This document shows positions 1 to 64,000 of a stretch of DNA of 64,000 nucleotides, piece by piece. The notes beneath the pieces are model-generated. The model searched no databases, had not been told where the DNA came from, and saw nothing but the letters and a program-made list of their open reading frames with translations. The stretch's first letter is position 1. Each line of letters starts with the position of its first letter. The translations under genes and the position numbers were made by a program. Origin of the DNA: Gloeophyllum trabeum ATCC 11539 (Eukaryota > Basidiomycota > Agaricomycetes > Gloeophyllales > Gloeophyllaceae). The stretch is from assembly GCF_000344685.1 (NCBI RefSeq), contig NW_006920411.1:1827750-1891749 (forward strand). The letters are read 5' to 3'.

Positions 1-821
1 GCGACATAGATGACGGTGGTCTTGGGCCAAAGGCATCTGCTCCCTGTACGTCACTAGACGGAGCCGAGGGCGAGAATATGCCCACATCCTCGTCGCAAAG
101 GAGCGTCTCCAGAGCTGGCTCGGAGAGTGAATGGGAGGACGAGAAAACCGATGACAATGTCAGCATGAGCCTCCCTTCTGCGCCGACCCATGACCTATCT
201 ACGAGCAACGGCCTGTCTGGTAAGAGGATCACGGGGGCCAAGCGTCCTCGAGCTAGCCGCCTCGATCCTTCGTTCCTCAAGTCCCGTGGGTCGACGCTCT
301 CCAGTCTGGCCGAGGATGAGGAGGATGAATGTCTGCCTAAACGTGCGGGCCCTCTAGCGGATCGTAATGTTAACATGGGCGAAAGCTCTTCCGGTAGCAG
401 CATCAGCAGTTTGCACATTCCCAAAGGCAAAGACAGGCACGGCAGTCCCTCGAAACGCATCCCCGGCACGCCGAAAATCTCATCTGGAAAAGGGGGCCGA
501 CGAAGGTCGAGCATCGGGCCGTTGCGCAATGAGCGGGCAAGACGCAGGTCCAGTCTCATACCGCAGTTATCTCCTCGAGCTTCGGACACCAAAGCTGGTA
601 GTTCCAGCCAGCGCGATGAAGGCAAGCTTTCACTTGGAGGCCCGCGGCGGGTGCCCATCGGCAACGAGGATATGTCGATTCGCCGTTCACCTGCTAAGAG
701 GCCGAAGAGGATGTCTTTGCTAGCGCCAACCAAGTCGTACCGGCAGAAGGCTGTCAGCTTTGCTGACCCTAACTCTAGCGGGGATGTAAGCTTCCGGGGA
801 GCGAAACCGTCGTGGCGTTGA
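1..821 (+). CDS. 3' part of an unrecognised basic, Ser-rich protein (partial, runs off left edge)
   Basis: The frame is open from the first bases of the window and ends at a TGA at 819-821, so this is the last exon or part of it. About 270 residues are visible. They are low in complexity: Ser, Arg, Lys and Pro rich, with an acidic patch (EDEEDE), several RRxS and SPxK-like sites that look like substrates for basophilic or proline-directed kinases, and SPAKRPKR, which resembles a nuclear localisation signal. No folded domain is visible. A tail of a nuclear or cytoskeletal protein such as a kinesin is possible but I cannot support it. The first ATG in this piece (78) is almost certainly internal. 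Confidence 0.6.
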   Translation, partial: DIDDGGLGPKASAPCTSLDGAEGENMPTSSSQRSVSRAGSESEWEDEKTDDNVSMSLPSAPTHDLSTSNGLSGKRITGAKRPRASRLDPSFLKSRGSTLSSLAEDEEDECLPKRAGPLADRNVNMGESSSGSSISSLHIPKGKDRHGSPSKRIPGTPKISSGKGGRRRSSIGPLRNERARRRSSLIPQLSPRASDTKAGSSSQRDEGKLSLGGPRRVPIGNEDMSIRRSPAKRPKRMSLLAPTKSYRQKAVSFADPNSSGDVSFRGAKPSWR

Positions 822-1139
822 ATGACGCTTTTGGAGCGGTGATGTGAGGTTAGCCATGGGGACGGTATTGGAGTGTTAGAAGTTAACTCTTGTATACTCG
901 CGAGCTCACCATATGTTATCCCTTGCCTGTTCAGTTTTACCATCATGTTATAATTCCATGTGTACCACGATCTTGAGATACCCTGTCCTCTCTAGGACTT
1001 TGTGATATTTATAATCGAGTTGATCGTAATGCCAGCTGTCTGGAGAGGCTGTCCTATACAGTCCGTCGGATGCGAAGTCAGATAGGAGCTGAACGCATTC
1101 TGTACCGTATACTATAAATTATCATCGTCCAGAACCCGA
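822..1139. other. intergenic, convergent 3' ends
   Basis: This is the space between the end of the Ser-rich protein gene (+) and the end of the p24 gene (-). It is AT-richer than the flanks, as expected of two facing 3' untranslated regions. I see no gene in it. Confidence 0.5.
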
Positions 1140-2008
1140 TCATATTACACGTTTAACCTCGAAGAACGACTAGATAGCAGCTTCAGTACAAGGTATGACT
1201 TGAGACTGTGTGACTGACCTTAAGGTAATATACCTGCCATGCAACTACAGAAAACACTAGTATTGCCTGCAATATGGACCACCACTTCACTCGAGAGTTT
1301 GTCGACTCCGCAGTGTTACGATGTCTTCGCTCCCGAACAACGATGTACTCTTGCTCATCCTTCACTGACTTCAATCCATTCGCCAGGTCCCTTATTTCAC
1401 GCTCGACAGGAGCAATAGTGTCTGAAGGGTTGTTGCTCAACATATGACCCAATGCACTTCACACATGGACATACCATCTTCACCGACGTAGATCACTCCG
1501 TGCACATTGAAGCTAGAGAAAGTTATGAGATCTTCATCGCTGGATCTCAGCAAGAAGTATCTCACCTGACAAGCTTGTCTGCTACAGCACTCATCTGATT
1601 CGAGAAGCAATACTCATGCCGTCCGTCTTTCTTTGCTGTGATGGACACACTCCCGGTGGACTGCTTTATATGTTTGCCAAGCGCGTGGTTATCTGGGTCT
1701 GCTAGCTATCCTCTCTGTCAGTAATTCATTAGTAAGCGTAAAGAGAAGGCGCTCCTCACCCAAAAGTCAATGTCCAAGTGACCTCCGCCTCCGACTTGGT
1801 ACGTGACGGTCATCTAATTGTCGACTCAGTTCACGTACGGCACTTCAGTGAATATTCCACGCGCCTGGTCGTTTATGTGGAGGTCCTCAAAGAAGCACTC
1901 CTTTTTGGAGGCAGCCACTTCTATCATATGGCCATGAACGAGACACGGCAGGAGAGCAGCCAGCGTGCAGAACAGGGCGAACACGCTCGGGGTCATTAAG
2001 CCCCGCAT
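1140..2008 (-). CDS. EMP24: p24 family cargo receptor of ER-Golgi vesicles (Emp24-like)
   Basis: A type I membrane protein that loads cargo into COPII/COPI vesicles. It starts at ATG 2008 (or 1996) with a hydrophobic signal peptide. The GOLD domain follows: ECFFEDLHIND, then MTVTYQV with a GGGGH stretch and DIDFW, and later the EYCFSNQMSA cysteine partner. Next come the coiled-coil segment APVEREIRDLANGL, a membrane span (WWSILQAILVFSVVAW) and a short cytosolic tail with the FF and K/R residues used for COP binding (SFFEVKRVI). Five introns are needed. The first one, after HINDQ, has no usable GT donor in frame and fits a GC..AG intron of 51 nt (about 1825-1875). The last exon is tiny and lies between the stop at 1140 and an acceptor near 1169. 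The FFEDLH motif favours the Emp24 (beta) class. Confidence 0.9.
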
Positions 2009-3003
2009 CTTGGTCTTCGGTATGTCTTGACCAGCAATAAAACCGAGCCCAATAGTCGTGACTGCAGGGTCGACGTTGAGAGGGTATTCCAGCGAACCAC
2101 CTGCTACTAGTCGTTGTCGCGATCGAGGCGTGTACAGTGTCGGTCGCTCAAAACCGACGCCTCGGGCATAGCCGAACGCGTGATGGTATCTCGTCCCGGG
2201 CAAAGACTCCAATGGGCCTGAAAACAGGGCCAATCGACTCGGATTGCCCGTAGCTTTCAGGCTATCTGATTACTTTCTCGAAATTCCAATATTTAAAAAT
2301 TTGACATACCTGAAAAGTGAATTTGAAGCGGAGTTGCGTCGGAGTTACCATATATAGATATGCATTGATGGCTGTAATTAGTAATACGCCCTAACCCTAA
2401 TGTAGTTAACCCATAATGGGTCTACTACCCCTATGTCAGGTCCCATTCTTGTTACACAGTTCTTGATACTCAGAGTGTCAGGTAAGCTTGAGGGCATATG
2501 AGCTGACTTGTGGAGATCTAGAATCATATAATACGCCCTCATACAGCACTATTTCTGGAGTAAGGTCACCCTGAAGGGGCACTGGGACTTCTGTGAGTGA
2601 GGATACCTCACCTTTCGATGCTTGTTATACACCATTCAACTCCAGGATCATTCCCTCAGCGAAATCCGCAATATTGAAATTTCTACCCCTAAAAGTGAAC
2701 GCTTACGTAATCCATCAAAAAATCGAAATTGCAGGATTACGCAAATTTTGGCCAGGTTTATGTTTCAAATTTTTTTCTGGAGGTCTGCGGCGCCCTAATT
2801 AAGGCGCTATGGAGGCGCCGATCCTTAGTGACCGACACTGTAGGCGTACAGACCACTGCAGGGTAAGGACCGCTGGTACCTGCGGTGTCTGGAGTCCGCG
2901 TTGCATTGCTCGCGCACGCGACGTTGGCTTTACTCCAGATCTTTCTTCTTGACTCCATATCTTCAGTTTCTTCAATCCATACCCGAGCTTTCTCTCTTCA
3001 ATC
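2009..3003. other. intergenic between divergent p24 and RanBP1 genes
   Basis: About 1 kb holding both promoters. Part of it is AT-rich (2280-2800). It contains two CCCTAA units at 2389-2400, a 13-bp inverted repeat (2133-2145 with 2830-2842) and a second weaker inverted pair (about 2295-2312 with 2753-2777). It also has a GC-rich near-palindrome around 2787-2815. I see no convincing reading frame. It may hold a decayed small transposon. Confidence 0.4.
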
Positions 3004-3901
3004 ATGTCTGAAGACGCCCTCGCACCCAGAGTGAGTAACCCCTTGTGCCTCTATGTTTCGGACAGAATATAGACGTATAAGTGCTTTGTGCCGCTCACTG
3101 CGTCTTTTCGTAGGAAGAAGAGACCGATGCCCACTTCGAGCCCGTCATCAAGCTTACAGAGCAAGTAGAGACGAAGACATTTGAGGAGGATGAGGATGTC
3201 TTGTTCAAGATGTACGTTCTACGTCAATTACCGTGATCGCGACTGATCGGCTTGGATGTCCTTGCCATTGCTTTTGATGTACAGGCGCGCAAAGCTTTTC
3301 CGCTTCGCCACTGACAGCTCCGAATGGAAGGAACGCGGTACTGGGGACGTCCGTCTGCTTCAGCATAAGGAGACCAAGAAAATCAGACTGGTGATGAGGC
3401 GCGATAAGACCCTCAAGGTCTGCGCGAACCACTTGAGTGCGTAACTTACTCCTCGCCCGAATTACTGGTCCCGACGCGTCAAATGCCCTTTACTAGTCTC
3501 CTCTGAGATGCGGCTACAGCCAAACATTGGTTCCGACAGGAGTTGGGTCTGGAAGGTGGCTGCTGACTACTCTGAGAGCCCTCCAACGTCAGAGACGCTC
3601 GCAATACGCTTTGCCAACGCCGAAAGTGAGCGTCGACTGTGTCTGGTTCTTGAAACCTGTGTGCTGACCGCCATCACTTCCAGATGCTAACCAGTTCAAG
3701 GCTGCGTTCGAGGATGCCCAGCGACGGAACTCAGATCTCTCGGGTGGCGCTGCAGGCGAGCCGGCTGCTGAGTCCAAGACCGAGGAGGCTAAGCCCGAGG
3801 AGAAGAAGCCCGAGGCTGAGGCTGAGGCAACTAAGGAAGAGAAGACTGAGGAGGCTCCCGCAGAAACAGAGAAGACCAAGGAGGAAGAGTCCAAAGACTA
3901 A
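3004..3901 (+). CDS. Ran-binding protein 1 (RanBP1 domain)
   Basis: Cytosolic co-regulator of the Ran GTPase: it binds Ran-GTP and helps RanGAP release export complexes. Five exons fit: 3004-3030, 3114-3211, 3285-3436, 3497-3625 and 3684-3901, giving 207 residues, the usual size for fungal RanBP1. The RanBP1 domain spans roughly residues 15-145: [12 protein letters not shown], the core [21 protein letters not shown], then [16 protein letters not shown] and [19 protein letters not shown] sequence, and [17 protein letters not shown]. The tail is a low-complexity Glu/Lys/Ala stretch, common in this family. All introns are short with GT..AG borders, and the exon joins restore every family motif, so the model is firm. 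Confidence 0.95.
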
Positions 3902-4176
3902 GCTTTCGTCTTTTCTTGTGCCTGGTCCCCGATGATTCCCTGTTCCTGTTTTGTCTTGCAGTCATAAATTGCACTTTCGTCAGGTAGATCATTAAGTAGC
4001 ATACCGTGCAGCGCGAAGTCAATGAAGTGTTGTATTTTGGAGTCCCGTATCCAGTGGACACTCGATGACCAATTACTCCGTCCCACACAGCAGTGCTAAA
4101 TCCAAACAGTTCTCAGAAAGGACCGAGTAGTGATGACAACAAACTATTGATACAAACAAGTGGTATACCGTAGATA

Positions 4177-6576
4177 TCAACGCGTCTCCTTCTCCCAGCG
4201 TGTCTCCTCCTCTGCCCAAGCCGACCAGAATTCTGCGCCTTCTCCCCATCTCCAGTAGAGAGGCGATGTCTCGCCTCGCACAACGGGGTCCGTAATCAGT
4301 ACGTGTCGGATGTTCTGAAAGCTAGGTTCAGTTTCTGCTCTTTCGGGTATGTGCGACGGAAGGTACATACTGAACCGCTGGGAAATATAGCAAAGGACGG
4401 TCTTAACAAAACGGATTCTCAAGAAAAAAATGTAGCACTCACGGGACTTCATACATAGGCTCCAAGAGCAACGTTTCCTACGGAGCACCTTAATGACGAT
4501 CGGAACAAGGAGGATTCCTAGCCACGTACCATGATTCCCCTCAAGCCTCTAGCGCCGCCGCCTCTATCCGCGGCCTTTTGACAGATCTCGTCCAAGGCCT
4601 TGCTCGTGAACCGGATCTCGACACCCGAGTACCCAAAAAGTGCAGTGTACTGTGACACCAGCGATCCTTTGACATCAGTCAAGATCCGCCGCAGATCTAA
4701 TACTGATAGCGGTGCCAATGTCGTGATAGACGGTAATCGCGAGATGAACTCTGGGATAAAGCTATGCGAGTGATATGAACCGGTTGTGTATTGGATCCGT
4801 GCTTATACTGGAGGACTTACCCATATTGTATGAGATCTGAAGTACGTGGTTAGGACAGGACAGTTTACGATGATCATCGAGCGAAATACCTTGAGGCTCA
4901 ATCTGCTGCAGAACGTCGTCCTTTGGTCGCTTATTAGGTGTGAAGAAAGGAAGCGAACTCTTCGGTTGGTCGTTTGAGACTGGGGCAAGGTTGGCCCCGA
5001 AGCCAATAGACTGAACAAGATCATCACGATTTATGCCCAAGCATGCAGTGAAACTGGACTTACACCCTTGGCAACACGCCGTCGGATGACGTTATCCAGA
5101 CCGACGAAAGCCCCGCTCAGGATGAACAGCACGTTGGACGTATCGATGTGGAACGTATCCGGACGACCGGCGCCAACTACGAGAGGTAAACGTGAGCGGT
5201 ATCACGATGCAGCCATTCGCATCATTCTTACGAGGGCTGGTTGCTCTCGCTGCCCGAGAGCGCACCTCACCGACAGGCGGTACAGCCTCCGGAGGCACGC
5301 CCTTGGCTTGCACGCTCACAACTGAACCTTCCATCATTCGGAGCAAGGCTTGTTGGACCCCTTCGCCACCGACGTCTCGGGTACCTTCTGGGCCTCCCGA
5401 ACCCGACTTGCGGCCAATCTTATCTACTTCGTCTATGTAGATGATCCCGGTACTAGAGAGATATGTCAGGTAGGACTGCTAGGGGGGGAAGAGCCTCAGG
5501 TACCTGGCTCGGCATGGATCCCAGTTTGCTGCTTGAAGCTTTTAGAGCCCAGCACACGTTAGCAAAATTGTATGCTTCTTTCGCCCTGTAATAACGCACC
5601 AATCTCTGGACACAGACGTCGACGTCTTCGCCGACATCTACAATGCCCATCAATCACCTGAATAATCCACACTGACATCGATAATACTGACATCCAGCCT
5701 GCGCAAGAATATCAGAAGCACGGCAATGAGAGACGACCGATGATGCTAACTTGGGTAAATGACGTAGCATCGCTGACGGAGAAAGGGACATCAAGAATTC
5801 TTGCCAGAGTCCTCACTAGCAAGGTCTTCCCTATATCCGCATTAGTAAAGACCCACATGTTTGGTCACGGTGCTCGCACCAGATCCTGTCGGCCCACTCC
5901 ACGATCATTGATTATCCTCCTTCGGTATGAAGGCATTATTCAGTACTCACATTACAAGTACGTTGCTCTTCTCAAATAAAGGGAGAGGGTTCTTGGGCTG
6001 TAACGATACGGGGGCCAAGGAGAGTCGACGGGGATGAGGGTGCAAATGAGCTGAGGCCACACCAGCGCGAGCTAGACGGTTATATCAGGATTGCTGACGC
6101 GCATTCAATAGGTCCAAGCTGACAATCCTCGGGGTCGGACTCTGCCCAGTCCACTTCAGGCTCATTAGGCTGTGCGGCGAAGTTGGCGCGAACGCGATTG
6201 TAATGGTTGAATACCCTTGGATGCCTCAGGTACAGCGGGGAATAGAGCGGAACACGTAAACACGTACGCGACAGACAGGACTTTCTTCGCATTCTCCTGC
6301 CCAACTACGAATTCGTCCAGGTAGCGGACCAGCTGTTATTCTGATGTGCACCTTGCTAGACAACATCAAACAAACAAGGAGTACCTGTTTAGGTGTAGCT
6401 AATCCAGGATTTCTCGCATAGTAATCCTGAGATGCGTCCGAGGGGAAATGTTCATGTTTGGCTTGTGTCCAGACACTGCGTTTCAGACGTAACCGGCGCG
6501 ACGTACGCCACATATTCCGAGCTGCGCGACGGTGCCCGCCAGATAGTCTAGACTGAAGTACAGCAGACGTATTCAC
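4177..6576 (-). CDS. mitochondrial ATP-dependent unfoldase ClpX
   Basis: AAA+ unfoldase of the mitochondrial matrix, acting alone or as the cap of the ClpP protease. It starts at ATG 6576 with an Arg-rich N-terminus lacking acidic residues at first, as expected of a matrix presequence. Family motifs in order: [32 protein letters not shown], Walker A GPTGSGKT (split by an intron near 5830-5880), [10 protein letters not shown], Walker [46 protein letters not shown], and the C-terminal domain [19 protein letters not shown] with GARGLRGIM. The bacterial zinc-binding domain is absent, as in fungal homologues. Many short introns interrupt the gene. The stop is at 4177. It is head to head with cactin across 192 bp. 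Confidence 0.93.
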
Positions 6577-6768
6577 CCTACAGGCAGACTGTAAAGAGTG
6601 TCAAGTGCTGGATGAGAGGCGCTGACTGGATCAAGATTCGAGCAGCGCTGCTTTACCTAATCGGGTCCGCATCCCATCATACAGTGGCGGTGCAGGAGGT
6701 TCCCCGCCTCCTGGACCCTCCCACTTCATCCTGCTTACCTTGCCAATCTCGCCAGCGACTGGATCGCC
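6577..6768. promoter_or_regulatory. shared divergent promoter of ClpX (-) and cactin (+)
   Basis: Only 192 bp separate the two start codons, so both promoters must lie here or inside 5' untranslated regions. I see no clear TATA box. Confidence 0.5.
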
Positions 6769-9179
6769 ATGCCCCGATATCGCTCTCTCTCCCGGTCCCC
6801 TGTGAGGGACGACTACCACCGTAAGTCGTCCAAACATGATCACGACAGTAAGCGCCACCGCAGTAGAAGTGGCGAACGGGAAGAACCGTCGCGCAGAAGG
6901 ACGAGAAGTCCCAGCGTAGATGATGACCGACGGGAGAAGAAGTGCGTATGCATCTACTGTATACGAACATGTCTAATGAGTGATACAGGCGCAAGCGCGA
7001 CAAGTCTGCGGAAAGGCGAGCCCGAAAGGAAGAAAAGAAGAAGCTCAAAGCCGAAGAGGAGGCCCGCCAAGTCGCCGAACTCAGTGTATACAGCGCCACC
7101 GACAACCCATTCCACGACGTGAATCTTGGACAGCAGTTCCGATGGCACAAAAAGCTGGAGAAAGAGAAGAAGCAGGGTCTCTCGCTTGCTGAAGTTGAGA
7201 GAAGGGAGGCTCTGAAGCGCCAGCAAGCGAAGGAGGAATTGGAGCGATTGAACAGGAGACGCGCCGAGCGCGAGGCGGAGCAGCGTCTTAGGGAGGAGGA
7301 GGAAGCGAGAATGGCGAGGTTGGCCGAGTCTGCGCAGATGGCAGATTGGATTGCGAAGGATGGCGAATTTCAGCTAGAGCAAGAGAGGAGACGGGCCGCT
7401 ATCAGGATCAAGGAGAAGAGGGCAAAGGCCGTTGATTTCTTGGCCTTGAATCTCAGGTACATTCGTCCGGTCAAAGACGACGAAGAGAATGCAGACCTGG
7501 ACGAGGGGCTGGAAATTGATCTCGACGAGCCATACAACATATTCGACGTATGTGGCTTGCTGTTCTTCTTGTCATCTGCTTATGTTGTGTACAGAGCCTC
7601 TCACCGGATCAAGTTGAAGAGCTGCATGACGACATTGAACATTATCTGTCGCTCGAACAAGATGAAGTGAACATCGACTTCTGGACGGTATGTTCAAAGT
7701 CATGTCATTGCAAAGACGGCAAATTTACTGAACCTTCCCATAGAATATGATGGTCGTCTGCAAAGACAAACTGGATAGAATAAAGATAGACCGGCGCATG
7801 GGAGTAGAGGCAGCTGCGGCTGTGGAGGCACAAGTTAATGCCCTCCTCTCTGGGAAGTCCTACGACCATCTGGTGGCCCTTCAGAAGTCCATCCAAGCCA
7901 AGCTCACCAGCGGGGAACCGGTCGATACGGATTACTGGGAAAACCTTCTCAAGAAACTGCTGGTATGGAAGGCGAAGGTAATACATGTCACCTTATCTGG
8001 GATCACGTAACTGATTATACTTTTGATAGGCCAAGCTGAAGAGTTTCCACGAAGTTGTCGTACGGAACAGACTGGAACAGCTCCGGAAACGTCAAAGAGA
8101 CGAAGCCCTCCAAGCACAGGAAGAACTCTTGGCGGGCGTTGCTCACCGAGCTATGGACAATGAAGTTCCTGCTCCCTCAACTGCCCCGGCCGAGCGAGAG
8201 GCTGTCCCAGCAGAGGAGATTGAGCCATATGACAGGTCTATGAGCCCTCCCCTGATCGACATTACGACACTACCTTCTGAAGAGCGACAAATTGATATTG
8301 TTACGCAGGAGGAGGACTTACGCGCTCTGGTATGCTCCGCTGGTTTTCCCGGCAAGCCTCTTGATACTGACCTTCTACTTACAGTTCGAGAAGCGTCGTA
8401 GTGTGGCAGGCTCAAGATTCATCCCAAGAGCCTCCCGTCCCACCCCTGAAATCCAGGATGCGGAGGCACCCAGTGGTGCTGACCTGGCTTCTGAAGCCTT
8501 GTACCGTGCCGAGGCCGAACGGGAGCTGGACGAGGAAGAAGAACTATTCAATTTGGAAGAGAATCTACCCACGCCTGCTACGTACAACTGGGAAGACAAG
8601 TACAGACCCAGAAAGCCGAGATATTTCAATCGCGTGCATACGGGATATGAGTGGAATAAATATAATCAGACGCACTACGAGTATGCTCTCTTGATATCGT
8701 TTATGTCCGACCGTGACTAATGTGTTATGTAGCACTGACAACCCTCCTCCGAAGGTTGTCCAGGGCTATAAGGTATGTCTCGATATTCCGGAATTGTGTG
8801 GAGATTATTGATTTGTGGCTGTAGTTCAATATATTCTATCCGGATCTCATTGACAAGTCGAAGGCCCCGACTTACAAGATCATCAAGGAGCCCGGCAATG
8901 ACGAGACTGTTCTGCTGTACTTCACAGCAGGACCCCCATACGAAGATATCGCATTCAGGATTGTAAACCGTGAATGGGAGTTTTCTCATAAGAGGTATTT
9001 CTTTGCGCGACCACCGCTTAAGGACATCGTCCTGACCAAACATATTACAGGGGTTTCCGCTGTAGTTTCGATCGAGGTTGCCTGTCTCTTTGGTTCAATT
9101 TCCGCCGTAACGTGAGTCCTTGCTATATGTGCTTCGTTGCTTGCACTGACGTGACTGCTCGTAGTTCTATCGAAAGTAG
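6769..9179 (+). CDS. cactin, spliceosome-associated protein
   Basis: Nuclear protein linked to spliceosome function and splicing fidelity. It starts at ATG 6769 with an RS-rich N-terminus (MPRYRSLSRSPVRDDYHRKS). A charged coiled coil follows with the conserved NPFHDVNLGQQFRWHKKLEKE block and the mid-cactin region: EVERREALKRQQAKEELERL, MADWIAKDGEFQLEQERRRA, KAVDFLALNLRYI, EPYNIFDSLSPDQVEELHDDI. The C-terminal cactin domain is clear: YRPRKPRYFNRVHTGYEWNKYNQTHY, FNIFYPDLIDKSKAPTYKI, then EDIAFRIVNREWEFSHKRGF and the end WFNFRRNFYRK. The last exon holds only five codons and the stop (9165-9179). At least seven short introns are needed. The family is single-copy in most eukaryotes. Confidence 0.93.
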
Positions 9180-9740
9180 GGCATCCAGTATGCTGCATTT
9201 GGTCTGATTGTATCCTATACTCTCCTGTTCATCATGTTTTTTTCCGGCATATTTATCGCGCAAAAAGGTAGCAGCTTTGCAAATGGCATATCGCATCTCA
9301 GTCTAAGGATCTCGTTGACATAAGTTGGTCTGTACAGCCGCAGAGAACCTTTCTTCCGAGAGGGTGTTTGGATTACGAACCCTTATTAATAAATAAGTTC
9401 CCCTCAATTTCGCCTTGAACTTCATGCTCTTTTCGTCACAAATCCTGAACGTTACCGGGAGGACACGGTGGACATTCAGCTTTGCTTGTGTAAACCGTGG
9501 CTATGGCCGTACCGTTGCTCAGCGCTCAGCGCTGAGCTTTACAGCTCGGCTGTGGCGATTGGCTGTCCGAAGCCAGCTTAGTCATACCTAGTACCGCACT
9601 CATAGAACGCGTAAAGGCGCCGCGCGTCCAATATAAGGCTGCTCAGGACTGCTTCACTTATTCACTTCTGGGCTCACACCGTACGCGATTGTGCATAGAT
9701 ATCTAACGACCACTCTTGTATTTGATAGTTTCTAAGGATA
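9180..9740. promoter_or_regulatory. UBA1 upstream region
   Basis: About 560 bp between cactin and UBA1, both on the plus strand. It holds an inverted CCAAT (GATTGG, near 9558) and an AATATAAGG sequence near 9630, about 110 bp before the UBA1 ATG, which could serve as a TATA element. These are candidate sites by pattern only. Confidence 0.35.
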
Positions 9741-12700
9741 ATGGCCGCAAACCTCCCGTCCGCGATGGACATCGACGAGACGGCCATCGACGAAGGCCTC
9801 TACTCGCGGCAGCTGTGAGTGTCCTCTTGACTTGACCAAGCTCGAGAATTGGAATAACCTCTGCGCATCCAAAGCTATGTTCTTGGCCATGAAGGTACGA
9901 TTTTCACAATCCCATCGATGTGCGGCATCTGATCTGGTTGTAGCGATGAAGCGGATGGCGGCTTCGAACATCCTCATCGTAGGGGTACAAGGATTGGGCG
10001 TCGAAATAGGTCACTATTTGTAGTCCAACACGCTGCACCGTTGTCTCATGTATTATTTTCAGCTAAGAACGTCTGTTTGGCTGGTGTCAAATCCGTTACC
10101 ATCTTCGATCCCGAACCCGTCAAGATCCAGGACTTGAGCACACAGGTACGTTCCAAGCGCGAATTGATGTTTGTGCTGGTTCGAGGGCTATCTGCGATAG
10201 TTTTTCCTTCGTGAGGAGGATATTGGCAAATCCCGTGCTGCAGTGACGGTCCCCCGACTGGCTGAACTCAATGCATATGTGCCTGTCCGCGACCTTGGAG
10301 GACAGCCTGGTCAAGAGATCACCGTTGATATGATTCAGGGATTCCAGGTTAGTGGATGTATCTCACCACTGCGACCTCATCTAACATTCCTCTCCAGGTC
10401 GTTGTCTTGTGCGGCGTCCCAATCGCGAAGCAGCTGGAGATCAACGACTGGACACATAAGAACGGAGTCCACTTTATTGCTGCTGAGACACGTGGTTTGT
10501 TTGGGTATGTGCATGGTTTTGGTGCGTGACGTCGCTATGTCCTCTAACATTTTGTCAGTTCGGCCTTCAATGACTTTGGCCCAAAATTCACCTGCGTGGA
10601 TCCCACTGGCGAACAGCCGCTGACCGGCATGATCGTTTCGGTCGAGAAGGTATGTCACGCCGTTAACGATGTACAAACTGAACCCAATATGTCTTCCAGG
10701 ACAAGGAAGGCCTTGTCACGACTCTTGACGAGACCCGGCACGGCCTCCAAGATGGAGACTTCGTGACCTTCAGTGAAGTTCAGGGTATGGAGGAGCTCAA
10801 TGGCTGCGAACCCCGGAAGGTCACCGTCAAAGGCCCGTACACGTTCACCATCGGAGACACATCGAATTTCGGCGATTACAAAACCGGTGGTATCTTCACG
10901 CAAGTCAAGATGCCGAAGATTCTTGAGTTTGTATGCGCTCGTAGTCCGTTATGTTGGTTTCCAGAAGTTAACTATAATGTCCCAGAAATCCCTTCGAGAG
11001 TCTCTCAAATCGCCGGAATACTTCATTACTGACTTCGCTAAGTGGGAACGACCAGCTACCCTTCACGCGGGTTTCCAAGCTTTGTCAGAGTTCCGCGTGC
11101 AGAACGGCCGCCTTCCTCGCCCTCGCAACGCTGAAGACGCGGCACAAATTCTAGCTTTGGCGAAGAAGCTGGAGCAAGAAGTAGACGAGAAGGTCATCAC
11201 CGAACTGGCCTACCAGGCGTCTGGAGACGTATCTCCTATTATCGCCGTCATGGGAGGCTTCGTTGCTCAAGAAGTTCTGAAAGCCTGTTCCGCCAAATTC
11301 CATCCTATGGTGCAGCATATGTACTTTGACTCATTGGAGTCTCTCCCTGCTACTGCTCCCACGGAGGCAGATTGCCAACCCATCGGTTCCCGTTACGACG
11401 GCCAGGTGGCCGTCTTCGGCAAAGTATTCCAGGACAAGATCGCCAACTTCCGCGAGTTCTTGGTGGGTTCCGGCGCTATTGGTTGTGAAATGTTGAAGAA
11501 CTGGAGCATGATGGGTCTCGGTGCTGGGCCCAGGGGCATTATCCATGTCACTGACTTGGACACGATCGAGAAGAGTAACCTGAACCGACAGTTCTTGTTC
11601 AGGGCCAAGGATCTCGGGAAGTTCAAGGCTGAGGTTGCCGCGGCCGCGGTAGCGGCCATGAACCCTGACCTGAAGGGACACATTTTAAGCAAGCAGGAGC
11701 CTGTCGGTCCCGATACAGAAAGTGAGTATGTCCCTTCATACTGACATGCGGTTACTCATGTGTGATTTCAGATGTCTACGGCGACGAATTCTTCGATGGC
11801 ATTGACGGCGTCACAAATGCACTGGATAATGTGAAAGCTCGTGCGTAAACTCGACTGATCTCGTCCGTTCATCTGCCTCACTCAGCGGATATAGGTCAGT
11901 ACATGGACCAGCGCTGCGTCTTCTACTTGAAGCCATTGCTGGAGTCTGGGACCCTTGGAACGAAGGGCAACACGCAAGTCATCGTACCTCACTTAACGGA
12001 ATCTTACTCATCATCGCAAGACCCACCGGAGAAGGAGACCCCTTCATGCACTGTCAAGAACTTCCCCAACGCTATCCAACATACCATTGAGGTCTGTGGT
12101 ATTCATAAAATGAAGGAGGCTCGATCGTCTCACAACACCCTGTAGTGGAGTCGTCAAGAATTTGACAACTTGTTTGTCAAGCCTGCACAGTCGGTGAACT
12201 CGTACCTGTCCGAGCCCAACTACTTGGAAAGTACGTTGAAGTACTCTGGCCAGCAGAAAGAGCAGCTGGAACAGCTAGTGTCATTCCTCGTGACGAACAA
12301 GCCTCTGACATTCGAGGAGTGTATTGTGTGGGCGAGGCTGCAGTTCGAAGAGAAATTCAACCACAACATCCGACAGCTGCTGTATAGTTTGCCCAAGGAT
12401 GCCGTTACCAGCACGGGTCAGCCGTTCTGGAGTGGGCCCAAGCGAGCGCCCGATCCGTTGAACTTCGATTCCAACGATGTAGGTGGAGCGACGCCTAAGG
12501 TCTATGATGCATTTACTGATGATACCTCGCACGCAGCCTCAACACCTCGCCTTCATTATCGCCGCAGCTAACTTACACGCCTACAACTACGGGTTACGAG
12601 GGGAGACAGACCCAGCAATCTTCAAAAAGGTGGCCGACTCCGTCGTTGTGCCAGAGTTCACTCCCAAGAGTGGTGTCAAGGTTCAGATCAATGACAACGA

Positions 12701-13640
12701 TCCCGCACCGGAGGGTGGCAACACCGGTGGGTGATAGTTCCCTACTAACAATCTATACCTCAGGGTTAAATATAACCCTCAGATTCCGGTGATGCGTCCG
12801 AACTTGTCAAGAAGCTCCCGGCACCATCGTCTTTGGCTGGTTACCGTCTCAGCCCTGTGGAGTTCGAAAAGGATGATGACACCAACCATCACATCGACTT
12901 CATCACAGCTGCTTCCAATTTGCGGGCGATGAACTATCACATCCAGATAGCCGATCGGCATACAACAAAGCAAATTGCCGGAAAGATCATCCCAGCCATC
13001 GCCACTACGACGTCCTTGGTCGTGGGGCTCGTCTGCCTGGAGCTGTACAAGGTGCGTGGTACGGCCACGCAGATACTCAACGCGTCTAACTATTGCTATC
13101 AATCAGCTGATTGACGGGAAGGACAAGTTGGAAGATTACAAGAACGGTTTTGTCAATCTCGCTTTGCCCTTCTTCGGTTTCTCAGAACCGATCGCTGCGA
13201 AGAAGAATAAGTACGGCTCGACGGAGTGGACCCTCTGGGATCGATTCGAATTTAAGGGTGACCCAACCTTGAAGGAGGTCATCGACTGGTTCAAGAAAGA
13301 GTTGAATCTGGAAGTCGGTATGGTCAGTCAAGGCGTGAGCATGCTATGGAGTTCGTTCATTGGCAAGAAGAAGGTATGTGCTAATTTGCTCGAGTGAAAT
13401 CTCTCTCATAAGTTATCTTACCCGTATGTTACAGAGCGACGAGCGGTTGCCAATGAGATTCAGCAAGTTGGTGGAGCATGTCAGCAAGAAGCCTATACCA
13501 CCTCACGTGAAGCACCTCATAGTGGAAGTAATGGTTTCGGATGAGAATGACGAGGACGTTGAGGTGCGTTCTCCCTCGCCAACCATTACTATGATTTCTG
13601 AACATATCTGCAGGTACCGTTCATTGTCGTCAGGATTTAG
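9741..13640 (+). CDS. UBA1: ubiquitin-activating enzyme E1
   Basis: Adenylates ubiquitin and passes it as a thioester to E2 enzymes; cytosol and nucleus. It starts at ATG 9741 with [14 protein letters not shown] and ends at TAG 13638-13640 in EVPFIVVRI. About 1,000 residues in more than ten exons. The inactive adenylation half shows [14 protein letters not shown] and [14 protein letters not shown]. The active half shows [35 protein letters not shown] and [14 protein letters not shown]. The catalytic cysteine motif is [18 protein letters not shown], with the Cys codon at 12047-12049 and an intron just after. Downstream are HLDFI-type motifs ([19 protein letters not shown]), [22 protein letters not shown] and the C-terminal ubiquitin-fold domain that binds E2s. 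All key motifs are intact. Confidence 0.97.
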
Positions 13641-14588
13641 TTGTATCATACGTCGGCGCTTGTATGAGAATAAGAATAGAAGAAGTACTGTCACCTTACC
13701 AGCTAGCAGGATTTGGTACCACGCGAAGTATAAGACGAACGCACGTAAAATCTCCGTTGAACGCAAGCTATACGATACATATTCGGAGAACAACAGGAAA
13801 CTGGTGCATGACTACTTACCTACTGAACAACGCAAGACAACGGCAAAATGGGAAGTGACCAGCGCAAAGATGTACAACGCGAAGAGAGTAGAGATCGACT
13901 GGTTTTGGGATTTTCTACGTTTTTATGCATGTTTGTGATTCGTAAAGCGTGAAGCGTGAGCAAAGCGGAAAGGGATGGGTCAAAAGACAAACATAAGGAT
14001 TAATATGACCGTAGTGATACTAGTGATAGACGACTGTTTGAAGAGATTCCGCTAGAGAAATCAAGGAGAAAAGCCGCGAGAAATCGTAACAGTCCAACGA
14101 GGATCGAGGGCAATCCTGCTGATACCCTGAGAATAGTACTGTCGGAGGCATACGAAGGGCGATCCCTCGTACCTCCACCCATTAGCCGTATCAGTGTCCG
14201 AGGCGAAGTATTCGAAAGCCGAATGACCGAGATATAAATACTCGAGATGACGAGATAATAACAATCGCCAGAAAAGCTTCCGGCGAGTTTGGCCAATTCC
14301 TGTCGACAGGATGGATATGTCGCTTATATGCAATGAGGTTGACCTTGAGAGATGAAGACAAAATACAGAGATTGATAATCCGAGAGAGACAGATGAGTTA
14401 CTTGCAGAGAAATTGTGGCCGCAAGAGGACACTGTAAGGGCCGAACCGGAACCATTCTATTCGGAGCACGCTCGAGACGAGCATTGGAAGACCTTGGCCC
14501 AGGAGGCTGGGTTGAAGATAAGACATGCAATGACGGCAATAGGACCTGATTTGACTCTAGGCTGTCTTCTTTAAAGAACGGAATAAGC
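13641..14588. other. intergenic between convergent UBA1 and cyclin genes
   Basis: About 950 bp between facing 3' ends. I see only short, unconvincing frames. The stretch probably holds the two 3' untranslated regions. Confidence 0.45.
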
Positions 14589-16971
14589 TCAGGCGCGGAG
14601 CCAGGTCTGTTGATAGTCGACCCGGGGGCCAGGAGCAAAAGAATGCGCGTAAGGAGCAGGGTATGAGTAACTCGGAGCCGCCCAATGATATTCGAAAGGA
14701 CCCGGCATACGATACTGCCCAGCGGACATATGCACTTCGGAGTAGCCATAGTCGACGCGAGCTTGCGATCGCGAGCGTGCATGATGAAGAGCGCACTGGG
14801 AATTAGCGTGGTCGTAAGATACCGAATGCGAGCGCGAACGGGTGGAAGGATGAAGACAGGAGCCACCGCAATCACCCGATACGTTTGCATAACCAGCATT
14901 CTCGTGCATGTAAGTGGGAGGGACTGACGGCTTTGAAACCGCGTAGCCCGCCCAGTTGGGATAGACGGTGCTGGCAGGTGCAATGTAAGGAGGGGGAGGG
15001 ACGACATAGTTCACAGGAGCAGGCACAAGTGGCGGGCGGACGGCGATGTATTGACCGTTCTCCCTGTTCCTCTGCGACACTATAGGTTCGTCGGCAGCAG
15101 GACTCCACTTTGCCGGTGGAGGCAAATTGACATCTCGGTCATGGGTCTGTCCACCGCTATGAAGCGCGCTTCTCGAGCTCGACGCAGTACTTCGGACAGA
15201 ACCTGACCTGCTGATACGACGTCTCGGAAGATACTCTTCCCTCAATGGCCCATCTTCGTCGAGGTCAATTTCAAGGACATCGACACCCGGGTCAATGATG
15301 CCTTCCTCCCTCTGGGCCTTCTCCAGTCGACGATCTTCCAATCCCAGGAATACTGGTCCCAACGTCGTTCCCGAGCAGGTTCTCTCACCGCAGTCATGGT
15401 GGGCATTAGTGGTAGACGGGACAACCATCAGATCCTCAAGCGTTTTCTTAATGATGGCATGAGGACTGCTCGAAGGACGAGATATCGGTTGAGGCGTGGC
15501 ACCTGGCAATGACACATGGTAGTCCAGGAGGCGCTGGAGCCAATTGGACCAGACATCAGCGTCAATGGAGAGATCGTGGCCGAAGAAATGCAGCGCGAGT
15601 GACTCCAGCCTATTCAATGACAGAATAGGGACGCTGGATATAGTATGCCTAGAGCCCAAGAGAAAGCTGTCAGTGACTAGTCAGTACTGTGGATAGATAT
15701 GCAACATACCAAGTCTTGTTGGAGAAAGTATGGTCGTCCAACCACTTGTTCGCGAGCATACAGCCCAGGACAATAAGCTTGTAGGGGGCTTTGGCAACAG
15801 ACTCCTTGTCTATGCCTTGCAGCGAATCATTCAGTAGTTCCGTCCTGAACTGGGCCTCCCTTACACGGTCAGGCCCAAAGTTGATCGGGCCCAGAAAGGC
15901 TGGGAGCCGGAGTATGTACCAAACAGCCAGGAAGACGGCCGAAGGCTGTAACAATGTGGACAGGAACAACCCGCGAACAGATCCGGCCAAGTAGCTAGGG
16001 GGCGAGTTTGAGTATTCCAACAAAGGGTTCGCACTATACATAAGGTCAGCATAATATTCCCAATGGGAACCCTGCAGCAAAGACACGTACCCATGCTCCG
16101 TGTATTCGGCTGGTAAGCCCATGCCAGTAACGCAAGCCTTCCAGACATAACTCGCAACCCATTCCGACAGGGGTTCGGCTAACTTTCTGTAAGCAGCCGA
16201 CGCTACAGGGGCGGTCGCGGAGTCCGACACCGAAGGCGCTACTTGATGGACCGCTTGCGCATCCTTGTTGACGTCCTGCTGAGGCTGATACTGAACCATG
16301 GAGTACGTATAGTGATACTCCTGAGGGTAGTAGTTGGGCGGCGCGGGCATGGATTCGTACACCTGGACAGGCGGACCAGTGGCCATGGCTCGATCAACGT
16401 ATTCTCCGAAAGGAGTGACCGGCTCAGGAGGACTGGAATCGGCCTCCCCACCGTCCGCTTCGGGCGACATATCCTCGAAAACGGGGGTGAATGCACCCTT
16501 CTCATACGCGTTCTCTTGCTTCAGCTCCCTAACGCGCAGAACTTCCCCATAACGGTGCCAACCACCGTTGGTATCTCTCCCGTTCCGAGAGGCACTATCT
16601 CCGTGCATCGTTCTACCTTCAGCGTCCATAACCTCGGACTTGGGCTGCAGGCCTGGTGACACGGGCGGAATACACGCTTCCGCGCGAACTCCTTTAATGA
16701 CAGTCGCGTTAGCCGCGACCGTCAACCCTTTGTCAAAACTTCTCGTGGCGGACGTCTCCTCCCAAGTCTCGCGCGATTTATTGCGCCGCCAGGAGGGTAA
16801 TGAGTTGATCCACTCTTCACGTGACCCAAAAGACGGAGGCGGACCCAAAGGGACCAAAGGCAAAGAAGTCTTCAGATGTCCGAGGACAGAACGCGGGGGT
16901 TGATTACGGTCGCCAGATTGATGATGCTTGATAACTCGATGTGCTGGTGACCGATAGACAGGAACTGGCAT
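14589..16971 (-). CDS. Pho80/Pcl-type cyclin
   Basis: Likely partner of a Pho85-type cyclin-dependent kinase in nutrient or cell-cycle control. The cyclin box lies in the middle: LAEPLSEWVASYVWKAC, then FLSTLLQPSAVFLAVWYILRLP, FRTELLNDSLQ, YKLIVLGCMLANKWLDDHTF and SNKTWHTISSVPILSLNRLE, ending near WSNWLQRLLDYH. Long disordered N- and C-terminal arms rich in Pro, Ser and Tyr flank it. One intron (about 15,659-15,718) joins NKT to WHT cleanly. A second intron of 57 nt near 16,035-16,091 is predicted; it is a multiple of three and has no stop. The first in-frame ATG is 16,971, but the frame stays open upstream to about 17,061 with coding-like sequence, so a further 5' exon is likely. Which Pcl subfamily it belongs to cannot be told by eye. 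Confidence 0.82.
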
Positions 16972-18254
16972 CGGCAAGGGGGAGGTGTTCCCAAGGAGTT
17001 TGTCGTGCGTCAAGCGAGACTTGGCAACCGACGACAAAAACTGTTGCGTGGTACTCCTTCTTCAAGAAAGAGCGTGACTAGATGGAAAGGCGGTCGTAAC
17101 GTAGGTCGTGAAGGATTCAGAGACAGGTGAAGCGGACTGTCGAGAGTCTAGGGGGAAGGGGAGTGGCGGCGGGTGGCGAACGCACAACGAAGGCGTGCCT
17201 TTTCAGAGCAGGAGAGAGAAAGGGCAGGTACAAACACCGTCAGAGCCTGGAGGGCCGGGCGGTGTTGCAAACCGAGACTCTAGGTAGCTTGCAGTCGGAT
17301 GCCCCCTTCTGTCGACGCCGTCGCTGTCGTCGAAGGCAGCGGGAAAGGTGGTATCAACAACGAAGGACCGACAGAGAGAGGGTCGATCCGAGAGGCGTCT
17401 GGCCAAGAGGTGCGTTGCTGGCGGAGTCCACAATTTTCTCTTTCTAGGAGTTCAACCGGACCTTACTGCTTACGTAAGCGATCTATAAGCACATTCGGCA
17501 GCTCCTCCACGCAGTCGCCGCAAAAGGTAGAGAAAGGGTACGCGATCCAGGGCCTGCGGACGGACAACACAGGAGTATTACATTCCATACACGTACGAGA
17601 ACTGACGCTGTCCGAGTCATGAAGACTCTGCACGGTTCCGGGACCAACACAGGGCCAGCTGCGGCTGCTGATACGTTCTGCGCATGGCCGGCACGCTGTA
17701 TTGTGGCTCTGACAAAAATAAGGGCAAGGCCAAGTGCCGGTTTCTGCGGCCTTCGTTCTCTCAATCGCATGCGCATGCATCATCATCAGTTATCCATCGA
17801 TCACCCGTCCACGGCTCGATTCGTTCACAGTCGACCTTGTTCATCATATCAGCGGACCGATTGTTCTGGTCCAGGGAGTATCGCCTTAGTGTGAGACTGC
17901 GCAGTGCTCCTCCGCCTTTCCCAAGCTGAACAGCACGGAACGGGAGGACCGCAGCAATATCACAGGCCTCTTCATCGTGGCGCCCCGTGCCTGAAAGTAG
18001 CCCGAGCGAACAGTGGATCCATGTTTGGCCCACGCAAGGTTGGATGTAATCAGGCTTCATCACGGTCTAAACGCATCCGATCCTCCAACGCGGTTCCATC
18101 GAGACGTCATGAGATGCACAATGTCCGGGTAAAGATTACTAGTAGGTGGAACCCCATGGGTCCAGAATCCCATTTCACACTCGAAGCTTGAAGTTTCAGA
18201 CACTGTAGGGAATGCGTCATTGATCTGTAGGTTGCCGCATGGGGAGGAAAGACC
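16972..18254. other. upstream region of the cyclin gene
   Basis: About 1.2 kb between the cyclin start and the Far11 3' end. It probably contains the cyclin 5' untranslated region, perhaps a first exon, and the promoter. I found no convincing separate gene. Confidence 0.4.
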
Positions 18255-21200
18255 TTACCCATACGCATACTCCACTTCGTCGACACCTCCTCCTGCACCG
18301 AAGGGTCCAGACTGTTCACGGGGCATCGGTCCCATCTCCTCTTCTTCCTCAGTATCAAGTTCAACCGCGCTGCTATCATCAAGATTGAAGGGCAACACGG
18401 GCCGCAGTCCGCCTCCGGAATTTGACCGACGCGGTCCTGCTGGGGACTTGGGCAATGCAGCCATCGTCTTCGGGCTCATATGCTGGGTCGTGGCTATACA
18501 GTAACTCCTCGGAGACAGATAATACAACAGCTCACCTCCCAATTGTTGACATTCTCGTCCGGGATGTCGCTATCACGCCCAACATCCAATCGAGCTTCGT
18601 CACCCAGCTCACCAATCGAAACAATACTCTCACTATCGCTGATTCCATCCGCTATTTCCGAGACAAATTCGGGAAGTCTGTGCCAGGCCGATGTCCCGCC
18701 GAAGAGCGGGGCATCACCGGCGCTCTCGATAGCTGAATCTGACCAACCTAAGTCGGATAAATACTCTTCGTATTCTTCTTCGAATGCTATGTCTTCCGGA
18801 ATGTATGGCAGGAATATCGAGGGGTCGGGAGCTTGCGCACGGACAGGCGGGAAGACGTCCGCTTCTACAACATTGGGGGTGCCAACGGGTCGTATCATGC
18901 CCGATAACTGATATCCTGGGTCTAGTCCCTCCAGGTGATGAGACATGCTGACTGATCTCTTGTGAGCTTGCGCCTGATGACCAGCTGTTTGCCCATATCG
19001 CTTGCTATTATCTGAATGCATCGATGAATAGCCAAATCATTAACACCAAAGGAGAGCTTACAGAACTTGACTAAATGGCGCAACGCCTGTTCTTGAGCCT
19101 GTCGAGGTCATTGCCGGCATTTGCCTTCCAAGAGCAGAATTCCTTACCTGTGCATCAGCAACATCGTCAACTTCCGTTCCAGTCAGCCATTCATCTCTCA
19201 AGTCTGGTCTGCAGTTGAGATAGATAGACGTTATGACCTTCATATTTGCTAGTAGAGCTCAGACACCGTCACCAAATGTGTACACTGGGTTCTTACATTG
19301 CCGCCACTTTCGTCCGCAGAAGGGCACCTGGCTCTTGATGAGCTTCAAGATATGCAGTTGCAGCATCTTGTGATTGACTTTCAAGACACGCTTCAAGACG
19401 GCCTGCATGTATGGTCAGTAAAATACAGAGGGATGCAAAACCCTGTTTTGCTTACCGAACTCTTATATTGCACAAGCATCCATATTCGATGAGAACGATG
19501 CTTGGATAGTTTCTGCATAATCCGAGCAAAGTTGATGTTCGAGAAGAAGTTCCGCCATGAGAACTCAGTCAGATATTCGACCTCCTCTTCCTGACTTTGC
19601 CCGCTCTGAATCACTTTGCGGACATACGGCTTCTTCGGCTCGTCCTTGAAGTAATTGGGCTGCGGATTCCTCGAGAATTTGGTATAGCAGTATCGGAAGA
19701 AGCTATCATTCGGTCAGACCTGATCAATGCAATAGGTTAAAGACATACTTGAATTCCGGCAAGTCAGCCTTTGATACAACCGAAACGGCGACCTCTTGTA
19801 ATCCGAACATCTTCAATATGAGTAACAGACAGTTCGTGTCCAGAAGCAACTGGCCGAGATGATGGAATTTCATGACATCTACCGGAACTCAGAATTGTTC
19901 CATGCGTCCCTCGAACACGCCACTCACGAGATACTTTAAACCACTTCATCGTCAACAATAATATCGCGGAAACGGCTTTCGAGGTTATCTCCCGATGACG
20001 AAGCACGTCGGTTTCCTCAAAGCTTGGTGGAGGAGGCGGAGGCTGCTCGGGGGCTGAACATAGAGTGAGCTCCTTATCTCTGCAGAGACACCATACACTC
20101 ACGAGGCGAGACGCCAGGCGGGAAGCCAGCGGAGGCAGCTGATGGAGGAGGTTGTGTACTGGTTGCTGCGGACACAGTTGCCAGCAAAAGTTTTAACAAA
20201 ACTAGGACCCATCCCGATAAAACGGGCAAGCCGGCAGCCTAATGATTGAAAGCCATCAGCAAGGCATAGTCATGACAGGCCTAGATGTTGCCTACGTATA
20301 TCTGTTCAACCCTCTTCAAGCGCATCAGATCTTCCTTCCTTTCCTTAGCTTTCCTCCTGGCTGTACTGGTATCAGCTTGCTTTATTGCTTGTTCTGCTTC
20401 AGCAATCCTCTGGTCGAGTAAGGCTACATCTGCGAGAGGCTCGACCAATTCATCCTGGCTTACATCAGTACGGGCTTGAATGCCATGAATTGAGGAAGAC
20501 CTACGTCCTCGGCATCCGTTTGACTAGACTCCGGAAACACTTCTGATCCTGGCATGTGTTCCAATCCACTCTCGGCTGTCATGCAATCCTCTCTCGTGCG
20601 CCACATTTGCCATAGTGCCAAGCTGATGTACATATGCTTATGATATAACTTGTCGGCTTCTTCAATAGCATATGGAACGAGACGCCTGCTTCTACTCCTC
20701 ATACTGCTTCGAGAAAATGGGAATAGGAAGGGCCGATTCTGGTCTGTCTGGTATTGCTGTTTCTTCGGCTTTGGTGAGGGCGGCGGTGACGGTGCAGGAG
20801 TTACCGGCTGGGGGATGGCGCGGAAACCGGAACCAGAGGGCTGTTGTTGGGGAAAGGGGTGCGGTCCATGCGGGAGATGGTGAGAGTCATCATCATGGTG
20901 GTAGTGATGTCGAACAGGAATGGGTGCGTAGGCTTCGGCTAGCCTGGGTGCTGGCACAGGTTGGTTAGGGATCGGGAGCGGATCCTCATGGGCCATGAAG
21001 GTAGGATATTTCACCAACGTCTCTTGATGAAAGGCCTCGATGTCCAGGGGCGTGGCCTTGATAGGTAGCGCTGCACATGGGATTTGCGTCTAAGTGACAT
21101 ACGATACGGAGCATCACGCACCCTCTTCGGGAACGGGAGGCAGACCTGCTAACTCGCGAGAAAGTTTCTTGACTCTCGCAAGTTCGCGGATGCCACCGAA

Positions 21201-22307
21201 AGCACAGAGGATTGTTTTCCACATTACCAGAAGAAGCTACACCATTATGAACAAGGGAATCGGACATGAGCACATAACTTACCTTCTTTACAGGGTACCC
21301 TTTGGATATCCTGTCTCGCAGGCTAGCTACCACGTTCATGAGGTAAACAGGAAGTGGAGGATCCAGGCTCACTGGGCGTATTAGTCTAGGCGAACATATC
21401 GGAGGAACTGTGCTCACTCATTTCATCCGCGAAATCGTCATGGCCTTTGCACACTTCTATGAGATGATAGAGCATTCCTAAATAGACAGAAATTTCCGTG
21501 ATCACTTCCTCTAAGAAATCTGTTTTCTCTGCAGGCGTAATATTGAATCGGGCAGTGTCAGTATCTGACATGTTGCTTGGTAGCACGCTCGTCAGGACGC
21601 TCCAGTCAGAAATAGTTGAAGCACAGCCTCACAATAGTAAGTCATGTTTAGCGCTCGCAATCTTGAGCGCCTCTACAATCGAGCTAAGACCATTGGCTGC
21701 CCGAACAAGCTTGCAATTCTCGAATATCCAATGCAACTGATGCTCCGGGGAAGTCGTCTCGGCAAAGGATCCTAAAGTGAGGCTTGAGGACCCACCAACC
21801 ACGTTACCCTTGACGCGAGACACACCTTGCATTATGTACAGCAGCCTCCGAGCATTCGTGAACCGTATGACAGCATCCTTGTGCTCGAGGCTTTCCAAGA
21901 GGACCTCTATCCGGGCCTTCCTTTGCGACGCCGGGGCTTTCACCCACTCTGTGAAGCGGAGCGTTGAGCAGCGCCCGGGCCAGTGGAAGTACAAGCATAC
22001 CTCCGTCGAAGGACCCCTCCCAAGCCTTCAGGTTTTCCTCCACCTGAGCCACCTCGACATACGAATAGAACTCCTCGATTTCATTGAGCATGGTATCTTC
22101 ATCGTCGTAACGGAAGTCATAGTATGATTGCTACATAGCGCTCCTTTAGAATTTCTGAATCGGAAGGTCTAGACGAGATGCACACACCTTTGGCTTCGGG
22201 GCAGAAGCCACCATGCTCCTCAGCTGTCCCAGAGTGATCGAATCCTGCGGCTGGGTTACATGGCCGCTTTCCTGTTGCATCCCTCGTGCCATACCAGATA
22301 CCTCCAT
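18255..22307 (-). CDS. FAR11: STRIPAK complex subunit Far11/STRIP
   Basis: Scaffold subunit of the striatin-interacting phosphatase and kinase complex, which in fungi controls cell fusion, fruiting and TORC2 signalling, mostly at nuclear envelope or ER membranes. The N-terminal N1221 region reads SITLGQLRSMVASAPKPK, then YDFRYDDEDTMLNEIEEFYS, YVEVAQVEENLKAWEGSFDGG and ARIEVLLESLEHKDAVIRFT. The C-terminal DUF3402 region is clear: FFRYCYTKFSRNPQPNYF-like, EVEYLTEFSWRNFFSNINF, RIMQKLSKHRSHRIWMLVQY, LKLIKSQVPFCGRKWRQSN and MKVITSIYLNCRPDLRDEWL. The protein ends in an acidic tail (ELDTEEEEEMGPM) at TAA 18255. The chosen start, ATG 22307 (MEVSGMARGMQQES), lies in the same exon as the first motif; 22352 has a different in-frame start. 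Many introns of about 50 nt. Confidence 0.9.
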
Positions 22308-22558
22308 GGTGATGAGGTATATCTGAGTTACTTGAGAGCACGAGGAGCACACACGCTACAAGCTTGACGCGCGTCGTAGGGAAGAGTCATTAACTTCCGT
22401 ACGCGCCACTATAAAGTCTACACACGTGACAGGCATAGAAACTGTTGATCGAGATATCATACGCTACTCCTCGAATTATCCTGCTGGAATTATCCCCTAA
22501 ACGGTACTATAGATACATACAACGACTATAGATTACAATGCACTTCGCAGACCAGACT

Positions 22559-24440
22559 TCAATCGAAGGCGCCTTTCACCCTAGATACAGCCCACGGACT
22601 GCCCGCAGCATAAAAATCCATAGGATATACCCCACCCGACTTCGTCCTCTGTGCGGCAGGGCTCGTCCACCCGGGTGTGTTCCCGACAACAACGGCTGTT
22701 TCATACGGGCTTAGCAGGGGCTTGTCGAACGCATAACCCCAGTCAATGGACAGCCTGGGGCAGGACGTCTGAACAAAGGTAGAAATGTGTGGATTAAATA
22801 GAGAGAGCTTGGCCGGGGATAACTCTGAGAGAAGGATGGGTATGTAGGGGATGGGCGTACGACTGGAACGTAGCTGCCGCGTGATGGCCTGAGATGCAGA
22901 AAGTGTCAGCGATCGAGACAACGGGAGAGATATTTGTGCTAAGGCACCTGAAGTTGTCGGAAGCTACCCTGTCTTCCTAGTGTGCCAAGGATGACACCCC
23001 ACAATGGATCCTCACGAGGAGTAGAACCATGAACAATTTGCATCTTCGCCGCCGAGGGACGTGAGAGAGCCTCAATCGTTCTTCTCGCTGTGGTTATAGC
23101 CTGCTCTCGGACGGTCTGCATCTCTTTATGATCGTAGTATTCCCTTGTTAACTTCTTTGAATAGGGATCATAGCGGAAAGCAGGTACGTCTGGATTAGCT
23201 ATCATGATGGACTCCAAATGAAAACGTCCGTCGCCGAGGTATCTGGATAGAGATGCAATTAGTAATAGGCTGGTGTAGGGCAGGGAAGCATCCCACATTA
23301 GAGCATCTACGTCGGTCAACGTCGGCGCCGTGCAACCTAGAATCTCTCCAGGTGACAGAGGCTTCGATCGCGGAATGGTAGCTTCGTATTTTCCCTTCCA
23401 TAGCCTGTTCTCCGTTGACTCATACACCTGCAGAGTTGATCTGTTGGTCTTGAAGTGATCAAGGCCCTCCGTAGGGCCTGACGCAGATCTTTCCCCGCCC
23501 CCGAATCTGTCATGCCAGCTCGAGCTTAGGTCATCTTTCAAGCGCTGCAACGCAGCCACAAATTGAATAGTCGAGACCAAGGCGAGTCGCGTGGGTTCAG
23601 GTGAAGGGACGATGTTGTTTATGCCAGAGCCCGCTGGATCTGGGGTAGTGTTACTGTCCACATTTGGATCCGGACCTTCTATGCGGAGGTGATCACTCGA
23701 GCCCAGAGTTTGGCCAGCCGAAAGCCCTGCATTCGATGCTTGACCCTCCAGGAGTGTTTCATAGAACCGACCCCGATCATCGGGGAAGTTCCAACGTATC
23801 GTCTGCTCTAGGTGTGAGGAGTCGATGGCGATTTCGACAAAAACATACAGTGTCTTGATGGTCGTCTGGTCGATAGGAACTGCTCGCAAAGATAAGGAGG
23901 ATATAAGCGAATTCCGAAGAAAAGAACTCACCAAGACAGCTGTGACCGTAGTGCACCAACATGTCGCACCCCAAGGCCACTGCAGTGTAGTCGTCGATGC
24001 AACAGGCGCCGTATGTGACGTCACCCATTATAACGGTGAGCGCATCAGTAAACCTAAGATATTTGCAAAGTAAGAAAGTGCATGGAAAGTGCAATCAAGA
24101 AAGTGAATCGGTCACCTGCGCACCGCTCAATGATGTCTGCAATGGTACAAGCAAACATAAGAAGCCCTTCAGGCATTTGCAGCGCAACCATCTTCGTATT
24201 ATTCTTGCGGATATGATGTATTGTCTTGTGAATTTCGAAAGAATAGTTGGATGGCAGCTGCTTGATCGCATTATTCAGCTGTGCATCAGCGAGGATATCT
24301 TGAGGGATCTGGTTTGCGACAAAGGCGGCAGAGGAGGACTTCACAGGAGCGCTTGATTTGCTTCCGACGAATCTCTTTCGAGGTTTAGATGCACTGGCAG
24401 GGGAAGCCTTGGCTTTGATTTGGGGGGCGTCGGAGGTCAT
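22559..24440 (-). CDS. DPH1: diphthamide biosynthesis radical enzyme subunit DPH1
   Basis: With DPH2, transfers a 3-amino-3-carboxypropyl group from S-adenosylmethionine to a histidine of elongation factor 2, the first step of diphthamide synthesis in the cytosol. It starts at ATG 24440 ([16 protein letters not shown]). Motifs: [119 protein letters not shown] and a C-terminus containing [12 protein letters not shown]. Three cysteines in the positions used to bind the iron-sulfur cluster are present (in GACC, LGC and SCPR). The [12 protein letters not shown] end is typical. It is head to head with the C2H2 gene. Confidence 0.94.
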
Positions 24441-24695
24441 GAGCGCGGGGATGACTGGGATTGGCTGTGAAAATGGCGGGCGGTGAGTCCTGATCGGGGC
24501 AGAGATCGCGACACGGGCAAGCAGAGCCAAACAACACGACGTAAGAGACGCGAACACAGCCGCCGCCACTGCAGCTGCGCTCAACATACTCCTGTCTTCT
24601 TGTCTGGCTCGCTCGCTTGTCGTTCGGCGACGGGCCCTTTACTCTACGCTTCACGACTATAGACGTTATTTTATTTTTTGCTAATAGCCTCCAAC
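24441..24695. promoter_or_regulatory. shared divergent promoter of DPH1 (-) and C2H2 protein (+)
   Basis: 255 bp separate the two start codons. A T-rich tract (about 24,665-24,680) lies just before the zinc-finger ATG. Confidence 0.45.
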
Positions 24696-26460
24696 ATGGA
24701 CACTTATCCTTCCGGCGAGGACTCTCTGAACGACACACTCTACAGCCCTACCCAACTAATGGTCTCTCCCTACCACAAGAACAAACTATACTGCGACGAA
24801 GATCCGATTAAAGACTATACCTATACAGGCATGCTATTCTCACCGCGATACCCCACGAGTTGCTCGTCCGAGCTCAATGCGTTACCTTCGCAAGATGACT
24901 TCCAATCCAACATGAGCGTCGGCTATGCTTCTCGCACTACGTTGTCGAAGCAGCCAAGTCTAGCAGGACTAGGTATCCTACTCGACGGGATACTTTCCGT
25001 TCTCGGATCAGTTGATACTCGACAACTTCTCGAACATGAAGGCGACCGGCGCTGTACCGTTTCCTCTCAAGGAGCTCATCCTGATCATGACTCGACCATG
25101 ACAGACGTCTCTCCGATGTCGCGCTCTTTGTCTCGTACTTTTCATGCGAATAGCGAAGATACTCTATGCGGAACGCTCAGGCTAACGTCTCATCTGACTG
25201 GTGGTCCCTTACCCTGCGACCGCTCTTTTCCTACTGTTCAATCCCCTGTTGGCTGCACGGCTGGACCAATCCCTACCGCGGACAAGGCAACATCTCTCGG
25301 CGACACTGCACCATCGTACGCGCGTTCAACGTCAACTGAACCCCCGATCGGACTCTTCCCGGATGTCAACATGCGCACTATACTTAGGGACGACGAGCCC
25401 GTGGCCTGTGTGAATCCAGCTAGTATCATGGGTCCTGCTCCAGTAAAAGCAGAATTTGACGAATTAGATCGCGATATTACCATGGATATCTCCCCGGAGC
25501 CTTCAGTAACTATGGAGGATGCCCCTCCTCCTCCTGACTCCGACATTCCGTCTGCTTCTGGATCCGTATCCGGCGCTCAGTCCGATAGCAACGTATATGA
25601 CTTGCTGGATCAAAGTTTCCTCAAGTTGGAAGAGATCGCGCAAGAGGTCGCAGCTTTACATCTTGCACCCCCGGCTTCGGTAGGGCCCGCAGCGCTACAT
25701 TATCCGACGTTGCACACAACTTTCCCGGCTTGCGAAGAGACGAAAGTGCTGCCTTTGGTCTCTGTTACTCTCTGGGGTTCCCAACCGGCGAAGAACTTGT
25801 CACGACCCAGAAGTCCTCTGGCCGATCTGAACACGAATCAACCCCCCGTAAATCGTGGGCCTATACTTCCGGATACTCCGATCTTGAATGCGCATCTCGG
25901 CGTGGACATCGAAGTCTTGCGAGCGAAGGTGGAACGCCATAGGCTCCGCAACCCTGACCAGGACATCGATAATGCATGGTTTCTACCCTTCGTAGGCAAG
26001 CTGACACCCCGCGGCGAACTATTGGAGGACTACAGATGCTACATACTCGGTTGCAACCAGACGAACAAACGGCGCGACCATATTGTCACTCACGTTGGCT
26101 CCCACGTTGACCACCGGCCTTACGAGTGCGCACACTGGTGAGTGCCCTCGTCATTTGTATAAAAGCAGGTCTGAAATATTTACAGTGGACAACGTTTCCT
26201 GCGCAAAAACGAGTGCAAGCGACACGAGGCAAGACATGCCGATGATTACAGGTCTTTCACCTGCAAACTGTGTCCCGCGAGCGAGACAAAGTCTTATTCC
26301 AGGCAAGATACTTTGAAACGGCATATGACTAAGGCCCATGGCGCTTCCGCTGCAAGCAAGGAGAAATGCGGGCGCAAGAAGGCCAGGACGGAGCATCTCA
26401 AGGAAGAAGGTGACGGGCGCATATTAGGCATGTCGGGGGATGCATATGGATGGCCCTGAC
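24696..26460 (+). CDS. C2H2 zinc-finger protein, probable transcription factor
   Basis: About 570 residues in two exons; it starts at ATG 24696 (MDTYPSGEDSLNDTLYSP). The first 450 residues are predicted disordered, acidic and rich in Ser, Pro and Thr, as in transcriptional activation regions. Three C2H2 fingers sit at the end: CYILGC..HIVTHVGSH, CGQRFLRKNECKRHEARH and CKLCPASETKSYSRQDTLKRH..KAH. The single intron (about 26,139-26,186) falls inside the second finger, between the two bases TG and T of its first Cys-region codon, and the join restores the finger exactly. A basic stretch (GRKKARTEHLK) follows the last finger. I do not recognise an orthologue with known targets. Confidence 0.85.
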
Positions 26461-26709
26461 ATACCGTGGTTTGACGAGCCGGGCCCCGCCCATAATGGTT
26501 GTGGCACTGGTGGATGTTGGTAGTAGTCATGACATTTGCAAGATTTATCTGCTTCTCACAGGGGAAAGTGAATGATTCACCGCGTGTGGTGCATTTGCTC
26601 GAGGCCTTCGAGTTGTGTGACATGTTAGCTGTCAATGCTTGTCGTGACGTGGGTCACGCAGGTTCCACGACTTGACCTCAAAGTACTAGGGTGGACGAAT
26701 TCTGGCAGA

Positions 26710-27598
26710 ATGCCCTCGCCCAGGGGCCGCTCGACTTCGCCCCATCCGCTCCGAGATGCGGATGTTGACATGGAAAATGGCGGTGGCCTCGATAAACCGC
26801 ATGCGCGCGTTGTAGTTGTCACCAATCTGACCCGAAACGTTGTCGAAGCTCACCTGAAGACCATCTTTGGATTCTATGGCGAGATTACTAAGGTAGACTT
26901 ACCATTGTTTGGAAAATGTGAGTAGCCCGTACCAGAGCTTGTGTACAGAGTTCTAACCCGTTCGTCATGCAGCGGGGCAGAACAGAGGGAAAGCAGCTTT
27001 GGAGTTCGCGGACCCCAAAGCAGCGCACGAAGCATCGTCGCACATGGACGGCGGCCAGATTGACGGCGCTATCATAAAAGCCGAGCTCTCAGACCTCCCT
27101 ATCCGCTCGCCATCACCGTCTCGTCCTCGCATCCGGAACGGACGTGACAGGCCTCGTTCTCTCTCGCGCTCACCTTCTCGCTCTCTCACGCCTCCTCCAC
27201 GCAGATTTGCACGACGTGGAGGGTATGAGCCGCGACAGGATGATACCTACAGGCCAAGGTACGGACGTCGGGGACCGCCTCCTTTGCGAGACACCTATCG
27301 ACCCGTGTCGCGCTCGCGCTCTCGTTCGCCAATTCGCGCCAGGGATCGCTTCCCGCCCAGGCGGAGGTCACCCAGTTACAACCGTGGTCGCCGCCGGACT
27401 AGGTCTCCAAGCTATTCTGTCCGTTCCAGTCGCTCACGTACCCGATCACCATACTCCCGCTCCCGCTCTGCATCATATTCTTCATACTCAAGGTATTCTC
27501 GCAGCAAGAGCAGGTCTAGGTCTTATAGCAGAGGCCGAAGAAGTTATAGTCGGGATGATATTAGGGATAGCAGGTCCAGGTCTCCTCGATCACCCTGA
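26710..27598 (+). CDS. RNPS1-like RNA-binding SR protein
   Basis: Likely splicing activator or exon-junction-complex factor in the nucleus. It starts at ATG 26710 (MPSPRGRSTSPHP); an in-frame ATG at 26635 exists but lies in less protein-like sequence. An RRM spans about residues 35-115: VVVVTNLTRNVVEAHLKTIF, GFYGEITKVDLP, then, after one intron (26,918-26,972), GKAALEFADPKAAHEASSHM and DGGQIDGAIIKAEL. The remaining half is an RS domain with long runs of RSRS, RRSPSY and SYSRSRS. The early RRM followed by an RS tail matches RNPS1/SR45 rather than classical SRSF proteins. Confidence 0.88.
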
Positions 27599-27724
27599 TG
27601 CGAAGTGTCTCGGTATGCGCATCACCATGTATGAGGCGTGAATACGGGTATTCTACGGTGTATGTGTAGCAACATTGCCTCGTAGCATGTTATAAAATAC
27701 AAATCCGTCTCCTCCAACTGGTAT

Positions 27725-30700
27725 CTAATCGCTCATTACAGACTCGTCATCTGCCAAGAAGGGGCTTAAGGCACTCATCAATGGGGCCCCAGTAAGAGAA
27801 GTGGATATCAGTAAACTCACGCATATTCATAGTCATTTCTCATCGCATTAGACATCCATTCTTCATCAGCCTCCTGCGTAGGATATCCAGGCCCACCTGC
27901 CAGACTTAGCACAACCGGAAGCAGGACCAGCCCGTGCAGAGCACCCGATATAATTAGCGTTAGCCACATGCGGAAGTAATAGATCTACGTTATGTTAGTT
28001 TACTGGGCGTTTTCCTATTCTTTGTGGTCACTCACTTCCAGAAGCCTTGAGCGGGTGAGGCCGAGTACAGCCATCCCAATTAACTTGGTGAAAGTGATAC
28101 CAGACAGAACCTGCACCTCTGATTGGTCGTCTATAGCGAAAACTGACGAAACAGACATACCGACGGACCAACGTCAACCAATGCTGTCCACATACGCTCG
28201 TCTCTTTCCTTCTGGCCGGCAGGATGGTCCGCAGGCAGACCCGTTCCAGCACTCATGAATGCCCTGGCAACATGTGCGCAGAACTCGACCGCTATGCCAA
28301 GCGATATGACAAGGTTGACCAAGCTTATGGCGTTGAGGCTGATACCCCACAGTCCCATCACCCCCATTACAGTAACGACGGTCAAAGCGACAACTCCGGT
28401 GACAATCGTGCCAGTCCTCCAGGACCCAAGTAGAAGGGCGGTAACGAGCAACACGGACCCTAGACCAAGGCCAAGTATCTCCTGCATGATTGCGACGATG
28501 TGTGCGTATTGGTCAAAGAACACGTAATGGAGCGAGTAAGGGAAGACCTTCGTCCCAGTACGCTCAGATATGTCGTCCGCGATACGGCGGGCAGCTGCGA
28601 AGGAATTGATGAAGTCCTCCTGTGACTTCAGCGGCTTGTGGAAGGTACGGAAGTGGGACGCTATAACATCATCCCGAGTCTCAGAGAGGGACAGTGCCAT
28701 CCCAAATGAGGCCTTCCCTGCTAGAGGGCAGTCTTGGTTCGTTGGAGAGATCAGCCACTGGTTGAGATATTTCATGAACTCGTTCCCTTCAGGCAGCCCT
28801 TCCATAGTGATATTCCACGCCGGTGTTCGCCCGGCAAAGCAAGGCTGACACCGGGCAGAAGAATCACGTTCAGTGCAGAAGCGATCTGTGTTCCTCTTAA
28901 GAACTCTGCAGCATTCTTCCTGAGCGGGATCAAGCCAGCGCAGGAAATCATCTATCCAAGAAGCTGAGGGTTCGGCGATGAAGGATGATTCAGGTCTGTT
29001 GCGTTCAGCTTCGAGGACGTTTACCAAAGAAGATTCATTGCACGTGGTAAACCGACCGCACAGAGCCTGTTGCCCTGGCCGCTGAGTAACGTCGACGTCG
29101 TGGGAGACGAAGTAGACCGGGGGTCCGACGTCCAAATATGCGTCCAGGTCGTTGAAGTAAGGTATGAGATACGACTCCGAAGGGAGCGCAAGCCTTTGGT
29201 CTTTGCAAGGAAGGTCTTCATCGAGACTCGAATGTGCAAAACAGAAAACTCACCGAGACCCAATTGCATATGCTGGATTGAAATGACCGAGGCCACGAAT
29301 AGGCCACCGAACGTAAGCAGCACGACGCCTTTGACAACAGGTCGTAGCAAGAAGGCGGCATAACGACGCCGGATGAATCTTGCAATTGAGCCTAACCCAT
29401 GGCTGGCAGAGGGAGCGTCTAAGAGAGCGACTCTCGAATGCAACTTGATGCAAGGGAAACAGTCTACTCTATTTGCCTGAACATTCTGGTCAATCTCGTC
29501 TCATACCAGGAGGCTTGGGAGTCCACGAACCTCCATACGTCTGAGATCCAAAACTAGCGCGCTGATGAAAACGGTTACTTGTAGGAGGGCGTTCAATAAA
29601 ACGCTTCCGGCAGCATATAACGCGAAGTTCCGTACGGCCGGCATGGGAACTAAGGCGCCCAGTGCAAATGCTACAGTCTCTGTGACCGTGCTGAGCAGTA
29701 TTGACGGGCCCATCTTAGCCAGTGTCCGAGCTACACGTTCCTCTGCTCTCAAGTACAAAGGCATGGACGCAGCATCCACGCTCTCGTCATGCGATGCGGC
29801 GAAGGGTGACCTAGGGTTTTCGGGTCGTGTCGGTGACATGGGAGTCGTCGCGTATTCATTCGAGGATCCTTGGACTGCAGCAGTTGTCGCTGCTGCATTG
29901 GGTCCATGCAATAAATTCTGCCTGTCCAGTTCGTGGACGAGAATGAAAACATTGTCTACACCGACCGCCAGGACTAAGAATGGTATGACTTCCGCAATGA
30001 TGAGAGTAACTTTGACTCCGAGAAGGGAGAAGAAGCCCACAGAGGTTGAAACTGAGAGGATGACAAGCGCGATGCCAAAAAGTCCTAGCGTGAACTTCGA
30101 GCCGACAAACAACTTCCGAGGAAGACGAGGGAAGAGGCGAGGGGTTTCACGAGAGTCGATGGATAACGAAGAGGAGGTTATCCCCGTAGGACGGAAAAGT
30201 TTCGGGAAGTTCCTAGCCCACCGGGCTAGGGAGGACACGACGCCTTCATCATCCCTTGCAGCAACGCCATTTCCCAATGCAATGGACACGTAGAAGAACA
30301 TGGCTAGATAAGAAAGAACGACAATCTTGACGTCCATATTCGTACTCTTGTTGATTTCTTCTTCCAGGGACACACCAGTCGAGAAAGACACGGCTAGGCC
30401 CGCCTCCTGTCGAGCCTGCTCTGTGACGTCCAGAAGATACTTTCTGAGCGTTCGTTCCCATTCCGTCGCTCTCTCCTGGACGGCGGGGTCAAGGGAGTCT
30501 GATACGACGAAAGTCACCACTAGTGCTTCAGCCTTGAGATAATCCTTCTTCCCATCGCCAGTTTCAGGCACTGCTCCGAGAACGAATTCGGGTTTCAAAG
30601 GCTGTTGATAGTCTGGTAGGCAGTCGACCGGAGAATTGGCGCAGTCAAGAAGATGTTCTGCCCAAGTATTCTCGTCGTAATCTGAGATATCTTCTCCAAA

Positions 30701-32260
30701 CCACGCAAGTGCCGACTGGACCACACAGGCGCCGTCTGGCCCGGCGGGTTTGAAGCAGACGTCTTCTAAACTGTATCCGCTTGGAGAACGCAAAGACCGT
30801 ATTCCCTGTTCCACCCTCGACCAGTACTTGAGATGCGACCATGACAGAACGGGCGGCTTCTCGGGAGCAGAGTCGGCCGTCGCCGCTGGGACGGACGTGA
30901 CAAATATCTGCTCCGGACGATAGAACGGCCCGAAATGCTCATCGAAGTACTCTTTTTGCAGCTTGCTCTCAGAATCTGGAGCGACCCACAAACGCACGGG
31001 CTCGGTCTCAACTTGGAACTTTGTCCAACCTAGGTTTAGAAGCCCGACAAGCAAGAAGACAACACTGAGGGTTAACCACGGTGAGGTTGCACAAGTAAAG
31101 CCAAGTTGGTAGAAGAAACGCCGAAGGACGTTGTTCAACCGATACTGTCGAGGTTGAACAGTGTCCATTGGGTCCAGAAGCGACGCACCACGTCCTAGAT
31201 GATGTCTTGACTCTTCTGAAGACGCAGCTCCGGTTGATTCCTCCCCGTCAACATACTGAGCAAGGGATGACGCGCCCAGCAGACCACGATTTCCAGACCT
31301 CGGAGAGAGTGGGTGGTTGGTTTCCGACGCAGCATCGGCACCCAGAACCAACCTTTCATACTTCTTTTCCCTGCGTCGACGAATGGTGAGCTGTAGCAGA
31401 TAGCCGATGGAAAATCCAGCCACTGCTAGGCAGTAAGCCAAAATGAGGACGAAGGAGAGACAGCTCAGAACACCGACATGACATGATGGCTCGGAACCTG
31501 GCGGAGGAACATATGGCAGAGTGGAGCATACGTCGGGGCAATCAATGCATGTGCAACGACTGCTCAGGTCATTATCTGCACAGCTGCGCGGGATGGGATC
31601 GAGAGCCGTGAAGTTATCTGGCACCTCAGATGGATAGTTTATCTGGAAAGGGCTGCCTAGATCCTTCTCGTCACCCATAAATTTCAGAAATGCCTTATAA
31701 TCTTTAGCACCCCCTCCTATGAAGTCCATCGCATACCCATTGCTGGCACCGAACTGCACATTCTTACAGCTGTCGAAGAAACCCTCTGCAAACCGCTGTC
31801 CAACGAAGAAGTCTACGGCCTTAACAGCAGTTTCTCCAGTTCTAGACTTCTGAGTTGAAGTGACGTTCAAGAAAGTACCCTGGTCCGGCGAGCATGTGAA
31901 GGTACAGTAGAAGGACCGGAAGTTATTTCGGCAAGCTGGGCACGAGGAGATAATCCCTTCAGCGGTCTTCAGGTTGTCATACAATGTTTCGACTTGATCT
32001 TTAGTGCAGCATACGGGTCCTTCGGCGTACTCAGGGCCGCAAACAGTCGTCAGTAGTGACCGAGCCTCCTCGTCCTCAGGCTATGGTACAGATCAGCTTC
32101 CTGGAAGCGAAACCAAGCAGACAATAACTCTCACCGGTTGCGCAGAACCATCATAGGGACACGGTAGCGGCTTACCGAACCATCCCTTCGTACCGCAGGA
32201 TCCCCGCATGGCACACGTCCCGAACTCTACACTGCTCGCCATAACGTCCTGCAAGCTCAT
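27725..32260 (-). CDS. NCR1: NPC1/Ncr1 sterol transporter of the vacuole membrane
   Basis: Polytopic membrane protein that moves sterols out of the vacuole/lysosome lumen. The luminal N-terminal domain shows CAMRGSCG, GKPLPCPYDG, VCGPEYAEGPVCC, CPACRNNFRSFYCTFTCSPD. The middle domain, sterol-sensing domain (29.6-30.3 kb) and the C-terminal RND-type helices follow: SLNAISLVNLVISLGIAVEF, MAVLGLTRSRLLE, IYYFRMWLTLII. Two C-termini are possible: a stop at 27817 after NDYEYA, or splicing of a 56-nt intron there giving about 12 more residues and a stop at 27725. The start is doubtful: the first ATG (32260, MSLQDVMASSVEFG) gives no signal peptide, and no other ATG lies between it and the transposon end at 32463. 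The gene may have lost its true 5' exon. Confidence 0.88.
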
Positions 32261-32456
32261 GTCCAGTGCAGGATCGAAGCGGCGCTTGCGCTGAGAGACT
32301 TGACAGAATATCCTCGGGAACTCCGAGCCAGAGAAGTCCGTGTGTGCGAGGTGCAGGTCTCGGTCGTAGGGCGAGAGCTGTTGCTCGCTGACGGAATCGG
32401 CTCACTGACTTTGAGACGCGTAAGGCACGTGGGCGTGCAACTCCCAGAGGATTCCC

Positions 32457-32462
32457 AAAAAG
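32457..32462. repeat. left copy of the target-site string at the transposon
   Basis: AAAAAG directly precedes the left terminal repeat. The same six bases directly follow the right end. The shared string grows to CCCAAAAAGG if bases overlapping the element's own GGG/CCC ends are counted. Confidence 0.6.
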
Positions 32463-32540
32463 GGGCAGTGAGAAAATGCCGAGGCGTGCCGCCGGCTGGC
32501 GAGGCCTTGCAGAGGCATCGCATAGGACAGAGGCGCTTCC
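32463..32540 (+). repeat. left terminal inverted repeat
   Basis: Begins GGGCAGTGAGAAAATGCCG and contains TGCAGAGGCATCGCA at 32508-32522. It pairs in inverted orientation with 39920-39999. Beyond about 80 bp the two arms no longer align well. Confidence 0.75.
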
Positions 32541-34553
32541 AGGACTGTTGAGTCGTAAGACCAGTACGATGGGGGTAGTACGCCATATACATGCTGTATT
32601 GTGAGTGGCATGTGTAAAAATGTTGCTGTGCAGTGGGGGGAGGATGCTCCTCAAAATTCACTTTTCCCCATTTATTTCCTGTGCGCACGGCAACATACAA
32701 GGAGCTAGCCTACCTACAGTAGTTCTCCTGGTTCGCCTGGGGACACTAGCCGTGGTTTCGGGGCAGCGCCACACGCATTCTCCTAGCAGATATTGCCCAC
32801 TATCACGTCACAGCTATATGTCACCCATGTCACAGCGGTATGTCATCCCTAGCCGTTTGGAGATTACACTGTTATACATCCCCTCATTTTTATATTTTCT
32901 TGGGCGCACATATGCCTTTGTTAAGCCAGCGCGCACCAGAGTAGGATCATTCAGTGGTTAATCGAGTCTTAGGGAATGGTAGTCACATTTTCTGTGACAA
33001 ATCACAGCGTCACTTCCTCTTCCGGCATCTCAGGGTTACGTAGGCTAGCTTCGACGTTGTAGAAACGAAGCACCCATCCTGTGGCGGAAAGCGGCTTATG
33101 TATGCGCTCGGCTCTCTCGTAGGCCGACTCGGATGATCACCTTAGAGGTGGTAGTGGATCACAGAACACGTCTGTTTACAAAGGTAAATGTGCTGTATTG
33201 ACACGGCTGCTGGGTATTATTTATGAAAGATACGTAAGTATGCTACAGTATGAACACTGATTGGTGGCTGGAATATCACCGAGGCACCACACAGAAACCT
33301 TGCGAGCTGTAGTACGCCGGACGGAAGTCAAAGTGCGCCACGGCATTGGCCGGTGCCTGCAAGTACACATAGGTTGGCCTCGAATATCGAACGCGTCGTG
33401 GACTTGTGGACGTGTTTTGAACTTCACCCTGGAGGCAGAGCATGCACTCGACATATCTATGCAGGTAGGTAACAGTTGGCTGCATGTGATGTTCGTTTCG
33501 GGCTGTCATGCCTGGTTACAGCCCGTAAACTTCGAAGTCGACTTGCTCTTCCCATAGACCAAGACTCCTGAGTAAGTACTGTGCTCAGTCGCTGTCTCAG
33601 CAGTGCCTCTGCTTGCCTCTGCATGACCTCTGCATGTACTCGGCACTGCCTCTGCACTGCCTCTGCACCACCTCTGCACCACCTCTGCACGCCTCTGCCA
33701 TCCTCTGCAGAGTGAGTCATTGCCTCTGCAGCGAGTCGTACCTAGCGAGTAGATCCGGCTGCAACAAGTACATTACTCAGGTAAGCCGTGGTATAATCTC
33801 CTGTGGCTTTATCTGAATCGTTGTTCTTTGCATTATCCAGCTTGTAAACACCTATATGTATTGCGAATATGGAATATATCTAAGCAGTATCAAGCATCCT
33901 TCATGTCACTGCCGGTGTACGAAACACCTACTGACATAGACCGATGCTCTCTACACCCGATCGACTGTACTAATATTGCTGACGATAACCAGGCACGTCC
34001 TTCGGAACTACCGGCTTTGCCAGTCTTCCCATATAAGCTATTGCGGCATGTTCCTTATTGGGTTGTGGCAGCCCCCTATGCTGGGCGTTGTGGGCGTTGG
34101 GATGCAGACTCTTGCATCCATACGTTGCCTCTGCAGCATCAGCATGCTGGTATGTACGTCCATATTCTGAATTTCAGATTGAGCTGAAGTGTCCAGAGGG
34201 GAATTTGGAAGCATATTGTCCGTTATTTTACAGATCCCGGCTCGGACCAGCCGAAAACACATTTAGTCGCAGGTAAATGCCTGTCTCCGGGTGCGCTGCT
34301 CCGCTCTGACCACGTACTGCCCCACCACTACTGATTCACGCAGCCCCTCATGGGTTTATTCCAATCTATGACTCTACTGGTAGGCTGTCCAAGGACCTTT
34401 ACCGCCCTCCATGTATGTTTCTTACCAGACATCTTCGCAGGAAAAATCATAGGCCTATTCCAGGCCCCTTCATCCGACAGTGCATCAAGCTCTCTCCGTC
34501 AGGGGCATCCTCTGTCCTTGGCCGTTCAGCCTCTGACATCCTCGCCGTCTATT
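32541..34553. other. left internal region of the transposon, upstream of its gene
   Basis: About 2 kb with no convincing protein gene. It contains the CCTCTGC array (33601-33740), several further single copies of the motif (for example near 34128), and presumably the transposase promoter. A frame at 34350-34553 continues in phase into the transposase and could be coding or leader. Confidence 0.5.
33601..33740 (+). repeat. subterminal array of CCTCTGC repeats
   Basis: Ten copies of CCTCTGC in about 140 bp, mostly in the form TGCCTCTGCA or CACCTCTGCA. The same motif occurs four times at 39911-39954 next to the right terminal repeat, and as GCAGAGGC within the left terminal repeat. Arrays like this near transposon ends often bind the transposase. 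Confidence 0.8.
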
Positions 34554-37500
34554 ATGGTACCCATGGCCTCCGGTCAGGCTCCTCCAAAAATTGTGAATTC
34601 TGGAGCGCAGCCTTCCATAGTTCCCTTTGAGCACCAGGGCAAAACTAAGGCAGCACTTGGTGATCCTCATTCAAGAAGCGGCCCAGCGAAAAAACTTTCC
34701 GGTGCCGCTGATGAGTTTGTATGGGACGGTTGGCCAGATGGTGACTTCGAGCACCATTTTTCTTGGGAGGAGCTAAAGCAGACAAACAATCTCATGGTCC
34801 ATTGGTCATGCCACGCGGCCGGCGCAAATGACCACCACAAGCGCAGTGATTGTGCTAAGAACTGGGAGGACGGTGCCTTACTCATACGCTACTGTCGTGG
34901 TATGATCCGTTGCGATCACACTGAATGTCAGATCATCATCCGCCCTCAAACTCGCAGGCTGAAGATCCAGGAGCAATGCCAACATCCATGTCGTTGTGGT
35001 GGGAAACTGACTTGGTTTGAGTGCAATGTTGTTTCGAAGATTTGGACTTACGACGGCGGCAAGTACTTCCAAAATATTGGCAAACACGATCATGCCCGGC
35101 TCACCCACAAGCTGCATCTGTTACCAAATGAACGGGCTGAATTTGAAGCCATAGTGCGAACCAATCCCAAGGCAGGCCCGTTAGCTCTTCTTGTCGGAGC
35201 ACCCGGGATCGAAGGACCAGGCCGGTCAGTTGCTGATATCACCTCGGTACTTGCCAACAAGGATCGCATCAGCAAGGAGCGACAGCACATCACTTCCGGA
35301 CCTGGAGGTGGTAGTGCAGAAACATTCCTGCAGGATTTCGCCACACTTGAGGAGGAGTATCCCAACTTCATCCTCTATTCCCAGATCGGTGCAGTTACTG
35401 TGATCGTGATGCAATCACCATTCATGCGCTCTCAGCTGATTAAAGAGTTCATTCAAACTGAGGCCATCAATGGCCTCGTCACCGATGCTGCACATGGATT
35501 CTGGAGAAACAAAAATGCGCTCTTGATGGTTAGCTCCGTCTTCACAAAGGACCTGCTATGTTGGATACCAGTGTTATTCACCTACTCCAATGGTGCATCA
35601 GCCAAGCATTACGAGAGCCATTTCTTTGCATTGTATGAGAGCATCGGGCAAGAAGCTGAAGAAAGGGGAATACTTGTTGTCGACGAGCTCTTCCTAGATG
35701 TATGTCACAAGTCACTAGTTTGACCAATTTTACTCAACATTACACTGGCAGGTCGTTGACTTCAGCGAGGCACAGAGACAAGGCAAAACACAAGCTTTCA
35801 TTAGGTTCTGGCAACTGCGACAAGACAATACCCGCTCTGAGGATGAGCTGCGCGAGGCCGCGTCAGCCATTGTGAAGGGCTGCCGCGAGCACTTCCAGCG
35901 TGGGGTGACTCGGCTGACCAGAATCTCGGCTGTTATCCCATTTGGTAGGGCAACAGCCTTCGAGTTTCGCGTGCAGGGGTTGTTTGATGCCGAAGATCTG
36001 GCGACCTTTGGGGAAAGGGCTGCCCTTATAATCAAGGAGTTTCCGAAGACAGAACCCTGGCTATCGTGGTGGATAAGCGAGACGCATGCGCCATTATTAT
36101 TTCCAGCTCACCGTAAGATGAAGCCGGATCTATGGGAATCTATCCCGGACACAACAAACGCTGAAGAGTCCATGCATTGGAAGCTCTACGCAGCAACTGG
36201 CCGTGATCACGTACTTCTAGAGGGGATCAGATCATTATATGCTTTCTCTGACCATTATCAAAGGCTGGCGACTGCGAATCTTAGTACGTATCCTTGTAAT
36301 CACAACTGGAACAACAGTCACATACCATTCATTCTGCAGGTGGGGTGCCAATACGTTATGGAAGCGCAGAACCATGGAAACTTGTTGCGAGCAGGATTGG
36401 TCGAACTAAACCAACCAGGGCTCCAGAGGCTTACGAACGTCGCCGGTATAAGAATGATGGGCGCCCTCCTGACACTGCAAAAGAACTTGCTGAGACGCGG
36501 AGCAAGAGCCGCAAGTTGCAGAAGTCCCAGATTCGGAGTGATGAGAAGAAAGCTGAAACTCTGGAGCGAAACATTTACCAAAGTTATCCATGGTCAAATA
36601 ATTCATGCTGGCTTGACACCGCATTGGAGCTTCTCTTCAATGTGGTGGGTAGAGATTACAAGAGCTTCCGTGAAAGATTCCAGGCTCTCCCTCACGATAC
36701 CTGCCTGTGGGCACTGTATGAGGTGATTGATTTGCGACGCACGAACCAAGAAGCCGCTTCAAATCACCCACGCATCAAAGACCGCCGCACTTGGCTCACA
36801 GAGCAACGCGACAGTTACCGGACTCGGTTGAAGCATTATCGTTGTATTTCTGCGGAGGACGATCTCAAGTCTCTATTCGTGCGTTTTCATGACCCATTGA
36901 GTTTTCTCGAATGCTGACGATGCCTGCATGTTCCAGGGATGGTTGAGTACTGTTCTCCAACGGGAATGGGATAAAGAGGGCTGCATTTACAGTGCCACTT
37001 ATTTCCATGGCTACCGGGTGAAACTACGAATTTGTACGACCATCAAGGCCACAGAACCATCATATAAGCACTATCAAATAACCTCTGAGCCACAGAAGAC
37101 CTTTGAATATCGTCTGAACTCACAAGATCATCAAACCTACCATGGCAAAGTCCAAAGCTGGTTCCGGCAGATGACCTCAATGAATCCACCTCCTCACACC
37201 CTTGCTCAATGCTTCAAGACGAAGGACGGGGTCTGCCTTTGCCAAGGCGATGCTTGTGACATAACACTGAACATTATGCTTCCAGTATGCCTCATTATCT
37301 GGGTCGAGGATGATGATTTGAATGTATGGGATTTTCCTATCACGCTCCGGCCACTCACCAAGGAGGCAGCCGCTGATGGGGTGGTATATGACATGGTTGG
37401 GCGCGGACTTCACAGTGCCGAACAGCAGCACTTCATTACCCGCTTCCGAACCCCGCAGGGCAAGATCTACACATATGACGGTCAATTAGCTGACGGTGTT

Positions 37501-39688
37501 GCGACTGCGCACACTGCCAAGCTGAAAGATCTTCTCAGTGGTCCTGAAGTTGTGTTACCGTCTGGCTACAAGACCAATGTTGTCATTTACCACCTACGAG
37601 GAGGGACGGGAGCACAACGTACCCTGTATGCCCATCAGATTGCAGCCGCAAAGCGCCTTCATCAGATAGTCTTTACTGACGAAGAACTTGGGCTGGCGAC
37701 GACGGTTGGGCTCGATCTCGAAGGATATGAGCAAATGCCAGGCATCAAGCGAACCTGGATGGTGAACCCATACTCCAAGAAAGTTGCTGACTACAGGCCG
37801 ACAGCGTTCTCAGAAACACCCAGTGAAAAAGGCCCAGAGAAGCATTTACCGGAGCCACCTATCTTCTCATCTCCGCTCAAGGCAAAGACACCCATAGCTC
37901 GGAGACGCGCAAAGAAGAGGAGGGCACCAAGTACAAGTCCTGAAAGTGATCACCGACTTTCGGGTCCGGCTGCATCTGCAAGTATTGTCAAGCAGAAGGA
38001 TGAAGATGTCGCTGCGGATGACATTGAACAGCCAGACGGCAATGTACCAGCCCCGGCTCGGGTGAATCTATCGAGTCCCGGTGATGCCACTGGTGATCGT
38101 GGTCAAACTCCGCAAGGACCGCCATTCTACTGTCGCTGTGGTCTCCGGGGTAACTGGAATGAACTGGCTATTGCTGAGCCTACCATTGAATGCCATATGT
38201 GCGAGAGGTGGTCACATATTGCGTGCCAAAAAGGAGGGCGTGCTAGCCGCTTGACGCCATCCCAGAAGTTCACCTGTGATGACTGCATGCTTCCCCACTT
38301 ATTGCGCCAAAATATGATTCCTAAACCCAGGAGAAAGCGGAGAGTGTATGTATGCTCTGGATTTCCTCGTGAAATGAGAGGGACCTGAAATTATATCTTC
38401 ACAGTCCTCGAACGGTACAAAATAAGAAACCGCCAGCCACACGACTCCTGTAAGTGCAATGAATAAATACATGGGTCCTAGAGAAGTCTAAACGGAGAAC
38501 AGCCCAGGCAAAGGAGCACTTGTTCGTCACGGTGATACTTACTGGTATCCCGTGCGACTGATTGCCTCGAGGCGAAGGGATAATGTTACCGAATGGCAAG
38601 TGAAATGGTGGAGAGGCTGCGTGTTCGCTGATGATAGTGCTGTGGGGTGCTGGGTGCCCGCTGAGCGCGTGGTCGATGAGCTGTGGCAAAACAGAGAAGA
38701 AAGACGCAAGATACGTGTAAGTTACAACATCTCACATGATGTGACCTTTACCTAAAAACATACCTGGTCTAGCTTGGACGTTGGCAGATGGCATGTCAAG
38801 TGCCGGGGATCGAAGATCAGTTACTGGACTTCGATGGTCACGTACCAACTGCAGAGATAAAGACTGTGTTGACCCCACATCAGGAGCTGCTGACACGCCT
38901 CACATATCAGCCGGAAGACGTTACCGAATACATACCTGCTCTGGAAGACATACTCTCCAACGACCATGGGCCTGAATCCCTGAGAAGTGGTACAGTGCCT
39001 CATACCGGGGAGCTTAGCCTGGTCGAGCGGGCTCAGGTCGGGAGCTGGTTCATACATAATATAACAGATGCACGAGCCAAACAGAGCCTATGGGTTGGCC
39101 GTGCGGCATATGCCCATGCCGTGACTTTGCTTCTAGCTAATCGCCACAAAGAGCAAATACTTCAGGAGAGCAAGTACCCTCATAATGGCACCCGCGCTGA
39201 ACAGGATGCTTTCATCCTGGAGAAAGCATACGAACATCAAAAGGGATCTGTGGGCGATGAGTATCTCTCTGCTGATACTGATGTCGACCAGGAATGCTTG
39301 CTGTCGTTCGAGGAGCGCCTCTTCGAGAACTCCGCAGCCGCAGGGGTGGCGGGTAATCATCAGTGGGGTCTCGACGCCGGACCGCATCAAGACAACTGGA
39401 ACCCGTATCAGTACATTCCAAGCTGGTGGAACTATGAGGACCGTGACGAGAGAGAATCCGAACTCGAGGTGAGTGCTCATCCATTTAGAGGCGAAATTTG
39501 GCCTCAGTCGTTGACATTCCATGTTTTGTAAGTACGGTCCTAACTACGTCAAGAGTACTAGCGATACCGTTAATCCTCGAAAGCGCAAGGAAGTCACGCA
39601 GGCAGGACACCGGCCCCTCCCGCGGCCTGCCTATGCCGGACATGCAAAGGAAGACTTGAAGGCGGCTAAAAGACAGAAGTTAACCTGA
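34554..39688 (+). CDS. MULE transposase fused to USP/USPL1-like peptidase, PHD finger and Tudor/PWWP-like domain
   Basis: Seven exons fit: 34554-35699, 35752-36283, 36340-36878, 36937-38345, 38503-38716, 38773-39468 and 39533-39688, giving 1,563 residues with no stop or frameshift. Residues 60-200 are a Cys/His-rich, WRKY-GCM1-like region (CRGMIRCDHTECQIII, CRCGGKLTWFECN, NIGKHDHARLTHK). The transposase follows: D311 in VTDAAHGFW, D385 in VVDFSEAQR, and E521 in TTNAEESMHW. Next is a cysteine peptidase resembling USP/USPL1: C649 in NNSCWLDTALELLF, H904 in QQHFITRF and D920 in YTYDGQ. A basic linker leads to a PHD finger (about 1138-1190, CRCG..CHMC..H..C..CDDC). Exon 5 encodes a small beta-rich, Tudor/PWWP-like domain (YWYPVRLI, WQVKWWRGCVF). 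The C-terminal 280 residues are unrecognised. Start alternatives: 34350 and 34563. Confidence 0.82.
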
Positions 39689-39910
39689 ACTTGCTGTATA
39701 TCAATGACTGTCCATGCGAACGATGGACCTCTAAGCTGGGCAAGCTGGGCAATAAGTGCTTTATTCTCAGAAAGCAGTAATATTATTCATTATATATGTG
39801 TTGTCTCGGGGCAGAATGTGTACTAGAAACGTGATGGGAAGGACTTAATGATATTGGAACAACCGGCTGGCGAACCACTCAAGTACTAAGTACTCATTAC
39901 TCGCTCAGGC

Positions 39911-39954
39911 ATGCCTCTGCAATGCCTCTGCAGATCCTCTGCGATGCCTCTGCA
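39911..39954 (+). repeat. right subterminal CCTCTGC copies
   Basis: Four CCTCTGC copies in 44 bp, in the same strand orientation as the array at 33601-33740. The last copy is part of the 15-base block shared with the left end. Confidence 0.75.
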
Positions 39955-39999
39955 CGACCTCGGCAATCCGCGTCATGCCTCGGCACTTTTCCTGTGCCC
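39920..39999 (-). repeat. right terminal inverted repeat
   Basis: Ends ...CTTTTCCTGTGCCC on the plus strand and pairs inverted with 32463-32540. The symmetric 45-base spacing of the identical block from each end fixes the borders fairly well. Confidence 0.75.
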
Positions 40000-40005
40000 A
40001 AAAAG
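40000..40005. repeat. right copy of the target-site string
   Basis: AAAAAG directly after the TGCCC end, identical to 32457-32462. Confidence 0.6.
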
Positions 40006-40037
40006 GAACTCGATATGACTGGCAGAGACTTTCTGCT

Positions 40038-41238
40038 ATGTCCTGGGTCTGTCGAAGTTCACTCAAGCTCTTCCCCCCTGCCCGAGCGTTCCATGCTTCG
40101 ACAATTCGGAAGGCCTCAGGATCAGCGAGTCCTCAATATAACATCCAGCAACTGAACAGGGCGAGGCGTCGGGGCGTATACGTTTGGGTGGCTGTTGGAT
40201 TATCCTCGTCAATATATCTGTTCTGGCCTGCAAAATCCCGTGCAGCTCCAACGAAATCCAATGCCTCCCTATCTCCTTCGTACTTTACTCCGGCCAAAGT
40301 CACATTGAGTGAACCCACGGGGCCAGATACCAAGCTAATTGAGCTGACCTTTCCCCCGCACTTGCTGAAGAACTTGAACGATTCCTGTGCCTTCCACCCT
40401 ATATGGTCAATATGCATCAAAGACGATGACATCCAGGTTGAGCGACCGTATACTCCGCTGGAAGGAATTGATCAGGATGGGCGCATGAAGTTTTGGGTCA
40501 AGAAATATTCCAGTGGTGAAGTAGGCAGATGGCTTCACTCCAGGAAAATCGGTGACTCGATAGAAATTCGAGGTCCTGTCACGACGTGGAGCTGGAAGGA
40601 CAATGAATGGGATGAGGTCGTCATGGTATGTCTATCTGTCATTCCGAAGCCGTTCTCCTCATCCGAAGCCATGCGCAGATATCCGGAGGCACGGGGATCA
40701 CTCCCTTCTATCAATTGTTGCACCACGTATTCGACAAGGAGCCATCAATAGCATCCTCTAAGACTCACTTTACTCTGCTGCACTCTTCGCGTGCCGCTGA
40801 TCAGCTACCTCCGTCAAGCATGCTTCAGACACTCCATAACTATACACAATCTCAGCCGAAAAGTTTCTCCCTGCGTCTATTTGTAGACTCGCGCCCATCA
40901 GGAGTCCATTCGACGAAAAACCAAATTCCGCTTTCAGAGGGTCGTATAGGGAAGTCGGAAATACAGCAAGCATTAAGCCGAACGTCCAGCCAGAGCTGGG
41001 GAAAAATCTTTGGGAGCAGCACCAGCGAGTCTGATGCGTCACAAAGAAAGGTTCTGTTCCTTGTATGTGGACCTGATCAGTGAGTGCCATTCCGGAGTGG
41101 TATGTGACGTCTGCTCATCATTGCACCAGGATGATATCTGCTATTGCTGGTCCTTTCGGTCGAAACCTTACACAGGGAGATGTAGGCGGATTCCTAGGCG
41201 AACTAGGATATAAGTCGGAGCAGGTGTGGAAGCTATGA
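40038..41238 (+). CDS. mitochondrial FAD/NAD(P)H oxidoreductase of the cytochrome b5 reductase fold (Cyc2-like)
   Basis: Three exons (40038-40625, 40679-41079, 41130-41238) give 365 residues. The start at ATG 40038 (MSWVCRSSLKLFPPARAFH) is Arg/Ser-rich without acidic residues, as in mitochondrial presequences, and a membrane span follows (VWVAVGLSSSIYLFW). The FAD-binding half shows ERPYTPLEG and GEVGRWLHSRKIGDSIEIRG. The NAD(P)-binding half shows ISGGTGITPFYQLLHHV, FTLLHSSRAADQ and VLFLVCGPDQMISAIAGP. In yeast, Cyc2 is an inner-membrane flavoprotein that supports haem attachment to cytochrome c; that role is inferred. The start codon is only about 38 bp from the transposon end, and an in-frame ATG (39975) lies inside the right repeat. 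Confidence 0.85.
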
Positions 41239-41603
41239 GAATGTTGTTTCCGTTTGCTCTCCCGGGAAAAGTCTTGGGGTAGCGGACGAATCCTTAGAGC
41301 TACAGTAGATCTAATGGTTGCATCGTCTGTGCTTGAATAGTCACAGGCGTCTCTTCATCTGTATATGCTGGCCGAATTAGTAGCTTATATTCCTGCTCTG
41401 GCGAGTAGCGACACCGCAGTCCGATAATCTAGTTTCTGTAGGAGTCACCAGAAAGGTATTGGGATCGTTTCTACCGCATATGGTGCGGCCCCTTCCTAAA
41501 GTAGCACGTTCCGGACGTTCCCATGCCACAAATCTTTGTGGCAAACCGCATCTCCGCGTCGACTATTGTACCTCATTGTCTTAGCCTCGATCCCTTCGCC
41601 TGT
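41239..41603. other. intergenic between Cyc2-like and MED18 genes
   Basis: About 365 bp, both neighbours on the plus strand. An in-frame ATG at 41523 could extend MED18 by 27 residues; otherwise I see nothing. Confidence 0.4.
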
Positions 41604-42443
41604 ATGATATCCTCGTCTCAAAGCTCTACGGGATCCCGTACAGCCCAATCATCGGACGGCAAAGTTGTGACTCTGTACGAAGTAGCTTTATTCGGCGAGT
41701 TCTTCTCCAAGGACCTCAAGGCGATTCGAGAAAGGTTCGGGCTGCACAGTGAAGCTGCGCAGGCCATGCATTGTCGAGAGATCCTGCTGGAGCCCTTGGA
41801 TGCAAAGAGCCAGCGGGACAGTGGGGTAGATCCTATTATGCTGAGGGCGAGGAAGGAGCTGCTGGAGCCTAATGCTGGATGGTACGTGCTTGCCCATCTC
41901 TGTATCACTAGTGAGATCACAGTGCTGACTACAGACCAAAAGGGCACTGTATTCATACTCCAAGCCAGAGCCCACCAAGCTTTACTCGGACGCGACAGTA
42001 CGGCCATGGGCTACTGTCCAAGTTATCGGTGATGCACTGAGCTTCGCGTCCGCTATGGGCTACGTGTAAGCCGGTGTTCTTTGAGCTACAAGTGGCAGTA
42101 ATGACACACACGCGTATCCGTATTATTGCAGTCGACGGTCTCAGATATATAAACGAGGGTATTCCTTCCGGAGGGGACCTCTGGTCATCCAGATGTTCCA
42201 GCAGGAACAGGTGAGCAAGGCTGCAGCCACTTATATGATCATTTCTTTATGATGTTCCAGGTCGACCCCAAGACACAGAAACCGAGCCCAGCACACGCAG
42301 ACACCCTATGGGAAGTCGAAGTCAAGAACGCCCAGCCTGCGAGGAACACGCAAGAAAGACCCTTGACGGCACTCATCCAGGAAGTCTTGAAAGTGCAAGA
42401 ACTTATGAAAGGATTACTCGATCTACGACGGCAGGATCTATGA
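41604..42443 (+). CDS. MED18: Mediator complex subunit 18
   Basis: Head-module subunit of Mediator, which links transcription factors to RNA polymerase II. Four exons (41604-41885, 41935-42065, 42132-42210, 42261-42443) give 224 residues. Diagnostic sequence: VVTLYEVALFGEFFSKDLKA, then GLHSEAAQAMHCREILLEP near the N-terminus, PWATVQVIGDALSFASAMGY in the middle, and IQMFQQEQVDP with LWEVEVKNAQPAR towards the end. The last residues form a helix (LIQEVLKVQELMKGLLDL), as in other Med18 proteins. The first intron needs a GTGCTT donor, weaker than the rest. The 3' end faces BCD1 with only 22 bp between stop codons. Confidence 0.9.
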
Positions 42444-42465
42444 CACGCTTTGAAAAACGTGAAAT

Positions 42466-43919
42466 TTACATCCCTTGAGCTCGGAGTATCTCCTGGGCTG
42501 CTGTCCGTACGACTTGTTCCAGCTTGTCATCGTCATCTGACTGTCCCCAATCCAGGTCCTCCTCGTCTTCGAGCGACTGTGCTGCCTTGACTTTCGCAAC
42601 CAGTTCCTCGTAATTAACTTCCTCGCCAGGAGCATCGTCGTCGAGTGTGGTAGTGTCTTCTGGATCAATATCGTCCCCTTCCACCTCATCCACTCCCTCG
42701 CCTCCCTCATCTCCTCCAGCCACTTCTCCTTCATCCAGTCTGCTAGGCATATCCGTTTCTGCGTCGCTCCCACCGTAGTCTCCCAAAGTTATCAACACGT
42801 TCCTCTCTTCCTCCTCGTCAGCGCTCCCATAGCCGCCCAGCAACCCGCGGATCGCCTTCACGTCAATTTTCCGTCTCTTCGGCTTCCTCTCATCTTCTCC
42901 CACTTGAATGGCCCCGCTGTCGTCAATGACCGTCCCATGGAAGCTGCCGTCCTCGAATATCTCGATACAAGGATATTCTACAAAAGATTTATTCCGGAGC
43001 AGAGACGAGAGCTTCTGCGTTGGGTCGAACTTGTAATATCCCGTCTTGGGTTGTCTGGTCAAATTTGTAGCTATACCGGAGGGTGCGGGCATAACACAGG
43101 TCGGGATGACGAACCCTTCGGGATCGTCAGGGTCAGGCATGACCAAGCTCTTCACCCACGCAGGAGTGCCCTTCTCTTTCTTGCCCTTGGGTCGCTCGGT
43201 CACTTGCTTTTGCAAAAGAGCCAAGAGAGACGTGTTAATGTCGTTCCTATGAGTGAGGAGGGTTACAGTCGGGTGCGATTGACCGGCTAGGGCGAGAGGG
43301 TCTGGTGGGGGATGGAACTTGAACTCGATAGTGAGAAGCGCGGTTTGGTTTCTAGTGAACGGAGACAGATGTCAGATAGTGTGTGCGCTGAACGACTGTT
43401 AGGTCAGTAGACGTACTTGAAATCCCAGGCAGATTGATTGAGCTTCCTTTTCTCCATTCCATCAGGCAGGAGCTCCATATCAATATCTCTGAAATCCAAC
43501 TGCATCTTCAGGATATCCCTCTTCGTTCTCCCGAGTCCCTTCCCACCGCCTCTGCCCCTTCCCCTGCCCCTCATACCCCGCGCCCGAGTACCGGAACTCG
43601 CATTTGCATGATAGCCGCCTTGCGCGATTTCTCTCCCCATTTCAACCACCTTCCTGCCAACTTCTTCGAGATAGACATAGTCATCCATCATGGTCCCCCA
43701 GCTGTACTTGTTCATAGGCACATAGGCGGCCTTGTTCCGCACTCCCGAGCATCCTGTACGAGCTTTATGCGCGGTAGAGCAAGGTAGAGAGCAAGTACGG
43801 ATGGTGCATCTCGGGCAAGTGTACTTTGGAGGATGTTCGTTGCAGATAGAGCATAGCTGCGGAGGTGCGCTGCTTGTGGAAGCTGTGAGTTGAGCAGAGG
43901 TAGCGACGATGTCTGTCAT
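42466..43919 (-). CDS. BCD1: box C/D snoRNP assembly factor BCD1 (HIT zinc finger)
   Basis: Nuclear factor needed for box C/D snoRNP assembly and so for rRNA processing and methylation. It starts at ATG 43919 (MTDIVATSAQLTAST). A HIT zinc finger lies at about residues 22-60: CSICNEHPPKYTCPRC, then CSLPCSTAH and CSGVRN. The conserved stretch YVPMNKYSWGTMMDDYVYLE follows, then a Gly/Arg-rich RGRGRGRGGGKG segment, LDFRDIDMELLPDGMEKRKL and NQSAWDFK before the intron. The second exon has PYIEIF-type sequence (VEYPCIEIFEDGSFHGTVID) and a strongly acidic tail. The two large exons are separated by at least one intron near 43,290-43,420. Confidence 0.9.
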
Positions 43920-44202
43920 GGCGTCCTCAGAGACCTTCAGACAAATCCGTGGGAATTGTACAAGAGAACGGTGATTGGCTGCTCGCTGGATGACGTCCTT
44001 GTTACTTGTTATGACTACTGCGAGATGACTGAAATGCTTGGGAAATAACGCTCTAGTGATTGGTGATCCACCGGGGAAGCAGTACATGGATATAATGCAG
44101 AGGATAAAGAAAGAATATGGATACAGAACTATACAGAATTAACAGCAGATCCGAGCATTAAGCAGTAGATGCCTTATAGCAGCAAAACAAGTCTATCATG
44201 AA

Positions 44203-45308
44203 TCATATGTCGTCCATGCCCAAGTCAATCTCGACCTTCTCGCCTGGCTTGAAGGCAGGCAACCCTTCGCAGATAATCAGCGGGCGGCACGGAACAATCA
44301 CAAACGCAAACCCACCTCTATACGGGCAGCTCTCACAGCGGAATGCGTCCCCAAGGAAGCAGCTTCCACAGCTACTCGTCGCCTTTGGTGCTGCAGCGGC
44401 AGCCGCAAGCAATCTATCCCTCTCGCTCTGCTCAACTTCCACCGTCTGACCGTCAATCTTTCCATCCAGCATGACCACCTTGCTCTGGGCAAGCTCCTCT
44501 GCCTCCAACTCGGCCAAACCACACGTGCAGTTCTTGCACGCCTTCTTTCGCCGCGGCGCACCCTTCACAGCAGGCTCACACGTCGGCACTGGCCGCTCGC
44601 GGTCCGCGGGCGTGAGCAGCTTTTCAGCGTCGATCGTAGGCGTCGACGGGGCATTCAGTGTCCACAATGCTTTCTTCGCAGATTTACGGTCTGGATCTCC
44701 TCTTCGCCGCAGGGAAACAGCTGGTGCGGCAGCCGATGCTGCGGGTGCAGGCGCCACAGATCGGTTTTTGATCCCAAGGGTCTGACCAATGGCATGTGCG
44801 GGTTTCTGAGCAATGATGGTGCCTTCATTGGGTAAGGAAGACAGGAGAGTAAACCCAGCGAGAGTGAGTTCGGACGGCAGGGTGGACAGGGAAGATGCCA
44901 GGTTCAGGACGTGCAGCGTACCCAGGGGCTCCAAGCCTGCGAATAGCTGCGCAAGCAACGTGGATATCCTGGGCATGAGCTGTTCATATTCCGCGGCTGA
45001 CAGCGTGACATGGACGGAAGCGTATCGTGAGGGCGTCAGTTCAGTCGCTATACCGCAGAAGATCCCGATGAGATATGAACAGAGAGACGAGGATTGAAAA
45101 ACACACCTCCTTCCAGCAACCTATCAAGCATCTGCCTATCAACCTGTCTGTTGGCCTCCAGGTCGGAGACGAGACTCTGGAACTTCCCATCCTGGGCAGT
45201 AGCCAGAGAACCAATCGCTAATGCAGGCCCCTTCCGTGGAACAGCGGCGACCACCTTGGGCGACGAAGCAGCGGACTCTGCAGGCAGGTATATTGCGGTG
45301 GGCGACAT
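44203..45308 (-). CDS. DRE2: anamorsin/Dre2, cytosolic iron-sulfur cluster assembly protein
   Basis: Receives electrons from Tah18 and feeds early cytosolic iron-sulfur cluster assembly; part also sits in the mitochondrial intermembrane space in yeast. It starts at ATG 45308 (MSPTAIYLPAESAASS), with an intron near 45,000-45,110. A degenerate methyltransferase-like N-terminal domain is followed by a linker and two cluster motifs. The first contains ACKNCTCGLAE with an upstream Cys (TCEPAVK). The second is CGSCFLGDAFRCESCPYRG, a CX2C-X7-CX2C pattern. The typical end LPAFKPGEKVEIDLGMDDI closes the protein. All ligand cysteines are intact. Confidence 0.95.
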
Positions 45309-45754
45309 GGTATCGGTCTACGGAGGTCAGGAAAAACCGACTGGTCAAATGGAGCGATGTATTTTATGACTTTCCAAAATGTGGCTTAGTGAACCGTGGG
45401 AATTCGGAATTTCGGGGATAATCCCCAAGGTCTCCCGGTCATGGGGCGAGTCAAGATTGGCCCATTGGCTCGCCACCATTTCAGCTCGAACACAAGACCC
45501 ACCATCGACAGCGAAGAACAAACCCAGAGTGCACTCGGAGGTGTAGAACGTTAATTTCGCGACCAGACCAGAGACAACTACAACAGACTCGGAGGGGATA
45601 GTACGCTAGAAGAAAGCCAGAAGAACAGCGGAAACCAGCTGATAAATAGCACCATAATAGAGATGTCGAAAGCAGAATTCATAATGTATAGTAAGCAACG
45701 CCGCACCAAAAATCAGACACTCTCAGCCCTTCAATCATCGCAGTCATCAGCTAG
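45309..45754. other. intergenic between forkhead 3' end and DRE2 start
   Basis: About 445 bp; both genes are on the minus strand, so this holds the DRE2 promoter and the forkhead 3' untranslated region. No gene seen. Confidence 0.4.
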
Positions 45755-47002
45755 TCACTGCTGCTCCGGGGACTCCTCCTGCATCCCATTAGCATTGGGA
45801 TCCATGCCTGGCGGAGGAGGACCGGGCATGCCCTCGCCAGGGTACGGGGGAGCCATTAAGGCCGTCCTAACGCGGAACAGCATCATGCGATACCAGTCCT
45901 GCTCGGCGCCTGCCTTCTCCTGCTCGGACGTGACCGTCTGCAGATGCTGCAGCTCCTTCACCCACGTGCGATGCCAATCGACGTTACCGTGCTCGTCGAG
46001 CTCGAAGCTGTCCTCGGTGCGCATAAGGCCTGGCGGTGGTGGCGGGTAATGCAGGCCTGGTGGTGGCATCATGGCAAACGCAGGATCGAATCTTACCGGT
46101 GCGCGTTAGCAAACATCAGTACGTGGAAAGTTGCTGGATATACTCACGGAGGATACGGCGGTGGGAAGGGACCAGGCCGGCTCGGACCAGCGCCCTCCGG
46201 GCCCATGGGCGGCTGCTGGACAAACTGGCCATGAGGATCGTCGAAGGGCGCGTTCGGCGGGGGCTGGAATTCTGGCATGGTTCCATTCGGCGGCTGTTGC
46301 TGCTGGGGTTGCTCCTCCGATATATGTCTCTCGCTCTTTTTCGTCTTTTTCTTCCGGATACGATGGACACCAGTGCGAGGATCGACGTTATCGTTCACCG
46401 TCCAGTACGAGCCTTTGCCCCGATCCGTCAGTGGACGTGCTACTTTCTCAAAGCACGGGTTGAGGGACAGATTGTGGCGGACGGAGTTCTGAGACAAGTG
46501 AGCCGGTCAGCGAAGGGTAGATCGGGAGTCAGACAGGACGATCTACTCACCTTCCAGCCCGGAGGAGCAGTCCTGAAGTATGGGAACTGGAACGGAACAT
46601 GAGCGCCGCCTCCACGACCCATCGGCTCTAATCACATACCCTCGACTCGATTGCATAGTATATATCTTCCAACAACAACTTCCCAGTCGGAGACCCCTTA
46701 ATAGCATACCTGAGAGGCAAACACCCGTGAGAACCTCCTATGCGCAAACAACAAACAGCATCGAGACAGAAGCCCGCCACTCACCGTATAAGCGTCGAAT
46801 ACGGGTAGAACGGCTTGCTCCCAGGCGGGCCATCCCGGAGAGAATCGAGGTTAATGGGCAGCCCACCAGTGAGCTCATGGTCGCTGGCGTCAGGATAGTA
46901 AGAGCCCGGTGGCATCATACTGCCGGGGCTGGGCGGTGCGCCCTGCTGAGGACCACCGAGCATGCTCGGGGAGAGGATCTGCGGACTCTGCTGCTGCGAC
47001 AT
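45755..47002 (-). CDS. forkhead transcription factor
   Basis: Nuclear DNA-binding regulator. The forkhead domain is spread over exons: [61 protein letters not shown], and [14 protein letters not shown]. Helix 3 (NSVRHNLSL), which reads the major groove, is intact. Next is a basic stretch [13 protein letters not shown], likely a nuclear localisation signal. The rest is Pro/Gln-rich and disordered, with a conserved-looking helix [20 protein letters not shown] near the end. The first ATG is 47002 ([15 protein letters not shown]); upstream the frame continues with coding-like His/Asp-rich residues, so a further 5' exon may exist. Orthology to a named fungal forkhead gene is not resolved. Confidence 0.86.
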
Positions 47003-48421
47003 GTGTGTGCGATGGTGCTCGATACCGCCGTCGTCGTCGTGCAAGTGCAAAATGTGCTGCAGGCAGGCCGCGGTGGCGCTGACTCAGGGCGTGCGAACCC
47101 GCGATAAGCCCGCGCGGTGATTCTGGTCGTCGTGCGAGGCATCCTTGAGCTCGAGAGTATCCGTTGCCGGTGAGTGCTAGTGCCAGTGGTGGAGGGAACG
47201 AGCGGGTGTGGTTGTGGCGGCGGTGGGTGGTTGTTTGTGCACGCCGCTGGGCTCAACATGCCATTACAATGTCCAAATTGTCGAAGACAGACGAAAACAA
47301 ATATCGAAACAAGGATACACAATCCCAAACCCCTCCCGGCATCGCTCCTCCCGAGCCTCTTGCGTATGGTTTTGACCTCTGCTGGGCTCTATCTCACCAT
47401 GCTCTTGCTAGGATGCCAATGCAAGCGGATTGCTGTCAGTTCTTTTGTTATGCCTATTTTCGCGCAGCTTCGCAGGGCATCTAGTTTCATGTGGCCCGTG
47501 GCTTGCAAATGCCGCTACGAGATATGCAGGCCAAGGAGACAGTCCGACTGTCTCACATCTGCGTCTGATCTACTCGCGCGGCGTTCTTAAGGCTTCGCAC
47601 GTCTCAAGATCCCTCTCCCGCCTTTGTGCTTGCCGTGGCGTAGGTTTGGCGCGACGGCCAATAGCTGTATGCGTGTCATGCCAGCTTCGCCTTGTAAGAT
47701 CCTCCCGTTATCTTTCGGGCCCCTATTTGATCGCATGCAGTCGTGGAAGAACCGCGTTTTATACACTGCTGGCCAGTGCTGGCCCTTGCTCGGTCTCTGT
47801 TACCATGTGACGCAGGAATGGCTGGCTCATGGCCTCTCCTTCGCATTCACTATCTGTTTCCCCACCTGGTTCATCGCAGACGCGTTGTCGGTGGCTAACA
47901 TTTGTCGTCGAAGCTTTCGTGACCTACGTGCTCCGGAAATTGAGCGGTCGGCCCTTCGTTACGTTCATCTCACACAGGACGGACGATACAGTGCCCATGG
48001 CATTTCCCTCCTCGCATTTTCCTCTGTCCATGATGGAAGCACTGCAGGTCATCATGCTTGGGCACGTATTCCGATGATCAGACCTGATATGGTGCCAAGG
48101 CCGGCTAAGACTATACCCGCAGGGCTGGATACTGATACGGTGTTAGTGGTTTAGGGTAAGTGCGCTCGGAGCTTGGCTACCTGTCGACGTTCCAAGAAAA
48201 GGTTTGTGTATGACATTTTCAATATACTGTATGTACACACCTGAAGCAATGAGAGGCTATGGCGTCACCCCTGACCTCCCATTACCGCTATGGCATTTGG
48301 GACGATGCTGCACAACGGTTGACAACTTGGATTCTCTCTCTTGCCACTACATGACGAGGTTAGGGTTTCTATTAATAACTGATCACATTTTGTACAGTCG
48401 CATCCACAGTTCCAGTCTTTC
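47003..48421. other. 1.4 kb without a supported gene (divergent promoters)
   Basis: Lies between the forkhead start (-) and the small conserved gene (+). Several frames of 120-180 codons are open but show no conserved motifs, use frames at random and lack a coherent exon structure. Long 5' regions are common for fungal transcription factor genes; an unrecognised 5' forkhead exon or a noncoding RNA could lie here. Confidence 0.4.
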
Positions 48422-49006
48422 ATGACAGATTCACAACCGTCCCAAGCCGCCTCCCCACTACCTACGGCAACGGACGAGAATGGCTCGACCACGGCGCCGC
48501 GTCAAATACACCTGAACATTCCATCACGCCTGTACACACTGCCGGGGCTCTCATTCTTACTGGGTACGATGATCGGCGTGCAGCGCGGCGGGCGGACGGC
48601 GTCGCTGCGGTTCCTGGCGGAGAACGCGCACCGACCGCCGCGGACGGTGCGCGGGTGGTACTTTTACCAGAAGACGAAGAACTACAAGGTGCTGTGGGGG
48701 GCGCTGAAGGAGGGCGGGCGGATCGGGACGCGGCTCGGGCTGATGACGCTCGGGTGGGCGGGGACGGAGGAGGGCCTGAAGCGGGTGGGCGGGTGGCCAG
48801 GTGAGGCGCGGGAGGTCGGGGCGGGGGCGGCGGTTGCTGCAGCGTTTGTGGGCGTATGTGAGTGCGGACTGGTTGGCGTGTGGCACGAGACTGAACTGTG
48901 CGCAGACCGGCTGCGGGGGCTGGACGCGGGGCGGGTGCTGGGGCTGGGGCTGGGCGGGGGTCTGTTGATGTGGGGAGCGAGGGTTGTGCAGGAGGCGTCT
49001 AGCTAG
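48422..49006 (+). CDS. conserved small Gly-rich membrane-like protein, function unknown
   Basis: 178 or 194 residues from ATG 48422, depending on whether a 48-nt in-frame intron (about 48,858-48,905, GTGAGT..GCGCAG) is removed. A disordered N-terminal 35 residues precede IPSRLYTLPGLSFLLGTMIG, a Gly-rich hydrophobic segment, then ASLRFLAENAHRPPRTVRGW and YFYQKTKNYKVLWGALKEGG. Two or three more Gly/Ala-rich hydrophobic segments follow. The pattern (amphipathic Gly-rich segments, basic loop) resembles Tim17/22-type or other small mitochondrial inner-membrane proteins, but that is an inference. GC content of the coding part is much higher than the flanks. I do not recognise a named family. Confidence 0.72.
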   Translation: MTDSQPSQAASPLPTATDENGSTTAPRQIHLNIPSRLYTLPGLSFLLGTMIGVQRGGRTASLRFLAENAHRPPRTVRGWYFYQKTKNYKVLWGALKEGGRIGTRLGLMTLGWAGTEEGLKRVGGWPGEAREVGAGAAVAAAFVGVCECGLVGVWHETELCADRLRGLDAGRVLGLGLGGGLLMWGARVVQEASS

Positions 49007-49265
49007 TTGTGTCTAGTATATCTAATCCAGGCGGCGGCGTCGGGTGTCTCGGAAAGGCAAGGGCGGCGGCGTCGCTGGCGAGACCGCCGGGCCGGGCCGC
49101 GGCCATGGCGGTGGGGCGGTGGAGCATAGAAGACCGAGTGTGATGTTGGCGATAAGTAACATGACGAGCCGCGGCGATAGCCCCGATAGAAACAGCGGGC
49201 GGCGGCTGTCGACGGCTTCTGGATATCTGCACGCACTACGACACAGGTCATCAGCGACGTCGACG

Positions 49266-51893
49266 ATGCTCAAGTTCTGGCCGTCCAGCCCCGCCGAGCT
49301 CACGCCCAAGGCCGGCCCCGATGGCAAGGAGCGTCTAAACCCGTTCGACCTGCCCCAATCCGGTTTCGCCCAGCAGCCCCAGTCCCAGTCCCAGTCGTCG
49401 TCTGCCCTGCGCCATCACCTGCTCAACGCATCCACGTCCACGTCCACCGCCCAGCCTGCCCCCGCCACTTCCGCAAATGGCGGTGATCTCACGCCTCTAG
49501 GAACGCTATCCCCGAACGCCTTCCCAATCTTCGCCGCCGCCGTCCCCACCACCCAGCTCTCTCTTCATGCCCCCGACTTCAACATGGCAGAGCCCCCGCA
49601 GCCAAAGAACAAGCGCAGCCCCCCAGACTTCCCCCCCTCCAGCACCTCGTCCCCAGCCTCCTCGCACAAGTCCTCCTCCTCCTCCACCCGCTCCGTCCGC
49701 AACCCGCTGACAAACGCCCTCAACGCCTCCTCCTCCGCTTCGTCCTCCGCCAACGGCTCCCCCGGCGGCCAGAGCAAGGGCCAGATACACGTCAAGCTCA
49801 TCCAGGCGCGCGGGCTCAATGTCTCTTCGCCGCACTCGCGGCCGTACGTCGTGGTCTCCTTCGAGCAGAACGAGTTTGTCAGTCGGGACCCCATCGACGA
49901 GACCGAGAAGGAGCTCAAGGGGCAGGCGACAAACCTCTCGCGCAATTCCTCCAGCGTCGCCCTCTCCGCCCTGGGCGCCATAAACAGCAAGGACGCCGCC
50001 AAGCGCAGTACCGGCAGCGGGAAGAACACGCCCGTCCCGGGCGCCCCCAAGCCCAATACAAGCGCTAGCGGGCTCACCAACTCACTATTCGGGCGTAAGA
50101 ACGCACATAATCCAGTATGGAAGCACGAGGTGTCTTTGTGAGTGCTTTCTGCGTACGGTGGTAAATTTGACGCTTACAGGAACACAGCGATGTGACTTCG
50201 GAAAAGTCGACGATCACCTTTTGCGTGTACGACCGCATCGACGGCGAGCATCCTTTCCTGGGCACGGTGCAGGTCAAGCCGGTGCTCGTCCATGATCACA
50301 CCGTGGACCAATGGTACAAGTGAGTGCCAAGCTTGCAGGGAAGACGTGTCAAGGCGCTCATGTTTCGCAGACTCCAGCCGTTCGAGAACGAGGTGGTCAC
50401 CGGGGAGATGCGCATACAGGTCACATTCGAGCAGTTCAAGGTAGGTAGTCCCGTCCTCTGCGACTGTATCTATCTAAAACCTATCGCCCAGAACAAACGA
50501 GCCCTCACCCCCCGCGATTTTGAATTCCTCAAGCTCATCGGACGGGGCACCTTCGGCAAGGTCTTCCAGGTGCGCAAAAAGGACACGAAGCGTATCTACG
50601 CGATGAAGGTCCTCTCCAAGAAGGAGATCATCGCGAAGAAGGAGGTCGCGCACACCATCGGCGAGCGCAAGATCCTCCAGCGCTCGCTCGAGTGCCCCTT
50701 CCTCGTCGGCCTCAAGTTCTCCTTCCAGACCGACACGGACCTCTATCTCGTCACCGACTTCAAGAGCGGCGGCGAGCTCTTCTGGCACCTCCAGAAGGAG
50801 ACGCGGTTCAGCGAGGAGCGCGCGCGGTTCTACGTCGCCGAGCTGACGCTCGCGCTCGAGCATCTGCACAAGTACGATATTGTCTATCGAGATCTAAAGC
50901 CGGAGAACATTCTCCTTGATGCCACGGGCCATGTCGCCCTCTGCGATTTCGGTCTATCAAAGCCTGACCTCCGATCTGACGAGCTCACCACGACCTTCTG
51001 CGGCACCACCGAGTACCTTGCGCCCGAAGTGCTCCTGGATGAGCACGGCTACTCCAAGCTCGTCGACTTCTGGAGTCTGGGCGTTCTGCTGTTTGAGATG
51101 TGCTGCGGGTGGAGCCCGTTCTATGCCGAAGACACTCAAGTCATGTATAAGAATATATGCTTTGGCAAGATTAGGTTCCCGAAAGGTGTTATTGGGGAGG
51201 AGGGCAAGCAATTTGTCAAAGGGGTGAGTCTGGGTATATGCTCTTCCTTAAGAGTACCATACTTATTGTGACCTCTAGCTACTGAACCGCAACCCCAAAC
51301 ATCGACTAGGTGCCCAGCGTGACGCTGCAGAGCTCAAGGAGCACCCATTCTTCGCTTCGATCGACTGGGATGCCCTAGCCCGCAAACAAGTCACGCCGCC
51401 GTTCAAGCCCGTCGTCGAGTCGGACGACTCGACTGCCAACTTCGACCCCGAGTTCACGACCGCGGACCTGCGCGAGATGGGCCTCGAGGACGAGATGGCC
51501 CTGGACATGGACGACGCGGACCCGAGCGAGGCGTGGGTCTCCGCGTCGCTCACGGGCGGCGCGACGACGGCGCACACGCCGCTCGGCCCGCTGGGCTCGG
51601 AGAAGCAGGACGGGATCGCGATCGGGCAGGGCAAGAAGGCCGGGAAGAAGGGCGGCAGCGCGAGCCCGCCGCTCACGAACTCCGTGCAGGAGAACTTCCG
51701 CGGGTTCACGTACGAGGGCGAGAGCCTCGTGCACGAGCTCGAGGAGCGCCTCGGGCTCGGCGGCGATGAGGACGAGGCGGTGGACGAGGACGAGAACGCG
51801 GAGCCGACGACGGAGGATGAGGCGGAGGACTTTGAGCATGCCGGCGGGCGGTATGCGCGGAGCAGGCGGAGAGACGATGATATGGATCTTTAA
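49266..51893 (+). CDS. SCH9: AGC protein kinase Sch9 (C2 domain plus kinase)
   Basis: TORC1-activated kinase controlling growth, ribosome synthesis and stress entry, at the vacuole membrane in yeast. The chosen start is ATG 49266 (MLKFWPSSPAELTP), just after a likely acceptor; in-frame ATGs at 49143 and 49161 are alternatives. A long Ser/Pro-rich region is followed by a C2 domain (QIHVKLIQARGLNVSS, RPYVVVSFEQNEFVSRD, HPFLGTVQVKPVLVH). The kinase domain follows: GRGTFGKVFQ, YAMKVL (Lys), YRDLKPENILL, CDFGLSK, and the T-loop TTTFCGTTEYLAPE with its phosphorylatable Thr. The AGC tail carries a hydrophobic motif FRGFTY, whose target residue is Thr, and ends acidic. C2 plus AGC kinase is the hallmark of Sch9. 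Confidence 0.93.
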
Positions 51894-52460
51894 GGATCTC
51901 TGCTGTTGTCCCTGCAAGCGTTACGCTCGTAATGGCTTGGTTCTCCAGCATGCTCAAGTAACTATCCTATCCTCCACTCATGCACCCGCTGTACCTCGGT
52001 CTCATACAAATATGCCTCCGTCGCCCCCCTCAACTGCTCCATCCACTGCAAATACACTGTACTCTGAATCGCATATTTAATCCACATTCGACCACCAACG
52101 CAAACGGCATCTTGTTCCGTGTCGCGTCCGTGTTGTACCTCCAACCCATGTAATCACTTTCTTCGCCGCACATATATTCTTGCTCTTCACTTTCGCTTTC
52201 GCGCACACACGGTTTTATTGGCGACGGACGATTTACAAAGTTTAGTCACAGGGGGCGCGTGTAGGATGGCGGACAGGCTCCGGAGACAGTGTTCAATCAA
52301 TCAATCCATTCCCAAGTAGTAGAGTATAAATGTAGTAGTAATAATAAACAGGGTGTAGTGATATGCCGTATTGCTGGAACGTTGAAGTGAAAAAATCCTG
52401 AAAGTATCCGGGATGGATGCTCCTTCTGGGAAGTCCGGAAGAAGAGAAGCGAGGCCGAGG
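51894..52460. other. intergenic between convergent SCH9 and AIM32 genes
   Basis: About 570 bp of facing 3' regions. Nothing convincing inside. Confidence 0.4.
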
Positions 52461-53792
52461 CTACCAGTCGTTGAGGCTGTGGCGGCCGGGACGGGCGAGG
52501 TTGAGACCACCACGGAGGAGGGGCAGGAGGATCTGGCCGCCGATGATAGTATTTTTGACGATCGAGTCCACTTCGTGGGGGGTCACCCGTCCGTACCAGA
52601 CACTCGAGCCTTGGGGAGTGTAAATCTGTATTTGAAGTCATTTTGCATATCAGACCGAAATAGACTTTGCTGTGAAGACGTACGATGCAATTGCCCGCGA
52701 ATTTGTGGCCGCCGATGTGCGAGTTCTTGAGGATGAGCGCGCGCTTCGTGTGCGCGTCGCCGAGCTCCTTGAGCCGCTGCACGATCTGCGCTTCCTTTTC
52801 CTCTTCGGAGCCCTGCAGATCGTCCAGCGGCGGGCCGCCCAGGGACGGATCTTCGAGCTGCGTGTGCGCCTCCCAGCCTTCGCGTTCTAATGCCTGCGTG
52901 AATGCTGCCGGAGCGGGGTTAGACGTGCACCCGGGATATGGAAAGCCAGGGAAAATGGGGACGTACTGTGTTCTAGTTTGGGCGCGCTGATAGCGCAGCG
53001 GTTGTCCCGCCGTTTGTGCGAACCTGAGAGTTGGGGCTCAGAACATGGGTAGAGACAAGCAGCTTGAGAGCGACCTACAGAGTAAGATCACACAGTTGTA
53101 GGGCAGAATCCACGTCTTCCCTTGCGTGAGAGGGGCGCCAGCGCGACCTACAGACGGGTCCAGGGCCGCCTTCCAGAGCGCCTTCGCACCGCCTAATGAG
53201 CGTGGGATATCCGTAGCGACCTTGTAATCCGGGAGGATGAGCACGGTCTCGAGATTCTCGTCGTCGGACACGGTTTTGTGGCTGCCGTTCAAGACGAGGA
53301 CGTTCGAGCCCTCCGAGACGTCGTATACCCCTGGGATGTTGGTGCCGCCAGCCTTGCGCCGCTTGGCGGAGGGCGAGGACTCCTTGACGTGGTAGACGTA
53401 CGCAGCGAGGGTGCCCTCTGCATCTGTCACTTCCCTCTCCCAGTCCGTCTTTCCGGTGGAAATGACTATCTATAGGGTGCGAGTCAGGGCGGGCGCAGGA
53501 CAGGGGTGAGCGCAGCTTGCCTGTCGCCGAAAGGGCTTGACGGACCCCAGCATCTGGGACTCCCTGTCCACGTCGAATCTCTTCGGGTACTCGTCATGTC
53601 CTGCTAAGTCGTTTAGATTCAACCCTGAGAACTCAGCACGAGTAAACACGCGCCTTTGTCGCATGGGTCGGCGCAGGACCTGCAGTCGGCGGTGGCGAGC
53701 GGGATGTTGGCGGCGTCGAAGGCGGGGCGGTTTGCGTCGGTGTCGGGGGACTGGCCGAGGATGATGGACTTGAACTTGCGGAAGCCGCTCAT
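52461..53792 (-). CDS. AIM32: Aim32-like sucrase/ferredoxin domain protein
   Basis: Thioredoxin-like ferredoxin family protein; in yeast Aim32 is a mitochondrial iron-sulfur protein with a role in redox control of protein import. It starts at ATG 53792 (MSGFRKFKSIILGQSP). The N-terminal part has CRSCADPCDKG, a Cys-rich site typical of the family. Later segments: ETVLILPDYKVATDIPRSL, ILPYNCVILLC, and the conserved C-terminal block HIGGHKFAGNCI, IYTPQGSSVWYGRVTPHEVD, IIGGQILLPLLRGGLNL. The end (RPGRHSLNDW) is at TAG 52461. Four or more short introns. Cysteine and histidine residues expected to bind a 2Fe-2S cluster are present. Confidence 0.9.
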
Positions 53793-54066
53793 GGCGTGTC
53801 GCGCGGGGACGGTGAAAGGAATAATACGCCATTGGCGGTCTGTTTTAACGAGCCGGTCTGCTCTGAGTGCGGCCACAATTTCGTGTCTGCAATCTGATTA
53901 GATCCCGAGCGCTTGCGTATCGGCCGCGGCTCAGCTATCCATGGGACTGTGCCGCAGCACTGCGAGCAGAGTCAGGCTACAGATATCTTATGATACAGCG
54001 ACCGGCATAGCTTATGCAAAAACACAATGTAAATCCGCACTTGATGCTGGTGAAACAGTCAGCGCA

Positions 54067-56799
54067 TCACAAGTCTTGTTCGTCCGGGACGAAAGGAGTA
54101 ATCAGCTCGTATACATCCTCGTTGCCCCCGCCCCGTTCCCTGTTTTCCTTCTTCCCAAACACCCTCCGCAGGCGGTAGCGCACGCCCTTGCGCTCTGGCA
54201 GGTCCGACTCCTCGTACACCGGCACGTCCTCGGGGTAGCACGAGTTCACCAGCTGCGCCAGCTTCCGCATCCCGCTCGAGCTGTCGTGCAGCGCCTTCCG
54301 CGACTCCTCCAGCGACGACTGCAGGTACAGCGCCATGTTCGGCAGCGTGATCGGCAGCGCCGGGAACGGCGTGTTCGGCGTCAACGGGATGGTGTACGAC
54401 TTCGCCATGGGCGAGTCTGCCCCGTCCCGAAGCAGCGCAGGGAGGGACGAAAGCGTGTACGAGTACGGCAGCGTGTTCACGTCGCCGTTCACGTATTTCC
54501 ACCCGCTCGCCTGCGCTTGCGGGACTGGGTAGTCCAGTGAAAGATACAGTATTGTGCGCCATTCCGTGGAGCGGTGGTGGACCTATCCGTTGCACTCAGT
54601 GGACACGCCGGCGAAATCAGGCTGACTCTGCTTACCCGCACGAACTGGACGACTGTCCGTAACTTGAGGTCCTGTTTCAACGCCATGGCCTCTATGCTAG
54701 CCTCGATCCTTCCCGTCCTCATTCTGACCAGCAGCTTCAGCAGATGTCGCCAAGTGGGAGCCTGGATGTGATATGGCGGCGCCTTCCCGTACGGTAGCGT
54801 GATTACGCCCTGCGGAGCCTCTTGCATAGGCGACAACTCTGGTGTAATAGACGGTGCGTGAAATCCCATCGCTAAGCAAAAGCCGAAATTAGCTTCTTCA
54901 AAGCGGCTCGACTCGGATGATCTACTTACACACTCCCAACAAAAGCTCAGGCTCGACGAACTGCAGCGCAGACGCAAGAGACGGCTCAAACTGGTTCGCA
55001 GCCACTCCGTCCTCTTCCTCCAAGCTTGCCAACGCCGACCCCGTAGACAGGTACGAGTGTCGGCTGGGACTGCCACTCCTGCCAGTGGGAGTGGGAGACG
55101 CCATTGGATCGGGTACAGGAAGCGCAGCAGGGCTCTCCGGACTGGGAGACCCAGCGGCAAACGCCGCCGTTGCACTATTGGGGAGGAGAGGGCCTACCGA
55201 CATGGACCTGACTGCATGTGGATAGAGAAGTGGGAGATCGGCATGCGTCGTCGATACGACCCCCGCCGACTGACTTCGACCCAAGTATCCGGCTTCGTGG
55301 AACGTCTGAGGTCTTGAAAATCCAGGCGCACTCGGAGGCGCTCGCGAGTAAGCAGGCAAGTCATTGGCGTCCGAGGAGAGGCGGGCTTCGAGTGGTGGCC
55401 GGCTTTCTTGGTCCTTGAGGGCAGCTTGCGCTTCCTCCTCGGCGACGAGTTGCCGCGCAAACGCTTCGTCGTCGATGTGGATCTGTTGCGGCTGCGACTC
55501 ACGCTGAGCAGATCGGGCCTCCTGCTCCGCCTCCATCTGTAGTCGGCGTGCTAGAGCTTCATCGTCTCGTAATTGCTGCTCGGGATCGGTGGAAACGGAC
55601 GACCCAGTCGTATCGCCATTTGGCATCGATTTGGGACGTGAGGTGGAGCCCTCCGCCTCACCCCAATCATCCGGATGAACATCAGGAAAGTAGGATGTCC
55701 TCTTCCTCTCGTCTGCCATTCGTGCAGACTCGGCAAGCGCTCGTGCGAGCTCCTCTTCTTCCTCGGCAGCTTGTCTTGACTGTTCACTCGCAGACTGTGC
55801 TGATAGAACCAGGGCCATTGCGAGAGCATCATCCTCATAGGTATTCTCTTCTGCTGTCTCGGCCACCGACGGAACCTGGGGTTGAGGAAAGGATACTGCG
55901 GGCTGCGGACCCGATTGGGGTCTCGATGTGCGAGGGCCGTAAGGCGATGGAGGGGACGGGTGGGATGGGAGCGATTGTGTGGAAGTGCCGGCGTATGACG
56001 AGCATGGTGGGTATAAACTGGGCGTGTGGGGGGTGGGTATAGGCATCGCGTTCAGCGGCGCGGACGAGGAGCTCTGCTCGGGCTGCGGATAGGCTGCGGG
56101 GAACGAGTACGCATGTATCATGGGCACACCTGTGGAATGACGGTGGGGGCGGTCGCGGTTGTCGTGGCTCTCGAAGAAGAGATGAGAAGGCTTGGCGTTG
56201 AGTGTGGCTCTCTGCAGCCTCCCGCCGGGCACTAGGCTCTGTGGGATTGCTGTGCTCTTCGGTCTGGTCAGGCCAGGCGATGGCGATGTGTCTCTGGTGT
56301 CATGGTGCAGCGCCGGTGCTGTAGCGCTGCGATGCGAGAGTCGCCGGTGCCGCTCCGTAGCGTCATTTCTATTGATTGAGGCATTCTCATCAATATTGAA
56401 GAACCCGTGGTTGTATGTAGCTGGCAATGGAAATACTTGGGTCAGTATACTCGAGCACGGATCCGCAACAGCTTCGTCAAGCCTATCACCTCCAGGCTCG
56501 TCGAATTTGACCTTTATGAACAGGCCGAGTTGGCCCTTGCAAGCGCCAACAGCGGTGCCCAAAGTAGAAGATGGAGAGACCTACATGATGCCTGCATGAT
56601 ACGCGCTGTCCCGTCCGACTTCGGCAGTTCCCCTGAGCCTCTTCACGTCGCCGGGTATCGTTCTCGCTGGTGCAGGTGGCCTACGTCGGCAGAAAGACGG
56701 CTTGTGCACGACGTGCGAGGACAGGAACAACGGTCTCGACGGCGAGCGCTCATATTCCAAACATGCTGTCTTACCGCTCAACAGGTACTCAGCGCCCAT
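54067..56799 (-). CDS. unrecognised protein with UIM-like repeats and a possible C2-like N-terminus
   Basis: A multi-exon gene of roughly 850 residues that I cannot assign to a known protein. The N-terminal region (QLGLFIKVKFDEPGG) hints at a beta-sandwich such as C2. A long disordered Ser/Pro/His-rich stretch follows. Around 55.4-55.9 kb are three Glu/Ala repeats resembling ubiquitin-interacting motifs: EDDALAMALVLSAQ, EEEELARALAESARMAD, DDEALARRLQMEAEQEA, plus DDEAFARQLVAEEEA. The C-terminal third looks folded: PPYHIQAPTWRHLLKLLVRM, ASIEAMALKQDLKLRTVVQF, and the end DVYELITPFVPDEQDL. The first exons are uncertain; ATG 56799 with a small first exon and a second exon at about 56.60-56.67 kb is one solution. 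A role in ubiquitin recognition is an inference. Confidence 0.7.
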
Positions 56800-57140
56800 A
56801 GTCACAGCCACGGCCTAGTAAATGACTTCATGAGGTTGCTAGCAAGGCACCGCCCGTCCCAGAATTATTCAACCGTGGCACCATTGCCACCTTACGAGGG
56901 GCATTCGAGAACGAGTGAGATGCCGACCGAACCGCAGTATGTGATAATGACACAATAGTCTAACGTACAAATGCAAGGGAAGTATGTATGCAGAGGTTGG
57001 ATGTGGACAGGTAAGAAAATATGCAGATGCGAGAGAATGCCGATAGAAATGAAACGATCATAAGTGTGTGTCATGAGCAATTGCAGTCAGGAAAAAATAT
57101 GATTTGCATGAACAGAAAAATAAAGAACGGACGTCGTGAA
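56800..57140. other. intergenic between RIM15 3' end and the UIM-like gene
   Basis: About 340 bp; both genes are on the minus strand. AT-rich near 57,000-57,130, fitting the RIM15 3' untranslated region. No gene seen. Confidence 0.4.
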
Positions 57141-60100
57141 TCAGGAAGGTTGCGTGCCAGGGGTTACCTTGGTGGCTCGAGGTCCCCCCTCCTGCACAGT
57201 GGAGGTTTTGAAACCCACTTGTCGCATTACAGCAAGGAGATCGGCTTTCTGGACAGGTTTGGAGAGATAGGCGGCGAATAGGTGGTTTGGCTCATGTGGC
57301 TCGTTCCCGCTGTAAGCACTGACCGCGATTATGGGAGTAGTTGTATTTTTCCCGTTTGTACTCTTGATATAGCGAGCAGCGCCCTCGCCGTCCACTAGAA
57401 GAATGAGGTCAGCGCCATTCCTGACACAGCGATAAGTCATTCCAGTACTCACAGACAGGCATGTGCAAATCCATGAGAATGCAATCAAACTCTGCAGAAG
57501 AGTACAATGAGCGTCCCGAGCTGGGCCTCAGATTAGAGAACTTACTTATGTCACCCATAGCGACACTGATAGCTTCGGACCCATCAGCCACGACGTAACA
57601 CCGACATCCCAAGCGGATCAACAGAGTCTCGATGATCTTGGCCGTGATTGGATTATCGTCCACCACCAAGCAAGTGACCGCCCGATCATTAGGGTCCGGC
57701 GCTCTCTTCAAGTCGACGGATGATTGTTTGAGATCCATCGAAGCTACAGAGGACGGCGGCGTCGTAGCCTCGTACTGAGTAGACGACTGCCCACCAGAGG
57801 ATTGACACGCTTCCGAAATCACTGAACCGTCGCCGCCGCTGGATACCGATGCTGTCCGCAGACGGCTGGGCATAGAGTTCCGACGTAGGCCATCGCCATC
57901 CCAATGATTGAGCTTGAAGCGTTCCACTGTCGTGTACTCCGACGGTTTGCGAGCATGCGTCCCGGATCCTGAAGTTGAGGGGAGAACGCTTCCTCGCGAC
58001 GGTGAGGACGCGATGGAAGATGTTGAAGTTGCCGGGGACGGGGGACTCGTCGGCATGTTCTTGGTGTCTAGAGCGGTCACGACAGAGGGAGGTTTCTTGA
58101 TGCGTTGCGATATACTCCGTTTGCGCGAGTGTATGTTCGTCGGGTCAGAAAGGGTGTGCGATAGCGGAGCCATCTGATCCGACCGCAGCTTCCGGATGAC
58201 TTCGTCGTTGGCCTGCTTGAGCACGGGGAGGTTCTTGAAACTAAATGCCCCGAAATCCTCGTCGGGAGGGGTTGTCAATTCTCGGTTACCCATGATAGGC
58301 ACTGGAGCTGTCGTGGAGTGAGTGCCAGGTTCAGGGCTTACGGCAGGACTCTCGGAGGAAGGCTGGCCAGAGACAGCAACCGCTTCCTCGTCGTGGAACA
58401 ACGCAGGAATGGCGCCCCGAGGGTCAAAGTAGTCGGTCGACTCCGGGTCCGTCACCTGAGGGATGAACGCGGCCTCTGAAGAAGTGACTTTGTCCCATTC
58501 GATATCATGGAACCACGGGTGCCTCTTCACCTCCTCGGCACCGTTTGCTCCCAGTCGGCGAGACGGATCGAGGGTCAATAACCTTTCCATGAAGTCACGG
58601 GCTTCTTCGGAGAATTCGATCCAATCTTCATGCCATTCTATATGGCCTGACAGGATATTCTCGAATACTTTCTCGGGAGTCTCCGCATGGAAAGGCGGGA
58701 TACCGTAGAGGAACTCGTAGGTAATGACGCCTAACGCCCACTGGAAACTGGAGTGAGCCTCAATGTGCCAATGCAGAGAGAACGCAGGACTCACCCAATC
58801 GACAGCAGCGTCGTCTCCACGGAGACCTAAGATGGTCTCGGGAGCCAAATAGTCCGGCGTACCCACAAACTTCTGTTCGCCCGGAGGAGTATTGACTCCA
58901 GAATGCGACCGGAGGTCGGTTGTCAACTCGGCAGCGAATGATTGCAATGGGCTGTCATTGCCCCTATTGCCGTTCCTGCGCGAGAATCCAAGAGACTCAG
59001 AGCCACTGGATTCGCTGATATCATCTGGTGAAGGTATGTAAGGGCTGGCGGCTGGTCGAGGAACGGGATGTATCCTCTGGCTGAAGTACGAACCTCCCGT
59101 GAAGAGATCTGCCGAGGTTAATGGCGAAGACAAGTACGCGGCATCCATGGACGGAGGCCGCGAACCAGGGCTGTGCCTTGCGCCTCGCGAACGCATGCCC
59201 CGCTCAAGGAGGTACTGCCCCTCTCGGGTTTGCCGACCAAGAAGACCAATCCTGCTCAAACCGAAATCGGTGAGCTTGAGGTGCCCGTGTTGATCAATCA
59301 GGAGATTATCGGGCTTCAAGTCTCTGTAATGAGCAGTTAGCATGGTACACATGTGTGATATTCATTTGCGACGTACCGATGCACAATCCCTTGGTTATGG
59401 AGATACTCCAGCGCAAGCACGACTTCGGCGACATAGTTCTTCGCCCACTCCTCTGGCAATGAACCGAGAGACTTCAGCAACGCTGCACAATCCCCACCGT
59501 TGAGATATTCCATGACGAGATACAGGTTCTCCTTGCTCTGGAAAGTGAAGAATAGTTTAGCGACGAACGGCGATTCCGCCTGCTTCATAAGAATCATCCG
59601 CTCCGCCTTAACGTTGGTGATCTGATTCTTCGCAATCATGTCAGCTTTCTTCAGGACCTTGATCGCGTAATAGTCTCCGGTAACTTTCTTCTTCGCTAAG
59701 AACACGGACCCGAAAGCACCCTTGCTGATAGGCTTGATGATGTCGAAGTCCTTGATAGACGTGGGGTTACTTCTCGACAAGGGCGCTACGGAAGGCAGTC
59801 GGGGAGAGAGTGGTCCAGGAGCTGAAGATGTTGGGCTCAGTATCGGCTGGGCGGTTGAATGCCTCCGGCGAGAACGTTGCAAAGCCGGTGTCTCCCGAGG
59901 CGAGAGCATGGGCGACAAAGGAGGTGTATCCTGTGGTTTCGGCTCGAGGTTCTGGGCTGACTTTTTCTTCTTCACCGTCTGAATTGCTTCCTCGTTTAGG
60001 TCAATGGGAGGCGGCGTGTCTTCAGGAGACATGTTTGCTACTATGGGTGCAGCCAGAGCCAGAGGAGAGGAGATGGAAGACGGAGTAGAGGACCGAGTGA

Positions 60101-62978
60101 ACATCTGGCCAAAGATCGGGGGCACATAAGCCGGCACAGGGCTGGGCGCGATGGTAGTTATGGTCTCTTGTGTTGACCGGCTTTCACTTGCCTGTGGCCT
60201 ACCTGAAGGAGCTGGGGAGGCTGGAGCGACCGGTGTAGGGTCCGATGAAGGCTCATCGCCCTGGAAAGCGTATTCTGAGGTAGTGCTCGAATGGTCCCCG
60301 CTTCGCTGTCCTTCCTCTTGCTCGTCGTCCTCTCCGCCTTCAGCCTCTACTTCATCCACTGAAGTGAGAGTCATTTCAATCTTCTCCTCCCACTCCTGCC
60401 GTATCTTCTCAGAGTACTTGATGGTGTTCTGCAGCCGAACGACGTTATCCGTCTTCTGGCGCATGACTCTCTCGGCATCTTCAATGAGCTGGCATAGAGC
60501 CGCATCTTGGGTCGAAGGTCTGCACCAAGTACGGACTTGCGTCATCTTGCGCTCAGAAGTAGGCGAAAGTAGACGCTGCCGTTCAATAGGCTCTTTCTGC
60601 TCCTCTTCTTTTAACGCAGGGACGGAGATCTCGGACGCGACTTGTAGGATATCTTCAAGCTGCTCGAGAACGCGGCGCTGCATCTTCTTGACCCCCATCC
60701 GCTGCATCTTGCTAGCCAAGGGCCCGCGGAACAGCATCAATGGAGAATGGGAAACAGGAGATGATGAAGGTGAAAAGAGGGGCATGCCACGATATTCGGG
60801 AGGAGTGCTAGGCGAGGAGCGCTCCACACCGTTTAGCAGCTCCCGGATTGTATTCCGGAGCTCCATGATAGACTCGTTGCATTCTGCAATCTCCGCTTCC
60901 AGACGATGGACTTCACTGCAGGTCTCGTTGTGCTTCTCAAAGAACCACTGAGGAATATTGCACTCGCAAATACGGCACAATATAGGAGTCGCATTGATTG
61001 GCCGTACGGGAGGGAAGGGTGTTGCCGGTTCGAACGTACCACGCTCATCAAAGTCCTTGAGCGTCTCAGGAGGCAGCGGCTCGTCGCCGACTTCGCCAGT
61101 CTCCAGAGTGATCGAAGGAGTATGTTGCCACTGAGGAGGTCCAACAGGCTTAATTACCCACATCGTGTGCGTAGCTCGACCTTCCTCGCGGTCCACGATA
61201 AGCATACCTTGACCCTCCATCTGCTGGTACAGGACGCCAGAGGCACCATCTCGGTCTTCCTCCGGCTGCACCTGCAACTTGAAAGTAACCGAGACAGTAT
61301 GGGAGTCGTCTTCTTGTAGCCGCCGAGTTGCCTCTTTGAACACAGCCCAATCAGACGGAGCGAGCAACCGAGATATTCGAGACTCGAATAGCTCTTCCGG
61401 ATCCGAACTAAATCATAGGAGTTTAAACTTTGGACGCTAGAGACAGTGCGAAACAGATACTTACCCCACTACTGTCCTCCAGGCATAGTTAATCCATTGT
61501 ATATGATCACCGTCGAGGTCTAGCTCCAGCACAATGTTGCGATTTTGTGCCAATTCCGCCTGCAACCGCAATCGTTCAGTGGCAAGGACACGAGCAGATT
61601 CGGTGATTTCGTGAGTCTTGGAAGTAGAGGCACCGCGCTCGTGGTCCTTGGAAGGCGTCGTGACAGACGAAATATCCTTCGTAGCTTCGTCTCGGGACCT
61701 TCTGCCGTAGCTAGTCGTGCGTGACATCCGTAGCTTAGCTTCGTCATCCGGAGACAACTTGAATGCACTAGCTTCAGGGACTTGACCCTCCTTCTGTGGA
61801 CTAGGCGCAACGGAAGCAAGCTTCTCCTCCTCCTGAGTCGGCTTCAATACGAACGTCAGAGGCTCATCCTCTTCGCGCTCGTTATCGTCGAAGTTCCAAA
61901 ACTGCTTCTCCGCCTCCCACCACTCCACGACACGGCTGAGACTGGCAACGGCCAATAGCACCTGTACATACCAGTTGCGACCATGCCAATCAGGGTGCTC
62001 TTCCCATGCTTTCCCTATCGCCTGGACCCGCTGCACGAGCGATTCACAGACTTTGGGTTGAGATGTGAGCTGAGCGATGGACATGTCCATGACCTCCGTC
62101 GCAAGGGCGATAAGCTCATACAGTGCAACCATGATCGGCTCGACTGGGTCGTCAACGAGGATGCGAGAGGATCGGCGATTATTGGGGCTACCTATAGTCT
62201 CAGAAAAACTGCCGTGAGTCGTCCCAGGCAAGGGCGAGCGGGAACGTGAGGTGGAACGAGAACTTGCAGCTGAACGGGAAGGTCGGCCGGGGATGTGGAT
62301 GGATCGCGATAGTCGTCGCGACGCCTGACTCCCAGTGCTCCAGGAAGGGGCCATGGCATTCTGCTGCTTCCGTGCATCGGAGAGTGTTCCCGTAGTGTTT
62401 TGTCTCCGAAGGGTGGTGGAAGCGGAAGATGAAGCTGATGCTACAAGAAGGCCCGGGGAGGACGATGAGTGTGTTAGAAGGGGGGGTCTCTGGATGTTTT
62501 CCTCAAGGGACGCACGTTGACGACTATGTCGGCCACTATCCAACTCCGCATCATACCCACCGTCCGAGCTGTACTCATCACTAGGGACGGTGAGCTCTGA
62601 CGGGTTCAAGAAATACTGGTCGAACTCGGCATCGCTGCGCTGAGTATCATAGTCGGCTCGACTGGCACGATCTCGCTCACGGCCGCGAGCCTCTCTTTCC
62701 GCTTCGCGTTCGGCTTCCTCTTCACGGAGCCTCTCCTCGAAGAATGCGGTAATGGAATTGGTGACTCGCTGCAGCTCCTTGTCACATTCGGCCTTTGCGG
62801 TCTTCAGACGGCGCATGACGTGCCGTCGCACGAACGGCATGGACACTGTACTGGAACTGGTAACATTGTGGCTGCCGCTGCTGCTTGTGGCTTGGTTACC
62901 GATAGACGTCAAAACGGTCTCGGGCGAGAATACGAGTGGACTTGGCGGCTGTCGACGTTGAAAACCAGAGTCCGACAT
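57141..62978 (-). CDS. RIM15: Rim15-type protein kinase with PAS, split kinase and receiver domains
   Basis: Greatwall-like kinase that drives entry into quiescence when nutrients are low; about 1,900 residues. It starts at ATG 62978 (MSDSGFQRRQPPSPLVF). After a disordered, coiled-coil N-terminus comes a PAS domain (NIVLELDLDGDHIQWINYAW, then SDWAVFKEATRRLQ). A zinc-finger-like segment CRICECNIPQWFFEKHNETC follows. The kinase starts with FDIIKPISKGAFGSVFLAKK and has YYAIKVLKKADM, VHRDLKPDNLLID, LTDFGLSRIG, a long insert of about 110 residues, then FVGTPDYLAPETILG. The receiver domain has VVDDNPITAKIIETLL, phosphoacceptor Asp in CILMDLHMP, IIAVSAYS and the Lys in YLSKPVQKAD, so all receiver residues look intact. 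The end is at TGA 57141. Domain order and kinase insert are diagnostic of Rim15/Cek1. Confidence 0.95.
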
Positions 62979-63366
62979 GGGGTCCCCAGCGGCGAGCAGG
63001 AAGAGAGGGCGCGTAGGAGATTAACTGGATATAAGTTCCAGGGGAAATAAGAGAGCGTGGCGGATGTTGGAATGCGGACGGTGGGCGGACGATATGGGAC
63101 ACAAACGGGGGACAATGGGGGATCAGCAACGCATGAGTTGGCGAGGGTGGCGTCCAGCAAAGCAATAGCCGATGAATAAAATACGAAGAAAAGGAAGCGG
63201 TAGAGGTCGCCTGCCTCGTCTGTGGATGAAACAGACTCCACAGAGCTCGCGAGAACCGGCGCAGAGAGTATTTCAGCAGCCCGCACAGGCTCAGCCCGAC
63301 TCCAAGGACCTACGAAACCCTCGTTGCCATCAAACCTAGATATCCTCTTTTCCTATTCACCCTCCA
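62979..63366. promoter_or_regulatory. RIM15 upstream region
   Basis: About 390 bp from the RIM15 ATG to the inverted-repeat element. It should hold the core promoter. No TATA box stands out. Confidence 0.35.
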
Positions 63367-63385
63367 CGCTGAAGATCGCTTTTGC

Positions 63386-63445
63386 TACTTCGCCCTCCGA
63401 TAAACACGACCAAACACGCCCATATCAGGCAGGTAAATCACGTGA
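63386..63445 (+). repeat. left arm of the inverted repeat
   Basis: Starts TACTTCGCCCTCCGAT; 48 of 60 bases match the reverse complement of 63816-63875. Confidence 0.8.
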
Positions 63446-63550
63446 GCCGGGCCTCCGGCGTCGACTACCAAATTGAGAAGCACCCTTTACACTAATGTAA
63501 ATCTGCCTTGCTGTGCAGTACATAATTACTAAATAGCGCCGTATCTTTAT

Positions 63551-63620
63551 TCCCTTGTAGTCTAATGGTTAAAGCGTTAGTAATTTGTGTTGTGGACGAG
63601 AGTTCAAGACGCGGCGGTGC
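63551..63620 (+). other. tRNA-like sequence with A-box and B-box patterns
   Basis: TAGTCTAATGGTTAAAGC resembles the D-arm/A-box of Gln- or Glu-type tRNAs, and GAGTTCAAGAC 36 bases later resembles the B-box/T-loop. T runs follow at about 63,638 and 63,708. The acceptor, anticodon and T stems do not pair, so this is not a working tRNA. A tRNA-derived relic or pol III-driven SINE head fits better. Confidence 0.45.
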
Positions 63621-63815
63621 ATTTTATATTTATGCATCTTTTTCTGTCTAACATTGTCGAGAGTCCATCAGACTACACTCATTTCTCTTAGAGGTAGAAG
63701 CAGCAAATTTTTTTGAATAGTTTATTTCTCCTCCCTAGAGCTCATTTGTAGTCACTATTTACTTAGGACTGCTATACGCGGGAAAGCCCTCAGGCGGCGC
63801 CGGCGGCGCGGGAGG

Positions 63816-63875
63816 TCACCTGACTTACCTACCGCATTAGGTGTTGTTTGGTTGTGTTGATCGGAGGGCGAAGTA
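63816..63875 (-). repeat. right arm of the inverted repeat
   Basis: Inverted partner of 63386-63445, ending ATCGGAGGGCGAAGTA on the plus strand. Confidence 0.8.
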
Positions 63876-64000
63876 AGTCCAACTCGCTGAAGATCCGTGC
63901 TCCGCCTACTTCCCGTTATGGCCACGGCAGCCTCTGGAAATTCCATTTTCCTTCCGTAAAATCATCCGGGTGTCCAGGGTCCCCCGCCTCCCTCTTCCCT

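Follow-up and report, generated by a model that had tools for sequence, protein, structure and literature searches.

In the window, the 64,000-nucleotide stretch of DNA from the brown-rot fungus Gloeophyllum trabeum analysed here, one gene encodes, in order, a GCM-like zinc finger, a DDE core, a cysteine peptidase, a C4HC3 PHD finger, and a chromo/Tudor-like segment, and this gene is housed in a DNA transposon at positions 32463–39999. Our preferred reading, held with moderate confidence, is that the element is a cut-and-paste transposon, apparently autonomous, low in copy number and Mutator-like in organisation, in which the fused USP-fold peptidase and the reader-type domains favour expression and transposition. 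Computation shows the fusion, the terminal inverted repeats (TIRs) and target-site duplication (TSD), conserved residues, purifying selection, and, as a prediction, the USP fold; the DNA target, activity, substrate, and benefit are what we infer. The domain combination recurs in many mushroom-forming fungi, which suggests that the element brings along a tool of its own for editing host protein tags.

When the open frames were spliced via seven GT-AG introns (52–64 nt), a single product of 1578 amino acids was obtained from the ATG at 34554 (Table 1), in which the six catalytic residues were recovered exactly as numbered in the original prediction. That prediction had described one continuous gene of seven exons; the gene is continuous, but the exon count was too low, because there are at least eight exons, including a small one toward the 3′ end, and further ones probably lie upstream. 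The small exon creates the junction ATRLLPGKGAL, which is nearer to those of homologues (e.g., SKRLLPGKGAL) than is the deposited model (P0001), where one longer intron occupies this place. Translation probably begins upstream of the ATG at 34554, because the N-termini of homologues and a second G. trabeum copy (copy 2) match upstream frames, namely that containing RGIWKHIVRYFTD and another at approximately 34352–34390 (GFIPIYDSTGRL).

Table 1. Features of the element and its gene (positions in the window)
Feature	Position	Strand	Basis
Probable left TSD, CCCAAAAAG	32454..32462	.	same 9-mer at 39997–40005
Left TIR, starts GGGCAGTGAGAAAATGCCGAGGCGTG	32463..32526	+	similarity to other three ends of two copies
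Internal array of ~11-bp TGCCTCTGCA motif	33596..33730	+	matching array in copy 2
Probable upstream coding exon, conserved N-terminal motif RGIWKHIVRYFTD	34191..34256 (approximate)	+	copy 2 match, E 2.4e-7; homologue N-termini
Exon: GCM-like zinc-finger region (~residues 57–205), first DDE Asp D311	34554..35699	+	splicing; Pfam GCM
Catalytic codon D311	35484–35486	+	spliced translation
Exon: DDE-core D385, C426xxH429, W510, E521	35752..36283	+	splicing; homologue alignment
Catalytic codon D385	35758–35760	+	spliced translation
Catalytic codon E521	36166–36168	+	spliced translation
Exon: NDGRPPDT linker, peptidase Cys box NNSCWLD (C649)	36340..36878	+	splicing; homologue alignment
Catalytic codon C649	36606–36608	+	spliced translation
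Exon: remaining USP-fold domain (C772, H784, C831, C841; H904; D920), disordered linker, PHD finger (38125–38304)	36937..38345	+	splicing, profiles; homologue models for USP fold
Catalytic codon H904	37429–37431	+	spliced translation
Catalytic codon D920	37477–37479	+	spliced translation
Small exon absent from the earlier seven-exon model	38405..38449	+	splicing; junction like that of homologues
Exon: chromo/Tudor-like segment, GKGALVRHGDTYWYPVRLI..WQVKWWRG	38503..38716	+	P0025 model; weak profile matches
Exon: conserved, mostly helical C-terminal domain	38773..39468	+	splicing, conservation, predicted model
Last coding exon and stop	39533..39688	+	splicing
Right TIR, with CCTCTGC array	39936..39999	-	comparison of copy ends
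Probable right TSD, CCCAAAAAG	39997..40005	.	9-mer match to left side

Searches returned 63 other relatives. Among the 63 examined, 30 homologues spanned both catalytic regions and 28 of these kept all six catalytic residues, more than chance would give; an annotation error can therefore be dismissed as the source of the fusion. The active site was kept across many Agaricomycete genera, and the predicted union of transposase and peptidase in one gene was borne out by the position of the Cys box behind the DDE in P0001 and in 42 of the 43 homologues spanning E521 and C649. A fusion of two adjacent genes by gene prediction could be suspected in an intron-rich fungal gene for which the earlier model was built without transcripts, and the prediction for one relative (P0028) seems to have been wrongly merged with that of an unrelated glycosyl hydrolase. 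However, given the consistent order in these 42 predicted proteins, we rejected the joining of two genes; the alignments of copies 2 and 3 also break near the same exon junctions, and such an artefact is extremely unlikely. Two other proteins bear on age: rust protein P0031 retains the DDE together with the peptidase's His/Asp end, and metagenomic protein P0049 has the parts in the same order with a different Cys box. Given these two proteins, the DDE–peptidase linkage may be older than mushrooms. A search for relatives of P0049 in viral contigs returned none.

In terms of the peptidase class, the domain had been assigned to the USP/USPL1 type and not to the ULP1 type, and the predicted fold agreed with this, being USP (papain-like) in models of homologues from other species, including P0025. 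The pTM values of these models were low (0.45 and 0.48), so the arrangement of the domains cannot be read from them. C649, H904, and D920 fall at the expected secondary-structure elements in the predicted models, and superposition of the full domain agrees, as would be the case if the three residues came together. The domain may be of either the USP or the USPL1 type: for one model, Foldseek ranked USPL1 first (E 1.1e-8), but USPL1 was not among the best 50 matches listed for the other, and by Z it was level with the ubiquitin USPs. ULP1/SENP peptidases (C48) have the catalytic order His-Asp-Cys, and this family was ruled out by the order Cys649-His904-Asp920. A VTD deubiquitinase was also ruled out, since the Asp-x-His motif given in PMC9741609 is absent and the Asp sits 16 residues after the His. 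In a search of viral structures, the best match was O92526 of Bracoviriform inaniti, an uncharacterised protein (E 1.1e-10, 530 columns), and the next 14 named matches were mostly viral USPs.

Pfam recognised neither the peptidase nor the transposase in whole-protein and domain searches. For UCH, no match exceeded the cut-off: one of 15 members matched at E 0.014, none of 27 whole proteins matched at E 1, and the element was not among the 25 UCH matches of the G. trabeum genome. A peptidase-only profile matched no PDB sequence at E 10, and C98 (USPL1) was not among the Pfam matches listed from a library that may hold no C98 model. The usual USP zinc site consists of four Cys, and the conserved C772/H784/C831/C841 set resembles a Cys-His-Cys-Cys zinc site. 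The domain thus shares its predicted fold, Cys-His-Asp order, and 16-residue His–Asp spacing with the USP (C19) and USPL1 (C98) families but differs from them in showing no above-cut-off profile similarity, in its Cys-His-Cys-Cys-like zinc set, and in being transposon-borne. The peptidase clade defined here escapes current sequence models.

This distance from known USPs might indicate a dead binding module that merely grips ubiquitin or SUMO on chromatin, and solved USP-like pseudoenzymes exist, of which PAN2 (4xr7) was among the fold matches. However, an unneeded active site would decay, yet among the homologues covering each site C649 was kept in 50/51, H904 in 57/58, and D920 in 54/59 (with Asn in three more), and the complete Cys-His-Asp set was present in 44 of 48 relatives, with Asn in place of Asp in three. 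A dead module is therefore improbable, and to judge from its residues the peptidase is divergent yet probably catalytically active.

The Mutator-like traits present in the element are TIRs, a TSD, the DDE spacing, and a CxxH motif. Mutator-like DDE domains carry a CH motif and a W between the second D and the E (PMC5225508). The corresponding residues were C426 (56/58), H429 (57/58), W510 (48/53), and E521 (53/54), a motif that is common to hAT transposases too, and the spacing from the second D to the E is 136, equal to that of Muta1 (D283–E419). Membership of the MULE family by profile was unsupported: Pfam MULE matched none of 27 members and genome-wide marked four other places in G. trabeum but not this element, and hhalign against three to four G. 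trabeum MULE frames, which are shallow templates, gave probabilities of 0.1–0.2. No solved DDE transposase was among the best 50 structure matches listed, which are filled by matches to the USP domain.

The predicted PHD finger was confirmed by a C4HC3 pattern at residues 1138–1189, with ligands kept in 27–43 of the 28–46 sequences spanning each site, and by a profile match to solved PHD fingers (E 4.1e-10). Pfam PHD matched 16 of 27 members (best E 2.4e-5), mostly under the gathering score. The chromo/Tudor-like segment was predicted to form four strands in the P0025 model and showed a weak Pfam chromo-like match in 2 of 10 sequences (E 0.0083) and a PDB Tudor match at E 0.8. Of the 27 family members, seven were matched by Pfam GCM (E 3.5e-4 at best), and P0043 reached 20.2 bits where the cut-off is 25; a GCM search of the G. 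trabeum genome gave no match anywhere, and it was uninformative because the controls were equally silent.

The element termini are TIRs of approximately 64 bp in two copies, and the left TIR of the window copy (copy 1) was 79–85% identical to the other three ends over 53–66 bp. Across the whole genome, the TIR end pattern occurred with zero mismatches only at these four ends; with up to three mismatches, there were 36 matches vs. 16 with the reversed control, and no coding relative was found within the 3-kb loci of two 2-mismatch matches (C15 and C24). Copy 2 (locus L027) is intact and flanked by a perfect 9-bp TSD, ATCGGTGCC, at L027 174–182 and 7933–7941, of the Mutator-like length of approximately 9 bp. 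The probable TSD of the window copy is less clean because the CCC that ends the right TIR is also part of the right 9-mer. The TGCCTCTGCA motif of the internal array recurs in the right end of the window copy and, inverted, in the left end, and copy 2 has a counterpart of the array at L027 1202–1296. For the third copy, searches located a 5′ end in degenerate form but neither a 3′ end nor a TSD. No conserved second gene was among the matches listed for the 2-kb leader in the noisy copy comparison; these matches covered only the N-terminal exon, the TIR, and the array.

Only three coding copies were found in the G. trabeum genome, and the two besides the window copy retain all six catalytic residues. 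None is nearly identical to another, and copies 1 and 2 are far diverged and under purifying selection, as might be expected if the loci were domesticated host genes of transposon origin and not an active element. We consider domestication unlikely, however, since both good copies have matching TIRs that share motif repeats, the TSD of copy 2 is exact, and transposons that survive via new transposition or horizontal transfer also show purifying selection.

In the preferred reading of a mobile element, the GCM-type zinc finger would recognise the GCCGAGG/TGCAGAGGCA motifs repeated at the element ends and the RNase-H-like DDE domain would cut and join DNA, while the PHD finger and chromo/Tudor-like barrel would most likely keep the transposase on chromatin. 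The substrates of the USP domain would most likely be chromatin, silencing, or repair proteins close by, or else the transposase that carries it. Removal of their ubiquitin or ubiquitin-like tags would favour element expression and transposition; we infer both an anti-silencing function and enzyme activity of the peptidase. The USP domain might instead only guard or process the transposase, by deubiquitination or polyprotein maturation, with no role on chromatin. Fusion in cis makes the transposase the nearest substrate, and Helitron VTDs have been proposed, in PMC9741609, to stop the proteasomal loss of transposition proteins; however, such a role leaves the conserved PHD and chromo/Tudor-like domains unexplained, although these could act separately, and we regard it as rather doubtful. 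A broader form of the chromatin reading, which we offer tentatively, is that a widespread, ancient eukaryotic DDE family has a built-in reader-eraser, made up of the DNA-binding zinc finger, the transposase, the PHD and chromo/Tudor-like readers, and a private USP-fold clade that might deubiquitinate or deSUMOylate histones or silencing factors at the ends and so open its own chromatin.

The anti-silencing tools known from transposons include TET/JBP enzymes, SET domains, and ULP1, OTU, and VTD domains. No USP-fold domain within a DDE transposase turned up in searches of open-licence PMC papers, and there is no USP domain among the rows listed of the element table in PMC6446971. Plant MULEs with ULP1 domains (Kaonashi/KIU, and the VANC genes of Vandal elements) are placed in an anti-silencing setting in PMC13317346. 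These are likewise Mutator-like transposons with a domain of the UBL-protease type, but theirs is a ULP1 domain (C48) in a gene apart from the transposase, whereas here a USP fold and the DDE transposase share one reading frame. Helitrons, for which PMC9741609 reports demonstrated activity of the VTD domains on ubiquitin, also carry a cysteine DUB domain (VTD/OTU) within their main protein; their main protein is a rolling-circle Rep/helicase and the VTD has Asp-x-His, unlike the DDE, USP fold, and His-before-Asp order found here. According to PMC6446971, the cnidarian MULE MuDR-6_HM is a DDE element with a DUB-type (Ovarian Tumour) gene, and Rehavkus has a DDE transposase with a PHD finger and 9-bp TSDs; there the DUB-type gene and the PHD finger belong to different elements. 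Fungal TET/JBP elements, such as KDZ and Plavaka, are DNA transposons with a chromatin- or DNA-mark-editing enzyme, as described in PMC12730594, whose main text does not mention peptidase, protease, SUMO, or PHD. They oxidise DNA methylation, whereas protein tags are the predicted target here. A fusion of USP fold, DDE, and reader-type domains would make protein-tag editing integral to the transposition machine and would reduce the question of which host tag limits transposition to a C649A question.

Computational analysis shows that the element in the window is a transposon whose protein carries a PHD finger and a fused, conserved domain of predicted USP fold. The window itself spans G000:C2:1827750-1891749 in the 35.5-Mb genome. 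Among database proteins, the closest to the element's gene product is P0001 (GLOTRDRAFT_70775, Gloeophyllum trabeum ATCC 11539), which shares 93% identity over 97% of the translation; the differences inspected were splice choices. Frames joined across seven GT-AG introns of 52–64 nt yielded a 1578-aa product from the ATG at 34554, and this spliced translation confirmed the residue numbering of the original prediction. The continuous multi-exon gene proposed there also held, with eight exons in the revised model rather than seven: both the prediction and the deposited model had merged two introns around 38405–38449, where the eight-exon junction resembles those of homologues. Homologue N-termini and the second copy in the genome reveal one or more coding exons 5′ of 34554, so the true start is probably upstream. 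In copies 2 and 3, the alignment breaks near the same exon junctions.

In Pfam searches, the window protein gave only a sub-threshold PHD match (E 0.015, or 0.002 with exon 36937–38345 alone). PHD was recognized in 16 of 27 family members (best 2.4e-5) and GCM in seven (best 3.5e-4), and no transposase or peptidase family was found at E 1 among these 27. When the family profile was compared with solved structures, PHD fingers were matched (best E 4.1e-10) and the top peptidase match was USP54 (E 1.8); a peptidase-only query matched no PDB sequence at E 10, and Pfam UCH matched the peptidase in one of 15 members (E 0.014). The best viral structural match of the model predicted for the relative P0022 was BFVD O92526 of Bracoviriform inaniti (E 1.1e-10, 530 aligned columns), an uncharacterised bracovirus protein that is possibly a transposase relative.

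The family set comprised P0001, which represents the window gene, and 63 other proteins, with scoring limited to the candidates sharing most words. Apart from one rust, all its named sources were Agaricomycetes, spread over many genera. Among the 63 others, counting the sequences that span each site, the DDE residues were kept in 51/51 (D311), 53/53 (D385), and 53/54 (E521), and the peptidase residues in 50/51 (C649), 57/58 (H904), and 54/59 (D920; three Asn, two Lys). The peptidase triad was intact in 44 of 48 spanning sequences, with Asn in three. All six residues were kept in 28 of the 30 relatives spanning both regions, the exceptions being P0010, with Asn for Asp, and P0061, a divergent or mis-joined model. 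Two of the 28 call for caution: P0028 (Tetrapyrgos nigripes), annotated as a GH7 cellobiohydrolase fused to the transposase family and probably a mis-joined gene model, and P0049, whose motifs are visible in the alignment, yet which is too divergent for the peptidase HMM to detect. The residues of a possible zinc site were conserved too: C772 (54/55), H784 (53/56), C831 (54/56), and C841 (55/57). In the DDE–peptidase linker, at residues 599–605 (NDGRPPDT), the stretch DGRPPDT, without known function, is among the most conserved in the family, and the rust and metagenome proteins carry it as well.

Comparison of copy 1 with copy 2 showed saturation at synonymous sites (pS 0.76–0.90), and pN was lower in the domains (GCM+DDE 0.18, USP 0.24, PHD 0.17, C-terminal part 0.20) than in the linker (0.49), indicating that the peptidase, like the transposase, is under purifying selection. 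Of 20 checked residues, copy 2 retains all and copy 3 all except C772.

The coding copies in the window and at C4:1535500-1545400 (L027, copy 2) have common terminal inverted repeats of ~64 bp, which start GGGCA..G..AAA.TGCCGAGGC, and are flanked by duplications; identical random 9-mer pairs occurred in the window at 8/2,000,000. With zero mismatches, the end pattern was found genome-wide only at the four ends of these copies. With up to three mismatches there were 36 matches versus 16 with a reversed control, so weight is given only to the exact matches and to one next to copy 3. Two isolated two-mismatch matches, on C15 and C24, had no coding relative within their 3-kb loci and are possibly remnants or chance. 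For copy 3, a 3′ end and target-site duplication were sought and neither was found. The CCTCKGC motif occurred six times at the right end of the window copy, twice inverted at the left end, ten times in an internal array, and never in the coding part; copy 2 had a matching layout (4, 3, and 4), plus two inverted in the coding part. These clusters are candidate transposase binding sites. As the element lies close to the apparent 5′ parts of both flanking genes, it may influence their two promoters.

Coordinates of the element copies and associated features
Feature	Position	Strand	Remark
Copy 2 target-site duplication, ATCGGTGCC	L027 174-182 and 7933-7941		exact, 9-bp
Window copy flanking duplication, CCCAAAAAG	32454-32462 and 39997-40005		right repeat overlaps terminal CCC
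Copy 3	C2:3317177-3321135	minus	stops inside aligned segments; 5′ end degenerate
CCTCKGC internal array, window copy	33590-33740
NDGRPPDT	~36455-36478
Two-mismatch end match	G000:C15:732737-732759		isolated
Two-mismatch end match	C24:103816-103838		isolated
NPC1-like sterol transporter gene	29504-32080	minus	flanks element
FAD-binding oxidoreductase gene	~40040 onward	plus	flanks element

The 9-bp duplication, terminal inverted repeats, D-D-E spacing, CxxH motif, and W510 resemble MULEs as described (PMC5225508). The spacing is 74 and 136 residues, and that of Muta1 (D214, D283, E419) is 69 and 136 (PMC5225508); C426xxH429 (C 56/58, H 57/58) and W510 (48/53) correspond to CH and W features that MULEs have in common with hAT (PMC5225508). 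Pfam MULE had hits at four other sites in this genome but none at the element, and hhalign against the G. trabeum Pfam-MULE frames gave a probability of 0.1–0.2 with shallow profiles. Because the features fit and these searches give no support, the element is Mutator-like in organisation and is not filed as a MULE.

P0031, from the rust, can be aligned across the DDE core and retains the peptidase's His/Asp end (HMM i-E 6e-5, 64 sequences searched), but it shows no Cys box. P0049, a deeply divergent 1132-aa metagenome protein from a 3.7-kb contig, has the family order (GCM-like, DDE, NDGRPPDT, peptidase), a Cys box of NTCALD, and CxxC-type cysteines. These two proteins suggest that the DDE–peptidase linkage may be older than the Agaricomycetes; horizontal transfer is an alternative.

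In the mechanism we propose, the GCM-like domain would bind the end repeats, the DDE domain would cut DNA, the reader-type domains would sit on chromatin, and stripping of ubiquitin or a UBL would fall to the USP domain. Rival readings may apply instead, foremost among them that the transposase deubiquitinates itself. Full-text searches of open-licence papers turned up no DDE transposase containing a USP-fold domain. UBL proteases on transposons are already known; Rehavkus exemplifies transposases with a PHD finger, and a MULE that carries an OTU gene is also on record (PMC6446971). Precedents for the mechanism are offered by the Helitron VTDs, which are active deubiquitinases (PMC9741609), and by the VANC anti-silencing genes carried by Vandal elements, some with ULP1 (PMC13317346).
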